Shown piece by piece: positions 1 to 64,000 of a DNA stretch of 64,000 nt. The stretch covers positions 406,001 through 470,000 of the forward strand of contig NZ_CP016953.1 in NCBI RefSeq assembly GCF_001708305.1, given 5' to 3'. The notes under the pieces were generated by a model. It saw only the letters and a list, made by a program, of their open reading frames with translations, was not told the DNA's origin and ran no database searches. The translations under genes were made by a program, and so were the position numbers. This stretch comes from Streptococcus himalayensis. GTDB taxonomy: Bacteria; Bacillota; Bacilli; Lactobacillales; Streptococcaceae. The number at the start of each line of letters is the position of its first letter. The stretch's first letter is position 1.

Positions 1-155
1 AAGCCCTTGCCTTTTAGGCGATTGAGCAATGTTTTGACCGTCGCTGGCTTCCAAGCAAAATCCTCTTCCAAACGCGTCACTACCTCACTACTACGACTAT
101 TGGGATAGGCCCACAGCACTCGCATGACCTGCCACTCTGCCTGACTGATGTTCAT
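1..155 (-). CDS. copY: CopY/BlaI-family copper-responsive repressor, N-terminal part (runs off the window)
   Basis: Only about 51 residues are visible, reading toward base 1. They begin MNISQAEWQVMRVLWAYP and continue into a helix ending PATVKTLLNRLKGKG, the winged-helix domain of CopY/BlaI/MecI repressors. CopY represses a copper-export operon (copY-copA-copZ) and is released by copper. The ATG at 155 is preferred because an AAGGGAGC ribosome site precedes it; an in-frame ATG at 170 has none. Two cop boxes overlap its promoter just upstream, which supports CopY over BlaI or MecI. The C-terminal metal-binding cysteines lie outside the window. Confidence 0.85.
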   Translation of the reverse strand, partial: MNISQAEWQVMRVLWAYPNSRSSEVVTRLEEDFAWKPATVKTLLNRLKGKG

Positions 156-171
156 TGCAGCTCCCTTCATT

Positions 172-222
172 TACAATTGTAATCTATATATTTAGTTTAC
201 ACTTGTAAACAACTTTTGTCAA
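172..222 (-). promoter_or_regulatory. copY promoter with two cop boxes
   Basis: On the minus strand, TTGACA (222-217) and TAAACT (199-194) are separated by 17 bases. Two palindromes match the CopY operator TACAnnTGTA: TACACTTGTA at 198-207, overlapping the -10 element, and TACAATTGTA at 172-181, between promoter and ribosome site. Repressor bound there would block RNA polymerase. Confidence 0.85.
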
Positions 223-376
223 GTCTGATTATTTTTTCACCAAAGAAAGCTATTGATTGTTTCTTATTCTATCATGGATTGAGAAAAATAGGACAAGGTA
301 AGGAACACAGCTAGGTCTGGCATTCATCAAAGTGAATGAACGATGTCCTAACCTTTATTTCATTCACTATATTTTT

Positions 377-405
377 AAATCATGACCACCCGTCAAACGG
401 GTGGT
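377..405. repeat. Solo hairpin related to the end of the IS200-type element
   Basis: The stretch contains an inverted repeat, accaccc / gggtggt, preceded by aaatcatg. Nearly the same sequence lies beside the IS200-like element at about 3829-3859, differing by one base in the loop arm. No transposase gene is here. It looks like an orphan IS end or a small REP-like palindrome. Confidence 0.5.
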
Positions 406-545
406 TGATTTATCAACATTTTACAAACCAGACAACTACTACTATGTAGCGTAACGAGGTAAGAGACTTTTGTCTCAACCTCGTTTTTTCACGAGCCTAG
501 AAATAAACAGGCGAGTTATACCCTACTAGGGTATTTTCCATTTCT
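378..545. repeat. Dispersed mosaic repeat, copy A1, with terminator-like hairpin
   Basis: The segment shares blocks with copies at about 3470-3790, 32091-32400, 39186-39478 and 43057-43195: a gttgat/atcaac palindrome next to an acaa..agacaactact block, and a hairpin built from aacgaggt and acctcgtt (453-485) followed by a T run on the plus strand. The rest of 208-582 shows no gene. Confidence 0.6.
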
Positions 546-582
546 TTTTCATTATCTTTTCATGCTCAAAAGAAGAAGACAA

Positions 583-831
583 CTATCTTTCAATTGTTTT
601 AGAAAACGGAGTTTTGTGATTCTTAATAAAATTTCCAAATCGACTGGTAATATCATCCGAGTCATCTGTATCATAATCAGAATTATAATCATCATAATCA
701 TCGGAAAAGTCAACCTTCCCAAATGGAATAAATTTAGTATTCATTGGCTTTTCTAATGATGGTTTAACAAAATGAAATATTGACACAAAACTAATTCCCA
801 CTAATAATATAACGGCTAATAATTTTTTCAT
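583..831 (-). CDS. Small acidic exported or membrane-anchored protein, 82 aa
   Basis: Not a recognised family. The N-terminus (MKKLLAVILLVGISFVSIFHFV) is a short basic start plus a hydrophobic stretch, a signal peptide or membrane anchor without a lipobox. Residues about 40-62 are very rich in Asp and Tyr (DDYDDYNSDYDTDDSDD), which could bind cations; the tail is basic. A good ribosome site, GGAGGG, precedes the ATG. It lies 93 bases downstream of the rgg gene on the same strand, so it may be co-transcribed or an Rgg target. A perfect inverted repeat, TTGTAAG-A-CTTACAA, stands at 871-885, just upstream. Confidence 0.65.
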   Translation of the reverse strand: MKKLLAVILLVGISFVSIFHFVKPSLEKPMNTKFIPFGKVDFSDDYDDYNSDYDTDDSDDITSRFGNFIKNHKTPFSKTIER

Positions 832-870
832 GATTTTCCCTCCAATGGATGATAAATATATGCTTGTTGT

Positions 871-885
871 TTGTAAGACTTACAA
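871..885. promoter_or_regulatory. Perfect 7-bp inverted repeat upstream of the acidic small protein
   Basis: TTGTAAG and CTTACAA flank a single A. It lies 40 bases before the start codon of the 82-aa gene. It shares the TTACA/TGTAA half-site with the palindromes at 925-938 and 1797-1810, so the same regulator may bind all three. This is inference from pattern only. Confidence 0.4.
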
Positions 886-924
886 GAATCATTCTACAGG
901 AAAAATCAATTCATTTTAAAATCG

Positions 925-1785
925 TTACATATCTGTAAGTTGGCTGATTGTATCAGAAATTTGAATAGATAGCTCATAACAATCCAAAAACTCCATTATA
1001 TGCTTACACTCCTTCATCTCATCTAAACCTCCTACAACTCCCTGTAAATAACGTAAATGTGCTTTACAAAATTTTAACTGTAACCTTTCTAACATGTATG
1101 TTTCTAGCATATTCGCGCTATCTAACATCTTAATAAACTTAGAAGCGACTCGTTCTTCTTTTCTATCTAATAAATGACCTGTTATATTTAATAATAATCC
1201 ATACGTTTTTCTCGCATTTTCCTCAATATTATCATAAAACTGACTGCGTTTTATTACTTCCATACCTAAAATTTCTAACGTTTTTGTACTTAGAGAACGA
1301 GCACAATTACTTAATATCCATAACTCATATCTGCACCACTCATCAATAGACATCAAATAATCTGTAATCACTCTCTTCTCTTCTTCAGGAATAATAATAG
1401 ATGGGTCACATCTATTCATAAAAACATGAAAAACCGCAATCATCAGTCTATCTGACTTTCTCTTATAATCTCCATATCTTTTTTCATAATCTTTAATATA
1501 CCTTTGAAAAAATTCAATATTACGGGATTCTATAGCTAAATATAGTTCTTTAGAAGTTCTCACATCTTCATCTTGATAATAAGTATTATAAAAAGTTGAG
1601 AACTCTCCCTGCAAAACATCCATATTATTCAAACAATGGAAAAATGTATCAACCGTCAGATTGCTCTTTCCATTCTCAAAACGTGATAACTGAGCAGGAG
1701 TTACAAAATCTCCAGCGACCTCTTTTAAAGACATATTCTTTGATTCTCGAATAATTTTAAAAACTTTTCCATACTGTTCTTTCAT
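925..1785 (-). CDS. Rgg/GadR/MutR-family transcriptional regulator, 286 aa
   Basis: Residues 5-60 form an XRE-type helix-turn-helix (KIIRESKNMSLKEVAG...TPAQLSRFENGKSN), followed by an all-helical domain of about 220 residues, the layout of streptococcal Rgg regulators that bind short peptides and control neighbouring genes. Length is typical. No SHP-type peptide gene was found beside it. The upstream region (1786-1879) is shared with a divergent ABC transporter operon, a likely target. The sequence TTACA-N4-TGTAA occurs 12 bases upstream of the start and again across the stop codon, suggesting autoregulation. The effector is unknown. Confidence 0.88.
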   Translation of the reverse strand: MKEQYGKVFKIIRESKNMSLKEVAGDFVTPAQLSRFENGKSNLTVDTFFHCLNNMDVLQGEFSTFYNTYYQDEDVRTSKELYLAIESRNIEFFQRYIKDYEKRYGDYKRKSDRLMIAVFHVFMNRCDPSIIIPEEEKRVITDYLMSIDEWCRYELWILSNCARSLSTKTLEILGMEVIKRSQFYDNIEENARKTYGLLLNITGHLLDRKEERVASKFIKMLDSANMLETYMLERLQLKFCKAHLRYLQGVVGGLDEMKECKHIMEFLDCYELSIQISDTISQLTDM

Positions 1786-1796
1786 GTAACACCTCT

Positions 1797-1810
1797 TTAC
1801 AGATATGTAA
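1797..1810. promoter_or_regulatory. Candidate operator TTACA-N4-TGTAA between rgg and the ABC transporter
   Basis: TTACAGATATGTAA is an imperfect palindrome with perfect TTACA/TGTAA arms. An inverted copy of the same 14 bases lies at 925-938 over the rgg stop codon. Its place between divergent genes suits a regulator site. No binding data are implied. Confidence 0.45.
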
Positions 1811-1879
1811 TAAAATCTATTTCAGTTAAAAAATAGTATACCATAGTTCTAGTTTAATAGAAATTGGAAAGGAGACAAC

Positions 1880-2776
1880 ATGTCCACACTTTTAACCTTA
1901 CAATCCTTAACAAAACAGTATGCCTCTCAAAAGGCTGTCAACCACATTTCCTTCTCCATTCAAAAAGGGGAAATCTGTGGTCTTGTCGGAGAAAATGGAG
2001 CAGGAAAGACGACTCTTTTGCGAATCCTCTCTGGTCTAATCGCACCAACATCCGGTGAAATTTTTTCATCCCAACCCTATCGCATCGGTGCACTCATTGA
2101 ATCACCTGCTCTGCAACCAAATCTCTCAGCGGAAGGAAATCTTCACTATATTGCCCTACAACTAGGATTAAAAAATAGACAGCAGATTATTGAAGAAACT
2201 CTTGAAATAGTTGGTCTCCAAGAGGTTAATCCACACAAGAAAGCTAAGGATTTTTCCCTTGGTATGCGGCAAAGACTAGCGATTGCTATGGCTATCTTGG
2301 ATCGTCCAGATTTTCTCATTCTCGATGAACCGATCAACGGCTTAGACCCCGCAGGTATCCGAGATATGCGAAATATCATTCTTACTCTACGTGAACAGTA
2401 CAACATGACTATTTTAATCTCTAGCCATATCTTATCAGAATTAGAATTAGTCGTAGATCGATATATTATCATGCATAAAGGGAAAGTCTTACGACAATTT
2501 TCAAAAACAGAACTCCAACAAGAACTAGAAGAAAAACTCTATCTAGCAACAACCAATCTTGAAGCAACTAAAATTCTTCTGCAAAAACAAGACATTTCAT
2601 TCCAAGAGGAAAATGATTACCTCATTCTTCCAAAGGAAACAGAGATTATGTCCCTCATAGCACAGCTAATTCACGAACGCATTGAACTAAAAGCAATTTT
2701 CAATAAGAAAATCGCTTTTGAAAGCTACTATCTACAACTCATTCAAGAAGGAGAATCTAGCAATGAATTATCTTAA
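1880..2776 (+). CDS. ABC transporter ATP-binding protein (BcrA/lantibiotic-immunity type), 298 aa
   Basis: The cytoplasmic ATPase subunit of an ABC-2 exporter. Walker A is GENGAGKTT (about residues 38-46), the signature is a variant, FSLGMRQR, and Walker B is FLILDEP followed by NGLDPAG. Length and the C-terminal extension resemble BcrA-type ATPases used for antimicrobial-peptide resistance. AAAGGAGA precedes the ATG. The membrane partner begins before this gene ends (14-base overlap), so the two are translationally coupled. The divergent Rgg regulator next door suggests peptide-responsive control. The transported substrate cannot be told from sequence. Confidence 0.9.
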   Translation: MSTLLTLQSLTKQYASQKAVNHISFSIQKGEICGLVGENGAGKTTLLRILSGLIAPTSGEIFSSQPYRIGALIESPALQPNLSAEGNLHYIALQLGLKNRQQIIEETLEIVGLQEVNPHKKAKDFSLGMRQRLAIAMAILDRPDFLILDEPINGLDPAGIRDMRNIILTLREQYNMTILISSHILSELELVVDRYIIMHKGKVLRQFSKTELQQELEEKLYLATTNLEATKILLQKQDISFQEENDYLILPKETEIMSLIAQLIHERIELKAIFNKKIAFESYYLQLIQEGESSNELS

Positions 2777-3458
2777 AGCAGACCTTTATCGTATCCTAAA
2801 AGAAAGAAAACTGATTTTATCCCTTTCAATCCTATTTGCCTTATCACTACTATCTGCCTTTTTACTCAGCAGTAGCCCTTCAAAGGAGGATTCCTACAAC
2901 CTAATTCAGCTATTGACACAGTTTCTTCCACTCTTTTTTCTTGCTCCTACAAATCTCCTATTTGGAGAAGATTTCCATCACCGAACAATTAATAATCTCA
3001 TTGTCAAAAAACAAAAACGAAATGCTATTTTTCTCTACAAAATTCTCACAAATCTTGTTATCAACCTACTATACATCCTATTCTCTTACAGTCTGGCAAC
3101 ACTCGTTCGTATGTTTTTAGGAGGTCAAGTTGAACTGGCAACTATTTGGTTAATTTTTATCCACCAAGTCCCTCTTTACATCTGCATTATCCTGCTTTCT
3201 TCCACTCTCTTTATCGCCTTTAACAAAATCAATCAGGCCTATCTTTCCTTTATTCTCATTGCCCTTCTTTTCGATAATGTCCTAGATCTCATTACAAATA
3301 ATCTTCTTCATATTTCTATTCCCAATGACATTTTCTTATTTCGCGCTTTACAAAATATGGATACAAATTGGACTGCTAGCACAATCATCGCTTGCTTTTT
3401 TACGATTATCTACCTAGCAAGTAGCTTCTACTTATTCAAAAAGAAAGAATTGAAATAA
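2763..3458 (+). CDS. ABC-2 type membrane permease, partner of the upstream ATPase, 231 aa
   Basis: Six hydrophobic segments can be seen between residue 15 and the C-terminus, in the pattern of ABC-2 permeases such as lantibiotic-immunity EpiE/BcrB types. The start MNYLKADLYRILKERK is chosen because AGGAGAATC precedes it; an open frame extends 15 codons upstream but lacks a ribosome site and lies inside the ATPase gene. It ends in a basic tail (FKKKELK). With the ATPase it would form a two-protein exporter, possibly for bacitracin-like or lantibiotic peptides. Confidence 0.85.
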   Translation: MNYLKADLYRILKERKLILSLSILFALSLLSAFLLSSSPSKEDSYNLIQLLTQFLPLFFLAPTNLLFGEDFHHRTINNLIVKKQKRNAIFLYKILTNLVINLLYILFSYSLATLVRMFLGGQVELATIWLIFIHQVPLYICIILLSSTLFIAFNKINQAYLSFILIALLFDNVLDLITNNLLHISIPNDIFLFRALQNMDTNWTASTIIACFFTIIYLASSFYLFKKKELK

Positions 3459-3464
3459 CTTCAG

Positions 3465-3790
3465 AGGCTGAGCTTAACGGCACATCGTATAAAAAGTCTC
3501 TTACCTCGTTACGTTACGTGGTTTTAACAGTTTGACACAGTAGTTGTCTAGTTTGTAAAACGTTGATAAATCAACATTTTATTAGAAAATGCTAGTGAAT
3601 ATTTCCTCGCTAGCCTTATTTCCAACCTTTCACAATTGAGAGTTGTGAAAGGTAGTCAACATGCGGGGGGTGGGAGTAAAATAATACAGTGGATTATTTT
3701 AGCCCGAACCTAGAAATAAAGGAATGAGGATAACCGATTTCTGCCTAGTCCCAACTAGCTTTCTTGTTTCCAAGCTCATGAAAAACACCC
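3465..3790. repeat. Dispersed mosaic repeat, copy A2
   Basis: No gene in 3459-3962. The segment carries blocks found elsewhere in the window: ...agaggctgag..., a loop with the block tcttacctcgttacgtta (inverse of copy A1), aacagtttgacac, gtaaaacgttgataaatcaac, gctagcgaat-like and tgcggggggtgggag. The blocks occur in different orders at each site, so this is a mosaic of short repeats. Confidence 0.6.
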
Positions 3791-3828
3791 CGTTGGGGTG
3801 CCAAGAACTTGGCTTCTATAATCACTAA

Positions 3829-4537
3829 AAATCATGACCACCCATCAAACGGGTGGCTTGTACACCGCCTGTAAGGCGATTCCCTCCAGCCGCGTCTAAA
3901 GACGCTCACTGAACGGTGTTCAGGCTGCTTAATGACTAGACTATAGCCCGTTCAACGGGCTTTTAGCGTGTTCTGAAACCTCCGTCCGAGAACGGATCTT
4001 CGTATTCCTTAACACTCAACTTATCAACTGCAATGTCATTTTTCTCTTGCTCTCGTATGTACTTCGCTACAGTTTTCTCATTCAATCCAACTGTGCTCAA
4101 GTAATATCCTCGAGCCCAAAACTTACGATTTCCGTACTTATATTTCAAATTAGCGTGTTTATCAAAAATCATCAAAGCACTCTTACTCTTCAAGTAACCC
4201 ATAAATTCGGAAATCGAAAGTTTTGGAGGTATCAACACTAACATATGAACATGGTCAGGCATCATATGTCCTTCTATAATTTTTACTCCTTTGTAACTGG
4301 ATAATCGGCGAAATATCTCGCCTAAACTGCTTCTATATTGATTATAAATGACTTTTCGTCTATACTTAGGGGTAAACACAATGTGATAGAACACATCCAT
4401 TTTGTGTGTGATAAACTATGTGCCTGAGTGCCATGCTTTTCTCCTTTCGCTTTACAGTAGGCTTGAACACCTTTATTGTATAGCGTTTGGAGATTTTTTT
4501 GTATAACAGTCGATGCGCACCCGCATAGCGGGCGGTT
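3829..4537 (-). mobile_element. IS200/IS605-type insertion sequence (ends approximate)
   Basis: A single Y1 transposase gene is flanked by short hairpins instead of inverted terminal repeats. On the low side are gaccaccc/gggtgg (about 3836-3857), GCGTCTaaAGACGC (about 3894-3907) and AGCCCGTTcaACGGGCT (about 3945-3961). On the high side is ACCCGC-atag-CGGGCGGT (about 4518-4535). Subterminal hairpins are what Y1 transposases recognise. Exact ends cannot be fixed without an empty-site comparison. Confidence 0.75.
3963..4400 (-). CDS. tnpA: IS200-family Y1 transposase, 145 aa, 5' end apparently frameshifted
   Basis: HUH-type single-strand transposase (Y1_Tnp). HVH (about residue 50) lies in HMMPDHVHMLVLIPP, and the catalytic tyrosine is in the late helix region around GLNEKTVAKYIREQ. 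Upstream, another frame encodes MALRHIVYHT, which matches the start usual for this family and would join HKMDVFYHIVF if one base were added in the CACACACA run near 4405. In the present frame a TAG stands a few codons before the ATG used here. The element may therefore be damaged, or use the internal Met. Family proteins are about 150-160 aa. Confidence 0.8.
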   Translation of the reverse strand: MDVFYHIVFTPKYRRKVIYNQYRSSLGEIFRRLSSYKGVKIIEGHMMPDHVHMLVLIPPKLSISEFMGYLKSKSALMIFDKHANLKYKYGNRKFWARGYYLSTVGLNEKTVAKYIREQEKNDIAVDKLSVKEYEDPFSDGGFRTR

Positions 4538-4628
4538 TATTTGTATATCACACCTATCGGAGCGAGACGAGGCTTAAAGCCACATAATGTAAAAGGCTGG
4601 ACATACCTGCCCAACCTTATTTATCATC

Positions 4629-6131
4629 TTAATGTGCCAACATCTCTTGGGCAATTTCTTGACCCGACAAATCTTCTGGATAGTAGGTTGGCCAATTTTC
4701 CAACTCATCAAAGAGTTTTTCTTGACTTTCTCCACCAAAGAAGATGTGGAAATGCTCGGTCTTCACTGGAGCAATGTTATGGTCACTGAACTGCACATAT
4801 TTAAACTGCCCAGCGTTTTCATCTGTTGCTTCAAACATGTAGCGAACCCCGCGATTGCCCTTCTTATAGGTCAAAATCTTCTTCCCTACATACTTGTAGG
4901 TGTATTTTTTAGTTTCCCCATTTGTGGTGAATTCCATGGTCTTGTCAGTGATTTTTATAGCAGATACATCTGTCTTATACCCGTTGTCATAGTAATCCTT
5001 GTACTCAGCTGCTGTCATCTGGCCTGTCAATTTTGCCTTGTAATCAAAGACCTGATCCAAAGTACCATCAAGCAGATAAGGGTAAACAGACTGCCATTGA
5101 CCCACATAGTCAGATAGGTCACGATCCTTGACCGCACTGTCTTCAAAATAGCCTTTTTGAACCGTCTTAGTCTCTTCGACTTCTTCTGGTTGAATTTCCT
5201 TACCAGCACTGTCTGTGGTCTTCTTGAGAGCTTTTAGATTTTCCTTCATGATAGACACATAGTTGTCTCCAGCTTTCATAGCTTTTTCGGTCAAGCTCTC
5301 CAAAGGATTGAGCACTTCTAGCTCGACTCCAGCCTCCTTAGACAAGGTAGATGCAACTGCTTGCGAAGCATTTTCCTCGAAATAAATGTACTGAATACCA
5401 TTTTTCTTGATGTAATCTGCCAATTCTGCCAAACGTGCGGCCGATGGCTCACTATCTGGAGAAATGCCTGAAATAGACACTTGTTTCAAGCCATAATCCA
5501 AGGCTAGGTAACGGAAAGCCGCATGCTGCGTTACAAAGGTTTTTTGTTTAGCAGCAGCAAGTTCAGCCTTGTATGTCGCATCCAAGTCTTTTAAGGTCGC
5601 AATATAAGCTGAGGCATTTTTCTCAAAACTTGCTTTTTTCTCTGGGAAATTATCACTGAGACTGTCGCGAATATGCTCCACCATCTGAATGGCACGACTT
5701 GGAGAAAGCCAAACATGCGGATCATAGTCATGATGATGACCTTCCTCACCATGGTCGTGGTCCTCTTCTTCCTCAAGCCCTGGCAGCAGCAACATATCTC
5801 CCGTCGCCTTAATCACCTTCACCTTGCCCTTGGTTACATTTTCCAAAACATCAGGTACCCAGGTTTCCATATTTTCATTTTCAAAGACAAAGACATCCGC
5901 ATCTTGAATTGTTGCGACTGCTTTGACAGAAGGCTCATAATCATGCGGCTCTGTTCCAGCACCGATTAACAAATCTACTGTTGCCTCGTCACCCGCTACT
6001 TGCTTGGTAAACTCATAGACAGGATAAAAGGTTGTCACAACCTTTAACTTGCCTGTTTCTGCTCCTTGATTGCTACAAGCTACTAACAATACTCCGACAA
6101 AAAGAAGCAATACCAATCGTAATTTTTTCAC
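4629..6131 (-). CDS. adcA: Zinc-binding lipoprotein AdcA with C-terminal ZinT domain, 500 aa
   Basis: Extracellular zinc receptor of the AdcABC importer. A lipoprotein signal ends at LLVACS (Cys19). Residues 30-310 are a ZnuA-type cluster A-I binding domain with ligand candidates His63 (EPHDYEP) and His139 (DPHVW), and a His-rich loop, HDHGEEGHHHDYDPH (125-139). Residues about 325-500 are a ZinT domain ending HFHIFFGG...QEMLAH, as in pneumococcal AdcA. It is the last gene of adcRCBA, 10 bases after adcB, and would be repressed with the operon by AdcR when zinc is plentiful. Confidence 0.96.
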   Translation of the reverse strand: MKKLRLVLLLFVGVLLVACSNQGAETGKLKVVTTFYPVYEFTKQVAGDEATVDLLIGAGTEPHDYEPSVKAVATIQDADVFVFENENMETWVPDVLENVTKGKVKVIKATGDMLLLPGLEEEEDHDHGEEGHHHDYDPHVWLSPSRAIQMVEHIRDSLSDNFPEKKASFEKNASAYIATLKDLDATYKAELAAAKQKTFVTQHAAFRYLALDYGLKQVSISGISPDSEPSAARLAELADYIKKNGIQYIYFEENASQAVASTLSKEAGVELEVLNPLESLTEKAMKAGDNYVSIMKENLKALKKTTDSAGKEIQPEEVEETKTVQKGYFEDSAVKDRDLSDYVGQWQSVYPYLLDGTLDQVFDYKAKLTGQMTAAEYKDYYDNGYKTDVSAIKITDKTMEFTTNGETKKYTYKYVGKKILTYKKGNRGVRYMFEATDENAGQFKYVQFSDHNIAPVKTEHFHIFFGGESQEKLFDELENWPTYYPEDLSGQEIAQEMLAH

Positions 6132-6141
6132 GATAATCTCC

Positions 6142-6948
6142 TTATTTTACAAATTTTTTAAATAAACTCACCAGGAGAAAAACTCCAACAAAGATGAGCG
6201 TAATACTGGCACTAGCTGGCGTTTCAGCATAGTAAGAGCTATACAGACCTGCCACCATCCCTAGAAATCCAATGACGCTAGCCAGTATAATCACCGAACG
6301 AAAATTCTTGCCAATTCTCAAGGCAATGCTCGCCGGCAAGACCATGATGGTCGATACCAAGAGCGCCCCTGCAGCTGGAATCATCAAGGCAATCGCCACC
6401 CCTGTCACCATGTTAAAGAGAATGGACATAGCCCGCACGGGCAACCCATCGACAAAAGCCGTATCCTCATCAAATGTCAAAATATACATGGGACGAATGA
6501 ACAAAAAGGTCAAAACCAGAACAATCGCTGCAATGATGAAAAGGGAGTAGACCTGCTCGCTGCTAATGGTCACGATAGAGCCAAACAAATACTGATCCAA
6601 GCTCATGGAACTCGTACTGCCTCCACGACTCATGACAATCAAGGACACCGCAAGCCCCGTAGACATGAGGATAGCAGTTCCAATTTCCATGAAATCCTTG
6701 TAAATCGTACGTAGATACTCCAAAAATACCGCTGCAATGATGACAATGACCACTGTTGAAATTGTCGGTGAAATCCCCAAGACCAAGCCAAAAGCTACCC
6801 CTGACAAGGAAACGTGGCTGAGCGTATCGCTCATCAAACTCTGCCTGCGTAAAATGAGAAAGGTTCCCAAGACTGGTGAAAACAAGCTCATGGCAATCAC
6901 CGCCAAAAAGGCCCGCTGCATAAAATCATACCGTAGTAAATCAAGCAT
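6142..6948 (-). CDS. adcB: Zinc ABC transporter permease AdcB, 268 aa
   Basis: ABC-3 family membrane subunit with about eight hydrophobic segments and the family features [21 protein letters not shown] and [19 protein letters not shown]. It forms the channel for zinc delivered by AdcA. The start [14 protein letters not shown] is chosen: it overlaps the adcC stop by 8 bases and has GGGAGGG before it; a longer open frame running back to 7059 lies inside adcC and is not real. The protein ends with a basic tail (LFKKFVK). Confidence 0.95.
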
Positions 6949-7645
6949 GGCTTCCCTCCCCATCATTTTCATGGACATTAAAGCACCGCCAAGGCGAATC
7001 TTGATTGCGGACCAGATGGATATTGCGATCCGCATATTTCTTGACTTCCTCAGGATCATGGGTAATCATCAACACAGCCTTGCCATGCTGATGGGCACTG
7101 TGGTGCATGAGATTGTAAAACTCATCCTTGCTGCTAGCATCCATCCCTGTCGTCGGCTCATCTAGGACAAAAATATCTGGATCAGAAGCAAACATGCGTG
7201 CAATCACTGCCCGCTGCTTTTGCCCACCAGACAAGGCGCCAATCCGCTTATCCCTATGCTCCCACATACCGACCGCATCTAAACTAACACGGATATGCTC
7301 CTCATCATGTGCCGTCAAGCGACGGAACCAGCCCTTTCTCGGGTAACGACCCGATTTCACAAATTCATGGACTGTACTTGGAAATCCTGCATTAAAGCTC
7401 GCAATCTGCTGAGGCAGATAGGCAATTCGCAACTTTTTCCCAGCTGCATTGGTCTTTGAAATCGCGACCTCTCCATGCCTCGGCTGCAATATCCCAAGAC
7501 TGGCTTTGATCAGCGTTGTCTTAGCCGCACCATTCTCACCTGTCAAGGTCACAAACTCTCCACTATCCAAAAAATAGTTTATGTGCTCAAGAACAGGTTC
7601 TTTATCATAGTAAAAGGACAAATCCTTGACCGTAATATACCTCAT
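6941..7645 (-). CDS. adcC: Zinc ABC transporter ATP-binding protein AdcC, 234 aa
   Basis: ATPase subunit with Walker [12 protein letters not shown] (the usual G before K is A), signature LSGGQKQR, Walker [12 protein letters not shown] and the switch His in ITHD. It begins 4 bases inside the end of adcR and overlaps adcB by 8 bases, so the operon is tightly coupled. Family members usually have GENGAGK in Walker A; the Ala seen here occurs in the pneumococcal-type protein family too as far as I recall, so I do not read it as inactivating. Confidence 0.95.
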
Positions 7646-8085
7646 TTTCCGATTTCTCCTACTAGCATTTTTAAAAATCGCCCGATACTTTCCTGTTCCT
7701 CTGCTGAAAAATGCTGGACAATCTTCTCATAGGTCTCCAAGGTATGGACATGGTGGTGCTGATGTTCAGCCGCAATAGGCTGCGCCAGGTCGGTCAATCG
7801 ATAATAAACCACCCGCGCGTCCCTCTTATCCTTAAAAGTCTCCAGCATCCCTTCTGCCACCAAGGCCTTAATCGCCTTGGTCACAGCTGCTTGACTGACA
7901 TTCAATCTCTTCGACAAATCCCGATTGGTCAAAGACTCTTTCGAGAGCAACATCAAAATATGCTCCTGCGTATTGGTCAGGGCAACCTCGCTCGTGCAAG
8001 TCCCTACCAAAATTTCGTGTTGATTTTCCGCTTTTAAAATAATTTCACTCAAAAAATAATCAATTTCATGTGCCAAAGAAGACAT
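7642..8085 (-). CDS. adcR: Zinc-responsive MarR-family repressor AdcR, 147 aa
   Basis: Winged-helix MarR-type repressor of zinc uptake genes. The recognition region is [22 protein letters not shown], followed by the wing [14 protein letters not shown]. Zinc ligands expected in AdcR are present as candidates: Cys30 (VGTCTSE), the early His residues, and [10 protein letters not shown] near residues 108-117. With zinc it binds TTAACYRGTTAA boxes; two such boxes lie directly over its own promoter start. First gene of adcRCBA. Confidence 0.96.
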
Positions 8086-8098
8086 CGTACACTCCTCC

Positions 8099-8153
8099 TT
8101 AACCAGTTAATTCTTTACTGGTTAATTATACCACAAAAAAAAGAAAGAGTCAA
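8099..8153 (-). promoter_or_regulatory. adcRCBA promoter with two AdcR boxes
   Basis: Minus-strand TTGACT (8153-8148), 17-base spacer, TATAAT (8130-8125). AdcR boxes lie immediately downstream: TTTACTGGTTAA on the plus strand at 8114-8125 (one mismatch) and TTAACCAGTTAA at 8099-8110 (exact consensus). Binding would cover the transcription start. The -35 element sits inside the terminator of the upstream polysaccharide cluster. Confidence 0.9.
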
Positions 8154-8162
8154 AACTCTTTC
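8134..8162 (-). terminator. Rho-independent terminator of the polysaccharide cluster
   Basis: On the minus strand GAAAGAGT-TTTG-ACTCTTTC is followed by eight T residues. It lies 31 bases after the last glycosyltransferase gene, marking the 3' end of the 13-kb cluster. Confidence 0.9.
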
Positions 8163-8193
8163 ATGAAAATGGGAAAAACAGGAACCTACTCTA

Positions 8194-9069
8194 CTAAAAG
8201 TTGTATATCTCACGTAAGTAGCGTGTCTGCTTAGACAACTCCGTTTTCTGTTCAGAATGAGGATTAATCATCTCTTGAACCTCAAGCATGGAAGCAATCG
8301 TATCATCTGTCATAGCTTTAAGCGGTGAGTCTGATAAATTCTGCCGAAATTCAAATACGTTTTCCAACACCTGCAAGTGATGAGCAGCATTTTTCACCAA
8401 GGAAACTAGAGTCACACTTTGACCTTCTCGGCCAAATAAATACTGGTAAACATTTAAGGAAAGATAGAGCCAAGATGTGACATACTGCATGGGAAATAGG
8501 CTATATTCCACATCCACATAGTACATCCCTTCTGTCAGACGAAATTGATGTTCCTGCAACAGCGCAGTCTTATAGGTCAAACTATGCATGGGGAGGCGCT
8601 TAGTCGGCAGAACAGACTGCACAATCCTTGCCAAGGAGCTATCCACAGGCTGCTCGTGGATGGATTGCCCATAAGCAGGTATCCGTCTCGTAAAATCCGT
8701 CACAACCATATCGACCTCAATATCTCGCAAAGCGTCCAATAAAGCCTCAAAGGCAAGTCTATCCACCCAATCATCGCCATCTAAGACCTTGAAATAAGCG
8801 CCTTTAGCCTCAGCAATCCCACAATTGATAGCAGACCCATGACCACCATTTTCTTTAGAAATCAAGCGAATAGGAGCCCCAGAAAACTCCTCCATGCAGG
8901 CTTCGGTCATCTCTGCCGTAAGGTCAGTACTACCATCATTGATCACCAAAATCTCAAAATCTGCCCAATACCGCCCATCAATCGCCAGTAACGATTCAAT
9001 AGCTCGGGCAATATAGCGTTCCATATTATAAGCTGGAATGACTATTGTTAGTGTATATAGATGTTCCAT
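8194..9069 (-). CDS. Family 2 glycosyltransferase, 291 aa
   Basis: GT-A fold enzyme. The nucleotide-sugar region is TIVIPAYNMERYIARAIES and ILVINDGSTD, with the DXD-like metal site KVLDGDDWVD near residue 98. Start MEHLYTLTIV is chosen because GAGGAGGAGA precedes it; the frame extends 5 codons further with no ribosome site. Last gene of the polysaccharide cluster, 24 bases after glf, so a galactofuranosyltransferase role is conceivable but not shown. No C-terminal membrane anchor is evident. Confidence 0.85.
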   Translation of the reverse strand: MEHLYTLTIVIPAYNMERYIARAIESLLAIDGRYWADFEILVINDGSTDLTAEMTEACMEEFSGAPIRLISKENGGHGSAINCGIAEAKGAYFKVLDGDDWVDRLAFEALLDALRDIEVDMVVTDFTRRIPAYGQSIHEQPVDSSLARIVQSVLPTKRLPMHSLTYKTALLQEHQFRLTEGMYYVDVEYSLFPMQYVTSWLYLSLNVYQYLFGREGQSVTLVSLVKNAAHHLQVLENVFEFRQNLSDSPLKAMTDDTIASMLEVQEMINPHSEQKTELSKQTRYLREIYNF

Positions 9070-9093
9070 ACATCTCCTCCTCAATCTCCGAGT

Positions 9094-10230
9094 TTATCCG
9101 CGCTCGCTATGGATACCTCTAATCACTCCTAACTCACCTCTTACGCACTGCAAAGCTGCTGCAATCACCTGATGCATATCATAATAGCGATAATGCCCCA
9201 AGCGTCCACCGAAGATGACCTTATCTTGCTGTTCAGCTAGCTCTTTATAAGCCTTATACAAGTGATTATTACGATCGTTATTCACTGGATAGTAAGGCTC
9301 ATCCCCCCGTTTCCAAGTCTTAGAATACTCTCTCGTGATAATCGTCTTATCCTGCGTTCCAAACTCAAAATGCTTATGCTCGATAATTCGTGTATAAGGT
9401 GTTTCGCTATCTGTGTAGTTCACCACTGCATTGCCTTGGTAGTTTGGCATGTCAAGCGTCTCTGTTTCAAAATGAAGACTCCGATATTCCAACTCCCCTA
9501 GCTCATAATCAAAGAATTCATCAATCATCCCTGTAAAGACAACCTTGGGAAACGCTGCTAGATACGCTTCTTTATTGGCAAAGAAATCAACATTTACTTC
9601 CACATCAATATTCTCATGAGCAAGCATTTTCTCAACAATCTGTGTGTAACCGCCAATTGGAATTCCTTGATAAGTATCGTTAAAATAGTTATTATCATAG
9701 GTTAGGCGTACTGGCAAACGACGGATGATAAAGGCTGGTAAATCCTTACAAGACTTACCCCATTGCTTTTCTGTATAATCCTTAATCAGCTTTTCATAAA
9801 TATCTGTACCAACTAAAGAAATTGCCTGTTCTTCCAAGTTTTCTGGTGTCTTTCCGCCTAGAATCGCACGTTGCTCATCAATCTTGGCTTGTGCTTCTTC
9901 AGGCGTCACCACTCCCCAAAGTTTATGAAAGGTATTCATATTGAAGGGAAGATTGTAGATTTCTCCCTTATAGTTAGCAATTGGTGTGTTGGTATAGCGA
10001 TTAAACTCCGCAAATTGATTGACATAGTCCCATAACTCCTTATCAGAGGTATGAAAGATATGCGCACCATATTGATGTACGTGGATACCTTCTTCTTCCT
10101 TGGTAAAGATATTTCCAGCAATATGATGTCGCTTTTCAATCACCTTTACTTTTTTTCCTGCTAAAGCTGCTTCATGCGCAAATACTGCACCAAAAAGACC
10201 AGCTCCTACTACTAAGTAATCGTACTTCAT
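9094..10230 (-). CDS. glf: UDP-galactopyranose mutase Glf, 378 aa
   Basis: FAD enzyme converting UDP-galactopyranose to UDP-galactofuranose for polysaccharide synthesis. The N-terminal dinucleotide-binding motif is YLVVGAGLFGAVFAHEA; Glf signatures include HQYGAHIFHTSD, YTEKQWGK and the C-terminal GRLGHYRYYDMHQVI. The start MKYDYLVVGAG is the family start; an open frame 25 codons longer is ignored. Presence of Glf implies a galactofuranose residue in the polymer. It is followed closely by a GT2 gene. Upstream 10231-10496 holds nothing recognisable. Confidence 0.95.
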   Translation of the reverse strand: MKYDYLVVGAGLFGAVFAHEAALAGKKVKVIEKRHHIAGNIFTKEEEGIHVHQYGAHIFHTSDKELWDYVNQFAEFNRYTNTPIANYKGEIYNLPFNMNTFHKLWGVVTPEEAQAKIDEQRAILGGKTPENLEEQAISLVGTDIYEKLIKDYTEKQWGKSCKDLPAFIIRRLPVRLTYDNNYFNDTYQGIPIGGYTQIVEKMLAHENIDVEVNVDFFANKEAYLAAFPKVVFTGMIDEFFDYELGELEYRSLHFETETLDMPNYQGNAVVNYTDSETPYTRIIEHKHFEFGTQDKTIITREYSKTWKRGDEPYYPVNNDRNNHLYKAYKELAEQQDKVIFGGRLGHYRYYDMHQVIAAALQCVRGELGVIRGIHSERG

Positions 10231-10496
10231 CTCACATCTAATCTCTCTTAGCGTCAACAAATCATTGATTCTCAAAAATATAAAGCATTTACCATAGAAA
10301 GACAATCTATCTCACGATATAATCCAAAACGTCCTTGATAAATGGAGATTTTTATTCAAGTATAGAAATAAAAGATACTTTTACTATCAATACTCGTCAA
10401 ACATCTATCACAACCATCGTAAACAATTGGAGTTACGAATAAATTTAATTGATAAAATTATCAACAAAGAAGCAGGTTTTTAGCTTTGTAGAGAGC

Positions 10497-12041
10497 CTAT
10501 GACAAACGTTTTTTAATCAGTCGTGTTCGGACAAAATCAACCCACCATCTTAGGGTTTTATTCTTGTGAAACACCACTAGTAGCAATACAGTCAAAGAGC
10601 TTCCTGCTACAATCGCTAATTGGAACCAGCCTAGGAAGCTAGAAGCAAACCAGCGCTGCGGAGCCATGAAATAAAGTCCGAACAGCGTCACAAAATAAAC
10701 CAGCCATTGCTGAATATTGATCCAAATATACTCCTTCATCGTCCGTTTTAAACCATATTTGAAAATAATATAGGGTTCAAACCAGGTATTGGTTAACAAA
10801 GTTGAGCAAATCGTTCCAACTAAAATTCCACTTACGCCCCATTTAAAAACCACTAGAAATAGCAAAGAGAAAACTAGGTTTAACACTGCTTCAACAATCG
10901 GTTTATAGCGAGACTCCCAATATAAACCATAAGCACTATAAAATATAAATCCTGAATAACGATAAGTTTGCATAAAGACATACATACTTAACAACAACAC
11001 AATTTGAGAAGACAGTAAATAGTCTTTTCCAATCCATAATGTGATAAAAGGATTGATCAACACAAAGATCAACAAAGAGCCTATAAAAGAGAGAGCAAAA
11101 TTCAAAAAATTGTAACGCTTAAAGACATCATAAATCTTTTCTGACGATGACGTATGGATTAAGTTTCCTACTGAAGCATTTTGAGAACTCATTAATTGCG
11201 AAAGTAACGAATCAAAAGCCTTTGTAATCATTGTATAATTCGAATAGAGTCCCACTGCTGCTACACTAATAAACGAGGACATCAAAATATTATCCGTACT
11301 AAATACAATAACAAACGAAATATTGGCAGCTAAATTCCCCAAAACATTCTTCTTTAAACTCTGTTTTTCCTCTTGAGTCAAAGGCGTAGCAACAACGTCC
11401 TTCATTGGGTAACGCTTTGTCACGATATAGGCAATGACAACGTTTGAGAGAATTTTCGACAGAATTGTGATACATAAAATCAAAATATAATGATGAGTGA
11501 GTGCCATCATTCCCCACTGTATGATCATTGTAAAAAGTAAAATGATAAATTCAATCCCTGAAATGATATACGTTTCTTGATGAACAATTAACAGACTTCG
11601 CTTATAAGCAAATAAAAGATAACCGATTACCGAATTAGCTAAAAATAGCAGATAAATCGCAATGACTTCTTGAGATAGACTCTCTACTTGTAAAATCGTT
11701 TTAAGAAAAGGTAAGATGACCAATCCTAAGGCAAAGATTACCAAGGCAATAAAACGATAAATTTTTTGATAAAGCTGCATATAGGCTGCTATCTTGCTGT
11801 GATCTTGTTTAGCAACAGGTTTATATAAGGCAAAGATAATGGAAGCCCCTACGCCTAGCTCTGCCAGAGAAAGCACTCCCAAAATACTTGAAAAGACCCC
11901 ATTTAAACCTAAATAATAGATTCCCAAAAAATGAATGAAGAGATTTCTATTGATAAATTGCAACAAAAAACCAAGCGGAAATAGCCACAAAGTAAACAAG
12001 GAGTTATATATTGCCTTTTGAGTTCTAGTTTTACTTGCCAT
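10497..12041 (-). CDS. wzx: Wzx-type polysaccharide flippase, 514 aa
   Basis: Polysaccharide-export membrane protein (MATE/MOP superfamily) with about 14 hydrophobic segments, which flips undecaprenyl-linked repeat units across the membrane. Near residues 40-60 is the stretch YYLGLNGVFSSILGVLSLAE typical of Gram-positive Wzx proteins. Start at ATG 12041 is used; a TTG at 12053 with GGGAAG before it is an alternative. The 5' end overlaps the GT8 gene by 11 bases. Basic C-terminus (RTRLIKKRLS). Confidence 0.88.
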   Translation of the reverse strand: MASKTRTQKAIYNSLFTLWLFPLGFLLQFINRNLFIHFLGIYYLGLNGVFSSILGVLSLAELGVGASIIFALYKPVAKQDHSKIAAYMQLYQKIYRFIALVIFALGLVILPFLKTILQVESLSQEVIAIYLLFLANSVIGYLLFAYKRSLLIVHQETYIISGIEFIILLFTMIIQWGMMALTHHYILILCITILSKILSNVVIAYIVTKRYPMKDVVATPLTQEEKQSLKKNVLGNLAANISFVIVFSTDNILMSSFISVAAVGLYSNYTMITKAFDSLLSQLMSSQNASVGNLIHTSSSEKIYDVFKRYNFLNFALSFIGSLLIFVLINPFITLWIGKDYLLSSQIVLLLSMYVFMQTYRYSGFIFYSAYGLYWESRYKPIVEAVLNLVFSLLFLVVFKWGVSGILVGTICSTLLTNTWFEPYIIFKYGLKRTMKEYIWINIQQWLVYFVTLFGLYFMAPQRWFASSFLGWFQLAIVAGSSLTVLLLVVFHKNKTLRWWVDFVRTRLIKKRLS

Positions 12042-12894
12042 ACGTTTCTTCAATTTCTTCCCAACTTAATCGCTGTACCTGATACCATTCGTCAGCAAAA
12101 GGAACGGTATAAGTATTTCGTAAATACTCTCGAAAAGATATCTTTCTTTTTAGCCATAATTTTAATCCATGTTTTATTCCTATGGCTTTATTAGAAAATG
12201 GTTTAGCAGCTGTTGTATAGTGAAGGATCCGCCCACGTATCATATCTTTTTCTTGTCTCATATCTGGTCTAGTCGCAGCAATTTGATAGTTGTAAGTTTC
12301 GTCCACTGCTAGCCAGTCATTTCTAAATAAAATATTTAGAACACTTTGGTCTGCATCTCGTAACTCCAGCGAAGAATCGCGATGCATCTTTAAGGCTTCT
12401 TTCAAAACCATTTTTTCGCGCCACTTTTTATTATTAACAAGCATAACTCCTGCATTAAATTCAGTTTTGTGGCGGTCAAATGCGACAATTGGATCTGCCA
12501 CTGCAGCCATGCCATAATTTGTCATGTCTAAATCATAGAATGATTGCAAGTCTCCAGTAACTATAATATCTGCATCAAGATACAAGACCTTCTCTTCATC
12601 CACCAATTCTGGGATATGATAGCGATAAAAAGTAGCTTCTGTAACATAATGATAGGTACGAAATTGCTCATACTCTTGAGAGCGAATCTCTTTATTATGA
12701 ATCACACTATCTAAGTGTCTCATATGATTATTTAAACGCTCAAACCATTCTGTCGGATAGTCCTTATTCAACAAGAAAAACTGTACTCCTTGATGATACT
12801 GTAAGACAGACTTCATCGTTACTTCGACCTGCTCATGCATGCGATAATCGGCAGCCATCACAATATTCATCCGATATTTTTTCTTTTCCTGCAT
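12031..12894 (-). CDS. Family 8 glycosyltransferase, 287 aa (paralogue of the next gene)
   Basis: GT8 retaining transferase of the LgtC/GspA type. It starts MNIVMAADYRMHEQVEVTMKS and has the metal-binding DXD in VLYLDADIIV, then NAGVMLVNNKKWR, ADQSVLN and the late HYTTAAKPF. GAAGGG precedes the chosen ATG. It is plainly related to the upstream GT8 gene, so the pair probably arose by duplication and diverged; they may add two alpha-linked hexoses or N-acetylhexosamines. Confidence 0.88.
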   Translation of the reverse strand: MQEKKKYRMNIVMAADYRMHEQVEVTMKSVLQYHQGVQFFLLNKDYPTEWFERLNNHMRHLDSVIHNKEIRSQEYEQFRTYHYVTEATFYRYHIPELVDEEKVLYLDADIIVTGDLQSFYDLDMTNYGMAAVADPIVAFDRHKTEFNAGVMLVNNKKWREKMVLKEALKMHRDSSLELRDADQSVLNILFRNDWLAVDETYNYQIAATRPDMRQEKDMIRGRILHYTTAAKPFSNKAIGIKHGLKLWLKRKISFREYLRNTYTVPFADEWYQVQRLSWEEIEETYGK

Positions 12895-12949
12895 CTTTTC
12901 CCTTCTTTCCAAACTGACTAATAAATCGCATGACATGATGCAAACGATC

Positions 12950-13828
12950 TTATTTAGTTGTCTTTTTTGCTAACTCTTCCCACCTTACTTGACTTAATTG
13001 GTGCCATTCTTGTTCATACACTAGCTTGCTTCTATTTTTTAAGGCAACTTGCAATGGATACCTTTTATTTCTACCGCTTACATATGCGGTCACAACTTTG
13101 TAAATTCGCCCAATTCTTGCTTTGATTGTTTTCTTATACATAGCCCATGGTTTGATGGCCGTTGTGTAGTGGATAATGACTGTTTCAGACGGAATGGAGT
13201 ATCTCTTCAAATTAAAATTTCCACCAAATATTTGCATATTATATATTTCAGGTACTGGCATCCACTCATTTTTAAACAATTCATTCAACACATCTTGATC
13301 CGCAAAATTTAAAGTAGCATCCAACTTCTCATGAATACTTAGTGCACGATTTAAAACATTTTTTTCACGCCACCTACGATTGTTAATCAACAGTACACCG
13401 GCATTAAAATCATATTCGCGACCAAAATTTTCAGTTGCTGCAAGACCAACAGGTTCAATATCAAGGTCATACAAAGGAGATAAATCTCCCACTACTACTA
13501 TATCTGAATCCAAGTACAACACCTTATCTTCCTCAATTAGCTCTGGAATATGGTATCGGTAAAAGGTGGCTTCTGAAATGTGCTCAGCAGTATTAAAATG
13601 CTTGTATGCAATCGTTGAAACTTTCTTATCTATGATGCAAGACTCAAACGCAGCCAATTTCTCATTGATAGATAGAAACCATTCTTTTGGATAGTCCTGA
13701 TTGATTAAAAAAAATTGAATCCTCGTATGGTGTTGTAAAATCGATTTCAACACAGTTTCGACCTGAATTTTGTAATCATAGTCAGCAGCCATTACAATAT
13801 TCATTGCATACTTTTGAGTATTTGACAT
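12950..13828 (-). CDS. Family 8 glycosyltransferase, 292 aa
   Basis: GT8 enzyme: MNIVMAADYDYKIQVETVLKS, DXD in VLYLDSDIVV, NAGVLLINNRRWR, FADQDVLN, and HYTTAIKPW with the conserved His. It is a paralogue of the downstream GT8 gene, similar along its length. Length is normal and there is no membrane anchor; a basic segment after residue 230 may aid membrane association. The sugar specificity is not predictable. Confidence 0.88.
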   Translation of the reverse strand: MSNTQKYAMNIVMAADYDYKIQVETVLKSILQHHTRIQFFLINQDYPKEWFLSINEKLAAFESCIIDKKVSTIAYKHFNTAEHISEATFYRYHIPELIEEDKVLYLDSDIVVVGDLSPLYDLDIEPVGLAATENFGREYDFNAGVLLINNRRWREKNVLNRALSIHEKLDATLNFADQDVLNELFKNEWMPVPEIYNMQIFGGNFNLKRYSIPSETVIIHYTTAIKPWAMYKKTIKARIGRIYKVVTAYVSGRNKRYPLQVALKNRSKLVYEQEWHQLSQVRWEELAKKTTK

Positions 13829-13964
13829 ATTTTCCTCTTATTTTTTACCCTAATTCTAATTTGAAAAATTCCTATCCCAATCAACTGTTGTCTATTTTTA
13901 CAAATAAAGCAACACTTGTTCTTACTATGGTTCCTCGTTTATTTAAACAAGATCGCAGCCAATT

Positions 13965-15173
13965 TCAATCTCTCTTGAAAATATCCCGCGTATAAACTTT
14001 TTCTTGGACATCGTCTAAAGATGAATCATAGCGGTTTGCAATAATGGCTTGAGATTGCTTTTTAAACTCAGCTAAGTCATTGACGACTTGACTTCCAAGG
14101 AAGAAGGTTTCATTTTCTAAGGTCGGCTCAAAGATAATCACCTTTGCACCTTTTCCTTTGATTCGTTTAATCACACCTTGAATGGAAGACTGTCTGAAAT
14201 TATCACTATTACTCTTCATCGTTAAGCGATACACACCAATCGTCAACTGCTCATTTTCGGGATTTCCAGCCAATTTCAAAACCTGCTCGGCAATGTAATC
14301 CTTACGAGTGCGATTACTATCTACAATCGCAGACATCATATTTTGTGGGACATCCTTATAATTGGCTAATAATTGTTTGGTATCTTTTGGCAAGCAGTAA
14401 CCACCGTAGCCAAATGAAGGGTTATTATAATGGTTTCCAATTCGTGGATCTAAGCCAACACCTTCAATAATAGCTTGCGTATCAAGTCCTTTGGTCTCCG
14501 CATAGGTATCTAATTCATTAAAATAAGACACCCGTAAAGCAAGATAGGTATTAGAAAACAGCTTAACAGCTTCTGCTTCTGTAAATCCCATCATCAAGGT
14601 TGGAACCTCGTCTTGGAGTGCGCCTTCTTGGAGAAGTCGAGCAAATGTCTCCGCACTTGCTTTTAACTGCTCATCTCCTAGATCCGTTCCTACAATGATC
14701 CGACTTGGGTAAAGATTATCATAAAGCGCCTTTGACTCACGTAGAAACTCTGGACTAAAAAGAATGCGATTGGTATTGTATTTTTTTCGAACACTGTCTG
14801 TAAAACCGACTGGAATCGTTGATTTAATCACAATAATCGCTGAATGATTGACTTGCAATACTTCTTCGATAACAGACTCCACTGCACTCGTATCAAAGAA
14901 ATTTAGTTGACTATCATAATTGGTAGGAGCTGCAATGATAACAAAGTCAGCCTCTTCATAGGCTGCTTTCCCATCTAAGGTCGCTGTCAAGTGCAACTCT
15001 TTTGTCTTTAAAAACTCCTCAATCTCCTTATCCTGAATCGGAGACTGCTTCTGATTGATCATCTCCACTTTCTCAGGAATAATATCAACAGCGGTTACTT
15101 GATGATGTTGTGATAATAAAACAGCTATTGACAGCCCAACATAGCCTGTCCCTGCTACTGCAATATTTTTCAT
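13965..15173 (-). CDS. ugd: UDP-glucose 6-dehydrogenase, 402 aa
   Basis: Oxidises UDP-glucose to UDP-glucuronate with two NAD. The N-terminal Rossmann motif is [18 protein letters not shown]; the central motif is [16 protein letters not shown]; the catalytic Cys lies in [19 protein letters not shown], about residue 260; the C-terminal domain ends near [21 protein letters not shown] precedes the chosen ATG. Its place in the cluster implies glucuronate, or a sugar derived from it, in the polymer. UDP-glucose would come from the GalU encoded at 44625. Confidence 0.95.
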
Positions 15174-15242
15174 TTGACACTCCTTCATACTATGCGTAAG
15201 CAATTTTATGATGTTTTTAATTATTTGTGTTACAGTTTGTCA

Positions 15243-16136
15243 CTATTTTACCATATAACGAATGAATTGCTTATAGAAAGACAAGGATGTGCGTTTGAAT
15301 AAATGGGTTGTTAAAATATTTTTCAAGGCAGATTTAAAATGAACAAAATCCTTTGTTGCGTAATAATGAGGCGCAAGACGACAGGCGAAACGATATTCTA
15401 CTTCTTTTCTTTCCCGTTCTGAAAGCAAATCATAATGACTTCTACACAAGTCTCTTAATTTTTCTTCTCCAATGATGCGCTTTTCATGTCCCTGTCTACT
15501 AATTCTCTGACTTTCTTCATCGTGATAGATGGATAAAAATTCTGGTACTCGGTCTACTTCATATCCTGCCGCTAATAATTTCACAATGACCGTCGAATCT
15601 TGTTTACATGGCACATCGCTAAAGCAGCCTACTGAATCCAACGCTTCCTTTCGGCACATCCATTGAGAAGTTGCGGCTATACAGTCTAGCATCCCTTCAA
15701 AAACACATTTTCCTGTGTAGTCATAGGTATATTTGACTTCATGACCTTGACTATCGATGCTTAAACAATAACCATAGATTAAACCAACCTTGTCCGAACT
15801 GTTCTTAAAAAGTTCTAACTGCTTTTCAATCTTGATTGGTAGATATTCGTCATCATCATCTAAAAATGCAATGTAGTCTGCCTTGCTGTTTGCTATCCCG
15901 ACATTTCTTGCAACAGCACCACCAACATTGACTTCATTCACGATGAGTTTCAGGCGAGCATCCTTAATTCCCTCCACTAACTCTCTTACTTTAGCTTTCA
16001 AGTCAGTCTCTTTATTATCATCAACCACCAAAATTTCCATATTTTGATGCGTTTGATTTAGGACACTTTGAATGGCTCGTCGCAAGGTATCTGTCCTACC
16101 ATACGTCGTAATAACCACACTGACTAAATCATCCAC
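15243..16136 (-). CDS. Family 2 glycosyltransferase, 297 aa, GTG start
   Basis: GT2 enzyme with VSVVITTYGRTDTLRRAIQS, ILVVDDNKETD and the metal site AFLDDDDEYLP near residue 95. The start codon is GTG, with GGGAGAGAG upstream; a 28-codon glycosyltransferase remnant ends inside this start, so translation may be coupled to it. The C-terminus ends in basic and aromatic residues (YKQFIRYMVK) that could touch the membrane. Acceptor and donor unknown. Confidence 0.86.
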   Translation of the reverse strand: MDDLVSVVITTYGRTDTLRRAIQSVLNQTHQNMEILVVDDNKETDLKAKVRELVEGIKDARLKLIVNEVNVGGAVARNVGIANSKADYIAFLDDDDEYLPIKIEKQLELFKNSSDKVGLIYGYCLSIDSQGHEVKYTYDYTGKCVFEGMLDCIAATSQWMCRKEALDSVGCFSDVPCKQDSTVIVKLLAAGYEVDRVPEFLSIYHDEESQRISRQGHEKRIIGEEKLRDLCRSHYDLLSERERKEVEYRFACRLAPHYYATKDFVHFKSALKNILTTHLFKRTSLSFYKQFIRYMVK

Positions 16137-16215
16137 GGTTTTCTCTCTCCCATTTTTCTAAATCATTTTCAACATGATAAACTGCTACGATCACACTAAT
16201 CAATTCATTCATCAT
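16129..16215 (-). pseudogene. 28-codon remnant of a family 2 glycosyltransferase N-terminus
   Basis: The frame reads MMNELISVIVAVYHVENDL and ends after EKWERENRG. The ISVIVAVY..VENDLEK part is the typical first strand and helix of a GT2 enzyme. GAGGAAGAG precedes its ATG, and its TGA overlaps the next gene start. It appears to be the surviving beginning of a transferase lost or replaced by recombination; it may still serve as a leader that couples translation. Confidence 0.6.
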
Positions 16216-16236
16216 TTTATCTCTTCCTCTCTCATC

Positions 16237-17106
16237 TCACTTAAATCTCTTTAAATAAACCATATAAGCTAATGGTCTTAATAACATTTTTTTAAATCTA
16301 TTTTTTTTCACTTGCATATTCGGAAGGGCTATTCGTAAAGCCTCTTTATTCAACGTAACCTTCAACATTTCTAAAAACTTATTCTTACCCACTAAGTTTT
16401 TAGAAATAAATTGCTCCCTCTCCTTAAAGAGTAAGAATGTCCCTTGCGGATTATTTTTCCACAAGGTAAAGATATTGCTGGTTAAACCACTAGCAAGGTA
16501 TTCAAAATAATACAGTTCTCTATTTATCGCCCTAAATTTCCCAATTTCTGAAAGAGCAATATAAAAAATTTCTTCGGATAAAAATGTCTCATTTGGATAA
16601 TGAGGAAATCGTACAGCTTTTACGCTAGCATTCTTGATAACAATAGCCGTTTCTATCGCTAGGCCATACTTTAATTTTATTTCAGGGATTGATACTTGTG
16701 TCACTTGCTCTGGCAACCAAGATGGTCTTTGACTAACAGGAGATTTAGGATAAACGAGTCCAACTTCCTCTTGCGACAAAGAATTTATATCTTTTAAGAT
16801 GAGGGAGACGGCTTCATCACTCAGCCAATCATCACTATCAACGACCATATGATAATCCGATTCAGCCATATAATCCAAAGCTAGGTTATAGGCAGTATGC
16901 TTTCCCCCATTTTCTTTTGGTAAATAAATGATATCAAACTGGCTAACTCCACTAAGACTTGCAATCCAATCTTGTGTTTGATCGCTGGACCCATCATCTA
17001 CTACTAGCCAACTAAACTCATGACAAGTCTGAGATTGTAAGGATTGATAAAGTTTTTTTAATTCCTGACACCGATTATAGGTAGGAGTTACAATATAAAA
17101 TTTCAC
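16237..17106 (-). CDS. Family 2 glycosyltransferase, 289 aa
   Basis: GT2 enzyme beginning KFYIVTPTYNRCQELKKLYQS, with WLVVDDGSSDQT and the DXD-type MVVDSDDWLSDEA near residue 90. The C-terminus is strongly basic (KKNRFKKMLLRPLAYMVYLKRFK), which suggests peripheral membrane binding. It resembles transferases of other streptococcal capsule clusters in length and order. Sugar specificity unknown. It sits 36 bases after the polymerase gene. Confidence 0.87.
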   Translation of the reverse strand: MKFYIVTPTYNRCQELKKLYQSLQSQTCHEFSWLVVDDGSSDQTQDWIASLSGVSQFDIIYLPKENGGKHTAYNLALDYMAESDYHMVVDSDDWLSDEAVSLILKDINSLSQEEVGLVYPKSPVSQRPSWLPEQVTQVSIPEIKLKYGLAIETAIVIKNASVKAVRFPHYPNETFLSEEIFYIALSEIGKFRAINRELYYFEYLASGLTSNIFTLWKNNPQGTFLLFKEREQFISKNLVGKNKFLEMLKVTLNKEALRIALPNMQVKKNRFKKMLLRPLAYMVYLKRFK

Positions 17107-17142
17107 AGCTTCCTCACTTTATTTTTTTCAATTTTTAGTAGC

Positions 17143-18216
17143 CTATTGCAGATCGTCTAACTCTCGAAAATAGTACTTTGCAATGATAAATAGCGTAATA
17201 TTGAACAAGGTATTCATATAGAAGCTTTCTGTAAACAAGAGCAACGAAATCATCACTAATACAAAGTTTGTCGCTAAGCTCCCATAGTTTGCAGTAAATC
17301 GAGCTGTTTTATAATAGGCAAGGCTGACAATGATAGCAAGAATGACTCCGTACAACATCACAATCATAGAGTAACTATTATCAAAGAGAATACCTGTACC
17401 ATCATAATTTCTTCCAAATAGCGTTAGTGGATACTGAAACTGTAAATGAGTGTAATACAGTCGACCTGTTAAAAATATATCTAACTGTTGAACGATTACG
17501 CTCTTTCCTAATAATCGGGCTAACACCAAGGTGAGCCCTAGCAAGAAAAACTGAACGTACGGAACTACTATTTTCAACAATTTCAAAACAGGTTTCCATT
17601 GCAACGCATAATATCCTACGAATAGTAAACAAATCATATAAAAACCAGTCCTAGAGTAGGAATATGAAAAAATCAAAAAATTGCAAATCATTAAAAAGAA
17701 AACTTCTATCAATTTCAATCTTTCAAACTTCAAAAAAAGCCACAGTACGACAATCATAAAAAAGGAACTGTGAAAGAGATTAGGATGCCCAAAACCAAAT
17801 GAATAGCGGGAAATAAAGACTCCTTCGCGATAAAAAATGGCTTGTTTAGCTGGCAAGATGCCAACTACAGAAAGCAATACATTATAGAAAAAGCCGACAA
17901 GGCGGGAAATCAACATGGTCCAAAAGATTTTATTTAAACGAATGCCCTTACTTCCAACCACGAGCAAAAGAGAAAACAAAACCGTCTCTTTCTTTGTCAT
18001 CAGAAGACTCAAAACACCTATTAAAAACAGAGCTGCCAAGCCGATAAACTCATTTCTAGTCCATCTCTCTTTTACAGACTTCATGACAATCAATACCGTA
18101 CCAAATAGTAAGACCGCCACATATACCTTGTTATCACTAGAAATACCGATACCTTTGACAAAGCTTATCAATAGTAGGGGCAATAAATAGAGGATCTCAT
18201 TTTTTGTCAATCTCAA
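17143..18216 (-). CDS. wzy: Wzy-type polysaccharide polymerase, 357 aa
   Basis: A polytopic membrane protein with about ten hydrophobic segments and no soluble domain. A larger outer loop follows residues about 100-150 (GILPAKQAIFYREGVFISRYSFGFGHPNLFH), with the FGHPN motif seen in streptococcal Wzy proteins. Wzy joins repeat units on the outer membrane face. Wzy proteins diverge strongly, so the call rests on topology, length and position between transferases. Confidence 0.82.
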   Translation of the reverse strand: MRLTKNEILYLLPLLLISFVKGIGISSDNKVYVAVLLFGTVLIVMKSVKERWTRNEFIGLAALFLIGVLSLLMTKKETVLFSLLLVVGSKGIRLNKIFWTMLISRLVGFFYNVLLSVVGILPAKQAIFYREGVFISRYSFGFGHPNLFHSSFFMIVVLWLFLKFERLKLIEVFFLMICNFLIFSYSYSRTGFYMICLLFVGYYALQWKPVLKLLKIVVPYVQFFLLGLTLVLARLLGKSVIVQQLDIFLTGRLYYTHLQFQYPLTLFGRNYDGTGILFDNSYSMIVMLYGVILAIIVSLAYYKTARFTANYGSLATNFVLVMISLLLFTESFYMNTLFNITLFIIAKYYFRELDDLQ

Positions 18217-18246
18217 TCTGAACCCCTCCTTTCTTCGTCTTCTTTT

Positions 18247-18984
18247 TTATTTTTTGAGTAATTCTTTTACTTTTTGATAGCTTCCTTCTCCCAAGATAGC
18301 ATCCATTTTTCTTCTAGTGAAGACCTTAAAAGGTAGTAACAACTTTTTAAACCGTGCTCCTATTCCGCTACCGTACCAACTTGCATCATAATGGTGGATT
18401 GAATAAGTATTTTCTGTATAATTCATCTTTTTTGTTTCCAAACTATACGGGCAAAAATACTCCGGGGGATAGATGGTCACATCATCAACCAATTGCACCT
18501 TATTTTCTTTTTTTAATCCCTCAGATAAGAGGAGGTCAGTAGTAATATCCACACAAGTTTTGTTCATACGAGGATTAAAGTCTATCGATTCATACGCTTC
18601 TTTATTCTTTTTTACAAACCCATGTCCTTTTTCTGCTCCAAATCCTAATCCAGTTGCAACTCTACCAATGGTTTCCATCCCCATAAAACACGATTTATCC
18701 AATAAATCATCTAAAGAGGTCAATAGTTCCACATCTGTGTCCAAGTAGATACCACCGTATTGATAAACGATGTCTAGACGTGCATAGTCGGAAACAAAGG
18801 CATATTTCCCCATACTATAGGCTTGAGCGATAAAAGGTATCTTATGAACATCATAATTCTCTTCATTCCATTCAACAATCCTGTACTCCGGACATTTTTC
18901 CTTCCAAGAGAGGATACATTTCTGAACACTTTCTGGCAGTGGATGATTCCCAAACCAGCAGTAATGAATTGTTTTAGGTATCAT
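18247..18984 (-). CDS. Family 32 (DXD sugar-binding) glycosyltransferase, 245 aa
   Basis: It begins IPKTIHYCWFGNHPLPESVQ and carries YAFVSDYARLDIVYQYGGIYLDTDVE, the Gly_transf_sug/GT32 signature with the DXD metal site (about residues 93-95). Common in streptococcal capsule loci. Its start overlaps the end of the Alg13-like gene by 4 bases, so it is coupled to it. It would add the third sugar if gene order follows reaction order; that is inference. Confidence 0.88.
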   Translation of the reverse strand: MIPKTIHYCWFGNHPLPESVQKCILSWKEKCPEYRIVEWNEENYDVHKIPFIAQAYSMGKYAFVSDYARLDIVYQYGGIYLDTDVELLTSLDDLLDKSCFMGMETIGRVATGLGFGAEKGHGFVKKNKEAYESIDFNPRMNKTCVDITTDLLLSEGLKKENKVQLVDDVTIYPPEYFCPYSLETKKMNYTENTYSIHHYDASWYGSGIGARFKKLLLPFKVFTRRKMDAILGEGSYQKVKELLKK

Positions 18985-19472
18985 AATTTGTTTACCAATC
19001 TTTCTATCTCCATACGAAATCGATTATTGAACTCTTTATTATTGGATACTGTTTTACTGGTAGATTGAGAATGGGTCGTCAAACAGTCTTTTAATTGGCT
19101 AATTTGTTCGACTGTTACAATATTCTGATAGTTTCTTTGTACATACAAACTAAATTCCAATTGATGGTCATTGACATGCTCACCATACTGCTTCAATCTT
19201 GGAACGACAATGGGGACTTTTCCCTCAGCAACGACCCCCATAAAGGTAGCTGGACCACCATGGGTAATAACAATTGAGGCTTCTTTTATATACCGATTCA
19301 TTTCATCGTAGGACAAGAGCTTCTTCCAGTTGCAGTATTGAGGTTCATAGGTTGAATAACCTGTTTGAATAAATACTTCTTCTTCAATCAGTCCCTCAGC
19401 TTTCAAACGATCGACTTCCTCTATCAAGCGATTAAAAGGTTGCTCGTGCGTGCCAACTGTTACAAAGATCAT
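18981..19472 (-). CDS. Alg13-like catalytic subunit of a two-part glycosyltransferase (CpsG/WchK type), 163 aa
   Basis: GT28 C-terminal-type protein: MIFVTVGTHEQPFNRLIEEV, ITHGGPATFMGVVAEGKVPIVVPR and a region ending HVNDHQLEF. In pneumococcal type 14 the homologous pair Cps14F/Cps14G adds beta-1,4-galactose to lipid-linked glucose. The start MIFVTVG overlaps the stop of the partner gene by one base (TAATG); an open frame 19 codons longer lies inside the partner. Confidence in the donor being UDP-Gal is moderate. Confidence 0.9.
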   Translation of the reverse strand: MIFVTVGTHEQPFNRLIEEVDRLKAEGLIEEEVFIQTGYSTYEPQYCNWKKLLSYDEMNRYIKEASIVITHGGPATFMGVVAEGKVPIVVPRLKQYGEHVNDHQLEFSLYVQRNYQNIVTVEQISQLKDCLTTHSQSTSKTVSNNKEFNNRFRMEIERLVNKL

Positions 19473-19921
19473 TAAAATATACTCCCTAAATTGATTGCTT
19501 TCGGATAAACCTCTTTCATTTTTTCCCACTGGACAATAAACTTATCCGTCACTGGATATACCAATTTCCCTGTTAGAGTCGGTTTATCAATCCTGTCAAA
19601 CACTTCGATATATACTGTTTTTACTCCGAATAGCTTTCCTAAATAAAAGAAAGGGACAGCCACTGCTGCACCTGACGAGATAATCACATCTGGTCGCTCT
19701 TTTCTTAAAACTTTAATGGCTAAGAGTGTATTTTTGATTAAATTTTTTATATTTCGATTCGTTGGAAAATAACAAGAATACATCTTTTCATCTCTCAAAA
19801 CACTTCGCGCATCTTCTTTATCAAATATAACCCAAAATCTTTCTTTATCTTGCCAAAAGGGCTTTAATAAATAAAGATGGGTTAAATGTCCTCCGCTAGA
19901 TCCCACTAAACATACCTTCAT
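19472..19921 (-). CDS. Alg14-like membrane subunit of a two-part glycosyltransferase (CpsF/WchJ type), 149 aa
   Basis: It starts MKVCLVGSSGGHLTHLYLL and has the core PDVIISSGAAVAVPFFYLGKLFG and FDRIDKPTLTGKLVYPVTDKFIVQWE, the Oligosaccharide biosynthesis Alg14-like family. It anchors and activates the next gene product. The start sits 1 base past the end of the initiating transferase gene. Confidence 0.9.
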   Translation of the reverse strand: MKVCLVGSSGGHLTHLYLLKPFWQDKERFWVIFDKEDARSVLRDEKMYSCYFPTNRNIKNLIKNTLLAIKVLRKERPDVIISSGAAVAVPFFYLGKLFGVKTVYIEVFDRIDKPTLTGKLVYPVTDKFIVQWEKMKEVYPKAINLGSIF

Positions 19922-19922
19922 G

Positions 19923-21293
19923 CTATTTCGCTCCATCTTTCATCATCACTACCTTGAGTGTTTTTAGTAATATCTTAATATCCGACCAGATGGTCCAGCC
20001 ATCAATGTATTCCAAATCTAGTTTCACAACTTCCTCAAAATCTGTAATCTCACTACGCCCACTGACCTGCCAGAGACCTGTAATCCCTGGTTTGAAGCTT
20101 AAGCGGCGCTTTTGGTCAGGAGTGTAGTGCTCATACTCATCCTTCGTTGGGGGTCGTGTTCCTACTAGGCTCATGTCCCCTTTTAACACATTGTAAAATT
20201 GAGGTAGTTCATCTAGGCTAGTCCTTCTCATAAATCGACCAATTGGAGTAATCCGCGGGTCATCATCCATTTTAAACATCCCACCCGTCATGGTATTGTG
20301 TGCCATCAGCTCTTTTTTCCGCTCTTCGGCATCCATATACATCGAGCGAAACTTATAAAAGTCAAAAATTCTACCATTTTGTCCTACACGCTCTTGTTTG
20401 AAAATAGCGGGTCCGCCATCCTTCTTGATTTTGGAAGCGAGACAAAGATAAGCAATTCCACACAGGAAAAGTCCTGCTAGGCTTCCTAAAATATCAAGCA
20501 GGCGCTTTGCGAAAATATGGCTTGGTTTGTAAAAATTGGTCGAAAAAGTCACGACATTAAAATCACCGACCTCACGCAATTTTTTCTCTCCAGGATAAAA
20601 ATTAAAGGCATTTAAGACAACATTCACCTGAATTCCCATATTTTCAAATTGGGCAATATAATCTCGAATCGGATAGTCACTTGGAAGATTAATCAAAACC
20701 TCATCAACCACTGATTTTGTAGCATAGGAAAGCAACTGCTCTTTCACGACAAAGGGAATGTCTGGATTCCTATAAGCAATGCTATCTACGGTAGAAATAG
20801 CAACAATATTGCCATTGAAAGCTGGGGAAGTCATCAAGCGATGTAAGGTGGCATCTGCACGGTCCAAAATCGTTACGACCAATATCTTTCGACTACTTTT
20901 TAATCGAGGATACAACTCGCGGTAATAGTGTTTGATGAAGATATTAAGGATGTATTGCCCTATCAGGTTTGCTGCGATAAAATACAGGACACCACGACGA
21001 GAAATAGAAAAGTTATCCTTGAGCATAAAAGACACAAAAGTCGTTAGAATCGCATAACAACTGCTATATCTCAATGTTTGAACAAACTCTTCTAAATACC
21101 CTCTTCGAAGAATTTTTTCGCTATAACTACTGAGGTAAAAAGCGACGATATGTAAAAAGGATAAAATGACAATGCCACTTCGCGTCAAATCGGTATGTGA
21201 AACCATACTGATGACACTCGCGATAAGTAAGACAACAACAAGTTGAATAACTGCAATAAAATTATGGAGCCTGTCTTTTCTCTCTTCAAACAT
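19923..21293 (-). CDS. Initiating undecaprenyl-phosphate sugar-1-phosphate transferase (CpsE/WchA-like), 456 aa
   Basis: First enzyme of polymer synthesis: moves hexose-1-phosphate, probably glucose, onto undecaprenyl phosphate. Four hydrophobic segments lie in residues 12-125, then a CoA-binding-like domain, another membrane segment near 270-290, and the C-terminal bacterial sugar transferase domain with FKQERVGQNGRIFDFYKFRSM, RTSLDELPQFYNVLKGDMSLVG and GITGLWQVSGRSE. Full length. Pairing with the Alg14/Alg13-like genes points to a Gal-Glc start. It is the first gene of the cluster; wzg, wzh, wzd and wze, normally before it, are not present. Confidence 0.92.
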   Translation of the reverse strand: MFEERKDRLHNFIAVIQLVVVLLIASVISMVSHTDLTRSGIVILSFLHIVAFYLSSYSEKILRRGYLEEFVQTLRYSSCYAILTTFVSFMLKDNFSISRRGVLYFIAANLIGQYILNIFIKHYYRELYPRLKSSRKILVVTILDRADATLHRLMTSPAFNGNIVAISTVDSIAYRNPDIPFVVKEQLLSYATKSVVDEVLINLPSDYPIRDYIAQFENMGIQVNVVLNAFNFYPGEKKLREVGDFNVVTFSTNFYKPSHIFAKRLLDILGSLAGLFLCGIAYLCLASKIKKDGGPAIFKQERVGQNGRIFDFYKFRSMYMDAEERKKELMAHNTMTGGMFKMDDDPRITPIGRFMRRTSLDELPQFYNVLKGDMSLVGTRPPTKDEYEHYTPDQKRRLSFKPGITGLWQVSGRSEITDFEEVVKLDLEYIDGWTIWSDIKILLKTLKVVMMKDGAK

Positions 21294-22119
21294 ATTTATC
21301 CCAAAACATCCTATATTCTCTTCAACTTTATCGATTCCGCAAGAAATCTTTTATCATTTTATAATAAATCAATTAATAGTGAATAAAAAATGAGTTTAAC
21401 TCAAACTATCACTCATTTTTAAACAATCTATTTACCGAATTATATCACCTACCAAAGTAAAATGCAATAGACTTGTTTGGAAAGTTTTAACCTTAAAACA
21501 CAAAAAGTTCACCCCCCCCCCCTTATCTGTTTAGCCTAAAATAGGCTCCTCAAATTCCCAAACAAGCCTAATCAATTCAACTTTTCTCAGCTATTTATGA
21601 AATCAGAGCCTCAAACAAGCAAATATTTATTGTTTTTAATATTCGTTATTTATGAATAAATTGTATAAAAAATCATAATTACAAATTTATCCAGCAACAA
21701 CTCCCTTGTTTAAAAAAGGATGACACATAAGCATCTATCAAAGATGAGCTTATGAACTTTTTACGTTTACCTATGACGAAGAACTGGCTAAGCTTCTCGG
21801 TATTTCCTTAATTCCCGCAGAAGGCGTCTGCCAGTCTCCTAAAGCACTTTGGTATACATGCTAAAAACAAACCCAATAAAATCCACTCAAACATCTCACA
21901 CTAACTTCCACCATAGCGAAACTTAATTTGAAACGTTTTCAGATGAGAAGATTTTGTGCGCTCATTTTTTCAACTAGATTCGACTAAAAAAGTCATGAAA
22001 TCAACCGTTATAAAAAACCAGTGGAACTTACCCTGACCTGGATTTCCACTGGTTTTATCATTTTTATCAGACTAAATGCCACTTGAAAAGTCAATGGAAG
22101 TTAGTTTGGGGATTTAGCA
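21294..22119. other. 826-base region upstream of the polysaccharide cluster, no intact gene
   Basis: It holds a hairpin (aaaaaatgagt/actcattttt, 21385-21420) that would terminate on either strand, a run of 11 C residues at 21512-21522, and AT-rich sequence. Around 21758-21862 a short plus-strand frame reads FTYDEELAKLLGISLIPAEG before a stop, perhaps a gene fragment; I do not recognise it. This is where wzg-wze would be expected. Confidence 0.6.
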
Positions 22120-22446
22120 TTATTTCTTGCCTGCAAAATAGGAACGAACCTTCGGTGCGACTTGCTCGCCATACAGTCGAATGGCTTTCAAGGTATCCTC
22201 ATGCGGCATAGACCCTACTGGAAGATGGAGCATAAAACTATCCAGTCTTAACTCCTCTACCACTCGAATGATTTTATTAGCCACCGTATCAGGATCGCCG
22301 ACGAACATCGCACCATCCTCACCAACACTCTTCAAGTAAGCATCATAGGTCAATGGTTCCCAGAAAGGTCTATCCTTACTAATCGCATCTACCAGCTGCT
22401 TGGTCGGGTAAAAATAATCCCGCTCAGCTTTTTTCCTATATCAAAT
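22120..22446 (-). pseudogene. C-terminal fragment of a luciferase-like (LLM) flavin-dependent oxidoreductase
   Basis: About 105 codons remain. They include YFYPTKQLVDAISKDRPFWE, VGEDGAMFVGDPDTVANKII and LPVGSMPHEDTLKAIRLYGEQVAPKVR, the C-terminal third of LLM-class enzymes (normally about 330 aa). A TGA stops the frame at its upstream end, and no N-terminal part is nearby. It is a remnant. Confidence 0.75.
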
Positions 22447-22521
22447 AACTTTTTAATCCTCCATCGATCCAACATTCCTAGTATCAGTGGAGTTCTGTAC
22501 AAGCCATCCTGCTAACCTTCC

Positions 22522-23148
22522 TTATTCTGTCGTTTCTGAAGAAGCAAAACCTCCACTTTCTGGAGCTGGTTCAGTGATAGTGGTTTCAGTCGCTGGCTCT
22601 TCAGCTGCTACACTTGGAGCGGCTGGTTGTACTGGTTGAAAAGGCTGCACTGGTTGAAGCGGTTGAGTGGGCTGAACGACCACAGCCTCTTCTTGAGCAT
22701 TCTGGCTAGGCTGAGTAGCATTCGTTTCGACTGTTGATTCGGTTGTTTCTGATGAGGATGAATTGCCTTTGGTTTTTTCATCTTCTTCAAGCTTTGTCTC
22801 CACGGCCTTCAGGCGTTTCTCAAGTCTTTCTCTCATCGCTTTATCTTTTAGTTTGGCGATTTTTTCTTTCAAAGGAGCAATTTGTCCTTTTTTAGGAGTA
22901 GCTTCAAGCTTTTTCAGCTCTAATTCTAAATCTTTTTCTAATTTTTGCTGCTCTCGTCGCTCTTTTTCTCGTTCCCCCAAAGAAGTTTGAACTATTTTCG
23001 GTCTGCTTTCTGATAATTTTTTCTGTGCCTCTGCTTGCTGCTTTCTCACAACGAATAAACCTGAAATCAGCACAGCAACAAGGACAAAAATCACTGTCAA
23101 CCGCGACCAAAGCGGACTTTGATCAAACTTGTCGAATAAACTCTTCAC
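22522..23148 (-). CDS. Membrane-anchored coiled-coil protein with Pro/Gln/Glu-rich tail, 208 aa
   Basis: Function unknown. Residues 15-34 (WSRLTVIFVLVAVLISGLFV) form one membrane segment; residues 37-125 are a charged Lys/Glu helix likely to be coiled coil; the rest is a low-complexity tail with VQPTQPLQPVQPFQPVQP and Glu/Thr-rich ends. The tail would probably be outside the cell. It starts 9 bases after the purR stop and is likely co-transcribed with purR. Confidence 0.7.
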   Translation of the reverse strand: MKSLFDKFDQSPLWSRLTVIFVLVAVLISGLFVVRKQQAEAQKKLSESRPKIVQTSLGEREKERREQQKLEKDLELELKKLEATPKKGQIAPLKEKIAKLKDKAMRERLEKRLKAVETKLEEDEKTKGNSSSSETTESTVETNATQPSQNAQEEAVVVQPTQPLQPVQPFQPVQPAAPSVAAEEPATETTITEPAPESGGFASSETTE

Positions 23149-23157
23149 GTATTTTCC

Positions 23158-23979
23158 TCATTCTTTATCAAAAATATTTCCAACTTCGACATCAATTTTA
23201 CTGTTTTTCACATCGATATTGGTCACCCTTAGCAGCGATTTATACTCAAATGTATCCCGTGCAGCTTGGGCATTATCTGCAAAAACTGCAACACCTGCCA
23301 ATTCAGAATCAAATTCTGACAAGAGACTGACCATCCCATTGATAGTTCCTCCGCCTTTAAGGAAATCATCCACAATCAAGACACGGCTACCCGCTTTTAG
23401 GCTTCGCTTGGATAAAAACATCTTTTCAATCCGATCACCACTTGAGCCAGAAACGTAATTGACACTGACGGTCGAACCTTCTGTGATTTTCAAGTCTCGG
23501 CGGACAATGACAAAAGGAACATTCAACACATTTGCCACAGCATTTGCCAAAGGAACTCCTTTGGTCGCCACTGTCATCACAGCATCAATCTTCTGATTGC
23601 GGAAGGCTTTTGCAATAATTCGACCGATATTTTTTAGGATAGCCGGCGTACTCAAGAGATCAGAAAGATAGATATAGCCTCCTGGCAAAATACGGTCACT
23701 TTCGGATAGCTTGGCACACAATTCTTCGACTATGCTACGTCCTTCTGTGTCAGAAATAGACGGGGTGAAAATCACTCCCCCACCTGCCCCTGTAATGGTT
23801 TCCACATGACCAATTTCCATCTCTTCAAAGGCTCGTTTGATAATCACCATATCCTCTGAAATAGAGGACTTTGCAGACTCATACTTTTCTGCAAAGGTAT
23901 TTAAACTGGTCAATTCATAAGGATGATTCATCAGATAATTTGAAATGACAACCATCCGCTCACTTCTTCTTAATTTCAT
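23158..23979 (-). CDS. purR: Purine operon regulator PurR, 273 aa
   Basis: Gram-positive PurR: an N-terminal winged helix (MKLRRSERMVVISNYLMNHP) and a phosphoribosyltransferase-like domain with the PRPP-binding motif VLIVDDFLKGGGT near residue 204. In streptococci PurR activates purine synthesis genes at PurBoxes in response to PRPP. A PurBox-like sequence containing CGAACATT lies about 50 bases upstream (near 24028-24040), consistent with autoregulation. Full length. Confidence 0.95.
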   Translation of the reverse strand: MKLRRSERMVVISNYLMNHPYELTSLNTFAEKYESAKSSISEDMVIIKRAFEEMEIGHVETITGAGGGVIFTPSISDTEGRSIVEELCAKLSESDRILPGGYIYLSDLLSTPAILKNIGRIIAKAFRNQKIDAVMTVATKGVPLANAVANVLNVPFVIVRRDLKITEGSTVSVNYVSGSSGDRIEKMFLSKRSLKAGSRVLIVDDFLKGGGTINGMVSLLSEFDSELAGVAVFADNAQAARDTFEYKSLLRVTNIDVKNSKIDVEVGNIFDKE

Positions 23980-24027
23980 TCTGTCACCACTTCGTTCCTA
24001 TTTTCTCCATTATACCATAAAAGCACA

Positions 24028-24040
24028 AAAAACGAACATT
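24028..24040. promoter_or_regulatory. PurBox-like site upstream of purR
   Basis: AAAAACGAACATT resembles the streptococcal PurBox AWWWCCGAACWWT with one mismatch at the first C. Only one clear copy is visible here. Confidence 0.5.
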
Positions 24041-24180
24041 ATTTTGTATCTAACATCCGTTTTTCGCTTTTCATCAAATTTCAGCCCTTCTTGTAGGGGT
24101 AGGAGAGCATTCCATTCTAAGATGATTGACCTTTCGTCATTACTATCATTTCTTAGAGAGCTTTCCTTTTTTAATAGACA

Positions 24181-25128
24181 CTACTCCTCGTCCAATTTTG
24201 GCTTATAAAACATACGATTATCTAAAGCAAAGAGCCGGTTGGTCATCTCTCCTGGTGCAACGAGGTTCAGAGCTGTTGTCATCATCATCATCTCCGCATC
24301 TAAATTATCAATCATGTGAAGAATCTCCGCCTCCATAATCTTGGGACGAACAGGGCTGCCGTACTCCAATAGCCCATGATGGCTCAGAATGACATGTCGC
24401 AAGACAATCACTTCTTCCTTGGTGTCATCAATCTTTAATTCTGCCAAGATTTTCGTGATTTCCTCATCAATCAAGGCAATATGGCCAATGAGATTTCCAC
24501 GAACAGTGTACTCAGTCTGGTCTGGTCCTGTCAGCTCAATCACCTTGGCCAAATCATGGAGCATAATTCCCGCATAGAGCAGACTTTTGTTTAACTGCGG
24601 GTAAATCGTGCCAATGCTATCTGCCAAGCGAATCATGGTCGCTGTATGATAGGCAAGTCCTGCCTCAAAGGCATGGTGATTAGTTTTTGCCGCTGGATAG
24701 GTATAAAATTCCCGATCATACTTGGCATACAAGGCACGAACCACGCGCTGCCAAACTGGATTTTCAATTTTAAAAATCATCTGAGAAACATACTCACGCA
24801 GCTCTTTGACATTGACCGGTGGCTTTTCCTTAAAATCAGACGGATCGTGAGGTTCCCCTATCTTTGGCAAACGCAGGGTAATTTGGTTGACTTGGGGGGT
24901 GTTGTTATACACTTCTCTGCGTCCTTGCATATGGACAACCTTCCCTGCTGTAAATTCCTCTACGTTATGAGGTTGGGCATCCCAGAGCTTGCCTTCAATC
25001 GTCCCTGTATCATCTTGGAAAATAAAGGCCAGATAATTTTTCCCTGCACGGGTTTGACGCACTTCAGCAGATTTTATCAGATAAAATCCTTGAAAATGCT
25101 CATCTTTTTTCATTTGATTAATCTTCAT
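24181..25128 (-). CDS. yhaM: 3'-5' exoribonuclease YhaM (Cbf1), 315 aa
   Basis: An N-terminal OB-fold (GKNYLAFIFQDDTGTIEGKLWD) is followed by an HD hydrolase domain with NHHAFEAGLAYHT and IMLHDLAKVIEL, and HVILSHHG. YhaM-type enzymes trim single-stranded RNA and DNA ends with Mn. The start overlaps the rmuC stop by 11 bases. Length and sequence match the pneumococcal Cbf1 family closely. Confidence 0.94.
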   Translation of the reverse strand: MKINQMKKDEHFQGFYLIKSAEVRQTRAGKNYLAFIFQDDTGTIEGKLWDAQPHNVEEFTAGKVVHMQGRREVYNNTPQVNQITLRLPKIGEPHDPSDFKEKPPVNVKELREYVSQMIFKIENPVWQRVVRALYAKYDREFYTYPAAKTNHHAFEAGLAYHTATMIRLADSIGTIYPQLNKSLLYAGIMLHDLAKVIELTGPDQTEYTVRGNLIGHIALIDEEITKILAELKIDDTKEEVIVLRHVILSHHGLLEYGSPVRPKIMEAEILHMIDNLDAEMMMMTTALNLVAPGEMTNRLFALDNRMFYKPKLDEE

Positions 25129-26338
25129 CTACATCCTCTTCCTCTTGGAATTGCAACAAGTCTAGCCCAGCATTGTCCCCAGAAATCTCAATATGTTGCA
25201 ACGTTCGCTCAATTGCAGTCGTCCGCCGTGTCAACAATTCATCGATATTACCAGACGCATGCTGCAAATGCTTCTGTGCCTTGGTTAAAATGCCACCAAA
25301 CTTGCTAAATTCCAACTTGACATTGCCCAAGACCTTGCTGATGTCATCCGCACTTTTTTGGATATTCAGAGTTTTAAAGCCCACAGAGAGCGAGTTTAAA
25401 AGGGCGGATAAAGTGGTCGGCCCAGCCACCACAATCTGCTCCTCCCGCCGCAAACTGTCAAAGAAAGCTGGTTGACGAACGACTTCCGCATAAAGCCCCT
25501 CGGTCGGTAAAAAAAGAATTCCAAAATTAGTCGTGTGGGGCGGTGCGATATACTTGTTCTTAATATCCTTGGCAAACCGCTTGATACTCGCCAGCAAAGC
25601 CTTGCGATAGCGTTCAATCTCCTCTTTATTGCCCGCTTCATAAGCGTCCTCTAGGCGGTAATAATCCGCCAAGGGAAACTTGGAGTCAATCGGTAGGTAA
25701 ACGGATTCTCCAGCTTGACCTGGCAATTTGACCGCATACTCCACGTGCTCACTCGAATGTGGTACAGTCGCAAACTCTACCTCATACTGACTAGGCGTCA
25801 AAATATCTTCGATAATCTGAGCCAGCTGCAACTCGCCCATAATCCCACGCGTCTTGGTATTGGATAAGACCTTGTTTAAGGTCCCCACATCTCGCGCAAT
25901 ATGCTGCATTTCACCCAGACCACGATTGACAGCCTCTAACTGTTTGGACACCGTTTCAAAAGATGACTGCAAGCGGGTTTGTAAAGTCTTATCGAGTTTT
26001 TCCTCCACAGTTTGGCGCATTTGCTCCAAGCGAAATTCATTCGAAGCTTGAATCTGCTGCATCCGCTCATCTGTCTTATCCCGATTCTTACTGAGGTGCT
26101 CTGCCATTTCCAAACGAAATTCCGTCAAACGGTCACTCAACGCTAACTCCAACTGCTGAGCCTGCAATTGACTGGCCTGACGTTCCTCACGAAAACGATA
26201 ATCCAGCTGATCAGATAAGTGATCGGCCTGTTCTTCCAAGCTCTCTTTTACTAAATTCCGTGCCTTGTCCCTCTCCTGCCACAGCAAGATGAGCAAGACG
26301 AGATTGAGCAAGCCCAAACTCACCATAATCCATTCCAT
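25118..26338 (-). CDS. rmuC: DNA recombination protein RmuC, 406 aa
   Basis: One N-terminal membrane segment (VSLGLLNLVLLILLW), a long coiled coil (residues 25-150) and the RmuC domain with RGIMGELQLAQIIEDILTPSQYEV, DSKFPLADYYRLEDAY, GILFLPTEGLYAEV and GPTTLSALLNSL. RmuC is thought to limit DNA inversions and resembles a nuclease. The acidic tail (QEEEDVDED) is encoded across the yhaM start. Directly follows thiN. Confidence 0.93.
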   Translation of the reverse strand: MEWIMVSLGLLNLVLLILLWQERDKARNLVKESLEEQADHLSDQLDYRFREERQASQLQAQQLELALSDRLTEFRLEMAEHLSKNRDKTDERMQQIQASNEFRLEQMRQTVEEKLDKTLQTRLQSSFETVSKQLEAVNRGLGEMQHIARDVGTLNKVLSNTKTRGIMGELQLAQIIEDILTPSQYEVEFATVPHSSEHVEYAVKLPGQAGESVYLPIDSKFPLADYYRLEDAYEAGNKEEIERYRKALLASIKRFAKDIKNKYIAPPHTTNFGILFLPTEGLYAEVVRQPAFFDSLRREEQIVVAGPTTLSALLNSLSVGFKTLNIQKSADDISKVLGNVKLEFSKFGGILTKAQKHLQHASGNIDELLTRRTTAIERTLQHIEISGDNAGLDLLQFQEEEDVDED

Positions 26339-26339
26339 A

Positions 26340-26972
26340 CTAGCTCCTATCCTTGCTATAAATGACGACCAAATATCCTTTAGGACAGGTCACTTCTATC
26401 GGTTGCCCGATAAATTCGTTTGACCCATAGATTTTTTTCTCAAAGAAATTCTGCTCATTCAAGGGGTACTTGGCTCCTGAAATGGTCAAGGGGGTTGATG
26501 TTTCCGACATAAAGCCTACATAGGTCATGCCCTCCTTAGGCTCTACCTGATGCTTTCCTTCTGGAAAATAGCAGAGCAGATTTTGCTCATCGACCAAGCA
26601 AAACTGACGCATATAGGGAGCAAGACGAGGGTCACTAGGCAGAAAGACATTGGACAAGGTATGGTCTAAACGACCTCCAAAAGCTCCAAAAATATGGACT
26701 TGTGCCTCAGGCATTTTTTGAAAGAGCATGTTTAACGCCAATTCCAAATCCGTATCGTCTTTTTCAGGCTGAGCCTGCGCAAAGATTTCTGAAGCTTGGG
26801 CAATCCGTTCCCGTTCCTCAGCTGTCACCGAATCAAAATCGCCCACCGCCATGTAAAGTGGCAGACCTTTCTCAAGTAAAAAGAAAGCCCCACGATCAAC
26901 CCCGACAAAATAATCAAAGTCTGTCTGATAATCCGCCATTCGCCCCCCAGCAAAGACAGCTACCCTAGTCAT
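26340..26972 (-). CDS. thiN: Thiamine pyrophosphokinase, 210 aa
   Basis: Transfers pyrophosphate from ATP to thiamine, giving the cofactor. Seen are VAVFAGGRMADY, YFVGVDRGAFFLLEKGL, AVGDFDSV, PEKDDTDLELAL and FGAFGGRLDHTLSNVFL, the catalytic domain, then a B1-binding domain ending PKGYLVVIYSKD. It overlaps the end of rpe by 8 bases. Typical length. Confidence 0.93.
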   Translation of the reverse strand: MTRVAVFAGGRMADYQTDFDYFVGVDRGAFFLLEKGLPLYMAVGDFDSVTAEERERIAQASEIFAQAQPEKDDTDLELALNMLFQKMPEAQVHIFGAFGGRLDHTLSNVFLPSDPRLAPYMRQFCLVDEQNLLCYFPEGKHQVEPKEGMTYVGFMSETSTPLTISGAKYPLNEQNFFEKKIYGSNEFIGQPIEVTCPKGYLVVIYSKDRS

Positions 26973-27624
26973 GGAGAGCCTCTCGTAAGGTCACAACTTG
27001 CTGTGCGACATCCCCTTTAAAGACGTAGCTACCTGCCACAAATACATTAGCACCCGCTTCTTTGGCAGCCGTGATTGTATGGTTATCAATCCCTCCATCG
27101 ACCTCAATATCAAAATCCAAGCCCTTTTCTTCTCGCAAAGTAACCAATTGACGAATCTTCACCATGGTCTCTGAAAGAAAAGCTTGCCCGCCAAAGCCTG
27201 GATTAACCGTCATAACCAAGACTTGATCGACCAAATGAAGGACATGCTCAATTGCTGCAATCGGTGTTCCAGGATTCAAGACCACGCAAGGTTTCACCCC
27301 TGCTTGGCGAATTTTTTGAAGAGCTCCGTGAATGTGCGGTGTCGCTTCCACATGAATGCTGATAATATCTGCACCCGCCCGTGCAAATTCCTCAATATGC
27401 TGTTCAGGATTAGACACCATCAAATGGCAATCAAACACCAACTTACTGTGCGGACGCATGGCTCCTACCACACCAGCTCCAAAGCTGATATTCGGCACAA
27501 AATGACCATCCATAATATCAATATGCACATATTCTGCACCACTTGCTTCAATCGTTTTCAGCTCAGATTCAAAATTCGCATAATCTGCACTCAAAATCGA
27601 CGGGGCAATCTTCGATAATCTCAT
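26965..27624 (-). CDS. rpe: Ribulose-phosphate 3-epimerase, 219 aa
   Basis: TIM-barrel enzyme of the pentose phosphate pathway. SILSADYANFESEL, VHIDIMDGHFVPNISFG with the metal His/Asp, DCHLMVSNPEQH, VMTVNPGFGGQAF and DIEVDGGID are all present. Full length. Central member of the rsgA-rpe-thiN-rmuC-yhaM run, with overlaps downstream. Confidence 0.96.
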   Translation of the reverse strand: MRLSKIAPSILSADYANFESELKTIEASGAEYVHIDIMDGHFVPNISFGAGVVGAMRPHSKLVFDCHLMVSNPEQHIEEFARAGADIISIHVEATPHIHGALQKIRQAGVKPCVVLNPGTPIAAIEHVLHLVDQVLVMTVNPGFGGQAFLSETMVKIRQLVTLREEKGLDFDIEVDGGIDNHTITAAKEAGANVFVAGSYVFKGDVAQQVVTLREALHD

Positions 27625-27711
27625 CTCATTCTCCTTCTATTTCTGGTTGATTTTCCTATGTTTTTAGAAATTTCTAACCTATCTTCCTCTATGCTTCTAC
27701 AATTTCTATCT

Positions 27712-28590
27712 CTATTTAGGGAATTTCTTTGCCGTTTTCTTAAAGGTTTCGCGACGATTCTCAATCTCACTTAACATTTGCAAGTAATTTTCAAAACGAA
27801 AAGCTGCAATGGCTCCCTCTTCAACAGATGGCTTGACAGCACAAGCTGGCTCATGTGTATGGGTACACGTTCTGAATTTACAAGATTGACTGATTTTTTT
27901 GATTTCTGGGAAGCAAGTATTTAACTCCTCAGCCGTATCCACTTCGTAATCAAGGGAAGAAAATCCAGGGGTGTCCGCAATCTTACCACCATTGAGGTCA
28001 TACAGACTAACAGCCCGAGTTGTATGCCGTCCTCGACCTAAACTTTCAGAGATTTCCCCCGTTTCTAAAGCCAATTCTGGCGCAATCTGATTGAGCAAGG
28101 TTGATTTTCCAACTCCTGTTTGTCCCATGAACACTGTAATTTTGCCCGTCAACAGGGGCAAGAGGTCTGCAACGCTCTTTGCCACATCGTAGCCAACCGC
28201 TCGATACACCGCAAGCGTCTCAGTTAACTCATCTGGATGGGCCAACAAATCCGTCTTACTGATATAAACAATGGGATGAATGTTTTTATGCTCCAAAAGA
28301 ACCAAAAATCGATCCAACAGATTGGCATTGAAATCAGGCTCTTTAGCAGACATGATAACAACTGCCTGGTCGATATTAACAATCGGAGGTCGCACTAGGC
28401 TATTTTTACGCTCATAAATCTTCAAAATATACCCTTCTGACTGCTCCTCCGCTGAAAAATCCACTACATCTCCCACATAGGGAGTCTGCCCTTTCTTGCG
28501 AAAATTCCCACGCGCACGTGTCTGATACAGCTGACCATCGCTCTCAACATAGTAAAAACCAGCCAGAGCCTTCATAATTTTTCCTTGCAA
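27712..28590 (-). CDS. rsgA: Ribosome small subunit GTPase RsgA, 292 aa, TTG start
   Basis: Circularly permuted GTPase that assists late 30S maturation. OB domain up to residue 65; G4 YISKTDL; G1 [15 protein letters not shown]3 [10 protein letters not shown]-terminal zinc site with Cys and His residues in CFPEI...[14 protein letters not shown]. The start is a TTG at 28590 with AAGGAG upstream, matching homologues that begin MQGKI; an ATG five codons later is an alternative. Confidence 0.95.
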
Positions 28591-29277
28591 ATCGTCTCCT
28601 TTATTGCGTTACTACTGTTTATTATATCAAATTTTCAAGGAAAATGGAGAGAAAATTTGTTTATCATCTGTAAAAATCAAGAACTACGAACCGCAAGCGA
28701 AAATCGCATTTCAATCCTAATCGACCACAGAGGAAAACCTAATGCAGTTCGCATCTGCTTTAACAGACATCATAAACTATCTAATTCTCTATAAAAAGCA
28801 AACTCTGACTAGGTTCCTCAATTGAGCATTGCGGAAGGTGAACGATAAAACTGGCGTAGCCTATGTCCTAAAAACTGCAAGTAGAACTAGAGGTCGGCAA
28901 GGTAACACTCATTTAATTTCAAAAATAGCTGTGCATACATAAAAATATTTTTGCTATGAAATGAAGTGGGTTAAATAAGTCAAATAGGATGCTTTTTTAG
29001 CAAATGAAAAGGACAGTGATAAAAAAGAGGTAGGAAACATCTGAGAAAATGCCAAAATCGCTACCTTTGATTTTCATTGAGTATGAGTTAACGACACCAG
29101 ATTTTGATTTTTGATAAGCATCCCATTACAAAAAGAGGTGGGAAACAACAGTTCCTACCTCCCTATTTTCCAATTAGACTGCTAAGAAAAGGAGTGCTAT
29201 GAACTCTCATTCGCCTAGAAATCAAGGCTCACAGCTCTCTCGCCTACACAAAAGTGATTTTTATCCTACTTTCGTTT
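28591..29277. repeat. 687-base gene-free region with dispersed repeat blocks
   Basis: Contains the block aaactctgactagg (about 28800-28814) and, further on, tgattttcattgagtatgag and ccagattttgatttttgataag (about 29070-29120). These are members of a second dispersed repeat (family B) also found at 32061-32090, 43021-43049, 43250-43277 and 55340-55390. No open frame has a supported start. Confidence 0.6.
29125..29162 (-). terminator. Terminator downstream of ksgA
   Basis: On the minus strand GAGGTAGGAA-loop-TTCCCACCTC is followed by TTTTTGTA. It lies about 115 bases past the ksgA stop codon. Confidence 0.7.
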
Positions 29278-30153
29278 CTAGCCTAGTCCTTCTTCTTTCA
29301 ACGCATCACTCAGGCGAGCAAAATCTGCCAAAGTAAGAGCCTCACCGCGTACTGATGGCTGTAAACCTGCTGACGCAATCGCTGCTTCCAACTTTTCTTT
29401 AACCCCATCTGCCTTTCCAAAATAACTGGTCAAGTTGTTCCACAAGGTCTTGCGGCGGTGAGTAAAGCTAGCCTTTGCCACCTTGAAAAAGAATTTTTCG
29501 TCCGTCACTGCGACCGCAGGCTCTGGACGTCTGGTCATTTTCAAAATCGCACTATCCACATTCGGTGCTGGTACAAAGACTGTACGCGGCACAATAAAGG
29601 CTACTTTAGCGGTCATATAATACTGCACCGCAATAGACAAGCTGCCATAAGCCTTGGTATTGGCCTCAGCAGAAATTCGATCCGCTACCTCACGTTGCAT
29701 CATCACGACAAATTCGCTAAATGGAATTCCACTTTCAATCAAATGCATCAAAATCGGAGTCGTGATGTAGTAAGGAAGATTGGCCACTACCTTAATCGGT
29801 AAATCAGGATTTTTAAACTGCTTGACATGCTCTGCCAAATCAGTCTTTAAAATATCCTGATTGACCACCGTCACATTGTCAAAATCACGCAGCGTATCCG
29901 CCAAAATCGGCACCAGTCGGTCATCAATTTCAAAAGCCATGACCTCCGCTGCCCGCTCTGCCAAAAATTCCGTCAAGGCTCCAATCCCTGGTCCAATCTC
30001 AATCACATTGACCGACTCATCAATCTCAGCCGTATCTACAATCTTCTGTAAAATATTTGTGTCCGTCAAAAAATTCTGACCAAAAGACTTCTTAAACGTA
30101 AAACCATGACGCTCCAAAATCGCGCGCGTCACACTATAATCTGCAATTCTCAT
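29278..30153 (-). CDS. ksgA: 16S rRNA dimethyladenosine transferase KsgA/RsmA, 291 aa
   Basis: Methylates A1518 and A1519 of 16S rRNA. Seen are [32 protein letters not shown] (SAM binding), [25 protein letters not shown] (NLPY catalytic motif) and [10 protein letters not shown]. The start [11 protein letters not shown] is the family start; the frame extends 22 codons further into a repeat region and is not used. A duplicated stem-loop block separates it from rnmV. Confidence 0.96.
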
Positions 30154-30193
30154 ATAAGATACCAAGGGCGTAAAACGGACAAAGCCAAAATAG

Positions 30194-30475
30194 GAGTTTT
30201 TGTACGAAGATGCTGGCATCTACAAAAAAACTATCTTTTGGGCACAGGCCGTAGCCCGGGTTCAGTTCCTTTCTGTTTCTAAAAGTACATACAAACTAAA
30301 AATTGAAAAGCTACTACTTTCTCGACACTTTTAGCTCGTATTCAATTCCTTTCTTTAGATAGTAAGCCCATAAAGAGCGAGGCAATAGTAGGAGTTTTTG
30401 TACGGAGATGCTGGCATCTACAAAAAAACTATCTTTTTGGTACTGGCCGTAGCCCGGATTCAGTGTCCTGTTATT
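30194..30475. repeat. Tandem pair of ~80-bp direct repeats, each with a stem-loop
   Basis: Blocks at about 30194-30275 and 30386-30467 are nearly identical: aggagtttttgtacg[ag]agatgctggcatctac then aaaaaaactatctttt and ggccgtagcccgg. Each contains AGATGC/GCATCT arms continued by TTTTTGT/ACAAAAA, a bulged hairpin flanked by T and A runs. They lie between rnmV and ksgA and may terminate, attenuate or process the transcript. 30154-30520 has no gene. Confidence 0.65.
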
Positions 30476-30520
30476 TCTTTTATCTTTTTCTATTCCTGTA
30501 AAATAAAAGTTACCACTTTC

Positions 30521-31081
30521 TTACTCATACCCCTCCATAACCTTTTCTACTTCCGCCAAAGAAATGCCAAACATCTCAAGGCGTTTCAAAAGTTGCTTGC
30601 CATTGGTATAGCCAATACGGAGCTGTTGCCCAAGGTATTCCCTGCGCTTGCGACTATCTAAGCCTGCAAGAAAGCCGAAACGAATCAAGTCACTCCGTGT
30701 GATGTCAAAACGAGATTTTTCCTCCGCTACACCCAGCACCTGTGAGAGTGCCCGATCCAAATCCTCAAAAGCAGCATGTTCAATCCCGAGCGATCTTCCC
30801 TTGGTTTTAGAACTGGGAGCTGCCTCATCTCGATTTAAAAAAGCATGCTTGGCACTTGGAACAGCTGCCATGATGATCTTTCGAATCCGCTCCCCATTAA
30901 AGTCCGGATCTGTAAAAACAATCACCCCATGTAGATCATTCAAGCGCTTGATCCGCTCAAGATCCTCCTGCGAAATGGCCGACCCTCTTGTTTCATAGGT
31001 TTCTACTTCGTAAAACCGTTTGAGATTAGCCGTATCATCTCGACCTTCGACTACGATAATTTCTGCTATTTTCCGCTTCAT
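30521..31081 (-). CDS. rnmV: Ribonuclease M5, 186 aa
   Basis: TOPRIM nuclease maturing 5S rRNA. EIIVVEGRDDTANLKRFY carries the catalytic Glu, and GVIVFTDPDFNGERIRK the DxD metal site; FAGLDSRKRREYLGQQLRIGYTNGKQLLKRL is the C-terminal family region. One base separates it from tatD. Typical length. Confidence 0.95.
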   Translation of the reverse strand: MKRKIAEIIVVEGRDDTANLKRFYEVETYETRGSAISQEDLERIKRLNDLHGVIVFTDPDFNGERIRKIIMAAVPSAKHAFLNRDEAAPSSKTKGRSLGIEHAAFEDLDRALSQVLGVAEEKSRFDITRSDLIRFGFLAGLDSRKRREYLGQQLRIGYTNGKQLLKRLEMFGISLAEVEKVMEGYE

Positions 31082-31082
31082 A

Positions 31083-31859
31083 TCAGTCTTTTAACCCAAA
31101 CAGCTCTTGTGCATTAGCATAAGTCCTACTTGCGACTTCTTCCACAGACAAGCTACGGAGCTCTGCAATTTTCTCCACCACATAGCGGGTATAGGCTGTA
31201 CGATTTTCCTTCCCACGCTTGGGAACAGGAGCTAGATACGGTGCGTCTGTTTCCACTAAAATCTTATCAAGTGGTAAATGAAGGGCAGCTTCTTGGATGT
31301 CTAGGGCCTTCTTAAAGGTAACAACTCCTGAAAAAGAAATTGTCATCCCAAGCTCGATAAACCGCTCTGCCATTTCCAAAGAACCAGAGTAAGAATGCAT
31401 AATCCCACCACGAGGACCTACCCCCTCACTCTTGATGATGGCATAAGTATCCTCCAAAGCATCCCGAGTATGGACAACAAAGGGAAGGTCTACTTCTTTG
31501 GCTAAGACAATCTGCCGGCGGAACACCTGCTCCTGCACCTCTTTAGACGCTGTCATCCAATGGTAATCCAAGCCAATCTCACCCAGGGCAATGACTTTTT
31601 CATGAGTAAGACGCTCTCGCAAAAACTGCTCCACTTCATCCGTGTAACTGGCAGCTTCTGTCGGATGCCAACCAATGGTTGCATAGACCTGCTCATAGCG
31701 CTCTGCCAAGTCTAGGGCACGTTCAATCGTCGGCCGATCAAACCCCACTACATTCATTCGTGTCACACCCATTTCTTTGGCTAAGGCCAATTCTTCCTCA
31801 ATACGCCCTTCAAACTCTTCCACATTTAAGTGGGTATGGGTGTCAAAAATCTGAATCAT
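31083..31859 (-). CDS. tatD: TatD-family metal-dependent DNase, 258 aa
   Basis: Amidohydrolase-fold nuclease. Metal ligands appear in FDTHTHLNVEEF, IGEIGLDYHW, PFVVHTRDA, GIMHSYSGS and LVETDAPYLAP. Immediately upstream of rnmV on the same strand, a conserved pairing in Firmicutes. AGGAGA precedes the ATG. Confidence 0.95.
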   Translation of the reverse strand: MIQIFDTHTHLNVEEFEGRIEEELALAKEMGVTRMNVVGFDRPTIERALDLAERYEQVYATIGWHPTEAASYTDEVEQFLRERLTHEKVIALGEIGLDYHWMTASKEVQEQVFRRQIVLAKEVDLPFVVHTRDALEDTYAIIKSEGVGPRGGIMHSYSGSLEMAERFIELGMTISFSGVVTFKKALDIQEAALHLPLDKILVETDAPYLAPVPKRGKENRTAYTRYVVEKIAELRSLSVEEVASRTYANAQELFGLKD

Positions 31860-32070
31860 CTTTTTCTCCTATAATTTTGGTAGTTACCCAATCATATTCT
31901 TTCTTCTTTTTGCTATTTTCTGAGATCATGCGAGCACAATCTGCAACCGTCATTGTTAATCCTCGGTCGAAAAAATATCGTTTTAGGCTCACTTCTTTCG
32001 CGGTTTCTCTAAGATATAACTGATAGCAAATACTAACAAAATGATGATTTCGATGAACTAGTGATACTCT
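31843..32070 (-). pseudogene. Short open frame overlapping the tatD start, possible gene remnant
   Basis: In a different frame from tatD, about 75 codons are open: LVHRNHHFVSICYQLYL, then ETAKEVSLKRYFFDRGLTMT, VADCARMISENSKKKKEYD, and WVTTKIIGEKDDSDF. The only start codons are a GTG near residue 28 and later ATGs without good ribosome sites. It reads like real protein, but I do not recognise the family. It could be the 3' end of a lost gene; chance is not excluded. Confidence 0.3.
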
Positions 32071-32440
32071 ATCAAAATCACAATCTGACTAGGAGGCTGA
32101 GACAAAAGTGTCAAATCTTGCTTCTTTTATAGCTTTAACAGTTTGACGCATATCAATAGTCAGGGGAGTGACGATTGATACCTGAGCTTAGAAATTCGAA
32201 AGCGAGGATTATCTGGTTTTTAAAACGTTGATAAATCAACATTCTAGTAGAAGAGGCTAGCGAATATTTCGCTAGCTCTATTTCCAACCTTGCGGGGGGT
32301 GGGGCTAAACTAATCCAGACATAAAGAAGTGAGGTAAATCGATTTCTTCGAAATCACGATTGAGACCCACTCCCATTTCCAACCTTCAACAGTCCGCTGG
32401 ACTGTTGAAGCAAAGCAAGTTAGCAACGTCAGATTTTGAA
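32061..32440. repeat. Dispersed mosaic repeats (family B end, then copy A3)
   Basis: Starting with gatactctatcaaaatcac..tctgactagg (family B) and then ggaggctgagacaaaag, aacagtttgac, aaaacgttgataaatcaac, gctagcgaatatttcgctagc (a palindrome), tgcggggggtggg and a hairpin made of aaatcgatttcttcgaaat. The same blocks recur at copies A2, A4 and A5. No gene between tatD and rpmH. Confidence 0.6.
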
Positions 32441-32494
32441 TGTTGACGAGTATGAAACCCGCAAACTCATTTGTTCTATTATACCGTTTTTACG

Positions 32495-32533
32495 ACAAAA
32501 AAACCAACAGACTCGAGTTTCTGCTGGCTTTTT
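32495..32533 (-). terminator. Terminator of rpmH (bidirectional hairpin)
   Basis: On the minus strand AAAAAGCCAGCAGA-loop-TCTGTTGG is followed by TTTTTTTGTCG. It begins 10 bases past the rpmH stop codon. Confidence 0.85.
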
Positions 32534-32542
32534 ATCATTTTA

Positions 32543-32680
32543 TTATGCCACTGCAAGCACTTTGCGTCCTTTACGACGACGAGCTGCTAACACGCGACGG
32601 CCGTTTTTAGTTGACATACGGTTACGGAATCCGTGTTTACGTGCGCGACGGATTTTACTTGGTTGAAAAGTACGTTTCAC
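32543..32680 (-). CDS. rpmH: 50S ribosomal protein L34, 45 aa, GTG start
   Basis: The product reads [20 protein letters not shown], then [20 protein letters not shown] and VLAVA, the highly conserved basic L34. The start codon is GTG with GAGGAGG eight bases upstream. The usual streptococcal protein is 44 aa ending VLAA; this one has an extra residue. It has its own promoter and terminator. Confidence 0.97.
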
Positions 32681-32753
32681 GATGAATACCTCCTCATAGA
32701 TTTTGTATTCGTTTAGCCGGCTAGTTTTGATCAGTTACTAAACATACCTAACT

Positions 32754-32782
32754 ATTCTATCTGATTCTTTGAGCTTTGTCAA
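32754..32782 (-). promoter_or_regulatory. rpmH promoter
   Basis: Minus-strand TTGACA (32782-32777), 17-base spacer and TAGAAT (32759-32754), directly after the carbonic anhydrase stop codon. A near-consensus sigma-A promoter. Confidence 0.8.
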
Positions 32783-32785
32783 TAG

Positions 32786-33298
32786 CTAGGCCTGTAATTT
32801 TTCAGCTTTCACTTCTGTCATGCGACCTGTATCCACATCATAGACCGCACCAGAGATGATAATATCCTCTGGAATCAAAGGAGATTGCCGCAACAAATTC
32901 ATATCCTCACGGACACTCTCTTCCACATCAGTAAAGGGCAAAAAGTCCTGATGAGATACATCCACGCCTAAAATTTCCTGCAAATCCGCTTGAAAAGCCT
33001 CATTGGTGAAGGTCTGAGCACCGCAATCCGTATGATGTAGCACCACAATTTCCCGAGTGCCTAATTGTTGCTGGGAAATGACCAGCGAGCGAATCATATC
33101 ATCGGTCACACGACCCCCAGCATTCCGCAAAATATGGGCATCTCCAAGTGCCAATCCCAAGGCTTGTGCTACGTGCAAACGTGAGTCCATACAAGTCACA
33201 ATCGCTACCCTGGTCTTTGGCTTCAAGGGCAAATGATAGGTCCCATGCAAATCCACATAAGCCTGATTGGCTTTCATAAACTGTTGAAAATAAGACAT
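32786..33298 (-). CDS. Beta-class carbonic anhydrase, 170 aa
   Basis: Interconverts CO2 and bicarbonate. Zinc ligands and active-site residues are in VTCMDSRL (Cys, Asp, Arg) and LHHTDCG (His, Cys), with ILRNAGGRV between. Start MSYFQQFMKAN with GAAAGGAG before it is used; eight upstream codons are ignored. Lies between rpmH and the AIM24-family gene. Length is that of the short streptococcal enzyme. Confidence 0.93.
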   Translation of the reverse strand: MSYFQQFMKANQAYVDLHGTYHLPLKPKTRVAIVTCMDSRLHVAQALGLALGDAHILRNAGGRVTDDMIRSLVISQQQLGTREIVVLHHTDCGAQTFTNEAFQADLQEILGVDVSHQDFLPFTDVEESVREDMNLLRQSPLIPEDIIISGAVYDVDTGRMTEVKAEKLQA

Positions 33299-33469
33299 GA
33301 AAACTCCTTTCGTGAAAATCACCTAAGTCTCTTTTCATACTAGACTATCATTTTAAACGATATTTGTCAGGCACGAAAACCCATTTCAAAAAAAGGCTCG
33401 GTTATTCCGAATTTTTTCGGCTGTTTAACAGAGAACATTTCGACTGCCGTCAAGTTACATGACCTTTTT

Positions 33470-34180
33470 CTATCCGTTCTTTGGCAATAAGTCACTCAAG
33501 ACATGGGCGAAGGTTTCGATATTCAAACTTTGTACATAAATATCACCTGTTCCTGTAAAGGTATTCACCACACCTTCACCTGTCCCCACGGATTGCCAAA
33601 AGCCTTTTTCTAGGTGAACATGATAGTCCAAATCACTGCTCCACGCTACGACATGGGCATTGTCAATGGTCATTTCTTGATCGTGAAGCTCTATTTTTTT
33701 AATGGAGCCAAAGGCATTCACCAAGAGCGTTCCTTCACCTTCAGTAGTCATGACGAAAAATCCGCCTTGTCCGCCAAAGAGGGCACGTCCTACCGACTGG
33801 CGTTTCATGGTGTAAAAGGCTGATCCATCTAAGGCTAAAAAGGCACCGTCATTCAGGCAATATTGCTTTTCACCAAGGTAGAGGGGCATGACCTGTCCTG
33901 GAAGATTGGGAGCAAGAGCCAAACGGCCGTCATCTGCGTCAGAAATAGCCTGTGTGATAAAGGTACTTTCGCCCGATACCATCGACCGACCAACAGCTTT
34001 GACAAGTTTTCCAAGTCCAGACCCCTTAGCATTGAGCTTGGTGCTTAATTGGACACTAGGGGTATGGTAAACCATGCTTCCACGCTGGATATAGGCTGAT
34101 TCTCCTCGTTCCAGTTCAATTTCCACCAAGGGAAACTGCATCGTGCTGTCTAGTTGAAATTTCATGCGATTATCTGCCAT
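33470..34180 (-). CDS. AIM24/TIGR00266-family protein, 236 aa
   Basis: The fold is all beta: MKFQLDSTMQFPLVEIELERG, MVYHTPSVQLSTKLN, GESTFITQAISD and, near the end, GEGVVNTFTGTGDIYVQSLN. Such proteins are widespread and of unknown biochemical function (AIM24 acts in yeast mitochondria). Cytoplasmic, with no signal peptide. AGGAGTCA precedes the ATG. 34181-34379 upstream holds no recognised feature. Confidence 0.85.
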   Translation of the reverse strand: MADNRMKFQLDSTMQFPLVEIELERGESAYIQRGSMVYHTPSVQLSTKLNAKGSGLGKLVKAVGRSMVSGESTFITQAISDADDGRLALAPNLPGQVMPLYLGEKQYCLNDGAFLALDGSAFYTMKRQSVGRALFGGQGGFFVMTTEGEGTLLVNAFGSIKKIELHDQEMTIDNAHVVAWSSDLDYHVHLEKGFWQSVGTGEGVVNTFTGTGDIYVQSLNIETFAHVLSDLLPKNG

Positions 34181-34379
34181 ATTCTGACTCCTTTATTGTT
34201 TGTTCGCTGTACGCGATTGAATACTTGCTATCTGAGCTAGCTTAGGGGAAATCAAGTGAGTTTTACTGCTTTATTAAGCTCTGCCCTTTTAAATTTGACC
34301 TTATTACCTGACATAGAAAAAATATATCTTTCTTGCTTGATTTTCATATATAAGCAGCGGACTTGTCTGTCTTCCCAGT

Positions 34380-35741
34380 CTAACCGAATACTTTCTTGAG
34401 CACTTCGCCAATGGTTGTCACGCCAATGACTTCGATTTCTTGAGGGATTTGTAAGCCTATAAGGGAATTTTTTGGAGCATAAAGCCTAGTAAAGCCCAGC
34501 TTAGCCGCTTCATTGATTCGTTGTTCAATGCGGTTGACACGGCGAATTTCACCAGTCAAGCCGATTTCACCGATAAAACATTCCTGGGGATTGGTTGGCT
34601 TATCCTTGTAGCTAGAAGCAATCGCAACCGCAACCGCCAAATCAATTGCCGGCTCATCTAACTTGACACCCCCAGCAGACTTGAGATAGGCGTCTTGGTT
34701 TTGGAGCAATAAACCAGCCCGTTTTTCCAAAACCGCCATGATGAGACTAGCCCGATTAAAATCAAGCCCTGTCGTCGTACGCTTGGCATTGCCAAACATG
34801 GTCGGTGTCACCAAGGCTTGGACTTCTGCTAAAATAGGACGCGTCCCTTCCATGGTCACGACAATACTGCTGCCAGTCGCTCCATCCAAGCGTTCTTCCA
34901 AAAAGACTTGACTGGGATTGAGCACCTCAACTAAGCCTGCTGACTGCATTTCAAAAATGCCGATTTCATTGGTAGAGCCAAAACGATTTTTGACAGCCCG
35001 CAAGATACGGAAGGTATGCTGACGCTCCCCCTCAAAATAGAGCACGGTATCCACCATGTGCTCTAGCATCCGAGGACCTGCAAGCGTGCCTTCCTTGGTC
35101 ACATGCCCCACAACAAAGGTCGCAATATTGTTGGTCTTTGCAATCTGCATCAGCTCCGCCGTCACTTCTCTGACCTGACTGACCGACCCTTGAACACTTG
35201 AAATCTCTGGGCTCATAATGGTCTGGATAGAGTCAATAATCAGAAAATCAGGCTGAATCTTCTCAATCTCTGTCCGAATACTCTGCATATTGGTCTCAGC
35301 ATAGAGATAAAATTCACTGTCAATATCTCCCAAACGCTCTGCTCGCAATTTAATCTGCTCTGCCGATTCCTCACCACTAACATACAGAACCGTCCCTTTT
35401 TGCGATAGCTGGGTTGATACTTGCAAAAGGAGAGTTGATTTCCCAATCCCTGGGTCCCCCCCTATCAGAACGAGGCTCCCTGGCACAACTCCTCCCCCCA
35501 AGACACGATTGAACTCCTCCATATCTGTCTTGGTACGGCTCACATGACTAGAGGTCACCTCCGCCAACTTCATCGGACGCGTCTTCTCACCTGTCAAGGA
35601 CACACGCGCATGCTTGACCTCTGCGACCTCGACTTCCTCGACAAAGGAAGACCAAGATCCACAGTTGGGACAGCGACCCAGATATTTAGGGGAATGATAC
35701 TCACAATTTTGGCAAATAAAGGTTGTCTTTTTCTTGGCCAT
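34380..35741 (-). CDS. radA: DNA repair and recombination protein RadA, 453 aa
   Basis: A hexameric helicase that extends recombination intermediates and supports natural transformation. Zinc finger CQNC...CPNC (residues 10-29), Walker [15 protein letters not shown], the RadA KNRFGS motif, and a C-terminal Lon-protease-like domain ([20 protein letters not shown]). It starts 2 bases after the dut stop. Nearly full identity to what I recall of the pneumococcal protein across long stretches. Confidence 0.97.
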
Positions 35742-35743
35742 GC

Positions 35744-36187
35744 TTAATTCCCCGTTGAGCCAAAGCCACCTGTACGTGTGCCAGTTGCTTCATCCCCATC
35801 TGCCAGCAAAAAAGGTGCAAATACCGCTTGGACAATCCGCTCACCAACTTCAAGCACCACAGTCCTATCCGTGATATTTTGCATTTGAGCAAAAATGTGA
35901 CCTTCATTGCCCGGATTTCCATAGTAATCCCCGTCAATCACACCGACCGAGTTAATCAAGACCAAGCCTTTCTTGCGAGGATTGGACGAACGGTCATAGA
36001 GATACAGAACTTCCCCAGCCTGCATATAGGCTTTCACACCTGTCGGCACCAGCTTAATCTCACCAGGGGCAATCTCCACACGCTCCGCCACTTTCAAGTC
36101 ATAACCTGCCGCATGGGCTGTTTCCCGCTTGGGCAGTAAGTTTTCATCTGTAAATTGCGATACCAATTCAAAACCACGTTGTTTCAT
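35744..36187 (-). CDS. dut: dUTP diphosphatase, 147 aa
   Basis: Trimeric dUTPase removing dUTP. Five motifs are visible: [42 protein letters not shown] and the C-terminal [11 protein letters not shown]. Starts [12 protein letters not shown] with AGGAGATAG before it. Probably co-transcribed with radA. Confidence 0.95.
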
Positions 36188-36274
36188 GTCTATCTCCTAT
36201 CTATTCTCATTCCTATTATACTATATATTCGGCAAAAAAGGAGTGAGAATCACATCACCACTCACTTCTCCAAA

Positions 36275-36372
36275 GCAAAATAAAGGGCTGGAAATTTCCA
36301 ACCCTCAATTAGGAGATTTATGATGAAAAAAGTTAGGATGTATCAAATAAAATTAGGAGGCTTTCATTTGAT
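36275..36372 (-). ncRNA. Cia-dependent small RNA (csRNA), copy 1
   Basis: About 98 nt on the minus strand. A TATACT -10 element lies at 36384-36379 and the CiaR-type direct repeat TTTCAG-N5-TTTAAG at 36411-36395. The RNA contains a 5' hairpin (ATCAAAT/ATTTGAT), an open CU-rich stretch with CCTCCTAATTTT and CATCATAAATCTCC that complements ribosome sites and start codons, and a 3' terminator hairpin (AGGGTTGGAAA/TTTCCAGCCCT, 36305-36284) followed by TTATTTT. This is the csRNA layout known in streptococci, where they repress translation by covering the Shine-Dalgarno. Confidence 0.85.
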
Positions 36373-36394
36373 AGATCTAGTATAAACTTTCTCT

Positions 36395-36411
36395 CTTAAA
36401 GAAACCTGAAA
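36395..36411 (-). promoter_or_regulatory. CiaR box of csRNA copy 1
   Basis: TTTCAG-GTTTC-TTTAAG, one mismatch from the CiaR consensus TTTAAG-N5-TTTAAG, 10 bases before the -10 element. Confidence 0.75.
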
Positions 36412-36452
36412 GTAGAAATCTATATTTTCATAACATTTCCATGACGCTATTA

Positions 36453-36550
36453 CAAAAAACAAAAGCCAGACATGTGCCCAGCTTTTGTTCGGAGATTATT
36501 ATGAAAAATTTAGGATGTTATCAAATAAAATTAGGAGGTTTTCATTTGAT
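36453..36550 (-). ncRNA. Cia-dependent small RNA (csRNA), copy 2
   Basis: Tandem paralogue of copy 1. -10 TATACT at 36562-36557. The 5' hairpin is ATCAAAT/ATTTGAT, the conserved open region carries CCTCCTAATTTT and TTTCATAATAATCTCCG, and the terminator AAAAGCTGGGC-ACAT-GTCTGGCTTTT ends in GTTTTTT (36486-36452). The two RNAs share their central part but differ in terminator stems, as is usual for csRNA families. Confidence 0.85.
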
Positions 36551-36572
36551 GAGTCTAGTATAACCATCTTTC

Positions 36573-36589
36573 CTTAAAGAAATCTGAAA
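36573..36589 (-). promoter_or_regulatory. CiaR box of csRNA copy 2
   Basis: TTTCAG-ATTTC-TTTAAG, the same half-sites and spacing as the copy 1 box, immediately downstream of the LPXTG gene stop codon. Confidence 0.75.
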
Positions 36590-36608
36590 ATATCCTCTTT
36601 TTTTCAAT

Positions 36609-38051
36609 TTATTTTTCTTTCCGTTTCAAGCCTACAAATCCTGCAATACTTGCAAGAATGAGACCAGCGACAGAGAAGAACGCAATCTTGCTTTCCCCTG
36701 TTTTTGGAAGTGCTCCTTTGGCAGGTTTAGCTGGTGTCTTAGTTGGTGTTTTAGCTGATGTTTTAGCTGATGTTGTAGCACCCTTCTTAGATGATGAAGA
36801 TACGTTATTTCCTGCTATAAATTTCGATGTGATTTTTCCTTGGTCAGAACCAGGAGCACCAACTCCAGGTCCCCCTGCTTGTCCATCAGGTTTTACTTTC
36901 GTTTTTCCAGTATTTGATTGACCTGTCGGTTTGTCTGTTGGAGCAGGCTGTTTGTCTGACGCACGATAGAAGAAATCGCTTTCGACAAGCTTAGCCGGAC
37001 CATCTCCTCCTCGCACCAAACGTTCTTTCGTTTGAATTGAAGGGTCTGCTCCCAAACCATTTTTATAGGCAACATTCGCTGGGGCAAATACAAGAACGCC
37101 AGCTCCTATCTTATTTGGAGTTTTCAAATTGAAGTAGACACCTGGCAATTTGTCTTTATAGGCTCTTGGACCTTCAATCATCGTTGTTCCACCATGGCTT
37201 TCCACTACATTGCCCTGTTTGTCAATCGTAATCGTATGACCTTGGCTATTTTTCCATGTACCAACAATCTTGGAAATGTCTCCTCCAAGAAGCTGAACTA
37301 GGACGTCATTTTCTGCTTTATCCTCTTTATCCGAAGCATTATCTAATGAAGAGGATAGTAACGTTTCTGATAGTGTTGTATCAGTTGTTGTGGATGACGT
37401 TTCTGACGGTTTTGTTTCTGTTGTTGTGGTTGGTGTTTCTGTTGGTTTGGTTTCCGTTGTTGTGGTTGGTGTTTCTGTTGGTTTGGTTTCCGTTGTTGTA
37501 GTTGGCGTTTCTGTTGGTTTGGTTTCTGTTGTTGGGGTTGGCGCTTCTGTTGGTTTGGTTTCTGTTGTTGGGGTTGACGTTTCTGTTGGTTGAGTTTGAT
37601 TAACTACTTTCCCATTTTTTACAGTGAAGGTTGTTGTAGCAAAGTACTCAGTCTTATCTAATGATGTATATCGCCCTTCATATTTATAAGTTCCATCAGG
37701 GAATTTGTCAATCCAAAAATCCTTATGAGGGGCACTGTTAGTGAAGTATTGGAAACCTGTATCCCAAATAGTTCCTTTATCAGTGTAAAATGTTACAGCA
37801 AACTCGACACCCTGATTTTTCAAATAGTCACTCTGAAGCCCAATACGGATATAACTTCCATTAGCAAAAGGGGTAGCAGTTGCCGGTATGTCCTTACGTG
37901 GGTTCACTATTTCTGTCGCTGGTGTTGCTCCTCCCTCACCTTCGGCGTGAGCGATTGGACCACCGAGGGCAAGCATGGCAAGCGTTGCAATCGCAACGGA
38001 ACCAAAGACTACTTTTGTTTTACGCAAAGCGTAGGTCGTTTTTACTTTCAT
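36609..38051 (-). CDS. LPXTG cell-wall-anchored surface protein with Thr/Pro repeats, 480 aa
   Basis: Signal peptide with a YSIRK-like core (YALRKTKVVFGSVAIA) cleaved near AHA-EGE. A globular region spans residues 45-150, then five to six 12-residue repeats of the TETPTTTTETKP type (155-222), a second domain containing VGTWKNSQGHTITIDKQGNV (about 255-365, DUF6287-like), a low-complexity stalk and the sortase signal LPKTGE with hydrophobic segment and KRKEK tail. It faces an Rgg regulator across a region with repeated GAACATTTA motifs, so Rgg control is likely. Ligand unknown. Confidence 0.9.
   Translation of the reverse strand: MKVKTTYALRKTKVVFGSVAIATLAMLALGGPIAHAEGEGGATPATEIVNPRKDIPATATPFANGSYIRIGLQSDYLKNQGVEFAVTFYTDKGTIWDTGFQYFTNSAPHKDFWIDKFPDGTYKYEGRYTSLDKTEYFATTTFTVKNGKVVNQTQPTETSTPTTETKPTEAPTPTTETKPTETPTTTTETKPTETPTTTTETKPTETPTTTTETKPSETSSTTTDTTLSETLLSSSLDNASDKEDKAENDVLVQLLGGDISKIVGTWKNSQGHTITIDKQGNVVESHGGTTMIEGPRAYKDKLPGVYFNLKTPNKIGAGVLVFAPANVAYKNGLGADPSIQTKERLVRGGDGPAKLVESDFFYRASDKQPAPTDKPTGQSNTGKTKVKPDGQAGGPGVGAPGSDQGKITSKFIAGNNVSSSSKKGATTSAKTSAKTPTKTPAKPAKGALPKTGESKIAFFSVAGLILASIAGFVGLKRKEK
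37386..37589 (-). repeat. 36-bp tandem repeats in the LPXTG gene
   Basis: Five to six 36-base units encode a Thr/Pro/Glu-rich stalk (unit about TETPTTTTETKP). Central units are almost identical in DNA, so copy number probably varies between strains. Confidence 0.85.
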
Positions 38052-38116
38052 GATAGAACTCCTTTATTGTTTTCTTTATTATACACCACATTTACTTGCA
38101 AAGGAAAAAATTGGAT

Positions 38117-38229
38117 ATAAATGTTCAACATCGTGCCCCCCTCTAAAATTTCAGGTGGATTTGAACATTTATGTTCATCTATTTCATTCCTTTTAGAAAT
38201 ATGCTATACTAGTAAAAAACGAACATTTA
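38117..38229. promoter_or_regulatory. Shared promoter/operator region between LPXTG gene and rgg
   Basis: A perfect 12-bp inverted repeat, ATAAATGTTCAA (38117-38128) and TTGAACATTTAT (38161-38172), plus a third GAACATTTA (38221-38229) just before the rgg ribosome site. An extended -10 for rgg, TGCTATACT, lies at 38202-38210. The third copy falls after the promoter, where binding could repress rgg. Confidence 0.6.
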
Positions 38230-38240
38230 GGAGACAGCTG

Positions 38241-39176
38241 ATGGCCCTATCTGAAAAATATGGACAAACCTTTAGATACCTCAGAGAAGCGAGGGGATTC
38301 TCTCTCAAAGAAGCGGCTGGAGAGACCATATCCCCTCAACATTTAGGCCGCTTTGAAAAAGGAAAATCGATGGTCAGTCTCGAACATTTTGAACACCTGC
38401 TTCAAAATATCGGGATTGATTGGAGTACCTACCTCGTGACCAGCTTACAGTTTAATTCCGATGCACTCAGCAGACGGCAGGCTGAAATCTATGACCTTGT
38501 CGCCAAACGGCAATACACCAAAGCTATCGAGGTCATCAATCGCCCGCTTGAAGAGGATGGAGAGCCTATCTCTGACTACTACGTCGTGAGCCATCGTGTC
38601 GTTACCAAGCTCGGCTTAGCCAACCGCACTGGCAACTCTTTTCTCACTCCGAAAGATTGGCAAGAAGTAGAGTACATCAAGCAACGACTGACCGATATCG
38701 AATTGTGGGGCAATATCGAAGTCAATGTCTATGCCCAACTATTGCCTTATTTTTCCTACGAGTTTATTTCCTTCAAGGTTCGAGAAATTCTAAAATTACT
38801 CAAGACCAATCCCCATATCAATCACCATCAGTTGGGCGAATCCTGCCTATCGGTGTTAAAAGAAACCGTGACCTACTATTCCCAACAAGCTTACTACCAA
38901 GAGGCCGAAGACTTGATTCAACAATGCTTGGAACTCTTTGAAACCGTCCCTCGAACAGGCGTGAACATGTGGCTCAATCTTGATTTATTTATCCTTCGAA
39001 GTCATAATTTCTTAAGACAAAATGACCCACAGGGCTTAGAAATTGCTCAAAAAGTGATGAGCGTCTTGAATCACTTGGAAGAGTTGGGCATTGGAGGACG
39101 GCTGATTCCCTTGCGGGAGGATTTCTTCCAAACGACTGTCAAACTCAATCAAACAGGAATTCCCTTTAATCCTTGA
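38241..39176 (+). CDS. Rgg/GadR/MutR-family transcriptional regulator, 311 aa
   Basis: N-terminal helix-turn-helix FRYLREARGFSLKEAAGETISPQHLGRFEKGKS (residues 10-45), then a helical repeat domain to residue 300, as in Rgg proteins. The start MALSEKYGQTF is chosen: AGGAGA precedes it; a frame opening 40 codons earlier runs through the operator region. Divergent from the LPXTG gene, its probable target. No SHP-like peptide gene found nearby. Confidence 0.88.
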   Translation: MALSEKYGQTFRYLREARGFSLKEAAGETISPQHLGRFEKGKSMVSLEHFEHLLQNIGIDWSTYLVTSLQFNSDALSRRQAEIYDLVAKRQYTKAIEVINRPLEEDGEPISDYYVVSHRVVTKLGLANRTGNSFLTPKDWQEVEYIKQRLTDIELWGNIEVNVYAQLLPYFSYEFISFKVREILKLLKTNPHINHHQLGESCLSVLKETVTYYSQQAYYQEAEDLIQQCLELFETVPRTGVNMWLNLDLFILRSHNFLRQNDPQGLEIAQKVMSVLNHLEELGIGGRLIPLREDFFQTTVKLNQTGIPFNP

Positions 39177-39185
39177 GATGCTAAA

Positions 39186-39478
39186 ATGGGAGTGAGACTC
39201 AATCGGTATTTCGAAGAAATCGATTTACCTCACTTCTTTATTTCTGAATTCGTTCAGACCGAAGACAAACTAGTCGAGTGACTGGTTTGTCTCTTTGTTT
39301 TCTGTGTTATTTTTGAAAAAAATAGTTTAAAAGAGTGGCTTACTCCTACCCCTGCAAGGTTGTCGGGGTTGTAGAATGTTGATTGATCAACGTTTTACAA
39401 ATTCGACAACTACTGCGTCAAACTGTTAAATCTATAAAGAAATGAGGCTGGATACTTTTGCCTCAGCCTCATTTTTTC
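39186..39478. repeat. Dispersed mosaic repeat, copy A4, ending in a terminator
   Basis: Blocks gggagtgagactcaatcgg, atttcgaagaaat, gtagaatgttgattgatcaac and tgcgtcaaactgttaaat recur at other sites. The last 35 bases form AATGAGGCTG..CAGCCTCATT plus TTTTTT, a good terminator for the rgg gene. No gene in this gap. Confidence 0.65.
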
Positions 39479-39479
39479 T

Positions 39480-41249
39480 TTATTCAAAAACAAATTGGTT
39501 ATGGTACAATTCCGCATAAAATCCATTTTGGGCAAGAAGTTCATGGTGGTTGCCTCGCTCAATGACCTGACCATCTTTTAAGACAATAATCTGGTCGGCA
39601 TTGAGAATGGTTTTCAAACGATGGGCAATTACAAAGCTGGTGCGACCAGCGACCACCGCCTCCATTGCTTGCTGAATCTTGCTTTCTGTCACAGTATCGA
39701 CATTGGACGTTGCCTCGTCTAAAATCAGGACTTGCGGGTCTGTCAAGAGCGTCCGTGCAATGGATAACAGCTGTTTTTGCCCAGTTGAGAAGCTATTTTG
39801 TTCATCATCGACTATGGTCTCATAGCCTTCTGGCAAGCTCATGATGAAGTCATGGATATGGGTTGCACGCGCTGCAGCTTCGACCATCTCTTGGCTAGCA
39901 GTCGGCAGACCAAAACAGATATTTTCACGAATCGTCCCGTGAAATAAAACCGAATCTTGCAAGACAATCCCCACACGGCTCCGCAAGCTATCCAAATCAT
40001 ATTCACGAATATCTCGACCATCAAAACGAATGCTTCCCTTGTTCACATCGTAGAAACGGTTAATCAGATTCATAATCGTTGTCTTCCCAGAGCCTGTCGG
40101 CCCCACGACCGCCACCATCTGACCTTTCGGAGCTGAAATTCTCACATCCCTCAAGATAGGCTTGCCAGCCGTATAAGCAAAATCGACATGCTCAATCTCT
40201 ACTCCCTCACGTAATTGAGTAAAGACAGGTGCCTCTTGCGGGCGAATTTCTTCTTCTGCTTCAAACATTTCTTGAATCCGGTCCGCACCTGTAAAGGCTA
40301 ATTGCAAGCTCCCCCAGTTGGCAGATACCTGCATGATAGGCTGGTAATATTGCTGCGAATATTGCACAAAGGTCACAATCAAGCCCATGGCTACTGGAAT
40401 GGAAGTGCTCGTATCCTGCAATAAAATCGCAGAGCCTGCGAAAATAACAATAGCAGTATTAAGCAAACTCATCCCATTCATAATCGGAAAGAGAATACCT
40501 GAGAAAATCCGCCCCTTAAAGGTCGCCCGTTTCACCTTTTCATTTTGTGCCATGAAGCCTGCAATCATCTCCTCTTGCAAACCTTGCACAATGACTGCCT
40601 TTTGCCCAGAGATGCTCTCATCCATAAAAGCATTGAGTTTCCCAACCTCAGCCTGCTGAATGTTGGTATATTTCCGAGCCATTTTCAAAATCAACACCAA
40701 GAGCATCATGGCTACTGGCGTACTAGCAACAGTCACCAAGGCCAAGGTCGCATGATGGGCAAACATGACGATTAAGAGCCCAATATAAAGAGCGATATTG
40801 CTCATTACCTGAATCAAGCTCTCGTTAAAGGCCTGCATGATATTATCCAAGTCACTGGTAAAACGCGACAAAATGTCTCCATCCTGATGGCGGTCAAAGA
40901 AAGATACCGTCAAACGCTCGAGCTTTCCAAACAGGTCTTTACGCATCTCATTGGTCGAGTAGGAAATCACACGGTTCATCAATAGCATGTAAATCAAACT
41001 CGAAATAGAAATGCAAAGAAAGACCAGGGCAAGATTACTCATGCCAGATGAAAAAGTCGTCCAAAGACTACTAGTGTCTGCCCCTTGTTGGTAGGCAACT
41101 CCCAGCTGCACCAAGTCCGTCACAGCCTCTCCCAGATAAATAGGGAAAATAGCCTGCAAGGCAGTTGCAACGATAATCAAGGCAAGAACCATCACAAAGG
41201 AGCCTTTATAAGCCTTGAAATAGGTCCAAAAAAAGCGTGCTGTTTTCAT
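39480..41249 (-). CDS. ABC multidrug exporter half-transporter, partner B, 589 aa
   Basis: Type IV exporter: six membrane segments in residues 10-310, then an ATPase domain with Walker A GPTGSGKTT, a non-canonical signature FSTGQKQL, Walker B VLILDEATSNVDT and switch His in AHRL. With the upstream gene it forms a heterodimer of the PatAB/EfrAB/SatAB kind, which exports fluoroquinolones and dyes in streptococci and enterococci. Start MKTARFFWTYFK directly follows the partner stop, with AGGAGGAG before it. Confidence 0.9.
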   Translation of the reverse strand: MKTARFFWTYFKAYKGSFVMVLALIIVATALQAIFPIYLGEAVTDLVQLGVAYQQGADTSSLWTTFSSGMSNLALVFLCISISSLIYMLLMNRVISYSTNEMRKDLFGKLERLTVSFFDRHQDGDILSRFTSDLDNIMQAFNESLIQVMSNIALYIGLLIVMFAHHATLALVTVASTPVAMMLLVLILKMARKYTNIQQAEVGKLNAFMDESISGQKAVIVQGLQEEMIAGFMAQNEKVKRATFKGRIFSGILFPIMNGMSLLNTAIVIFAGSAILLQDTSTSIPVAMGLIVTFVQYSQQYYQPIMQVSANWGSLQLAFTGADRIQEMFEAEEEIRPQEAPVFTQLREGVEIEHVDFAYTAGKPILRDVRISAPKGQMVAVVGPTGSGKTTIMNLINRFYDVNKGSIRFDGRDIREYDLDSLRSRVGIVLQDSVLFHGTIRENICFGLPTASQEMVEAAARATHIHDFIMSLPEGYETIVDDEQNSFSTGQKQLLSIARTLLTDPQVLILDEATSNVDTVTESKIQQAMEAVVAGRTSFVIAHRLKTILNADQIIVLKDGQVIERGNHHELLAQNGFYAELYHNQFVFE

Positions 41250-41250
41250 C

Positions 41251-42957
41251 TTACTCCTCCTTTCCTTTTTGCGTTTCATAGATTTCACGATAAACGGCAT
41301 TCGTAGCCACCAAGTCTTTATGCGTGCCTTCTCCAATCAGGCGACCTTGGTCTAGCACCAAGATTTTATCTGCATGGACCACAGAGCTTATTTTCTGGGC
41401 AATGATAATGGTGGTCGTTCCTTTTAAGTCTTTGTTCAAGGCTTCTTGGACTAATTTCTCTGACTTGGCATCCAAAGCTGAGGTACTATCATCCAAAATC
41501 AAGATTTTCGGATTGCTAACGACACCACGTGCAATCGACATCCGTTGCTTTTGACCACCTGAGAAATTATTTCCTCGCTCTTCGACTGAGCTGTCATAGC
41601 GGTCATCCATGCGATTGATAAATTCACTCGCTTGGGCAATCCTTGCCGCCCGTTCTAATTCAGAAAGACTAGCAGTCGCCTTTCCTTGACGCAAATTGTC
41701 CGCAATCGTTCCGCTGAATAAAATCGCTTTTTGAAGAACGATGGAAATCGTGTTCCGCAAGGTTCCCTCGCTTAGCTCTGGCAAGGCCTTGCCCCCAATT
41801 CGAATCTGTCCTTCTTGCGGGTCAAATAAGCGAGGAATCAGCTGAGCCAGTGTTGATTTTCCAGCACCCGTAGCACCGACTACGCCTACCATTTGCCCAG
41901 CCTCAACAGAAAAACTAATGTCCTTTAGCATCGGTTCTTCATCATTTGGATAAGTGAAGCTAACATGGTCAAACTCAATCGTACCCTCCAGCTCCTCATC
42001 GGCTATATCCTTAAAAGTCATAGCCGGCTCCGTATCCAAGACCTCATTCAACCGCTTCATGGACACCATGGCTCGTGTCACTCCGTTTGCCATAAAGCCA
42101 ATCATGATAATGGTAAAAATGATTTGATTAAGATAGGTAATAAAAGAGGCAATCGCTCCCGTCACGCCTGGATCCATCTCGACCATCCCAGCTACTAGCC
42201 AGATGGTCAGATAAATAGTAGCATACCCAATCATCATAACCAAGGGTTGCACGACTGAAAAAGCATAGCCGACAAACAGATTTTGGCCGAGCAAATCATC
42301 GGAGACAGCCTTAAATTTTTCAAACTGACTTTTTTCCTGCACAAAAGATTTAACCACGCGTACACCACGGAGATTCTCCTTGGCAATGCTGTTCATTTTC
42401 TCCAATAAAGTCTGGAAAATGCGGAACCGCGGTCCCATCATTCCCATCATGACACCTGTTGCTCCAAAAATCAAGACAACCATGACCACAATCACCCACC
42501 AAAGTGCCGGGAGAGTAGTCACAGCCATAATAAAGGAACCGATAAACAAAATCGGCATCCGAAGCAGGACTTGGAAGAGCACCATGGTCATATTTTGCAC
42601 TTGGTTGACATCATTGGTCATTCGAACGACTAAATTTCCTGCATTGAATTGTTCCACATTGGCGTAGGAAAACGTCTGGATTTTCCGAAATGTTTGCTCT
42701 CGTAAATCAGACGACACCGCTTGCGCGATATAAGCAGCTAGAGTGACATTGATCCCCCCAGCAACCAAACCAAGAACCGCTATCCCTAGTAGCCATTTCC
42801 CAATGCGTACAATTTCATCACGCTGGTTGCCCAACAAGGCTGTCAGGACATCTTGCAAAAACAAGGGTTGCAACAAGCTACTAGCAATCATCACCGAAGT
42901 CATCAAAACAGACGCACAAACAAACCATTTATAACGCCATAAGGTTTTAAAATACAT
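41251..42957 (-). CDS. ABC multidrug exporter half-transporter, partner A, 568 aa
   Basis: Six membrane segments, then an ATPase domain with Walker A GATGAGKST and signature FSGGQKQR. Walker B ends LILDDSTSALD: Asp replaces the catalytic Glu, and a Gln (IIAQK) stands where the switch His is expected. This is the degenerate nucleotide site usual in heterodimeric exporters such as LmrCD and PatAB. Start MYFKTLWRYKW with GAGGAGG upstream; ten upstream codons are ignored. One base separates it from the partner gene. Confidence 0.9.
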   Translation of the reverse strand: MYFKTLWRYKWFVCASVLMTSVMIASSLLQPLFLQDVLTALLGNQRDEIVRIGKWLLGIAVLGLVAGGINVTLAAYIAQAVSSDLREQTFRKIQTFSYANVEQFNAGNLVVRMTNDVNQVQNMTMVLFQVLLRMPILFIGSFIMAVTTLPALWWVIVVMVVLIFGATGVMMGMMGPRFRIFQTLLEKMNSIAKENLRGVRVVKSFVQEKSQFEKFKAVSDDLLGQNLFVGYAFSVVQPLVMMIGYATIYLTIWLVAGMVEMDPGVTGAIASFITYLNQIIFTIIMIGFMANGVTRAMVSMKRLNEVLDTEPAMTFKDIADEELEGTIEFDHVSFTYPNDEEPMLKDISFSVEAGQMVGVVGATGAGKSTLAQLIPRLFDPQEGQIRIGGKALPELSEGTLRNTISIVLQKAILFSGTIADNLRQGKATASLSELERAARIAQASEFINRMDDRYDSSVEERGNNFSGGQKQRMSIARGVVSNPKILILDDSTSALDAKSEKLVQEALNKDLKGTTTIIIAQKISSVVHADKILVLDQGRLIGEGTHKDLVATNAVYREIYETQKGKEE

Positions 42958-43020
42958 AATTCCTCCTCTAAAATTCTTACTCTTCATGTTTAACCTTCAA
43001 AGAGTTTATCTGCTATCCAT

Positions 43021-43277
43021 CGCAATATCTGATACTCTGTAAAAATCAAACTCTGACTAGGGGAGTGAGACTCAATAGTGATTTCGAAGAAATCGATTTG
43101 CCTCACTTCTTTATTTCTCTGTTCGGGCTAAACTGTTAAATCTACAAAAATAATGAGAGTAGGGACTTTTGTCCCAGCCTCGCTATAGAAAAACTAGCAT
43201 AGTTTGTATCCTAAAAACCTCAGGTAAAACTAAAGTTCAGTAGGATGAGTTAAGGACGTCAGACTGTGATTTTTATA
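43021..43277. repeat. Composite repeat: family B inverted ends enclosing copy A5
   Basis: The left end, gatactctgtaaaaatcaaactctgact (43021-43049, one base run-on), and the right end, gtcagactgtgatttttatag (about 43250-43270), are inverted relatives. Between them lies copy A5 with gtgagactcaatagtgattt, cgaagaaatcgattt and gggacttttgtccc. It resembles a small non-coding mobile element. Otherwise 42958-43580 has no gene. Confidence 0.55.
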
Positions 43278-43373
43278 GACTATGAATTGGATTTTCCAAG
43301 CATAATTCTTTTATTATACCACAATTCTAGACAAAGGAGCACTTGGACTATCTCATTTTCAAAACAAACGCAT

Positions 43374-43417
43374 GAAAAATTGCACCTATCCTAATGTTTG
43401 AACAGTGCAATTTTTTT
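43374..43417. terminator. Bidirectional hairpin terminator before gpsA
   Basis: AAAAATTGCAC and GTGCAATTTTTTT flank a 19-base loop, with A and T runs on both sides. No gene reads into it directly; it insulates gpsA from the exporter region. Confidence 0.7.
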
Positions 43418-43580
43418 AAACTATTTCATAACTTTTTTGAAATGCCTGAACTTTGAAATGTAGAAAGTTTTATTTTCACTCCAAAATCTTTCTTGTATCT
43501 GACTTGTCTCATCGTGAGAGCGTATGCAAATTTTCCTTTTTATGGTAAAATAGAAAGGAGAACTCTAAAAGGAGAGAATC

Positions 43581-44597
43581 ATGCACACACAAAAAATTGC
43601 CATTCTTGGACCAGGTTCCTGGGGAACCGCCCTGGCTCAAGTTTTAAATGATAATGGCCACGAGGTTCGCATTTGGGGAAATCTCCCCGAGCAAATCCAG
43701 GAAATCAATCAACATCACACCAATCAACACTATTTCAAGGACCTTATTCTCGATGAAAAGATTACGGCCTACCTTGATTTAAAAGAAGCCTTGGATCAAG
43801 TAGATGCTGTTCTTTTTGTTGTCCCAACCAAGGTCACACGACTTGTCGCAAAACAAGTAGCACAGGTCCTTGATCACAAAGTAACACTCATGCATGCCTC
43901 TAAAGGGCTCGAACCTGATACGCATAAGCGAATTTCAGAAATCCTAGAAGAAGAAATCCCTGAAAAACTTCGAAGTGAAATTGTTGTCGTATCTGGACCC
44001 AGTCATGCAGAAGAGGCCATTGTCCGTGATATCACCCTAATTACCGCAGCTTCAAAAGACCTGCATTCCGCCAAATATGCTCAGGAAATCTTTAGTAATC
44101 ATTACTTCCGCCTCTATACCAATACAGATATCATCGGTGTAGAGACTGCCGGAGCTCTGAAAAATATCATCGCCGTAGGAACCGGTGTCTTACACGGCCT
44201 TGGTTATGGAGACAATGCCAAAGCCGCAATTATTACGCGAGGCTTGGCCGAGATTACTCGCTTAGGCGTAAAACTTGGTGCCAATCCTCTGACCTATAGC
44301 GGCTTATCCGGTGTAGGAGACTTAATCGTTACGGGAACCTCTGTTCATTCCCGCAACTGGCGGGCAGGGGATGCTCTTGGACGTGGGGAAAAATTATCAG
44401 ATATCGAAGCCAACATGGGAATGGTCATCGAAGGAATTTCCACCACAAAAGCAGCCTACGAGCTCGCTAAGGAATTAGACGTTTATATGCCCATCACCCA
44501 AGCCATCTATCAGGTCATTTATGAAAATCAAGCCATCAAAGAAGCTATCCGTGACATGATGAACAATGAATTCAAAGCTGAAAATGAATGGTCCTAG
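43581..44597 (+). CDS. gpsA: Glycerol-3-phosphate dehydrogenase [NAD(P)+], 338 aa
   Basis: Makes sn-glycerol 3-phosphate for phospholipids. NAD site [15 protein letters not shown], then [18 protein letters not shown], the catalytic Lys in [20 protein letters not shown] and GVGDLIVT. Full length, AAAGGAGAG before the ATG. It sits 27 bases before galU in the same direction, a conserved streptococcal pair. Confidence 0.96.
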
Positions 44598-44624
44598 ACT
44601 ACGGAGACAAAAAGGAGAAAACAC

Positions 44625-45521
44625 ATGACAAAAGTAAGAAAAGCTGTCATTCCAGCAGCTGGTCTTGGAACACGTTTCCTTCCAGCAACCAAAGCACTCG
44701 CCAAAGAAATGCTTCCAATCGTTGATAAACCAACCATTCAATTTATCGTTGAAGAAGCCCTCAAATCCGGCATTGAGGATATCCTTGTCGTTACGGGGAA
44801 ATCCAAACGTTCCATCGAAGATCATTTCGATTCCAATTTCGAATTGGAGTACAACTTGAAAGAAAAAGGAAAGCACGACCTTCTTCGTTTAGTGGATGAA
44901 ACAACTGGCATTCGTCTACATTTCATCCGCCAAAGTCATCCACGCGGTCTAGGAGACGCTGTCTTACAAGCCAAAGCCTTTGTTGGAAATGAACCCTTCG
45001 TGGTAATGCTTGGAGATGACCTTATGGACATTACTGATGAGACGGCTATCCCCCTCACCAAACAGCTCATGAATGACTACGAAGAAACCCATGCTTCTAC
45101 CATTGCCGTCATGAAAGTACCTCACGAAGATGTTTCAAGCTATGGTGTTATCGCTCCTCAAGGAGAAGGGATTAACGGTCTATACAGTGTCAATACCTTC
45201 GTTGAAAAACCAGCTCCCGAAGATGCTCCGAGCGACCTTGCCATCATCGGCCGCTATCTCCTCACACCAGAGATTTTTGCAATTTTAGAAAATCAAGCCC
45301 CCGGAGCAGGAAACGAAGTCCAGCTCACAGATGCCATTGATACCCTAAACAAAACTCAACGCGTATTTGCCCGTGAATTTAAAGGCAACCGCTATGATGT
45401 CGGAGACAAGTTCGGCTTCATGAAAACCTCTATTGACTATGCTCTCAAGCACCCACAAGTAAGAGAAGATTTAAAAAACTATCTCATTTCTCTCGGAGAG
45501 ACCCTAAAAACAGAAGATTAA
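44625..45521 (+). CDS. galU: UTP-glucose-1-phosphate uridylyltransferase, 298 aa
   Basis: Makes UDP-glucose, the precursor of capsule and glycolipid sugars. [58 protein letters not shown] and [13 protein letters not shown] are present. Second gene after gpsA; ends at a strong terminator. It would feed Ugd and the initiating transferase of the cluster at 8194-21293. Confidence 0.97.
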
Positions 45522-45525
45522 AAAT

Positions 45526-45566
45526 AACCCCAGCTGGAAATTTATTTCTAGCTGGGGGTTTTATTT
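45526..45566 (+). terminator. galU terminator
   Basis: AACCCCAGCT-loop-AGCTGGGGGTT followed by TTATTT. Also serves the convergent pucR-like gene on the other strand. Confidence 0.9.
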
Positions 45567-47196
45567 AAAAATTATTTTGATACAAACGTAGAGCCAAATG
45601 AAGATTCATTAAATGATCGGTATTTTTCAAACTAATTTGTAACAACTGTTCAACTTTCCCCAAACGTGCCCGCAATGTATTCACATGAATAAATAGTCTC
45701 TGACTCGTAATTGTATAAGAAAAATGATTGTCGAAAAAAGTAGATACCGTCTCATATAACTCGGTCTTCATCTGTCTATCGTATGTGATTAAAGGTTGCA
45801 AAAATTGTTCAAATAATTCTTCAATGAACAAGTGATTGATGGCTCCCATATCATTTGTTACTAATTTTAAAACGCCAATATCTTGATACCGCTGAAGATG
45901 ACTGGAACACTGATTTGACTTTGCAAAACGAATAGCTTGTCTCGCTTCATCCAAACTCATTTTTAATTTCCAATAAGGTTTACTTGTGCTAATCCCAATA
46001 TAACAGTTATTGTGTTTAAGTGATTGTTGAACAATTTTTTGCAATACATCCAACTGATGAAACGCTCTCGAATAAGTTCCTCCCACTATGACGAGTTGTT
46101 GTTCCCGAGAAAAGAAGTGAAGATCGTTCAACTGTAAATCAGAATTCTTTATAGCAGTTATCAAATCCATACAAACTTGTTCAAAAACCAATGGATTTGA
46201 ATCGGGAATCAAATCTGAAACCACAATAATTTGCAAATTACTATCAAGATGTTTTCCCAGACCTAAACTATATCGTTCTAATAACGTCTCATCTGGACCT
46301 GTCATTTTTAATAACTCATCCAATATGACTGATTTTAAATAGACATTATTTTTCTGAAACTCTATTTCGAGAACTTGCTTTAATTCAAAAATCGATTGGA
46401 TATTTTCTAATTTAGCTAAAATAGTGGAATCCAACACATCGGTCTTATTGTCAGTTTTCAAGACAATATAATAAGCTAATCTTTGATGTTCATATACAGG
46501 AAAAAAGAAAAGATGATAACCCAATTTGTTTAAAAATAAACTTCTATAGCAATAACCATAGACAGTAGTATGATTCAAATCAACACCTACAGCATGAAAA
46601 CGTCCAATATTATTAGTACTAAACTTTTCAAAATATTCTTTCCAAGACCAATCATTACTAGAATCAATTACTTCCAATGTTTTTCCAACAATAGCTAAAG
46701 ATAGACCTGTTGTCTCATGGACAATCTGACAAAGATTATTCAGACTATGATTACGTGAAAAATAGCGGATAATTTGCTTAATAAATTTTTCTGATTCAAT
46801 AAGAGCCTTTGAATTTTGTACCAGCTCTGCTTTCTGAAAAGCAATAATGACATCGCTCCACGAAAAATCATTGTCAATTAAAATCAATGGAATATCATAG
46901 TATCTTAATAAATCAATAATATCCTCTGAAATATACTTATGATACTTCTTTTTTGATAAAATCGCGCTAACATTTTTATTTTTCAATATCTCAATAAAAT
47001 TTTTAGTGAAATGACTCGTCATAAATTTTCCTATAATCAGTAACTCACCTCCATTTAACCAGTCAGCAATTGTTGAAACATCCATAATATTGACTGATTT
47101 TAATTGTTTCTCCATACCTAGTTTGGTAGAAAAAATATCAGCAGATATCATGATATCTGAAGACTCTAAAGATTTTACCGTTAAATTTGATAACAT
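45565..47196 (-). CDS. PucR/CdaR-family transcriptional regulator, 543 aa
   Basis: Three parts: an N-terminal PucR domain (about residues 10-130, SVNIMDVSTIADWLNGGELLI), a GAF-like or sensor middle, and the C-terminal PucR helix-turn-helix with TVSTFFDNHFSYTITSQRLFIHVNTLRARLGKVEQLL. Such proteins usually activate neighbouring catabolic genes on binding a pathway intermediate; the founding member controls purine degradation in Bacillus. Divergent from the carbamoyltransferase operon, 120 bases apart, so it very probably regulates it. Confidence 0.88.
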   Translation of the reverse strand: MLSNLTVKSLESSDIMISADIFSTKLGMEKQLKSVNIMDVSTIADWLNGGELLIIGKFMTSHFTKNFIEILKNKNVSAILSKKKYHKYISEDIIDLLRYYDIPLILIDNDFSWSDVIIAFQKAELVQNSKALIESEKFIKQIIRYFSRNHSLNNLCQIVHETTGLSLAIVGKTLEVIDSSNDWSWKEYFEKFSTNNIGRFHAVGVDLNHTTVYGYCYRSLFLNKLGYHLFFFPVYEHQRLAYYIVLKTDNKTDVLDSTILAKLENIQSIFELKQVLEIEFQKNNVYLKSVILDELLKMTGPDETLLERYSLGLGKHLDSNLQIIVVSDLIPDSNPLVFEQVCMDLITAIKNSDLQLNDLHFFSREQQLVIVGGTYSRAFHQLDVLQKIVQQSLKHNNCYIGISTSKPYWKLKMSLDEARQAIRFAKSNQCSSHLQRYQDIGVLKLVTNDMGAINHLFIEELFEQFLQPLITYDRQMKTELYETVSTFFDNHFSYTITSQRLFIHVNTLRARLGKVEQLLQISLKNTDHLMNLHLALRLYQNNF

Positions 47197-47225
47197 AGTA
47201 TTTTCTCCTTTGTTTAAAGATACAA

Positions 47226-47239
47226 TGTAAACCCTTTCT
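47226..47239. promoter_or_regulatory. Candidate CcpA cre site
   Basis: TGTAAACCCTTTCT matches the catabolite-responsive element TGWAARCGNTWNCW except one position. It lies between pucR-like and the carbamoyltransferase gene, where CcpA could repress the cassette when sugar is available. Confidence 0.45.
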
Positions 47240-47280
47240 TTTTATATGATACCACAATATATTTTTTTAATCCTATCTTT

Positions 47281-47310
47281 TATAATAACATTATCAAATA
47301 AAAAGGAGTA
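47281..47310 (+). promoter_or_regulatory. -10 element and ribosome site of the carbamoyltransferase operon
   Basis: TATAAT at 47281-47286 without a good -35 match, as expected of an activator-dependent promoter, then AAAAAGGAG before the ATG at 47316. Confidence 0.5.
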
Positions 47311-47315
47311 AAGCC

Positions 47316-48254
47316 ATGAGAAATCGCTTTAAAGGAAAAGATTATCTTGCTTTCAAAGATATGACTAAGGAAGAAATTGAGTTCATTACAGATTTAAGTC
47401 TAGAATTCAAGAAAAAATGGACAGCTAAAGAGCCTCACGAATATCTAAAAGGTCAGGTGTGGGCTGCTCTATTTGAAAAAAATAGTACGCGAACACGAAA
47501 TGCCTTTGAGCGAGCTGCAGCAGACTTAGGTGTAAAAGTTGTCTATTTAAGACCGGATGAAATGCAAATGACACGTGGAGAACCTCTCAAAGATACTGCT
47601 CGAATTCTAGATCGCTATTTCGATGGATTATTCATTCGAACCTTTGGACATGAAATTGTCGAAGAGTGCTCCAAATGGATGCAAAATCCTGTCATAAATG
47701 GCTTGACTGCACTAGAACACCCTACTCAAGGAATTGCTGATTTGATGACTATCAAAGAGAAAAAAGGAGACTATAGAGGACTTAAGATGTGCTACTCAGG
47801 AAATCTTTATAACGTTGCTTATACAACTATGATTTTCTGTGCTACTCTCGGAATTCACTTATCAATCGCCTGTCCTGAAGGTATTGAACCAAATCATGAA
47901 ATACTAGAAGAAACTTTACGACGTGCAAAACAAAGTGGAGCAATCATTGAATTTACACAAGATTTTGATGCAGCTTTAAAGGATGCTGATATTGTTTACG
48001 GCATGTCACAGTATAGTATGGGACAGAGTGATGAAGAGATTGCTTTTTTAAAGGAAGCATTCAAACCTTATCAAATCACTATGGAAGCAATGAAAAAAGC
48101 AAAACCAGATGCCATATTCATGCACTGTCTTCCTGCGCATAGGGGAGAAGAAGTTACCGATGAAGTGATGGAATGCGCTCAGTCTGTCATCTTTGATGAA
48201 GGTGAAAATCGAATGCATTCGATAAAAGCTATTTTAGCAGCTGTAGCCAATTAA
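47316..48254 (+). CDS. Ornithine-carbamoyltransferase-like enzyme with altered substrate residues, 312 aa
   Basis: Carbamoyl-phosphate binding residues are intact: STRTR (57-61), HPTQ (135-138), HCLPA (270-274) and Arg299 in ENRMHSIKA. The amino-acid side differs from true ornithine transcarbamylase: where OTC has RNN, this has LYN (Tyr165 for the ornithine-contacting Asn), and where OTC has D-V-W-V-S-M-G this has M-S-Q-Y-S-M-G (Met230 for the Asp that holds the alpha-amino group). Ornithine is therefore unlikely to be the substrate. Shorter than ArcB. First gene of a cassette with a transporter, a deiminase-like hydrolase and a dehydrogenase; likely runs toward carbamoyl phosphate. Confidence 0.85.
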   Translation: MRNRFKGKDYLAFKDMTKEEIEFITDLSLEFKKKWTAKEPHEYLKGQVWAALFEKNSTRTRNAFERAAADLGVKVVYLRPDEMQMTRGEPLKDTARILDRYFDGLFIRTFGHEIVEECSKWMQNPVINGLTALEHPTQGIADLMTIKEKKGDYRGLKMCYSGNLYNVAYTTMIFCATLGIHLSIACPEGIEPNHEILEETLRRAKQSGAIIEFTQDFDAALKDADIVYGMSQYSMGQSDEEIAFLKEAFKPYQITMEAMKKAKPDAIFMHCLPAHRGEEVTDEVMECAQSVIFDEGENRMHSIKAILAAVAN

Positions 48255-48304
48255 TAAAACTATTTAAGTAAAAGAAATTCTATCTGGTAAACCTAGAGGA
48301 GGTC

Positions 48305-49813
48305 ATGATGGATGTCCAAGAAAAGAAAAAATTTAAATCTCCAAACACATATGTAATTATTTTCTTTGTATTATTATTTGTTGCTTTTTTAACTTGGTTT
48401 ATACCTGGAGGTGAATACTCTTATGATAAATCAGGAAGAGCTATTGCCAATTCATATAGACAAATCAATGCAAATCGTCAAGGATTATGGGATGTTATCA
48501 TGGCTCCTATTATCGGAATGGTGGGAAACGATAAAGTTTCTGGAGCTATTACAATATCCTTAAATGTTATGCTATTCGGTAGTTTCTTAGAAATGATGGA
48601 CGCAACTGGCGCAATTAATATTGCTCTAAAAAACGTTGCTAAAAAATGCCAAAAGAATTACTATGTTCTCATTACTGTACTCACTTTCCTCATGGGAATT
48701 TTTGGAACTGTCCAAGGGGCATATGAAGAAGGATTTGTCTATTTACTCATGTTTCTTCCCATCATTCTCTCTCTTGGATTGGATACGATTGTAGCACTCA
48801 TGATTGTTATATTTGGAACACAAGCTGGTTGTGCTGCATCTATCGTAAATCCATTTTCAACTGGTATTGCTTCAGGAATTGCTGGAATTAGTCCTGGAGA
48901 GGGAATCATATTTCGTACCTTAGCATTTTTTGTACTCCTGTCTTTCTGTTCTGCAATTATCTGTCTATATGCAAAAAAGGTCAAAGCACATCCTGAAATT
49001 TCCGTTCAATATTTTAGAAAAGAAAAAGATATTCAAGAATTTGCTCATGATCAAGGAGAGGAACAAACTCTAGACCAAAACCAAAAGAAAGTATTTGTCA
49101 TCTTTATACTTACTTTCACAATTATGATTCTTTCTTTGATCCCTTGGACATCTCTCAATAAAGAATGGACATTTTTTACAGATATAACTGAGTGGGCTAA
49201 TCAAAATACTGTTGTAAGTACTATATTAGGTAGTAGTCTTGTTCCTTTAGGGGATTGGTACTTTAACGAAATCAATGGTCTATTACTCGTTATGACTATC
49301 TTATCCGGTTACATCATGGGTTACGATATCGATAAGACGATACAAATTTTAATCAGAGGAGCTGCTGCACTTGTATCCACAGCATTTATTGTACCGCTTG
49401 CAAGAGGGATTCAAGTACTGATGACTAATGGTAGTATTACAGCGACTGTTCTAAACGCAACCGAAAAAACCTTAGGTTCATTACCTCCCGCTATGTTTAT
49501 ATTCGTATGCTTCTTAGTCTACATTATTTTAGCAACTTTTATTCCTAGTTCAACTGGACTAGCTGCAGCTACCATATCCATAATGGCTCCATTAGGTATT
49601 TTTGCTGGTATATCCGAAGCCAATATGGTCGTCATCTATAACTTTGCTCTAGGATTTGTAAAATTACTAGCACCAACCTCAATTATCGTTATGACCTGTA
49701 CGCAAGCTGTACATGTCAGTTACGGAGCTTGGATAAAAGCAACATGGAAATATGCTGCTCTATACTTTTCTATATTAATCCTATTACTTATGTTATCACT
49801 AGCCATTATCTAA
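48305..49813 (+). CDS. YfcC/ArcD-like membrane transporter (DcuC superfamily), 502 aa
   Basis: About twelve membrane segments. After TYVIIFFVLLFVAFLTWFIPGG come GAYEEGFVYLLMFLPIILSLG and TQAGCAASIVNPFSTGIASG, then a hydrophilic middle loop (residues 225-255) and ATFIPSSTGLAAATISIMAPL near the end. This is the C4-dicarboxylate/arginine-ornithine-like family often found beside deiminase and carbamoyltransferase genes, as uptake carrier or substrate/product exchanger. GAGGAGGTC precedes the ATG pair. Substrate not known; probably the same guanidino or ureido compound the cassette degrades. Confidence 0.87.
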   Translation: MMDVQEKKKFKSPNTYVIIFFVLLFVAFLTWFIPGGEYSYDKSGRAIANSYRQINANRQGLWDVIMAPIIGMVGNDKVSGAITISLNVMLFGSFLEMMDATGAINIALKNVAKKCQKNYYVLITVLTFLMGIFGTVQGAYEEGFVYLLMFLPIILSLGLDTIVALMIVIFGTQAGCAASIVNPFSTGIASGIAGISPGEGIIFRTLAFFVLLSFCSAIICLYAKKVKAHPEISVQYFRKEKDIQEFAHDQGEEQTLDQNQKKVFVIFILTFTIMILSLIPWTSLNKEWTFFTDITEWANQNTVVSTILGSSLVPLGDWYFNEINGLLLVMTILSGYIMGYDIDKTIQILIRGAAALVSTAFIVPLARGIQVLMTNGSITATVLNATEKTLGSLPPAMFIFVCFLVYIILATFIPSSTGLAAATISIMAPLGIFAGISEANMVVIYNFALGFVKLLAPTSIIVMTCTQAVHVSYGAWIKATWKYAALYFSILILLLMLSLAII

Positions 49814-49827
49814 TAAAGGAGAAAAAT

Positions 49828-50685
49828 ATGACTAATCGTATCTATGTCAGCAATGCTACTAACCAATTAAAAAAAGTAATTGTTTGCTCCCCAAAATATT
49901 ATAAGTTTAACGGTATCAACGAAATTACAAAATCATGGATGGAGAAAGGAGAAACAGAACAGAATGACCTAATGGTTCAAGAATGGGAAACTCTAATCAA
50001 TGCCTATAAAGCTAATGGTGTTGAAGTCATCGAAATGGAACCTCAATCCGAATTGGAAGTACAGACTTTTGCTCGAGATTTTGGTGCCATGATTAAAGAA
50101 GGAGCAATCATCGGTAAATTTCGACATCCTGCACGCCAAAATGAAACACAAGTGTACGAACAAAAACTAAAAGAACTAGGTATTCCGATTGTTGCTCGCT
50201 GCAATGCTGGCTGTTTTGAAGGAGGCGATTTCTGGATGATTGATGAACATACTATTGCCCTTGGATTAGTAGATCGTACTGATCAAGCTGGAGTTGACAA
50301 TTTACGAGAACAATTGCAAAAATTCGGTTATACAGTTGTAGGGGTTCCTGTTGCACCTGAACACTTACACTTAGATATGTGTTTTAATATTGTTGCTCCA
50401 AATATATGTCTAGCAGCTAAAAGTGTGTTGCCATTCTGGTTTATCAAAATGTTAGAAAGACGTCACTTCACTATTATTGATGTTCCGGAAGAACTCATTG
50501 AAAAACACGGATGCAATGTACAAGCTTTGGGTAACAATACAGTATTAGGAATAGCCAATAATGTAACGGTCAATGAAGCATTAGAAAATGCTGGTGTAAC
50601 GGTCATTAAATTACCATTACAACAAATTTTAAAAGCTGGAGGAGGTCCTCACTGCATGACTTATCCAGTAGAACGTAGTTATTAG
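49828..50685 (+). CDS. Arginine-deiminase/DDAH-like amidinohydrolase, 285 aa
   Basis: Guanidine-modifying (pentein) fold. The expected residues are in QTFARDFG (Arg83, Asp84), CFEGGDFW (Glu131, Asp134), LHLDMCF (His181) and the catalytic Cys276 in GGGPHCMTYPVER. Such enzymes hydrolyse a guanidino group to a ureido group plus ammonia or an amine. At 285 aa it is shorter than arginine deiminase (about 410), nearer to dimethylarginine hydrolase. Start MTNRIYV with AAGGAG upstream; a longer frame lies in the transporter gene. Its ureido product would suit the carbamoyltransferase two genes upstream. Confidence 0.85.
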   Translation: MTNRIYVSNATNQLKKVIVCSPKYYKFNGINEITKSWMEKGETEQNDLMVQEWETLINAYKANGVEVIEMEPQSELEVQTFARDFGAMIKEGAIIGKFRHPARQNETQVYEQKLKELGIPIVARCNAGCFEGGDFWMIDEHTIALGLVDRTDQAGVDNLREQLQKFGYTVVGVPVAPEHLHLDMCFNIVAPNICLAAKSVLPFWFIKMLERRHFTIIDVPEELIEKHGCNVQALGNNTVLGIANNVTVNEALENAGVTVIKLPLQQILKAGGGPHCMTYPVERSY

Positions 50686-50699
50686 AAAAGGAGATACGG

Positions 50700-51680
50700 A
50701 TGAAAATTGTCATTACTGATTATCCGGACTCCATGATGCCAAATCATGATTACGAAATACAAATGCTTAAGCAAGGTCTAGGAGAGAATACAAATATTGT
50801 TATTTATGAATATAAAGATAATCGTGAAGAATTTTATCAAGTCATTAAAGACGCAGATGCTATTTTAACGGCTTTTACACCGATAGATGCACAAGCTATT
50901 CGCCATGCTGAAAAATTAAAAGTCATTTCTATCAACGCTACTGGCTATGATAATGTTGATTTACAAGCCGCAAATCAACGAAAAATTGGTGTCTGTCCAG
51001 TAGGAGAATATTGTACTAAAGATGTGGCAGAATTCACAATTAGCATGATGATGATTCTCGTTAAAAATATAAAATACTATCAATACGATATCGAAAAACA
51101 CTATCAATGGAGATATAATTGTACAGAACCTAATCAGCGACTTTCTGATATGACTCTTGGAATCTGTGGTTTAGGAAAAATAGGAAAAATGGTTGCTAAA
51201 AAAGCTTTAGGACTTGATATGAAAGTCATTGCTTGTGATCCATTTATAGAACCACCTTCAGATTTAAATGTGAAACTTGTTTCCAAAGAAGAACTGTTTG
51301 AACAGGCAGATATCATCACCAACAATATGAATTTAAATGAAACTAACTATAATTATTTTGACTTAACAGCTTTCAAACAAATGAAAAAGCAGCCCTATTT
51401 TATTAATATGGGACGTGGTGCTTGTGTAGTTGAACATGAATTAGTAACAGCCTTAGATTTAGGACTTTTAAAAGGAGCAGCTTTAGATGTCTTAAAAGAT
51501 GAAACACCAACTTTAAAATCCCATCCATTGATTGGACGAGAAAATGTTCATATTAGTCCACATGCAGCATTTTATTCGACTTCTTCATTGAAAGATCTGC
51601 AAAGAATCTCTACAGAAAATATCGTTAACTATTTAAATGGATATAAAGATAAAGTGTTTAAACTCGTTAGTGACTACTGA
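50700..51680 (+). CDS. D-isomer-specific 2-hydroxyacid dehydrogenase, 326 aa
   Basis: NAD-dependent oxidoreductase of the D-2-hydroxyacid family (phosphoglycerate or lactate type). Rossmann motif GICGLGKIGKMVAKKA (about residue 154), catalytic Arg in NMGRGACVVEHEL, Glu in DVLKDETP and His in ISPHAAFYS. 14 bases after the hydrolase gene, with AAAGGAG. No regulatory ACT domain, so not biosynthetic SerA. In this setting it may reduce or oxidise an oxo/hydroxy acid left after the nitrogen is removed; the substrate is unknown. Confidence 0.87.
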   Translation: MKIVITDYPDSMMPNHDYEIQMLKQGLGENTNIVIYEYKDNREEFYQVIKDADAILTAFTPIDAQAIRHAEKLKVISINATGYDNVDLQAANQRKIGVCPVGEYCTKDVAEFTISMMMILVKNIKYYQYDIEKHYQWRYNCTEPNQRLSDMTLGICGLGKIGKMVAKKALGLDMKVIACDPFIEPPSDLNVKLVSKEELFEQADIITNNMNLNETNYNYFDLTAFKQMKKQPYFINMGRGACVVEHELVTALDLGLLKGAALDVLKDETPTLKSHPLIGRENVHISPHAAFYSTSSLKDLQRISTENIVNYLNGYKDKVFKLVSDY

Positions 51681-51916
51681 ATAACATTATAGTATACATT
51701 TATAAATATTTGATATTGTAAAACTATCTTCATGTGTGAACTCAGTTTAATCAAAAACTAACGAGCAACTTTCTCCTGCTTTAAATGGTGAATTTGTAAT
51801 GATTCATTCTCTCTTTCAGGCCTATTTAGCACCTAAAAATAAGATCTTATTTCAAGTAGAGAGCAAGTGAGCACTTTATCAATAGAAAATCCTACCAAAA
51901 CACCCGCCTTATATAT
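51681..51916. other. Intergenic region after the catabolic cassette
   Basis: AT-rich; I see no gene, clear hairpin or known motif. IS3-type sequence starts near its right edge. Confidence 0.5.
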
Positions 51917-53307
51917 TGATATACTCCCCATATAGTAGACAGTGAAAAAACAAACATTCACTAAATACTATAAGGGGAGTTTTCCTATGTCCAAAAGAAG
52001 TCCAAAATCAATAGAAGAAAAGTTAGAAATTGTTTGCTTATTACTTAACCAAAAACAGTCGCTTACCCAACTCAGTAAACAATATCAGGTCGATAATCAA
52101 ACAATCCAGTCTTGGAAAATGAAATATGAGAAGTCCGGTATCGACGGTCTTAAGGAAAGTCGAACTCGGAAACACTACCCGTCTGAGTTAAAAGAACAAG
52201 CTGTTCAAGACTATCTAGCTGGTAAAGGTTCCTTAAGAACGATCTGTTCAAACTATCATATCTCTGACGCTTATGTTCTCAGAAGTTGGATAAAACGGTA
52301 TACTAGTGGGAAAGAATTAACATCCACAGGTAAAGGACAAAGCCATATGAAGCAAGGACGCAAGACCACCTTTGAAGAACGACTTGAGATTGTCAACTAC
52401 ACCATCGCTCACGAGAAAAACTATCCAGCTGCCATTGATAAGTTTGGTGTCTCCTACCAACAAGTTTATTCATGGGGACGTAAGTTTGAGAATGAGGGAG
52501 CTCAAGGGCTGGTAGATCGTAGAGGAAAAGGACTAGAAAGCAAGCCAAATCTCACTGAGACGGAAGAACTTCAACTCAAAATCAAACAACTGGAAGAACG
52601 GAATCGTTATTTAGAAATGGAGGTGGGTCTGCTAAAAAAGTTGGAGGAAATAAAACGGCGAAACCGTCGCTAAGAGCGGGAAAGCACCTAGAGAAGTTCC
52701 AAGTTATTAAGGATTATCATAATGAACACCCAGATAGTCTTATCTCTATCTTATGCCAGATTCTGAAGGTCTCACGTTCAGGCTACTATAAGTGGCTCAA
52801 TCATGATGAAACAACCTCTGAGAAAGAAAACAAGAAATTGATGAAGAAGATTCAGGAACTCCATAAACAGCACAAGGGCATCCTAGGTTACCGTCGCATG
52901 ACAACATTCATTAACCGTCGATTAGCCACCAACTACAATAAGAAACGGATTCGTCGGCTGATGGGTATTCTTGGCATCCAAGTTATTCGTCGTGTAAGGC
53001 ATGCTTGCACGAAAGCTGGTAATCGATTTTACGCTGAGAATCTTCTCAATCGGGATTTTACTGCGACAGCGCCGAATCAGAAATGGTGCACAGATGTCAC
53101 CTACTTACAATACGGTCTCGGCGCCAAGGCTTATTTGAGTGCAATCAAGAACCTCTATGATGGCTCGATTATCGTCTATGAGATTGATCACAACAATGAT
53201 AATCTCTTGGTTATGAAGACCATTTCAGAACAACTGCAAATAGAAAAAGTTCCAGAGTCAATCAAGACTTTGGAACTTTTTCAATATACCTCGTTATGGG
53301 GCAGTTA
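51917..53307 (+). mobile_element. IS3-family (IS150-group) insertion sequence, right end lost
   Basis: Contains overlapping orfA and orfB in -1 register with a slippery A-AAA-AAG at 52634-52640. The left end lies near 51917 (gatatactccccatatagtag). The orfB part runs directly into ISL3 sequence near 53308, so the 3' third and the right inverted repeat are gone. Confidence 0.8.
51987..52673 (+). CDS. IS3-family transposase OrfA (IS150 type), 228 aa
   Basis: Two helix-turn-helix units: KLEIVCLLLNQKQSLTQLSK, then RLEIVNYTIAHEKNYPAAID, each followed by a basic linker, and a C-terminal leucine-rich coil (TETEELQLKIKQLEERNRYLEMEVGLLKKLEE). Start MSKRSPKSIEEKLE with GGGGAG upstream. The slippery heptamer lies over codons 216-218; frameshifted ribosomes would make OrfAB. 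Confidence 0.9.
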   Translation: MSKRSPKSIEEKLEIVCLLLNQKQSLTQLSKQYQVDNQTIQSWKMKYEKSGIDGLKESRTRKHYPSELKEQAVQDYLAGKGSLRTICSNYHISDAYVLRSWIKRYTSGKELTSTGKGQSHMKQGRKTTFEERLEIVNYTIAHEKNYPAAIDKFGVSYQQVYSWGRKFENEGAQGLVDRRGKGLESKPNLTETEELQLKIKQLEERNRYLEMEVGLLKKLEEIKRRNRR

Positions 53308-53323
53308 CGATACAATAGGATAG
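52634..53323 (+). pseudogene. IS3-family transposase OrfB, truncated
   Basis: In the -1 frame after the slippery site. It contains HTH_21 (KHLEKFQVIKDYHNEH, SRSGYYKWLNHDE, HKGILGYRRMTTFINRRL) and the first catalytic Asp in APNQKWCTDVTYL. The next Asp and Glu of the DDE triad are missing because the gene stops after ELFQYTSLWGSYDTIG at the ISL3 junction. Inactive as a transposase. Confidence 0.88.
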
Positions 53324-53720
53324 CCGTAAACTCAGTGACAAGCGGTTTTACCGCCCTACATTTCGCATGCATTTGACCAATAAGGAAATCTTAGACAAGC
53401 TCCTATCCTACTCAGATGAGTTACGACACCATTATGAACTCTATCAACTTCTTTTATTCCATTTCCAAGAGAAAAACTCAGATCATTTCTTTGACCTAAT
53501 TGAACAAGAAATAGCCACTGTTAACCCTATTTTCCAGACGGTATTTAAGACGTTTCTAAAGGATAAGGACAAGGTTTTAAACGCTTTGGAATTGCCTTAT
53601 TCCAACGCTAAATTGGAAGCTACCAATAATCTTATCAAAGTCATTAAGCGTAATGCCTTTGGATTTCGGAAGATGAAAACTTCAAAAAGCGGATTTTGAT
53701 TGCCATCAACATCAAAAAAG
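53308..53720 (+). pseudogene. C-terminal fragment of an ISL3-family transposase
   Basis: From a tac-aa-aggatag block onward it matches the intact transposase gene at 54660-55070 almost base for base (MHLTNKEILDKLLSYSDELR... FRTFLKDKDK-type region), but a small deletion after NAFGFR shifts the frame and stops it at 53699. It ends exactly where the next, complete ISL3 copy starts. Confidence 0.88.
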
Positions 53721-55125
53721 GGCTCTATAATATCTGTAGTGGGTAAATCCACTGTGGAAATTATGGAGCCTTTTTCAGTGTAGAAAAAAAGTCCCATATG
53801 ACCTATAATGAAAAGCGACAAAACCATCATTTAGAAAGACTCATATGGAACAACTAAATCTTATCACAAATTTTCTCAAAATGAAAGACAAAAATATCAC
53901 GATCACTAATGAATGCGACATGGGAACACACTTAGAACTCCACGGTCACTTGGATTACACAGCCCCTAAATGCCCTTCCTGCAAGGGACAAATGGCTAAG
54001 TATGACTTCCAGAAAGCCTCTAAAATCCCCTACTTAGAAACTGCTGGCTACCCGCTACTTATCCGCCTTCGAAAGCGTCGTTTCAAGTGCAAGGAATGTG
54101 GGAAAATAGCGGTCGCTGAAACTCCTATTGTTAAGAAGAACCATCAAATCTCTGTCGCTGTCAACCAGAAAATCGCACAATTACTCATCGAAAAGCAAGC
54201 AATGACACATATCGCACACAGACTTTCCATTTCAACATCTACAGTTATTCGAAAACTCAATGAGTTTAAGTTTGAAACGGATTGGGCTAAGCTTCCAGAA
54301 GTCATGTCCTGGGATGAGTATGCCTTCAAGAAAGGGAAAATGAGCTTTATCGCTCAAGATTTTGACACAAATAACATCATCGCTATCCTTGATGGAAGAA
54401 CGCAGGCGGTCATCCGAAATCACTTCCTACGATACCCTAGACAGGTCAGAAACCGCGTTAAATTCATCACTATGGACATGTTTAGCCCCTATTATGCCCT
54501 CGCTAAGAAGCTTTTTCCTTACGCTAAAATTGTTCTTGATCGCTTCCACATTGTGCAATATCTCAGCCGTGCTATGAACCGTGTCCGCATACAAATCATG
54601 AATGCTTTTGACCGCAAATCGCATGAATACAAGACGCTCAAACGCTACTGGAAACTGGTACAACAGGATAGTCGTAAACTCAGTGACAAGCGGTTTTATC
54701 GCCCTACATTTCGCATGCATTTGACCAATAAGGAAATCTTAGACAAGCTCCTATCCTACTCAGATGAATTACGACAACATTATGAACTCTATCAACTTCT
54801 TTTATTCCATTTCCAAGAGAAGAACTCAGATCATTTCTTTGACCTAATTGAACAAGAAATAGCCACTGTTAACCCTATTTTCCAGACGGTATTTAAGACG
54901 TTTCTAAAGGATAAGGACAAGGTTTTAAACGCCTTGGAATTGCCTTATTCCAACGCTAAATTGGAAGCTACCAATAATCTTATCAAAGTCATTAAACGAA
55001 ATGCCTTTGGTTTCAGGAACTTTGAAAACTTCAAAAAGCGGATTTTGATTGCCATCAATATCAAAAAAGAGAAGACCAATTTGGTCCTCTCTAGGTGTTA
55101 GCTGACATCTACCCACTACAGTGAG
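53721..55125 (+). mobile_element. Complete ISL3-family insertion sequence (IS1193/IS1167-like)
   Basis: The left end, GGCTCTATAAT, forms a hairpin with ATTATGGAGCC at about 53760-53770 around ctgtagtgggtaaat. The right end carries the inverse core atctacccactacag (about 55107-55121). One full transposase gene inside. The last bases of the right repeat match poorly, so the right limit is approximate. Confidence 0.85.
53845..55101 (+). CDS. ISL3-family transposase, 418 aa, intact
   Basis: N-terminal zinc ribbon (CPSC, then CKECGK, residues about 38-84), HTH region VNQKIAQLLIEKQAMTHIAH, and the DDE domain with VMSWDEYAFKKGKMSF, ITMDMFSPYYALAKKLFP, KIVLDRFHIVQYL and the Glu in AKLEATNNLIKVIKRNAFGFRN. 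Starts MEQLNLITNFLKMK. Length normal for the family, no disruption, so likely active. A second copy begins at 63621. Confidence 0.93.
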   Translation: MEQLNLITNFLKMKDKNITITNECDMGTHLELHGHLDYTAPKCPSCKGQMAKYDFQKASKIPYLETAGYPLLIRLRKRRFKCKECGKIAVAETPIVKKNHQISVAVNQKIAQLLIEKQAMTHIAHRLSISTSTVIRKLNEFKFETDWAKLPEVMSWDEYAFKKGKMSFIAQDFDTNNIIAILDGRTQAVIRNHFLRYPRQVRNRVKFITMDMFSPYYALAKKLFPYAKIVLDRFHIVQYLSRAMNRVRIQIMNAFDRKSHEYKTLKRYWKLVQQDSRKLSDKRFYRPTFRMHLTNKEILDKLLSYSDELRQHYELYQLLLFHFQEKNSDHFFDLIEQEIATVNPIFQTVFKTFLKDKDKVLNALELPYSNAKLEATNNLIKVIKRNAFGFRNFENFKKRILIAINIKKEKTNLVLSRC

Positions 55126-55511
55126 ATTTACGTTTAAATACGTTAAAACAAGTAACAAAACTATTGATAAACCAAGACTTCGTCATCATCTTAGTTACAT
55201 TAAATATAGAAAGGTTGACCAACTATTGACCAAAAATACACTTCGTTTTCACTGACTTTAAAGTAGGGATTCACTGCAATTCAATAAATTACAGAAACAT
55301 TGATTTTAAATTATTTTTGTAATCATAATTTTCAGTTAAGAAAGTCGCAAAAACACCAACTTTGATTTTCATTAAGTATAACTTATCATAAAAATCTAAA
55401 AGCAAGAGTCTTAAAAATTAGCTCTTGCTTTTAGTTTCTCTTATTTTTCTACCTATCATCTATAAATGACTATTTCCAAGATGCTTTACTGCTTATCAAA
55501 TCAATCATTGG
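55126..55511. other. Intergenic region with repeat fragments
   Basis: Holds a doubled GTTGACCAA/ATTGACCAA motif at 55214-55237, similar to one after the integrase at 63439-63462, and a family B block (gattttcattaagtataac, 55360-55390). A hairpin of aaaagcaagagtc..gctcttgctttt (about 55400-55436) can terminate the surface-protein gene on the minus strand. No gene. Confidence 0.55.
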
Positions 55512-58500
55512 CTAATATACTTTTTTATTTTTGTTTCTCTTCATAGTAACCAGTCCTAGACTTGATGCAACAGCTCCCAGAGCCATTAGAGCGACATTTC
55601 CTTTTGCCCCTGTTTCTGGCAATTTTTGATATCTTTCTTTACGAGAGTAAGATTGAGTCTGTACTTCACTTCCTTCTACACGTCCAGGCTCTACAGGAGC
55701 TGGCACTGGTTTAGCTGGCTTAGGATTTTCTACTGGAGGGAGCACTTCCTTACCGTTGTTATCAGCGTTTTCTTCCTCTTCTTCCTTCACCAAGGTAGAT
55801 AAATCAAGTGTTGGAAGGTCATCACGGAAGGCAGGTGCTCCAAGATTGAAGTTTGGTTTTTTAGCTGGTTTTTCCACCTCTATCTCAGAGTCTGGTTTAG
55901 TTTCTGGAGCAGTTGGTTCTTTTGGTTTGTCGTCAGGTTTCACCTCAGGTTGGGTAGGTTCGTTCTTCTCTTTTTCCGCCTGTGCTTTTTCAGCTTGCTC
56001 TTTGGCTAGTTTTTCTGCTGCTTCCTTCTCACGAGCCAAGCGGGCTGCTTCAGCCTTAACTTTTGCTTCTTCTTCCGCCTTGATTTTTGCTTCAGCTTCT
56101 AGGCGGGCTTTCTCGGCAGCGTCTTTTTCTGCTTGTGCTTTAGCTTCGGCTTCTTTGCGTTCCTTTTCCAAGCGGTCTGCCTCAGCTTTAGCCTCGGCTT
56201 CTTTGCGTTCCTTTTCCAAGCGGTCTGCCTCGGCTTTAGCTTTGGCTTCTTTTGCAGCTGTTTCTTTAGCGAGGCGTTCTGCTTCTAGTCTAGCTGCTTC
56301 TTCCTTTGCTTTCTTTTCCGCTTCAAGGCGAGCCTTCTCTGCTAACTCTTTTGCGAGGCGTTCTGCTTCGGCTTTCGCTTTAGCTTCGGCTGCTAGTTTT
56401 TCAGCCTCTGCCTTTGCTTTGGCATCTTGCTCTGCTTTGAGACGAGCTTCTTCTGCCTTGCGTTCTGCTTCAAGGCGTTCTTTTTCTAAACGGTCCGCTT
56501 CGGCTTTAGCTGCTAGGTAGTCCTGATAAGCCTTATACTGGCTTTCTACCACCTTCAAGTTGTTCACTGCCTTGTCATAGTTAGCTTGTGCTGCATTCTT
56601 TTCTTGTGTAAGGGTTGCGACTTGAGCTTTCGCTATGTCAAGTGCCTGTTTTGCCTGTTCTGCTTCTCTTTGAAGAGGTTGTAATTCTGCCTGTAGAGTA
56701 GCTAGTTTTTGGGCGTTGGCTTCTGCTGTAGCAAGAGTTGTTTGAGCAGCCTTGAGGGCAGACTCAGCCTGTGTGAGTTCCGTTTGAGCTGTCTTAAGAG
56801 CCGCTTTCTTCTCAAGAAGCGCAGCTTCTTTATCCGCAAGGGTGCGATTGGCATCTGTAAGAACAGTTTGTGCCTGTGTAAGAGCTTGACCTTTAGAAGC
56901 TACACTCGCTTGACTGGTTGCGACATCTGCCTGTGCCAAAGTGAGGGCTTTTTGTGCAGCGGTGAGAGTTGCTTCTTTTTGGGCTAGGTCTGTCTTAGCG
57001 GTCGCAAGTTCAGCTTGAGCAGCCCCTACAGCACCTTGCGCTGTTGCAAGGTTCGCTTTTGCCGTGTCTAATGCTCGCTGAGCGGCTGGTGTTTGCACAG
57101 GAGTAGCCTCAGCTTTTGCTAGTTCACTTTGGGCTGTCCGGAGACTAGCTTGTGCTCTTTGGAGTTTAGACTCTGCATTTTCCAAAGCAGCTTGTGCAGG
57201 AGCTAGTTGACTGTGAGCAGTCGCTAATTTCCCTTCTGCTGTCGCTACTTTAGCTTCCAAGGCTTCTTTTGAAATGGGGTTGGCAATTGGGGTACCGGCA
57301 TACTCTGGTTTAGCTGGACCATCTGTAAATTCAAGCAGGTAACCTGAGTTCTTTGAACCGGTATATCCAGACAAACCAAAGTACTGGTCTCCTTTACGGG
57401 CTTCCCGGAACTTAGCATCTAGGTTGGTAAGGGAGATGGCATGACCGAAATGTTGGAATTGCAAATAATCAACAAGCACCATGTGTTTTATAAACAAAGC
57501 TACTTGACCTTTTAACTCTGTCATCGTATAATTGTCATTAAAGATATCTGTTTGGGGGGACAAGTCTTCGTCTAAAGCTTGTCCTGTCCGATCTTTTACT
57601 CGGATGATGGCTGGGATATCATGTCCTTTTTCCGAATCCCAGTCATCCGCCAAGTATTCTTTGGCAATCATATCCGCAATCTTCATAGACCCTGTTGAAA
57701 TGAGGGCTTTTGAAGCAATGCCCATTTGTGCCCGCAAATCATTAATGATTGTTTGAGCGAATTGAGCTAATTCTAAGCGATCGGCATCCGTTAGGTCATT
57801 TAACCCATTCCCGTTTTTAGAAATCACGACTCGTTGATTAGACTCAATAGCATCAAGAGATGTGCGCAATTTTCGCAAATATTTCCCATCGATACTCTCT
57901 TTGTTTAAGCGACGAGACTCCGCTTCCAACACCTTCCAAATCCGGTTCATCTCGGTGGTGTCCTTGGTCACATAGCGGGCTTCGTAGAATTTCACCAAGT
58001 TTTCTTTATAGGTGTCGGACAGTTTGATGGTAAAGATAGAACCAAGGGCTTGTTTTGCCTTATCTAGTTCTGCTTGAGCAGATGAGATGTGATGTTGGAT
58101 TGCTGTAAGATTGCTGCTTGCGGCAGTTTTTTCATGTTCAGCAGTTGAGACTTGGGCTTGGCTTGTTGCTACTTGATTTTGAGCAGTGGTGATGGCAGCT
58201 GCTCGTTTGACATCTGCTGCTTTGGCATCAGCTACCTTTGCTTGAGCCGTTGCCACTTCATTTTCTTTAGCAGTCACCTCTTGAGTAGCTTGGGCTACTT
58301 TTTTTTCTGCCTCAGCTACCGTTGATTTAGCTGTGTTGACTTGGTTTTGAGCAGTTGTTGCAGTAGCTTGAGCCGTCTTTTCATCAGCGAGGTCTTGAGC
58401 GAGTTGCTTTTCTGCCTGTGCTTTAGCAGTGGTAGCATTTGCTACTGCCTTCTCTGCGTTTTGAACAGCTGTTGTGCTTCCTGCTACTTCATTTTCAAGG

Positions 58501-58964
58501 GTGCTAACAGCCATTTGATTGTTCTTAACTTGGTCTTGCTTTGTCGTAACTGCTTGCGTAGCCGTTGCTACTTCTTTCTCAGCTGTAGGAACAGGTGTTG
58601 CCGCCGCTTCATGTTCTGCGGTAGTCACTTCCGCCTCTTTTGCTTCAAGAGCTTGACTGGCACTGGTATAGCTTGCTTCAGCGGCAGGAAGCGTTTGTTC
58701 TGCGGTGGCAAGATTGCTTTGTGCTTGGTTGAGGGCAGACTCAGCAGTGGCTACTTGATCTTTTGCTTGATTGACATCGTTTTCTGTTACTTCGGTCGTT
58801 GCATTAGTAACAACCGCAGCATTGTTTGCTGCTTCATCCGCATGCACTTCTACCGTTGCGACAGTAGTTAGCATTCCAATCGCAAGAACCCCTACTGCTC
58901 CGTAGGCTTTCAGTTTGCGGATAAACCCATGGCTTTTGTTAGTTGTGTGTGTATTTGTTGACAT
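55512..58964 (-). CDS. LPXTG-anchored coiled-coil surface protein, SEC10/PgrA surface-exclusion type, 1150 aa
   Basis: Signal region [20 protein letters not shown], cleaved after ATVEVHA. Residues 30-310 and 580-830 are long Ala/Gln/Thr-rich coiled coils; between them a globular domain (about 315-560) with [26 protein letters not shown] [17 protein letters not shown] and [16 protein letters not shown] resembles PgrA/SEC10 surface-exclusion proteins of conjugative plasmids. Residues 850-1020 are KAEA/RLEKE repeats, then a Pro-rich wall region and LPETGAKG, hydrophobic segment, KRNKNKK. Divergent from an XRE regulator. May act in adhesion or block of mating; unproven. Confidence 0.88.
56147..56242 (-). 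repeat. Two 48-bp tandem repeats in the surface-protein gene
   Basis: Two nearly identical 48-base units encode [16 protein letters not shown]. Period is 16 residues, fitting the helical register; copy number may vary between strains. Confidence 0.75.
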
Positions 58965-59009
58965 ATCTCTGTACCTCGTTTGTTCCAAAAACTATTTTTT
59001 AAGGCTATT

Positions 59010-59061
59010 TTATCATTTAAAACAGTTTTTTACAACTGTTTAGGTAAAGAACAGTTTTTTA
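59010..59061. promoter_or_regulatory. Promoter and palindromic operator between surface protein and XRE regulator
   Basis: For the surface gene: minus-strand TTGTAA (59035-59030), 17-base spacer, TAAAAT (59015-59010). Overlapping the -35 is AAACAGTT-N6-AACTGTTT (59020-59041), a perfect palindrome; a further AACAGTTTTTTA lies at 59050-59061. A likely site for the divergent XRE protein. Confidence 0.6.
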
Positions 59062-59115
59062 TGGTGGTTTGTTTTATCAAATATTATATGTATGATATAT
59101 TTTAGAGGTACAATC

Positions 59116-59442
59116 ATGGATAACAAACTACAAGAATACATCTCAAAACGAATACGCCTACTACGAATCCAAAAAGGGATAACACAAATGGAGCTAGAAG
59201 AAAAGGCTGGCCTCGGCTATAACTATATCTACAAACTGGAGAATAAGCCTAATAATATAACACTCTCAACTTTGTCAAAGGTTATGGAAGCATTAGAAAT
59301 AGATATTACAACATTTTTTGATATAGAATTCACCCCAGATAGCGATATAGAAGACTTAATTCTTTTACTGAATGATTTACCTAAACGTAAACGAAAAGAG
59401 GTTATTCAAGCTATCAATTCACTCGTCCGAACCTTAAAATAG
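59116..59442 (+). CDS. XRE-family transcriptional regulator, 108 aa
   Basis: Helix-turn-helix at residues 8-62 (IRLLRIQKGITQMELEEKAGLGYNYIYKLENKPNNITLSTLSKVMEAL), then a short acidic region (DSDIEDLILLLNDL) ending in a basic helix. Start MDNKLQEYISKRI with AGAGGTAC before it. Probably controls the divergent surface-protein gene and/or the mobile element. A terminator follows at 59467-59494. Confidence 0.87.
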   Translation: MDNKLQEYISKRIRLLRIQKGITQMELEEKAGLGYNYIYKLENKPNNITLSTLSKVMEALEIDITTFFDIEFTPDSDIEDLILLLNDLPKRKRKEVIQAINSLVRTLK

Positions 59443-59466
59443 TATTCTTTTATTTTATAACAAAAA

Positions 59467-59496
59467 TAGCAGCTACCGATATGGTGCTGCTTTTTG
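59467..59496 (+). terminator. Terminator of the XRE gene
   Basis: AGCAGCTACC-gatat-GGTGCTGCT followed by TTTT. Confidence 0.8.
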
Positions 59497-59585
59497 GTGC
59501 TTTAGAATTAAATAAGTGTTTCATTGCTATTTTCTTATACAATTTTTACAAGAAATTATACAGAGAAGAAAGAATTTATTTTTTT

Positions 59586-59739
59586 TGCGAGCTTTAGCTA
59601 GCAGGTTTTGCGCGGTTCGCAAAACATCGGTTCGCTAGAACCGACAGCGAGGAAAAAAGAAAACGCAGAGCTTTCTTTTTGGGCTGCAAGCCTACGTGTT
59701 TAGCGCTGAGTAACGACAGTTTACTCACGCTAAACACGT
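59586..59739. other. Cluster of stem-loops, possible origin of transfer or replication
   Basis: In 155 bases stand five hairpins: GCGAGC..AGCTAGC; GTTTTGCG-cggtt-CGCAAAAC (59605-59625); TCGGTTC-gcta-GAACCGA (59627-59644); AAAAAGAAA..TTTCTTTTT (about 59653-59679); and a 19-bp stem, ACGTGTTTAGCG plus TGAGTAA against TTACTCA plus CGCTAAACACGT (59694-59739). GC-rich in an AT-rich region. Such arrays occur at single-strand origins and oriT sites; no relaxase gene is in the window. Confidence 0.5.
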
Positions 59740-60746
59740 AAATCCTCAAAATCTAGATTATCTCTATAAATGTATCCAGTTAACGTAGTAATATAGGCAG
59801 GGAATCGCAAAACGCCCTGCCTTTTCCTATTTTCTAAGCAATATCGTTTTATTCATTACAGTCATGAGCTTATTTTATGGACTTTTATATTAGACCACGA
59901 TTACAAATAAAATGGAGAACTATCATGTCCCATTTTTTAGTCCAAAATGGTTCTTTTACTATACCAATATTCACAAAAATACGGTCTTATACCTTTTCCA
60001 TTGTTTTTAATATTCATGGATAAAATACGATTCCAATTTTTAAACAAATATGGACATCTTTCCTATGCCATCATCTAAGAAATTATGCTCTAACCTAAAC
60101 TTCCTTTTTAGATAACACGAAATTTCAATAAGTTCATTGCAATTTTTAGAAAATTGTTCCTCCCAGTTTTCATTTTAAACTGGAATAACGTAATTTTTTA
60201 TCCATTTGATTTTTTTGTTTTAGTTTTTCTGGCATAGTAATAATGAAAAGATTGAATAAGTAGAGTTAGTAATGTTCTGGTGATATTGTTTCATCGGAAC
60301 AAAAGGAGGAAACAGTTCGATTTCATATTCGTGAGATTCTGTTCATTCAATAAAACAACTCATTTATTCAATCAGAATATAAAATTAAGAAAGGAATTTT
60401 AGAAAATATTTTTGTAGAAAAAACTTATTTTTTAAGCTAGAAAAAATACACAACGTAATGATAAAGGAGGAAACAATCACACAGTTAATTGTCTAACAAA
60501 GGTTTACGAATAGCGAAGCCAAAGCAAGAAATCGTTCATTTAATTGAAAAAGAAGAAAAAGAAAATACGTTATCAGATGTATTTTATGTATATTCAAGCT
60601 CTCGAATCGAAATTGAGCATTGGAGTAGTCTTCTCCAATCAAAAAAATACAAAGAACACCTGCCGCAACAGGGAGATTCTGTTTTCGAAAGTATCGCGTT
60701 AATCGAAAACACCTCAACCATTGGTTTAATAAGAAAGGAGTTTATC
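59740..60746. other. AT-rich stretch before the first integrase gene
   Basis: It has a hairpin GGCAGGG..CCCTGCC plus TTTTCC (about 59798-59825) and a possible 32-codon ORF (59924-60022, MSHFLVQNGSFTIPIFTKIR then a stop soon after) with weak TGGAG. AAAGGAGGAAACA occurs twice (about 60301, 60463) without a clear gene. From 60489 an open frame in phase with the integrase (LSNKGLRIAKPKQEIVHLIE onward) may be part of an older gene. Confidence 0.45.
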
Positions 60747-61796
60747 ATGGGCAAAAAAAGACGGTCACGTTCAGATCGAAACCAACATCGCAAACAGGCC
60801 ATCGCAAAGCAAATTGAAGCATTGAACACCCCAGAAGGACGTTTTGAGTTTGTCAATGCAAAAGGACTCTCAAATTTAAAAGCACGTTATAAAAAGGGAA
60901 AGGGAATCAAGAGAAATGAAGCGAAAAAAACTGGTAAAGATATCGAATTGATTCACAGTTTCTGTACTCTTCAAAAATATGCTGGTTCGTGGAAATGCTT
61001 CGCAACATGGTTTTCTACGCACATTTCTTCAAAACGATTAATACAATTAGACAGTTTTGAAAAAGATATAGAGGGTTGGACAGAAATCGTTAATCAATAT
61101 CTTCAGTTTTGCATAGAAAATGAACTTGCTCCAAACACACAAGCAAGCTATAAATCTGCCATTGCCAAAGTTCTTGGTATATCCTCAACATCGTTCATTC
61201 CAACTCAGCCAAGAACACGTGCAAGTCGCACAAATAATCGTCTATTCGATAGAGACGAACGTTTGTCTGATAAAAATAACGAGTATTGGCATAAAGTGGT
61301 TTCTGCGACTGGCTTGCGTAAGAAAGAATTGATGAATATTACTGGTGACGCAATGCAACGTGGTCGAAATGGTCGTTGGTATTTAAATATCAATGGCCAT
61401 AAACATCAAACAAAAGGCCGCAGAGACCGCTGGGCTCCAATCATGCCAACAAGCAAAGAGGAAGAAGACTGGCTTGTAGAAATATTTAGACGAGCGGGTA
61501 AACGAAAGGTATTTCAAGTACCGAAAGATTTAATTTTGGATGATTTTGATGGAAAAAAAGTTCCAACGGCATTAAAACCGCACAAATACAGAGCTGAATA
61601 TGCGGAACGTGTTTATTTAAACGTAGTACGTGATATTTCTAAAATTAAAAATAGAAAAGAAATCATTTATTTACGTAAGGAGTTGGCAGGAATTGCATTA
61701 GATCGTGTCGCATGTAAAATTGTGACAAAAGCTTTGGGACATAATCGTCCTGATGAATTTCCAAAATCATACGCTTATAAGCTGTTGAAACGCTAA
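60747..61796 (+). CDS. Tyrosine recombinase/integrase-domain protein, 349 aa
   Basis: It opens with a basic segment, MGKKRRSRSDRNQHRKQAIA, then a SAM-like core-binding domain (NQYLQFCIENELAPNTQASY). Catalytic candidates in order: Arg in SATGLRKKELMNI, HxxR in LKPHKYRAEYAERVY, His in ALGHNRPDEF and Tyr in KSYAYKLLKR. Layout is that of a divergent phage-type integrase (Integrase_1-like). AGAAAGGAG supports ATG 60747; the frame stays open back to a TTG at 60489 with no close ribosome site. It is unlike the second integrase at 62293. Confidence 0.7.
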   Translation: MGKKRRSRSDRNQHRKQAIAKQIEALNTPEGRFEFVNAKGLSNLKARYKKGKGIKRNEAKKTGKDIELIHSFCTLQKYAGSWKCFATWFSTHISSKRLIQLDSFEKDIEGWTEIVNQYLQFCIENELAPNTQASYKSAIAKVLGISSTSFIPTQPRTRASRTNNRLFDRDERLSDKNNEYWHKVVSATGLRKKELMNITGDAMQRGRNGRWYLNINGHKHQTKGRRDRWAPIMPTSKEEEDWLVEIFRRAGKRKVFQVPKDLILDDFDGKKVPTALKPHKYRAEYAERVYLNVVRDISKIKNRKEIIYLRKELAGIALDRVACKIVTKALGHNRPDEFPKSYAYKLLKR

Positions 61797-61897
61797 TATA
61801 AATTTTTTTAAACAGCTATTTTTTATCAATTTTACTTTCATTCAAACGTTTTTATGGCATACTTCTTATAACAAAAAACGAAAGGAATGGATAACAT

Positions 61898-62236
61898 ATG
61901 GATACTATTACAATCAATATCGAAGGTTTAACTGTCACTCTTCCAGAAACACATATCCTTGTTTCTCGGGAGGATTACAAAAAGCTAGAAAACAAAGCAG
62001 CAATGGGACGATATATGAGCTTATCAGATGTTTTAGAACTGCTTTCAATCTCTCGGCCGTGGTTGCTTGAGAATGTGCTTTACAAGCCCAATATTCGCAA
62101 AGACATTGACATTGAGCAGAATCCCAATGGTTTTGTAAAATACCCTCACAATCAGGGCGGGAAATATCTCTTTCTAGCTTCAAAAACAAAAGAATTCTTT
62201 GAGCAGAATTTTTCTGACTTATTAAAAGGAAAATGA
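61898..62236 (+). CDS. DUF771-family phage/ICE protein, possible excisionase, 112 aa
   Basis: Matches what I know of DUF771: VSREDYKKLENKAAMGRYMS, then SDVLELLSISRPWLLENVLY. The central part looks like a winged or HTH DNA-binding fold. Proteins of this family sit next to integrases in streptococcal phages and integrative elements, the place of an excisionase or directionality factor. AAAGGAATGG precedes the ATG. 57 bases before the integrase gene. Confidence 0.8.
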   Translation: MDTITINIEGLTVTLPETHILVSREDYKKLENKAAMGRYMSLSDVLELLSISRPWLLENVLYKPNIRKDIDIEQNPNGFVKYPHNQGGKYLFLASKTKEFFEQNFSDLLKGK

Positions 62237-62292
62237 TATAATAGCCAGGACGAATGTCTTGGTTATCATTTTCTACAAGAAAGGATAATACA

Positions 62293-63423
62293 ATGGCAAT
62301 ATCTTATAGACAAAGAGGTAAAAAGAAAACTTGGGATTATCGCATTTTCGATAAAAACAAGATAGTCGTAGCGTCTAATTCTGGCTTCAAAACAAAAAAA
62401 GAAGCCATCTTGGAAGCTACACAAATTGAATTAGAACTCTTACAAGGCAACACGATTGATTCATCTGTATCCCTTTATCAACTCTGGAAAAGTTGGTACC
62501 ACCTTCAAATCAAACCGTTAAAAAAAAGTGATGGAACCATAAACCATCACCTTCATAGGGGTAAGCTTATCTCAGAGTATTTCAACGACAAACCAGTTAT
62601 TGAAATAAAAGCTAGCGATTATCAAGAATTTATCAATAATTATGCTAAAAGAGTTGGAAAAGACACTGTACGACGCTTGAATGCAGAAGTTCGTAAAGTG
62701 GTGCGATTTGCCAAACGTGACAAACTCTCCATTACCGATTTTACAGATGGGGTTATCATCACTGGAAAATCTAGCCGTAAAATCAAGGAACAAAAAGCTA
62801 TTACAAGTACAAAAGATTATCATAAATTACTTGCCGCTTTAAAATCCAATATTGAAAAGCAGTTTAATAGTATTGATTATCTGCTATATGTTCAACTAAA
62901 AACAGGTCTACGGTTCGGAGAAGTTTTGGGATTAACTTGGGATTGTATCCACTATGATACCAAAGAAATCTACACTTATAGGCGATATGACCCACGTAGA
63001 CAAGAATGGCGACCACCAAAAACCGATACATCTGTCCGACATATTCCAATTGATTTAGAAACCCTAGAGTTATTGAAAAAATTAAAACAGCTACAAATTC
63101 GGGAACAGAGAGATTCGAACATTAAAAACCTGAATGATTTTGTTTTCTACAATTTATTTGAAGGTGTTCCAAGTAACCATTCTGTTAATAAACACCTTCG
63201 AGAATTACTAAATCATCTACAAATTACACCTTACGACCTATCTTCTACTGGCATCCGACATACCTATGCCAGTATCATGTTAGCCTATGATATTGATATC
63301 TGGGTTATCGCTACGAATATGGGGCATAAGGATATTACTCAGATTACTAAAACCTATGGTCATTTGATTAAAGAAAAAGCAGAGAAAGAAAACAATCGTA
63401 TTCGTGAGTTATTAGCTTCATAA
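62293..63423 (+). CDS. int: Phage/ICE-type tyrosine integrase, 376 aa
   Basis: AP2-like arm domain (MAISYRQRGKKKTWDYRIFD), core-binding domain (about residues 60-150) and catalytic domain with Arg in KTGLRFGEVLGLTWD, HxxR in STGIRHTYASIML, His in NMGHKDITQI and Tyr in KTYGHL. AGAAAGGA precedes the ATG used; 13 upstream codons are ignored. An inverted repeat acctt-g-aaggt terminator and doubled TTGACCAA motif follow. Element genes are expected beyond, but an ISL3 copy lies there. Confidence 0.93.
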   Translation: MAISYRQRGKKKTWDYRIFDKNKIVVASNSGFKTKKEAILEATQIELELLQGNTIDSSVSLYQLWKSWYHLQIKPLKKSDGTINHHLHRGKLISEYFNDKPVIEIKASDYQEFINNYAKRVGKDTVRRLNAEVRKVVRFAKRDKLSITDFTDGVIITGKSSRKIKEQKAITSTKDYHKLLAALKSNIEKQFNSIDYLLYVQLKTGLRFGEVLGLTWDCIHYDTKEIYTYRRYDPRRQEWRPPKTDTSVRHIPIDLETLELLKKLKQLQIREQRDSNIKNLNDFVFYNLFEGVPSNHSVNKHLRELLNHLQITPYDLSSTGIRHTYASIMLAYDIDIWVIATNMGHKDITQITKTYGHLIKEKAEKENNRIRELLAS

Positions 63424-63438
63424 TTTTTTTCTGAAAAA

Positions 63439-63490
63439 GTTGACCAAAAATTGACCAAAATTGAAAAAGACCTTGATTTCTCAAGGTCAA
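63439..63490 (+). other. Doubled TTGACCAA motif and terminator after int; possible att region
   Basis: GTTGACCAA and ATTGACCAAAA in tandem (63439-63462), then GACCTTGA-tttc-TCAAGGTC (63469-63488). The doubled motif has a near-identical partner at 55214-55237. Confidence 0.5.
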
Positions 63491-63496
63491 ATATTC

Positions 63497-64000
63497 GGCT
63501 CTATAATATCTGTAGTGGGTAAATCCACTGTAGAGATTATGGAGCCTTTTTCAGTGTAGAAAAAAAGTCCCATATGACCTATAATGAAAAGCGATAAAAC
63601 CATCATTTAGAAAGACTCATATGGAACAACTAAATCTTATCACAAATTTTCTCAAAATGAAAGACAAAAATATCACGATCACTAATGAATGCGACATGGG
63701 AACTCACTTAGAACTCCACGGTCACTTGGATTACACAGCCCCTAAATGCCCTTCCTGCAAGGGACAAATGGCTAAGTATGACTTCCAGAAAGCCTCTAAA
63801 ATCCCCTACTTAGAAACTGCTGGCTACCCACTACTTATCCGCCTTCGAAAGCGTCGTTTCAAGTGCAAGGAATGTGGGAAAATGGCGGTCGCTGAAACTC
63901 CTATTGTTAAGAAGAACCATCAAATCTCTGTCGCTGTCAACCAGAAAATCGCACAATTACTCATCGAAAAGCAAGCAATGACACATATCGCACACAGACT
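63497..64000 (+). mobile_element. Second ISL3-family copy, 5' part (runs off the window)
   Basis: Starts with GGCTCTATAAT as the complete copy at 53721 does and is almost identical over the whole 504 bases visible, in the same direction. Confidence 0.93.
63621..64000 (+). CDS. ISL3-family transposase, first 126 residues visible
   Basis: Begins MEQLNLITNFLKMKDKNITI and keeps the zinc-ribbon cysteines; one codon change (Ala to Met at ECGKMAVAE versus ECGKIAVAE: Ile to Met) distinguishes it from the intact copy. The rest lies outside the window. Confidence 0.92.
   Translation, partial: MEQLNLITNFLKMKDKNITITNECDMGTHLELHGHLDYTAPKCPSCKGQMAKYDFQKASKIPYLETAGYPLLIRLRKRRFKCKECGKMAVAETPIVKKNHQISVAVNQKIAQLLIEKQAMTHIAHR

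Follow-up and report, generated by a model that had tools for sequence, protein, structure and literature searches.

The window analysed here, a stretch of 64,000 nucleotides from Streptococcus himalayensis, carries a four-gene cassette which probably encodes an energy module resembling the arginine deiminase (ADI) pathway, acting on a guanidino carboxylate that has no alpha-amino group. Residues contacting the alpha-amino group are changed in both its carbamoyltransferase (CTase) and its ADI/DDAH-superfamily hydrolase and the carboxylate-binding Arg residues are kept, which points to such a substrate, and the linked D-2-hydroxyacid dehydrogenase favours a 5-guanidino-2-oxo- or 2-hydroxyvalerate. 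Judged from sequence, the two unrelated enzymes appear to have lost this contact in parallel, and the cassette appears to be a substrate-shifted relative of the ADI/agmatine deiminase type of pathway.

Organization and distribution of the cassette

The OTC-family CTase (47316-48254, 312 aa, OTCace_N and OTCace domains), a YfcC/DcuC-family carrier (48305-49813, 502 aa, DcuC domain), the hydrolase (49828-50685, 285 aa, DDAH_eukar/ADI domains) and the D-2-hydroxyacid dehydrogenase (50700-51680, 326 aa, 2-Hacid_dh and 2-Hacid_dh_C domains) all lie on the forward strand, separated by 50, 14 and 14 bases. ORF and domain scans bore out the original prediction of four tightly spaced genes in both location and family, and the catalytic residues it described as intact were found in the CTase (STRTR, HPTQ, HCLP) and the hydrolase (Asp84, Glu131, His181, Asp183 and Cys276, invariant in 34 aligned sequences). 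The ORF finder starts the hydrolase at a TTG (49729); the ATG at 49828 is preceded by a Shine-Dalgarno-like aaaggag. To the right, forward-strand transposase ORFs and fragments occupy 51942-55101, among them an ISL3-type transposase, an ORF matching HTH_Tnp_1 along with other HTH domains, and a short ORF whose rve match falls just under the cut-off.

A gene for a PucR-type transcriptional regulator (45565-47196, reverse strand, PucR and HTH_30 domains) diverges from the cassette across 119 bases (47197-47315) presumed to contain the promoter/operator. A cre-like 16-mer at 47225-47240 with two mismatches is at chance level (94 matches with at most two mismatches in the window versus 97.6 expected) and so gives no evidence for a cre/CcpA site in these 119 bases, and promoter-like sites were also at chance (28 vs 27.8). 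The scan found a single intrinsic-terminator-like stem-loop between 45400 and 52000 (45528-45557, forward strand; shuffled sequences average 2.5), which separates galU from the regulator gene. The regulator's PucR domain, and to some degree the dehydrogenase, would suit a purine/allantoin-type ureido pathway (ureidoglycolate/oxalurate), but none of the five genes scanned belongs to an allantoin enzyme family and the CTase keeps the OTC-type ligands Asn166, Met235 and Leu272, making this reading scarcely credible. The AllFGH oxamic transcarbamylase is, to our knowledge, not OTC-like. Excerpts of PMC11326118 identify oxamic transcarbamylase as AllFGH.

Neighbourhood comparison found the gene order again in many genera, so that it is neither a chance arrangement nor peculiar to a single strain, the point on which a neighbourhood search had been proposed. 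Relatives were found among lactic acid bacteria, Clostridia, Coriobacteria/Eggerthellaceae and Klebsiella, and one is carried by a conjugative plasmid of Enterococcus (E. mundtii); the four genes and their relatives form a real, mobile cassette. With protein clusters each named from a single representative, the hydrolase cluster (cluster 0) is present in 66 of 67 loci, the exception (L080, also outside the hydrolase residue table) having been lost through ORF selection, and the regulator's cluster is represented in 33 of 67. At least some of L045-L054 duplicate named loci, and these were used in one comparison step only. Plasmid searches returned hydrolase matches in 123 records, with more than 60% identity only in the E. 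mundtii plasmid, whose CTase copy is annotated argF. Six hydrolase patterns found no related hydrolase in viral contigs, and in open-licence PMC papers, a scope which leaves absence unproven, we found no description of the cassette and no biochemistry.

Substrate contacts in the carbamoyltransferase and hydrolase

Excerpts of PMC4581275 place the ornithine site at N167, D231, S235, M236 and L274, with D227 in the putrescine enzyme, and DxxxSMG is described as the ornithine-binding motif (PMC4581275, PMC3474736). The window CTase departs from this motif, reading MSQYSMG with Met230 where OTC has its ornithine-binding Asp (E. coli D231), and in the alignment it keeps Lys55, Asn166, Ser234, Met235 and Leu272. 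The Asp is found in none of 43 cassette CTases (replaced by Met in 22, Asn in 19, Lys in one and Val in one) versus all 69 sampled control OTC-family CTases (68 from the same order and the host ArcB; 11 with a PTC-type loop). Controls were sampled regardless of their own gene neighbourhoods, with ATCase-like low scorers outside the sample, and the cassette CTases were collected via hydrolase homology rather than via the Asp position. Met230 and the corresponding hydrolase residue, Val78, were placed by alignment and by residue spacing taken from excerpts of PMC4581275 and PMC3474736. In a tree of 110 CTases, from which the divergent L105 and truncated L116 copies were omitted (both are within the 43 counted for Asp), the cassette label requires two changes and the starred branches force two. 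The second clade (nine Eggerthellaceae/Coriobacteriaceae rows and one from Lachnospiraceae) lies among ArcB-like enzymes, and its motif YTNVWAAM means that both the D and the S are replaced. It appears that the CTase was recruited to the cassette in two separate events, the second involving an ArcB-like enzyme with an Asp to Asn change; the 43 cassette CTases amount to about two independent events. The original prediction of a non-ornithine CTase is probably the stronger for an Asp missing from 43 of 43 and lost twice.

There are counterpoints. The retained Asn166 corresponds to human Asn199, which is said to contact the carboxyl as well as the alpha-amino group (PMC6098936), and the window's clade also retains Ser234. 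Despite having lost the Asp, DPTCase and DBTCase still bind substrates with an alpha-amino group, probably by means of HDLP (PMC4581275). A DPTCase/DBTCase identity was rejected, since 42 of the 43 cassette CTases read HCLP at the motif, where L116 is truncated, and some other compensation for the lost Asp is possible in these enzymes. An agmatine/putrescine reading was also rejected: the carboxylate ligands are kept, and a YSMG loop, FEKNSTRT and a TIGR04384 score of 263.4 against a cut-off of 500 bits do not fit a putrescine carbamoyltransferase.

The hydrolase carries Val78 where ADI has an Asn that in the Mycoplasma arginini enzyme (N155) contacts the amino/carboxylate end of arginine (PMC3474736), and it retains Arg103 and Arg150, by alignment the carboxylate ligands. 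In the 43 hydrolases with a linked CTase this position is V (31), Y (7), L (3), I (1) or W (1), compared with N, D or H in 19 of 25 rows without one; the residue also tracks phylogeny, and both carboxylate Arg are present in every row. Four loci that have no linked CTase show Tyr here as well. ADI also touches the amino group through two main-chain carbonyls (PMC3474736), contacts that are invisible to alignment.

Taken as they stand, the CTase data could also describe a redundant arginine/citrulline pathway of a drifted-loop OTC and an arginine deiminase: the window CTase exceeds the OTCase equivalog cut-off (TIGR00658, 345.7 vs 280.85 bits), OTCases are the nearest PDB folds to its AF2 model (pLDDT 88.3), Asn166 and Ser234 are kept, and the E. 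mundtii copy bears an argF annotation. Such a pathway is nonetheless very unlikely given the two independent Asp losses and the parallel loss of the hydrolase contact, and because the host owns arcA, arcB and arcC. Its separate ADI operon holds the one arcC of the genome (829306-830235), ArcA (601.4 bits) and ArcB (412.6 bits, TIGR00658) above NCBIfam cut-offs, and a YfcC-type gene whose product is 35% identical to the cassette carrier, so an arginine role for the cassette would be redundant.

Membership of the hydrolase in the ADI/DDAH superfamily is supported by PF19420 and PF02274 matches above cut-off, the invariant residues and the fold: the nearest PDB folds to its AF2 model (pLDDT 95.9) are NnhA, ArgZ/AgrE, AGAT, ADI and DDAH (Foldseek TMq 0.73-0.86 at 16-23% identity among the 50 matches listed). 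It does not belong to ArcA or DDAH by NCBIfam models (55.1-91.4 bits vs cut-offs of 300-489.1). Methylarginine salvage, in which a true DDAH would convert ADMA to dimethylamine and citrulline, the latter being cleaved by the CTase, draws on the higher Pfam score for DDAH_eukar than for ADI (128 vs 102.5 bits), but all three of the DDAH equivalog models hit fall far under cut-off (best 91.4 of 300 bits), the HxD motif is ADI-type, and ADMA and citrulline retain an alpha-amino group, to which the enzymes have lost contacts; we regard it as highly improbable.

Proposed pathway and candidate substrates

In the pathway we propose for an alpha-amino-free guanidino carboxylate, the YfcC carrier would import the substrate, probably in exchange for product, and the hydrolase, given its fold and intact catalytic residues, would convert the guanidino to a ureido group with release of ammonia. 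The CTase, running in the catabolic direction, would then yield an omega-amino acid and carbamoyl phosphate, from which carbamate kinase would generate ATP. The cassette was said to contain no carbamate kinase, which is true of the window; relatives differ, about one-third having the gene alongside (its cluster is present in 23 of 67 loci), and its absence here is explained by their carrying one and by the host arcC, the single copy that the proposed genome search recovered, so that the arc operon would supply the enzyme. The dehydrogenase would interconvert the oxo and hydroxy forms, and reduction would regenerate NAD+ in a fermenter. Deimination followed by phosphorolysis of a guanidino acid other than arginine, as originally interpreted, thus appears strengthened by the contact losses and the two CTase recruitments; the accompanying substrate panel narrows, since loss of the alpha-amino contacts in both enzymes argues against homoarginine, methylarginines and canavanine, and conserved carboxylate ligands argue against agmatine, with guanidinobutyrate remaining, as do argininate and ketoarginine.

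As the substrate we tentatively favour, at somewhat less than an even chance, a 2-oxo/2-hydroxy C5 compound, namely 5-guanidino-2-oxovalerate (2-ketoarginine) and/or 5-guanidino-2-hydroxyvalerate (argininate, probably D). The window dehydrogenase has both 2-Hacid_dh domains, and Arg/Glu/His motifs read in the alignment that we take to be its catalytic residues. Within the hydrolase residue table, a same-cluster dehydrogenase accompanies 31 of 32 loci with CTase and YfcC and none of the 10 CTase loci without YfcC; two YfcC-type cassettes (L068 and the E. mundtii plasmid) have none near the hydrolase. Five of six dehydrogenases from CTase-less hydrolase loci group with those of the cassette (support 91/89, not starred), and most CTase-less loci having the dehydrogenase also have aminotransferases.

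The main rival, if an unlikely one, is an omega-guanidino acid without substituents, either 4-guanidinobutyrate or another such as 5-guanidinovalerate, for which the same logic would lead through the ureido acid and phosphorolysis to GABA and carbamoyl phosphate, leaving the dehydrogenase a side job. Guanidinobutyrate has the carboxylate and no alpha-amino group, its unsubstituted C2 would fit the non-polar Val and Met, and Y-type sister hydrolases lie near a GABA transaminase (L098, above cut-off), an aminotransferase with a hydantoinase/carbamoylase (L102, above cut-off) and a putrescine aminotransferase (L105). Against it, GABA and guanidinobutyrate both lack a 2-oxo/2-hydroxy group on which the dehydrogenase of those 31 loci could act, and the window cassette has no GABA transaminase. 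APC-type sister cassettes are without the dehydrogenase, which means that a 2-oxo/2-hydroxy substrate does not hold throughout, and 4-guanidinobutyrate is the likelier substrate of the sister cassette.

More speculatively than the choice of a 2-oxo/2-hydroxy C5 substrate, the cassettes may represent an undescribed mode of fermentation, spread horizontally, in which arginine-derived 2-oxo/2-hydroxy guanidino acids (2-ketoarginine, D-argininate) are the fuel. A single compact cassette would then tie substrate-level phosphorylation, in which carbamoyl phosphate gives ATP, to regeneration of NAD+ by the dehydrogenase, its CTase would have a new transcarbamylase specificity (5-amino-2-hydroxyvalerate) arisen at least twice from OTC ancestors, and the sister cassette would handle 4-guanidinobutyrate likewise.

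Relation to known pathways and wider significance

Like the ADI pathway (ArcA-ArcB-ArcC-ArcD), the cassette combines a guanidino hydrolase, an OTC-family CTase and a YfcC-type carrier in the same chemical logic, with carbamate kinase in some relatives. It differs in the changed alpha-amino contacts of both enzymes, in a shorter hydrolase far under the ArcA cut-off, and in adding the dehydrogenase and PucR-type regulator, the window copy also having no kinase. The agmatine deiminase pathway (AguA, AguB, AguC, AguD) is a comparable shift of ADI logic to another substrate with its own CTase and carrier. Its PTCase retains the Asp (D227), with another loop and a Gln in FxQxSxRT (PMC4581275), whereas the cassette CTase has a YSMG loop, has lost the Asp and keeps the Lys and the carboxylate ligands. 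DPTCase and DBTCase are also OTC-branch CTases without the loop Asp; they differ in having HDLP, against HCLP in the cassette where readable, and their antibiotic gene clusters are biosynthetic. The hydrolase shares its fold and Cys/His/Glu catalytic set with DDAH, ArgZ/AgrE, ADI, AGAT and NnhA, but has Val for the ADI Asn and scores under all the group NCBIfam cut-offs.

Parallel contact loss and the second, ArcB-like recruitment make specificity directly testable with a short substrate panel. Argininic acid and alpha-keto-delta-guanidinovaleric acid (2-ketoarginine) are described in excerpts of PMC8745165 as uraemic solutes handled by gut bacteria, and a bacterial energy pathway using either would, if true, be a new link to these solutes. 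In carrier genomes the CTase is liable to be counted as one more argF and the hydrolase to receive the generic label 'arginine deiminase family protein', which is the case for the E. mundtii plasmid, so that models of arginine use in lactic acid bacteria, gut Coriobacteria and Klebsiella may err for such genomes.

Gene content, distribution and mobility of the cassette

The four-gene set is a real, mobile cassette. All four ORFs were located on the forward strand where the original prediction had placed them, with intergenic gaps of 50, 14 and 14 bases: an OTC-family carbamoyltransferase (CTase, 47316-48254), followed by a YfcC/DcuC carrier (48305-49813), a hydrolase of the guanidino-modifying type (49828-50685) and, last, a D-2-hydroxyacid dehydrogenase (50700-51680). 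A PucR-type regulator gene (45565-47196) is divergent from the cassette, and transposase genes of at least two kinds (51942-55101) lie 3' of it. The source genome is one 2.28 Mb contig, and the named genomes closest to it point to Streptococcus. Hydrolase matches at 1e-20 were obtained in 23 of 395 genomes of the order (source genome counted), representing 16 of 80 genera, and nine other genomes of the order carry a hydrolase 72-79% identical to the window's; a close CTase (E <= 1e-120) occurs in 2 of the 197 genomes within the genus, source genome counted. A scan of named genomes rendered 58 hydrolase loci; the closest loci are from S. didelphis, L. jensenii, S. halichoeri, Vagococcus and Enterococcus, with further ones in Schaedlerella, Klebsiella, Gordonibacter, Eggerthella, Collinsella, Slackia, Serratia and Clostridium. 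The E. mundtii conjugative plasmid pLDW-8 (L196, NZ_CP018062.1 61026-75877) carries PucR-CTase-YfcC-hydrolase, annotated as argF and 'arginine deiminase family', and no dehydrogenase gene is among the annotated genes of that stretch. The regulator and CTase genes were not found in the galU-flanking stretches covered for 29 other genomes of the genus (those that yielded a locus among 40 searched), 15 of which share a downstream protein that appears rhomboid-like.

In the window, the stretch 53367-53699 is similar to a portion of the ISL3-type transposase at 53845-55101. A long Ala-rich repetitive ORF (55512-58988, reverse strand), with an LPETG-like end recognized by eye and zero matches in a Pfam scan at 1e-5, probably encodes a cell-wall surface protein. 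The Listeria aquatica locus L116 (5447-11768) has a short CTase, with kinase and PucR-like genes each split into two ORFs; the copy is either decaying or misassembled.

Substrate-binding residues of the hydrolase and carbamoyltransferase

The AF2 model of the hydrolase (pLDDT 95.9) matches the fold of NnhA, ArgZ/AgrE, AGAT, ADI and DDAH. In ADI, as described in PMC3474736, Asn155 (M. arginini) and two main-chain carbonyls meet the amino end of arginine, the M. penetrans equivalent being Asn198, six residues ahead of Asp204, and two Arg bind the carboxylate. Our alignment places Val78 of the window hydrolase at this Asn position, and Asn in the host ArcA. Of the 43 hydrolase rows with a linked CTase, 31 have V as this key residue, 7 have Y, 3 L, 1 I and 1 W; of the 25 rows that lack a linked CTase, 10 have N, 5 D, 4 H, 4 Y and 1 V, the remaining row being unread. 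That V row and the unread row are L072 and L108, whose contigs end near the cassette, and the L072 genome apparently has, on another contig, a CTase sharing 86% identity with that of the window. Both Arg residues, as well as the Cys, Glu, His and first Asp, are retained in all rows where readable, and the Asp of HxD is missing from L062 only. The retained Arg pair and replaced Asn thus suggest intact recognition of the carboxylate but a changed amino end.

The ornithine site of OTCases is described as N167, D231, S235, M236 and L274, PTCase using D227 (PMC4581275). The window CTase has N166, M230, S234, M235 and L272, and retains the Lys of FxKxSxRT. The 43 cassette CTases have N (19), M (22), K (1) or V (1) at the Asp position and never D, which is present in 69/69 controls. 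These were the host ArcB and 68 order-search loci (the 28 best outside cassettes and 40 hand-spread to E ~1e-37), selected by sequence score, whatever their own gene neighbours, and from above the ATCase-like low scorers. The PTC-type YGL loop occurs in 11 of the 69, all with Asp; since the ornithine alpha-amino position is an ammonium in putrescine, Asp tracks a charged amine in these controls. The window CTase fails the OTC motif test yet clears the OTC profile cut-off, and it fails the PTC tests made. The Asp of HDLP, the alternative used by DPTCase and DBTCase, is absent, the motif being HCLP in 42/43 cassette CTases and L116 being truncated. Some transcarbamylase clades are described as of unknown function (PMC4581275).

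In a tree of 110 CTases (the 43 cassette rows minus L105 and L116, plus the 69 controls), for which the program warned that some long branches meet, the cassette label takes two changes, two being forced by starred branches. The first clade has 31 rows, including the window; the second has 10 (Eggerthellaceae, Coriobacteriaceae and one Lachnospiraceae), lies within a starred group holding host ArcB, is just 38-42% identical to the window's CTase, and has the loop YTNVWAAM, an otherwise ArcB-like motif in which N replaces D and A replaces S. As Asp is absent from both clades, two recruitments converged on its loss, and the evidential weight is that of two events, not 43. A lost alpha-amino contact is argued against by the window's Asn166, which is kept and is the counterpart of human OTC Asn199, said to contact the carboxyl group as well as the alpha-amino group (PMC6098936), and by Ser234, retained across the window's CTase clade. 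Judged by aligned side chains, which do not show the main-chain contacts of the hydrolase, these two unrelated enzymes from a single cassette would both differ at the amino end, with recognition of the carboxylate preserved. At L105 (10769-14859), a CTase with a PKCWPSL loop lies beside a second, divergent hydrolase (key residue Trp) and two kinase-cluster ORFs.

Carbamate kinase and the proposed pathway

ORFs of 67 loci (the window, 8 others and the 58 from the named scan) were clustered, each cluster being named by the HMM match of one representative. Clusters recovered were hydrolase (66), CTase (43), dehydrogenase (40), YfcC (35), PucR (33), carbamate kinase (23), sodium:solute symporter (15), APC permease (11) and M20-like protein (10). 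The kinase, absent from the window and present in 23/67 loci, is therefore an optional cassette member. The original prediction proposed searching the rest of the genome for arcC, and one was found (829306-830235), the only carbamate kinase above the family cut-off. Its operon encodes ArcA, ArcB and ArcC proteins that each exceed their NCBIfam cut-offs; the YfcC-type gene after these arc genes is 35% identical to the window's YfcC. CTase-linked loci are mainly of two types, one (the window's) with YfcC and dehydrogenase, the other having an APC permease but no dehydrogenase. In a third group, which lacks the CTase, ABC transporters, aminotransferases and the M20-like protein are frequent.

Judged from its sequence, the cassette would work in like manner to the ADI and agmatine deiminase pathways. 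The substrate would enter via YfcC, and the hydrolase, by its fold and residues, would convert guanidino to ureido plus ammonia. The CTase would then convert the ureido acid and phosphate to an amino acid and carbamoyl phosphate, from which ATP could be generated by the carbamate kinase of the arc operon, or by a cassette-adjacent kinase in some relatives. The dehydrogenase would perform redox at C2, probably an NADH-dependent reduction. A description of the cassette was not found in open-licence PMC literature. An 'agmatine deiminase operon' of Eggerthella lenta is described as not induced by agmatine and perhaps serving a related compound (PMC10234575).

Dehydrogenase and candidate substrates

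The dehydrogenase cluster is present in 31/32 loci with CTase and YfcC and in 0/10 CTase loci without YfcC; neither L068 nor the E. mundtii plasmid has it. Among six dehydrogenases taken from CTase-less loci, five group with the 34 cassette rows (support 91/89, unstarred), away from two unrelated ones and L106, and most CTase-less loci carrying such dehydrogenases have aminotransferases. This grouping, with aminotransferases nearby, makes a C5 2-oxo acid substrate common to both kinds of locus plausible. The sister Y-type hydrolases, with Tyr replacing the ADI Asn, neighbour a GABA transaminase (L098), a hydantoinase/carbamoylase and aminotransferase (L102) and a putrescine aminotransferase (L105), which point to GABA; aldehyde dehydrogenase is also found in this set (L098, L102, L105, L097). 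Given these two contexts, different substrates are proposed: the Y-type substrate is likely 4-guanidinobutyrate, and that of the window's V type is tentatively read as 5-guanidino-2-oxo/2-hydroxyvalerate. If the hydroxy acid has the D configuration, we infer that its OH would face away from the L-amino pocket, in keeping with the non-polar Val and Met.

A third hydrolase group (L055-L058, L104, L106, L107, L113 and L115) has Asn as its key residue, with His in L057. Most of its loci encode an M20-like protein of 540-580 aa, under the cut-off for Pfam M20/M28 and perhaps RocB-like, often with aminotransferases, an Fe-alcohol dehydrogenase and a member of the cassette's dehydrogenase cluster. 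This group may be a separate arginine route.
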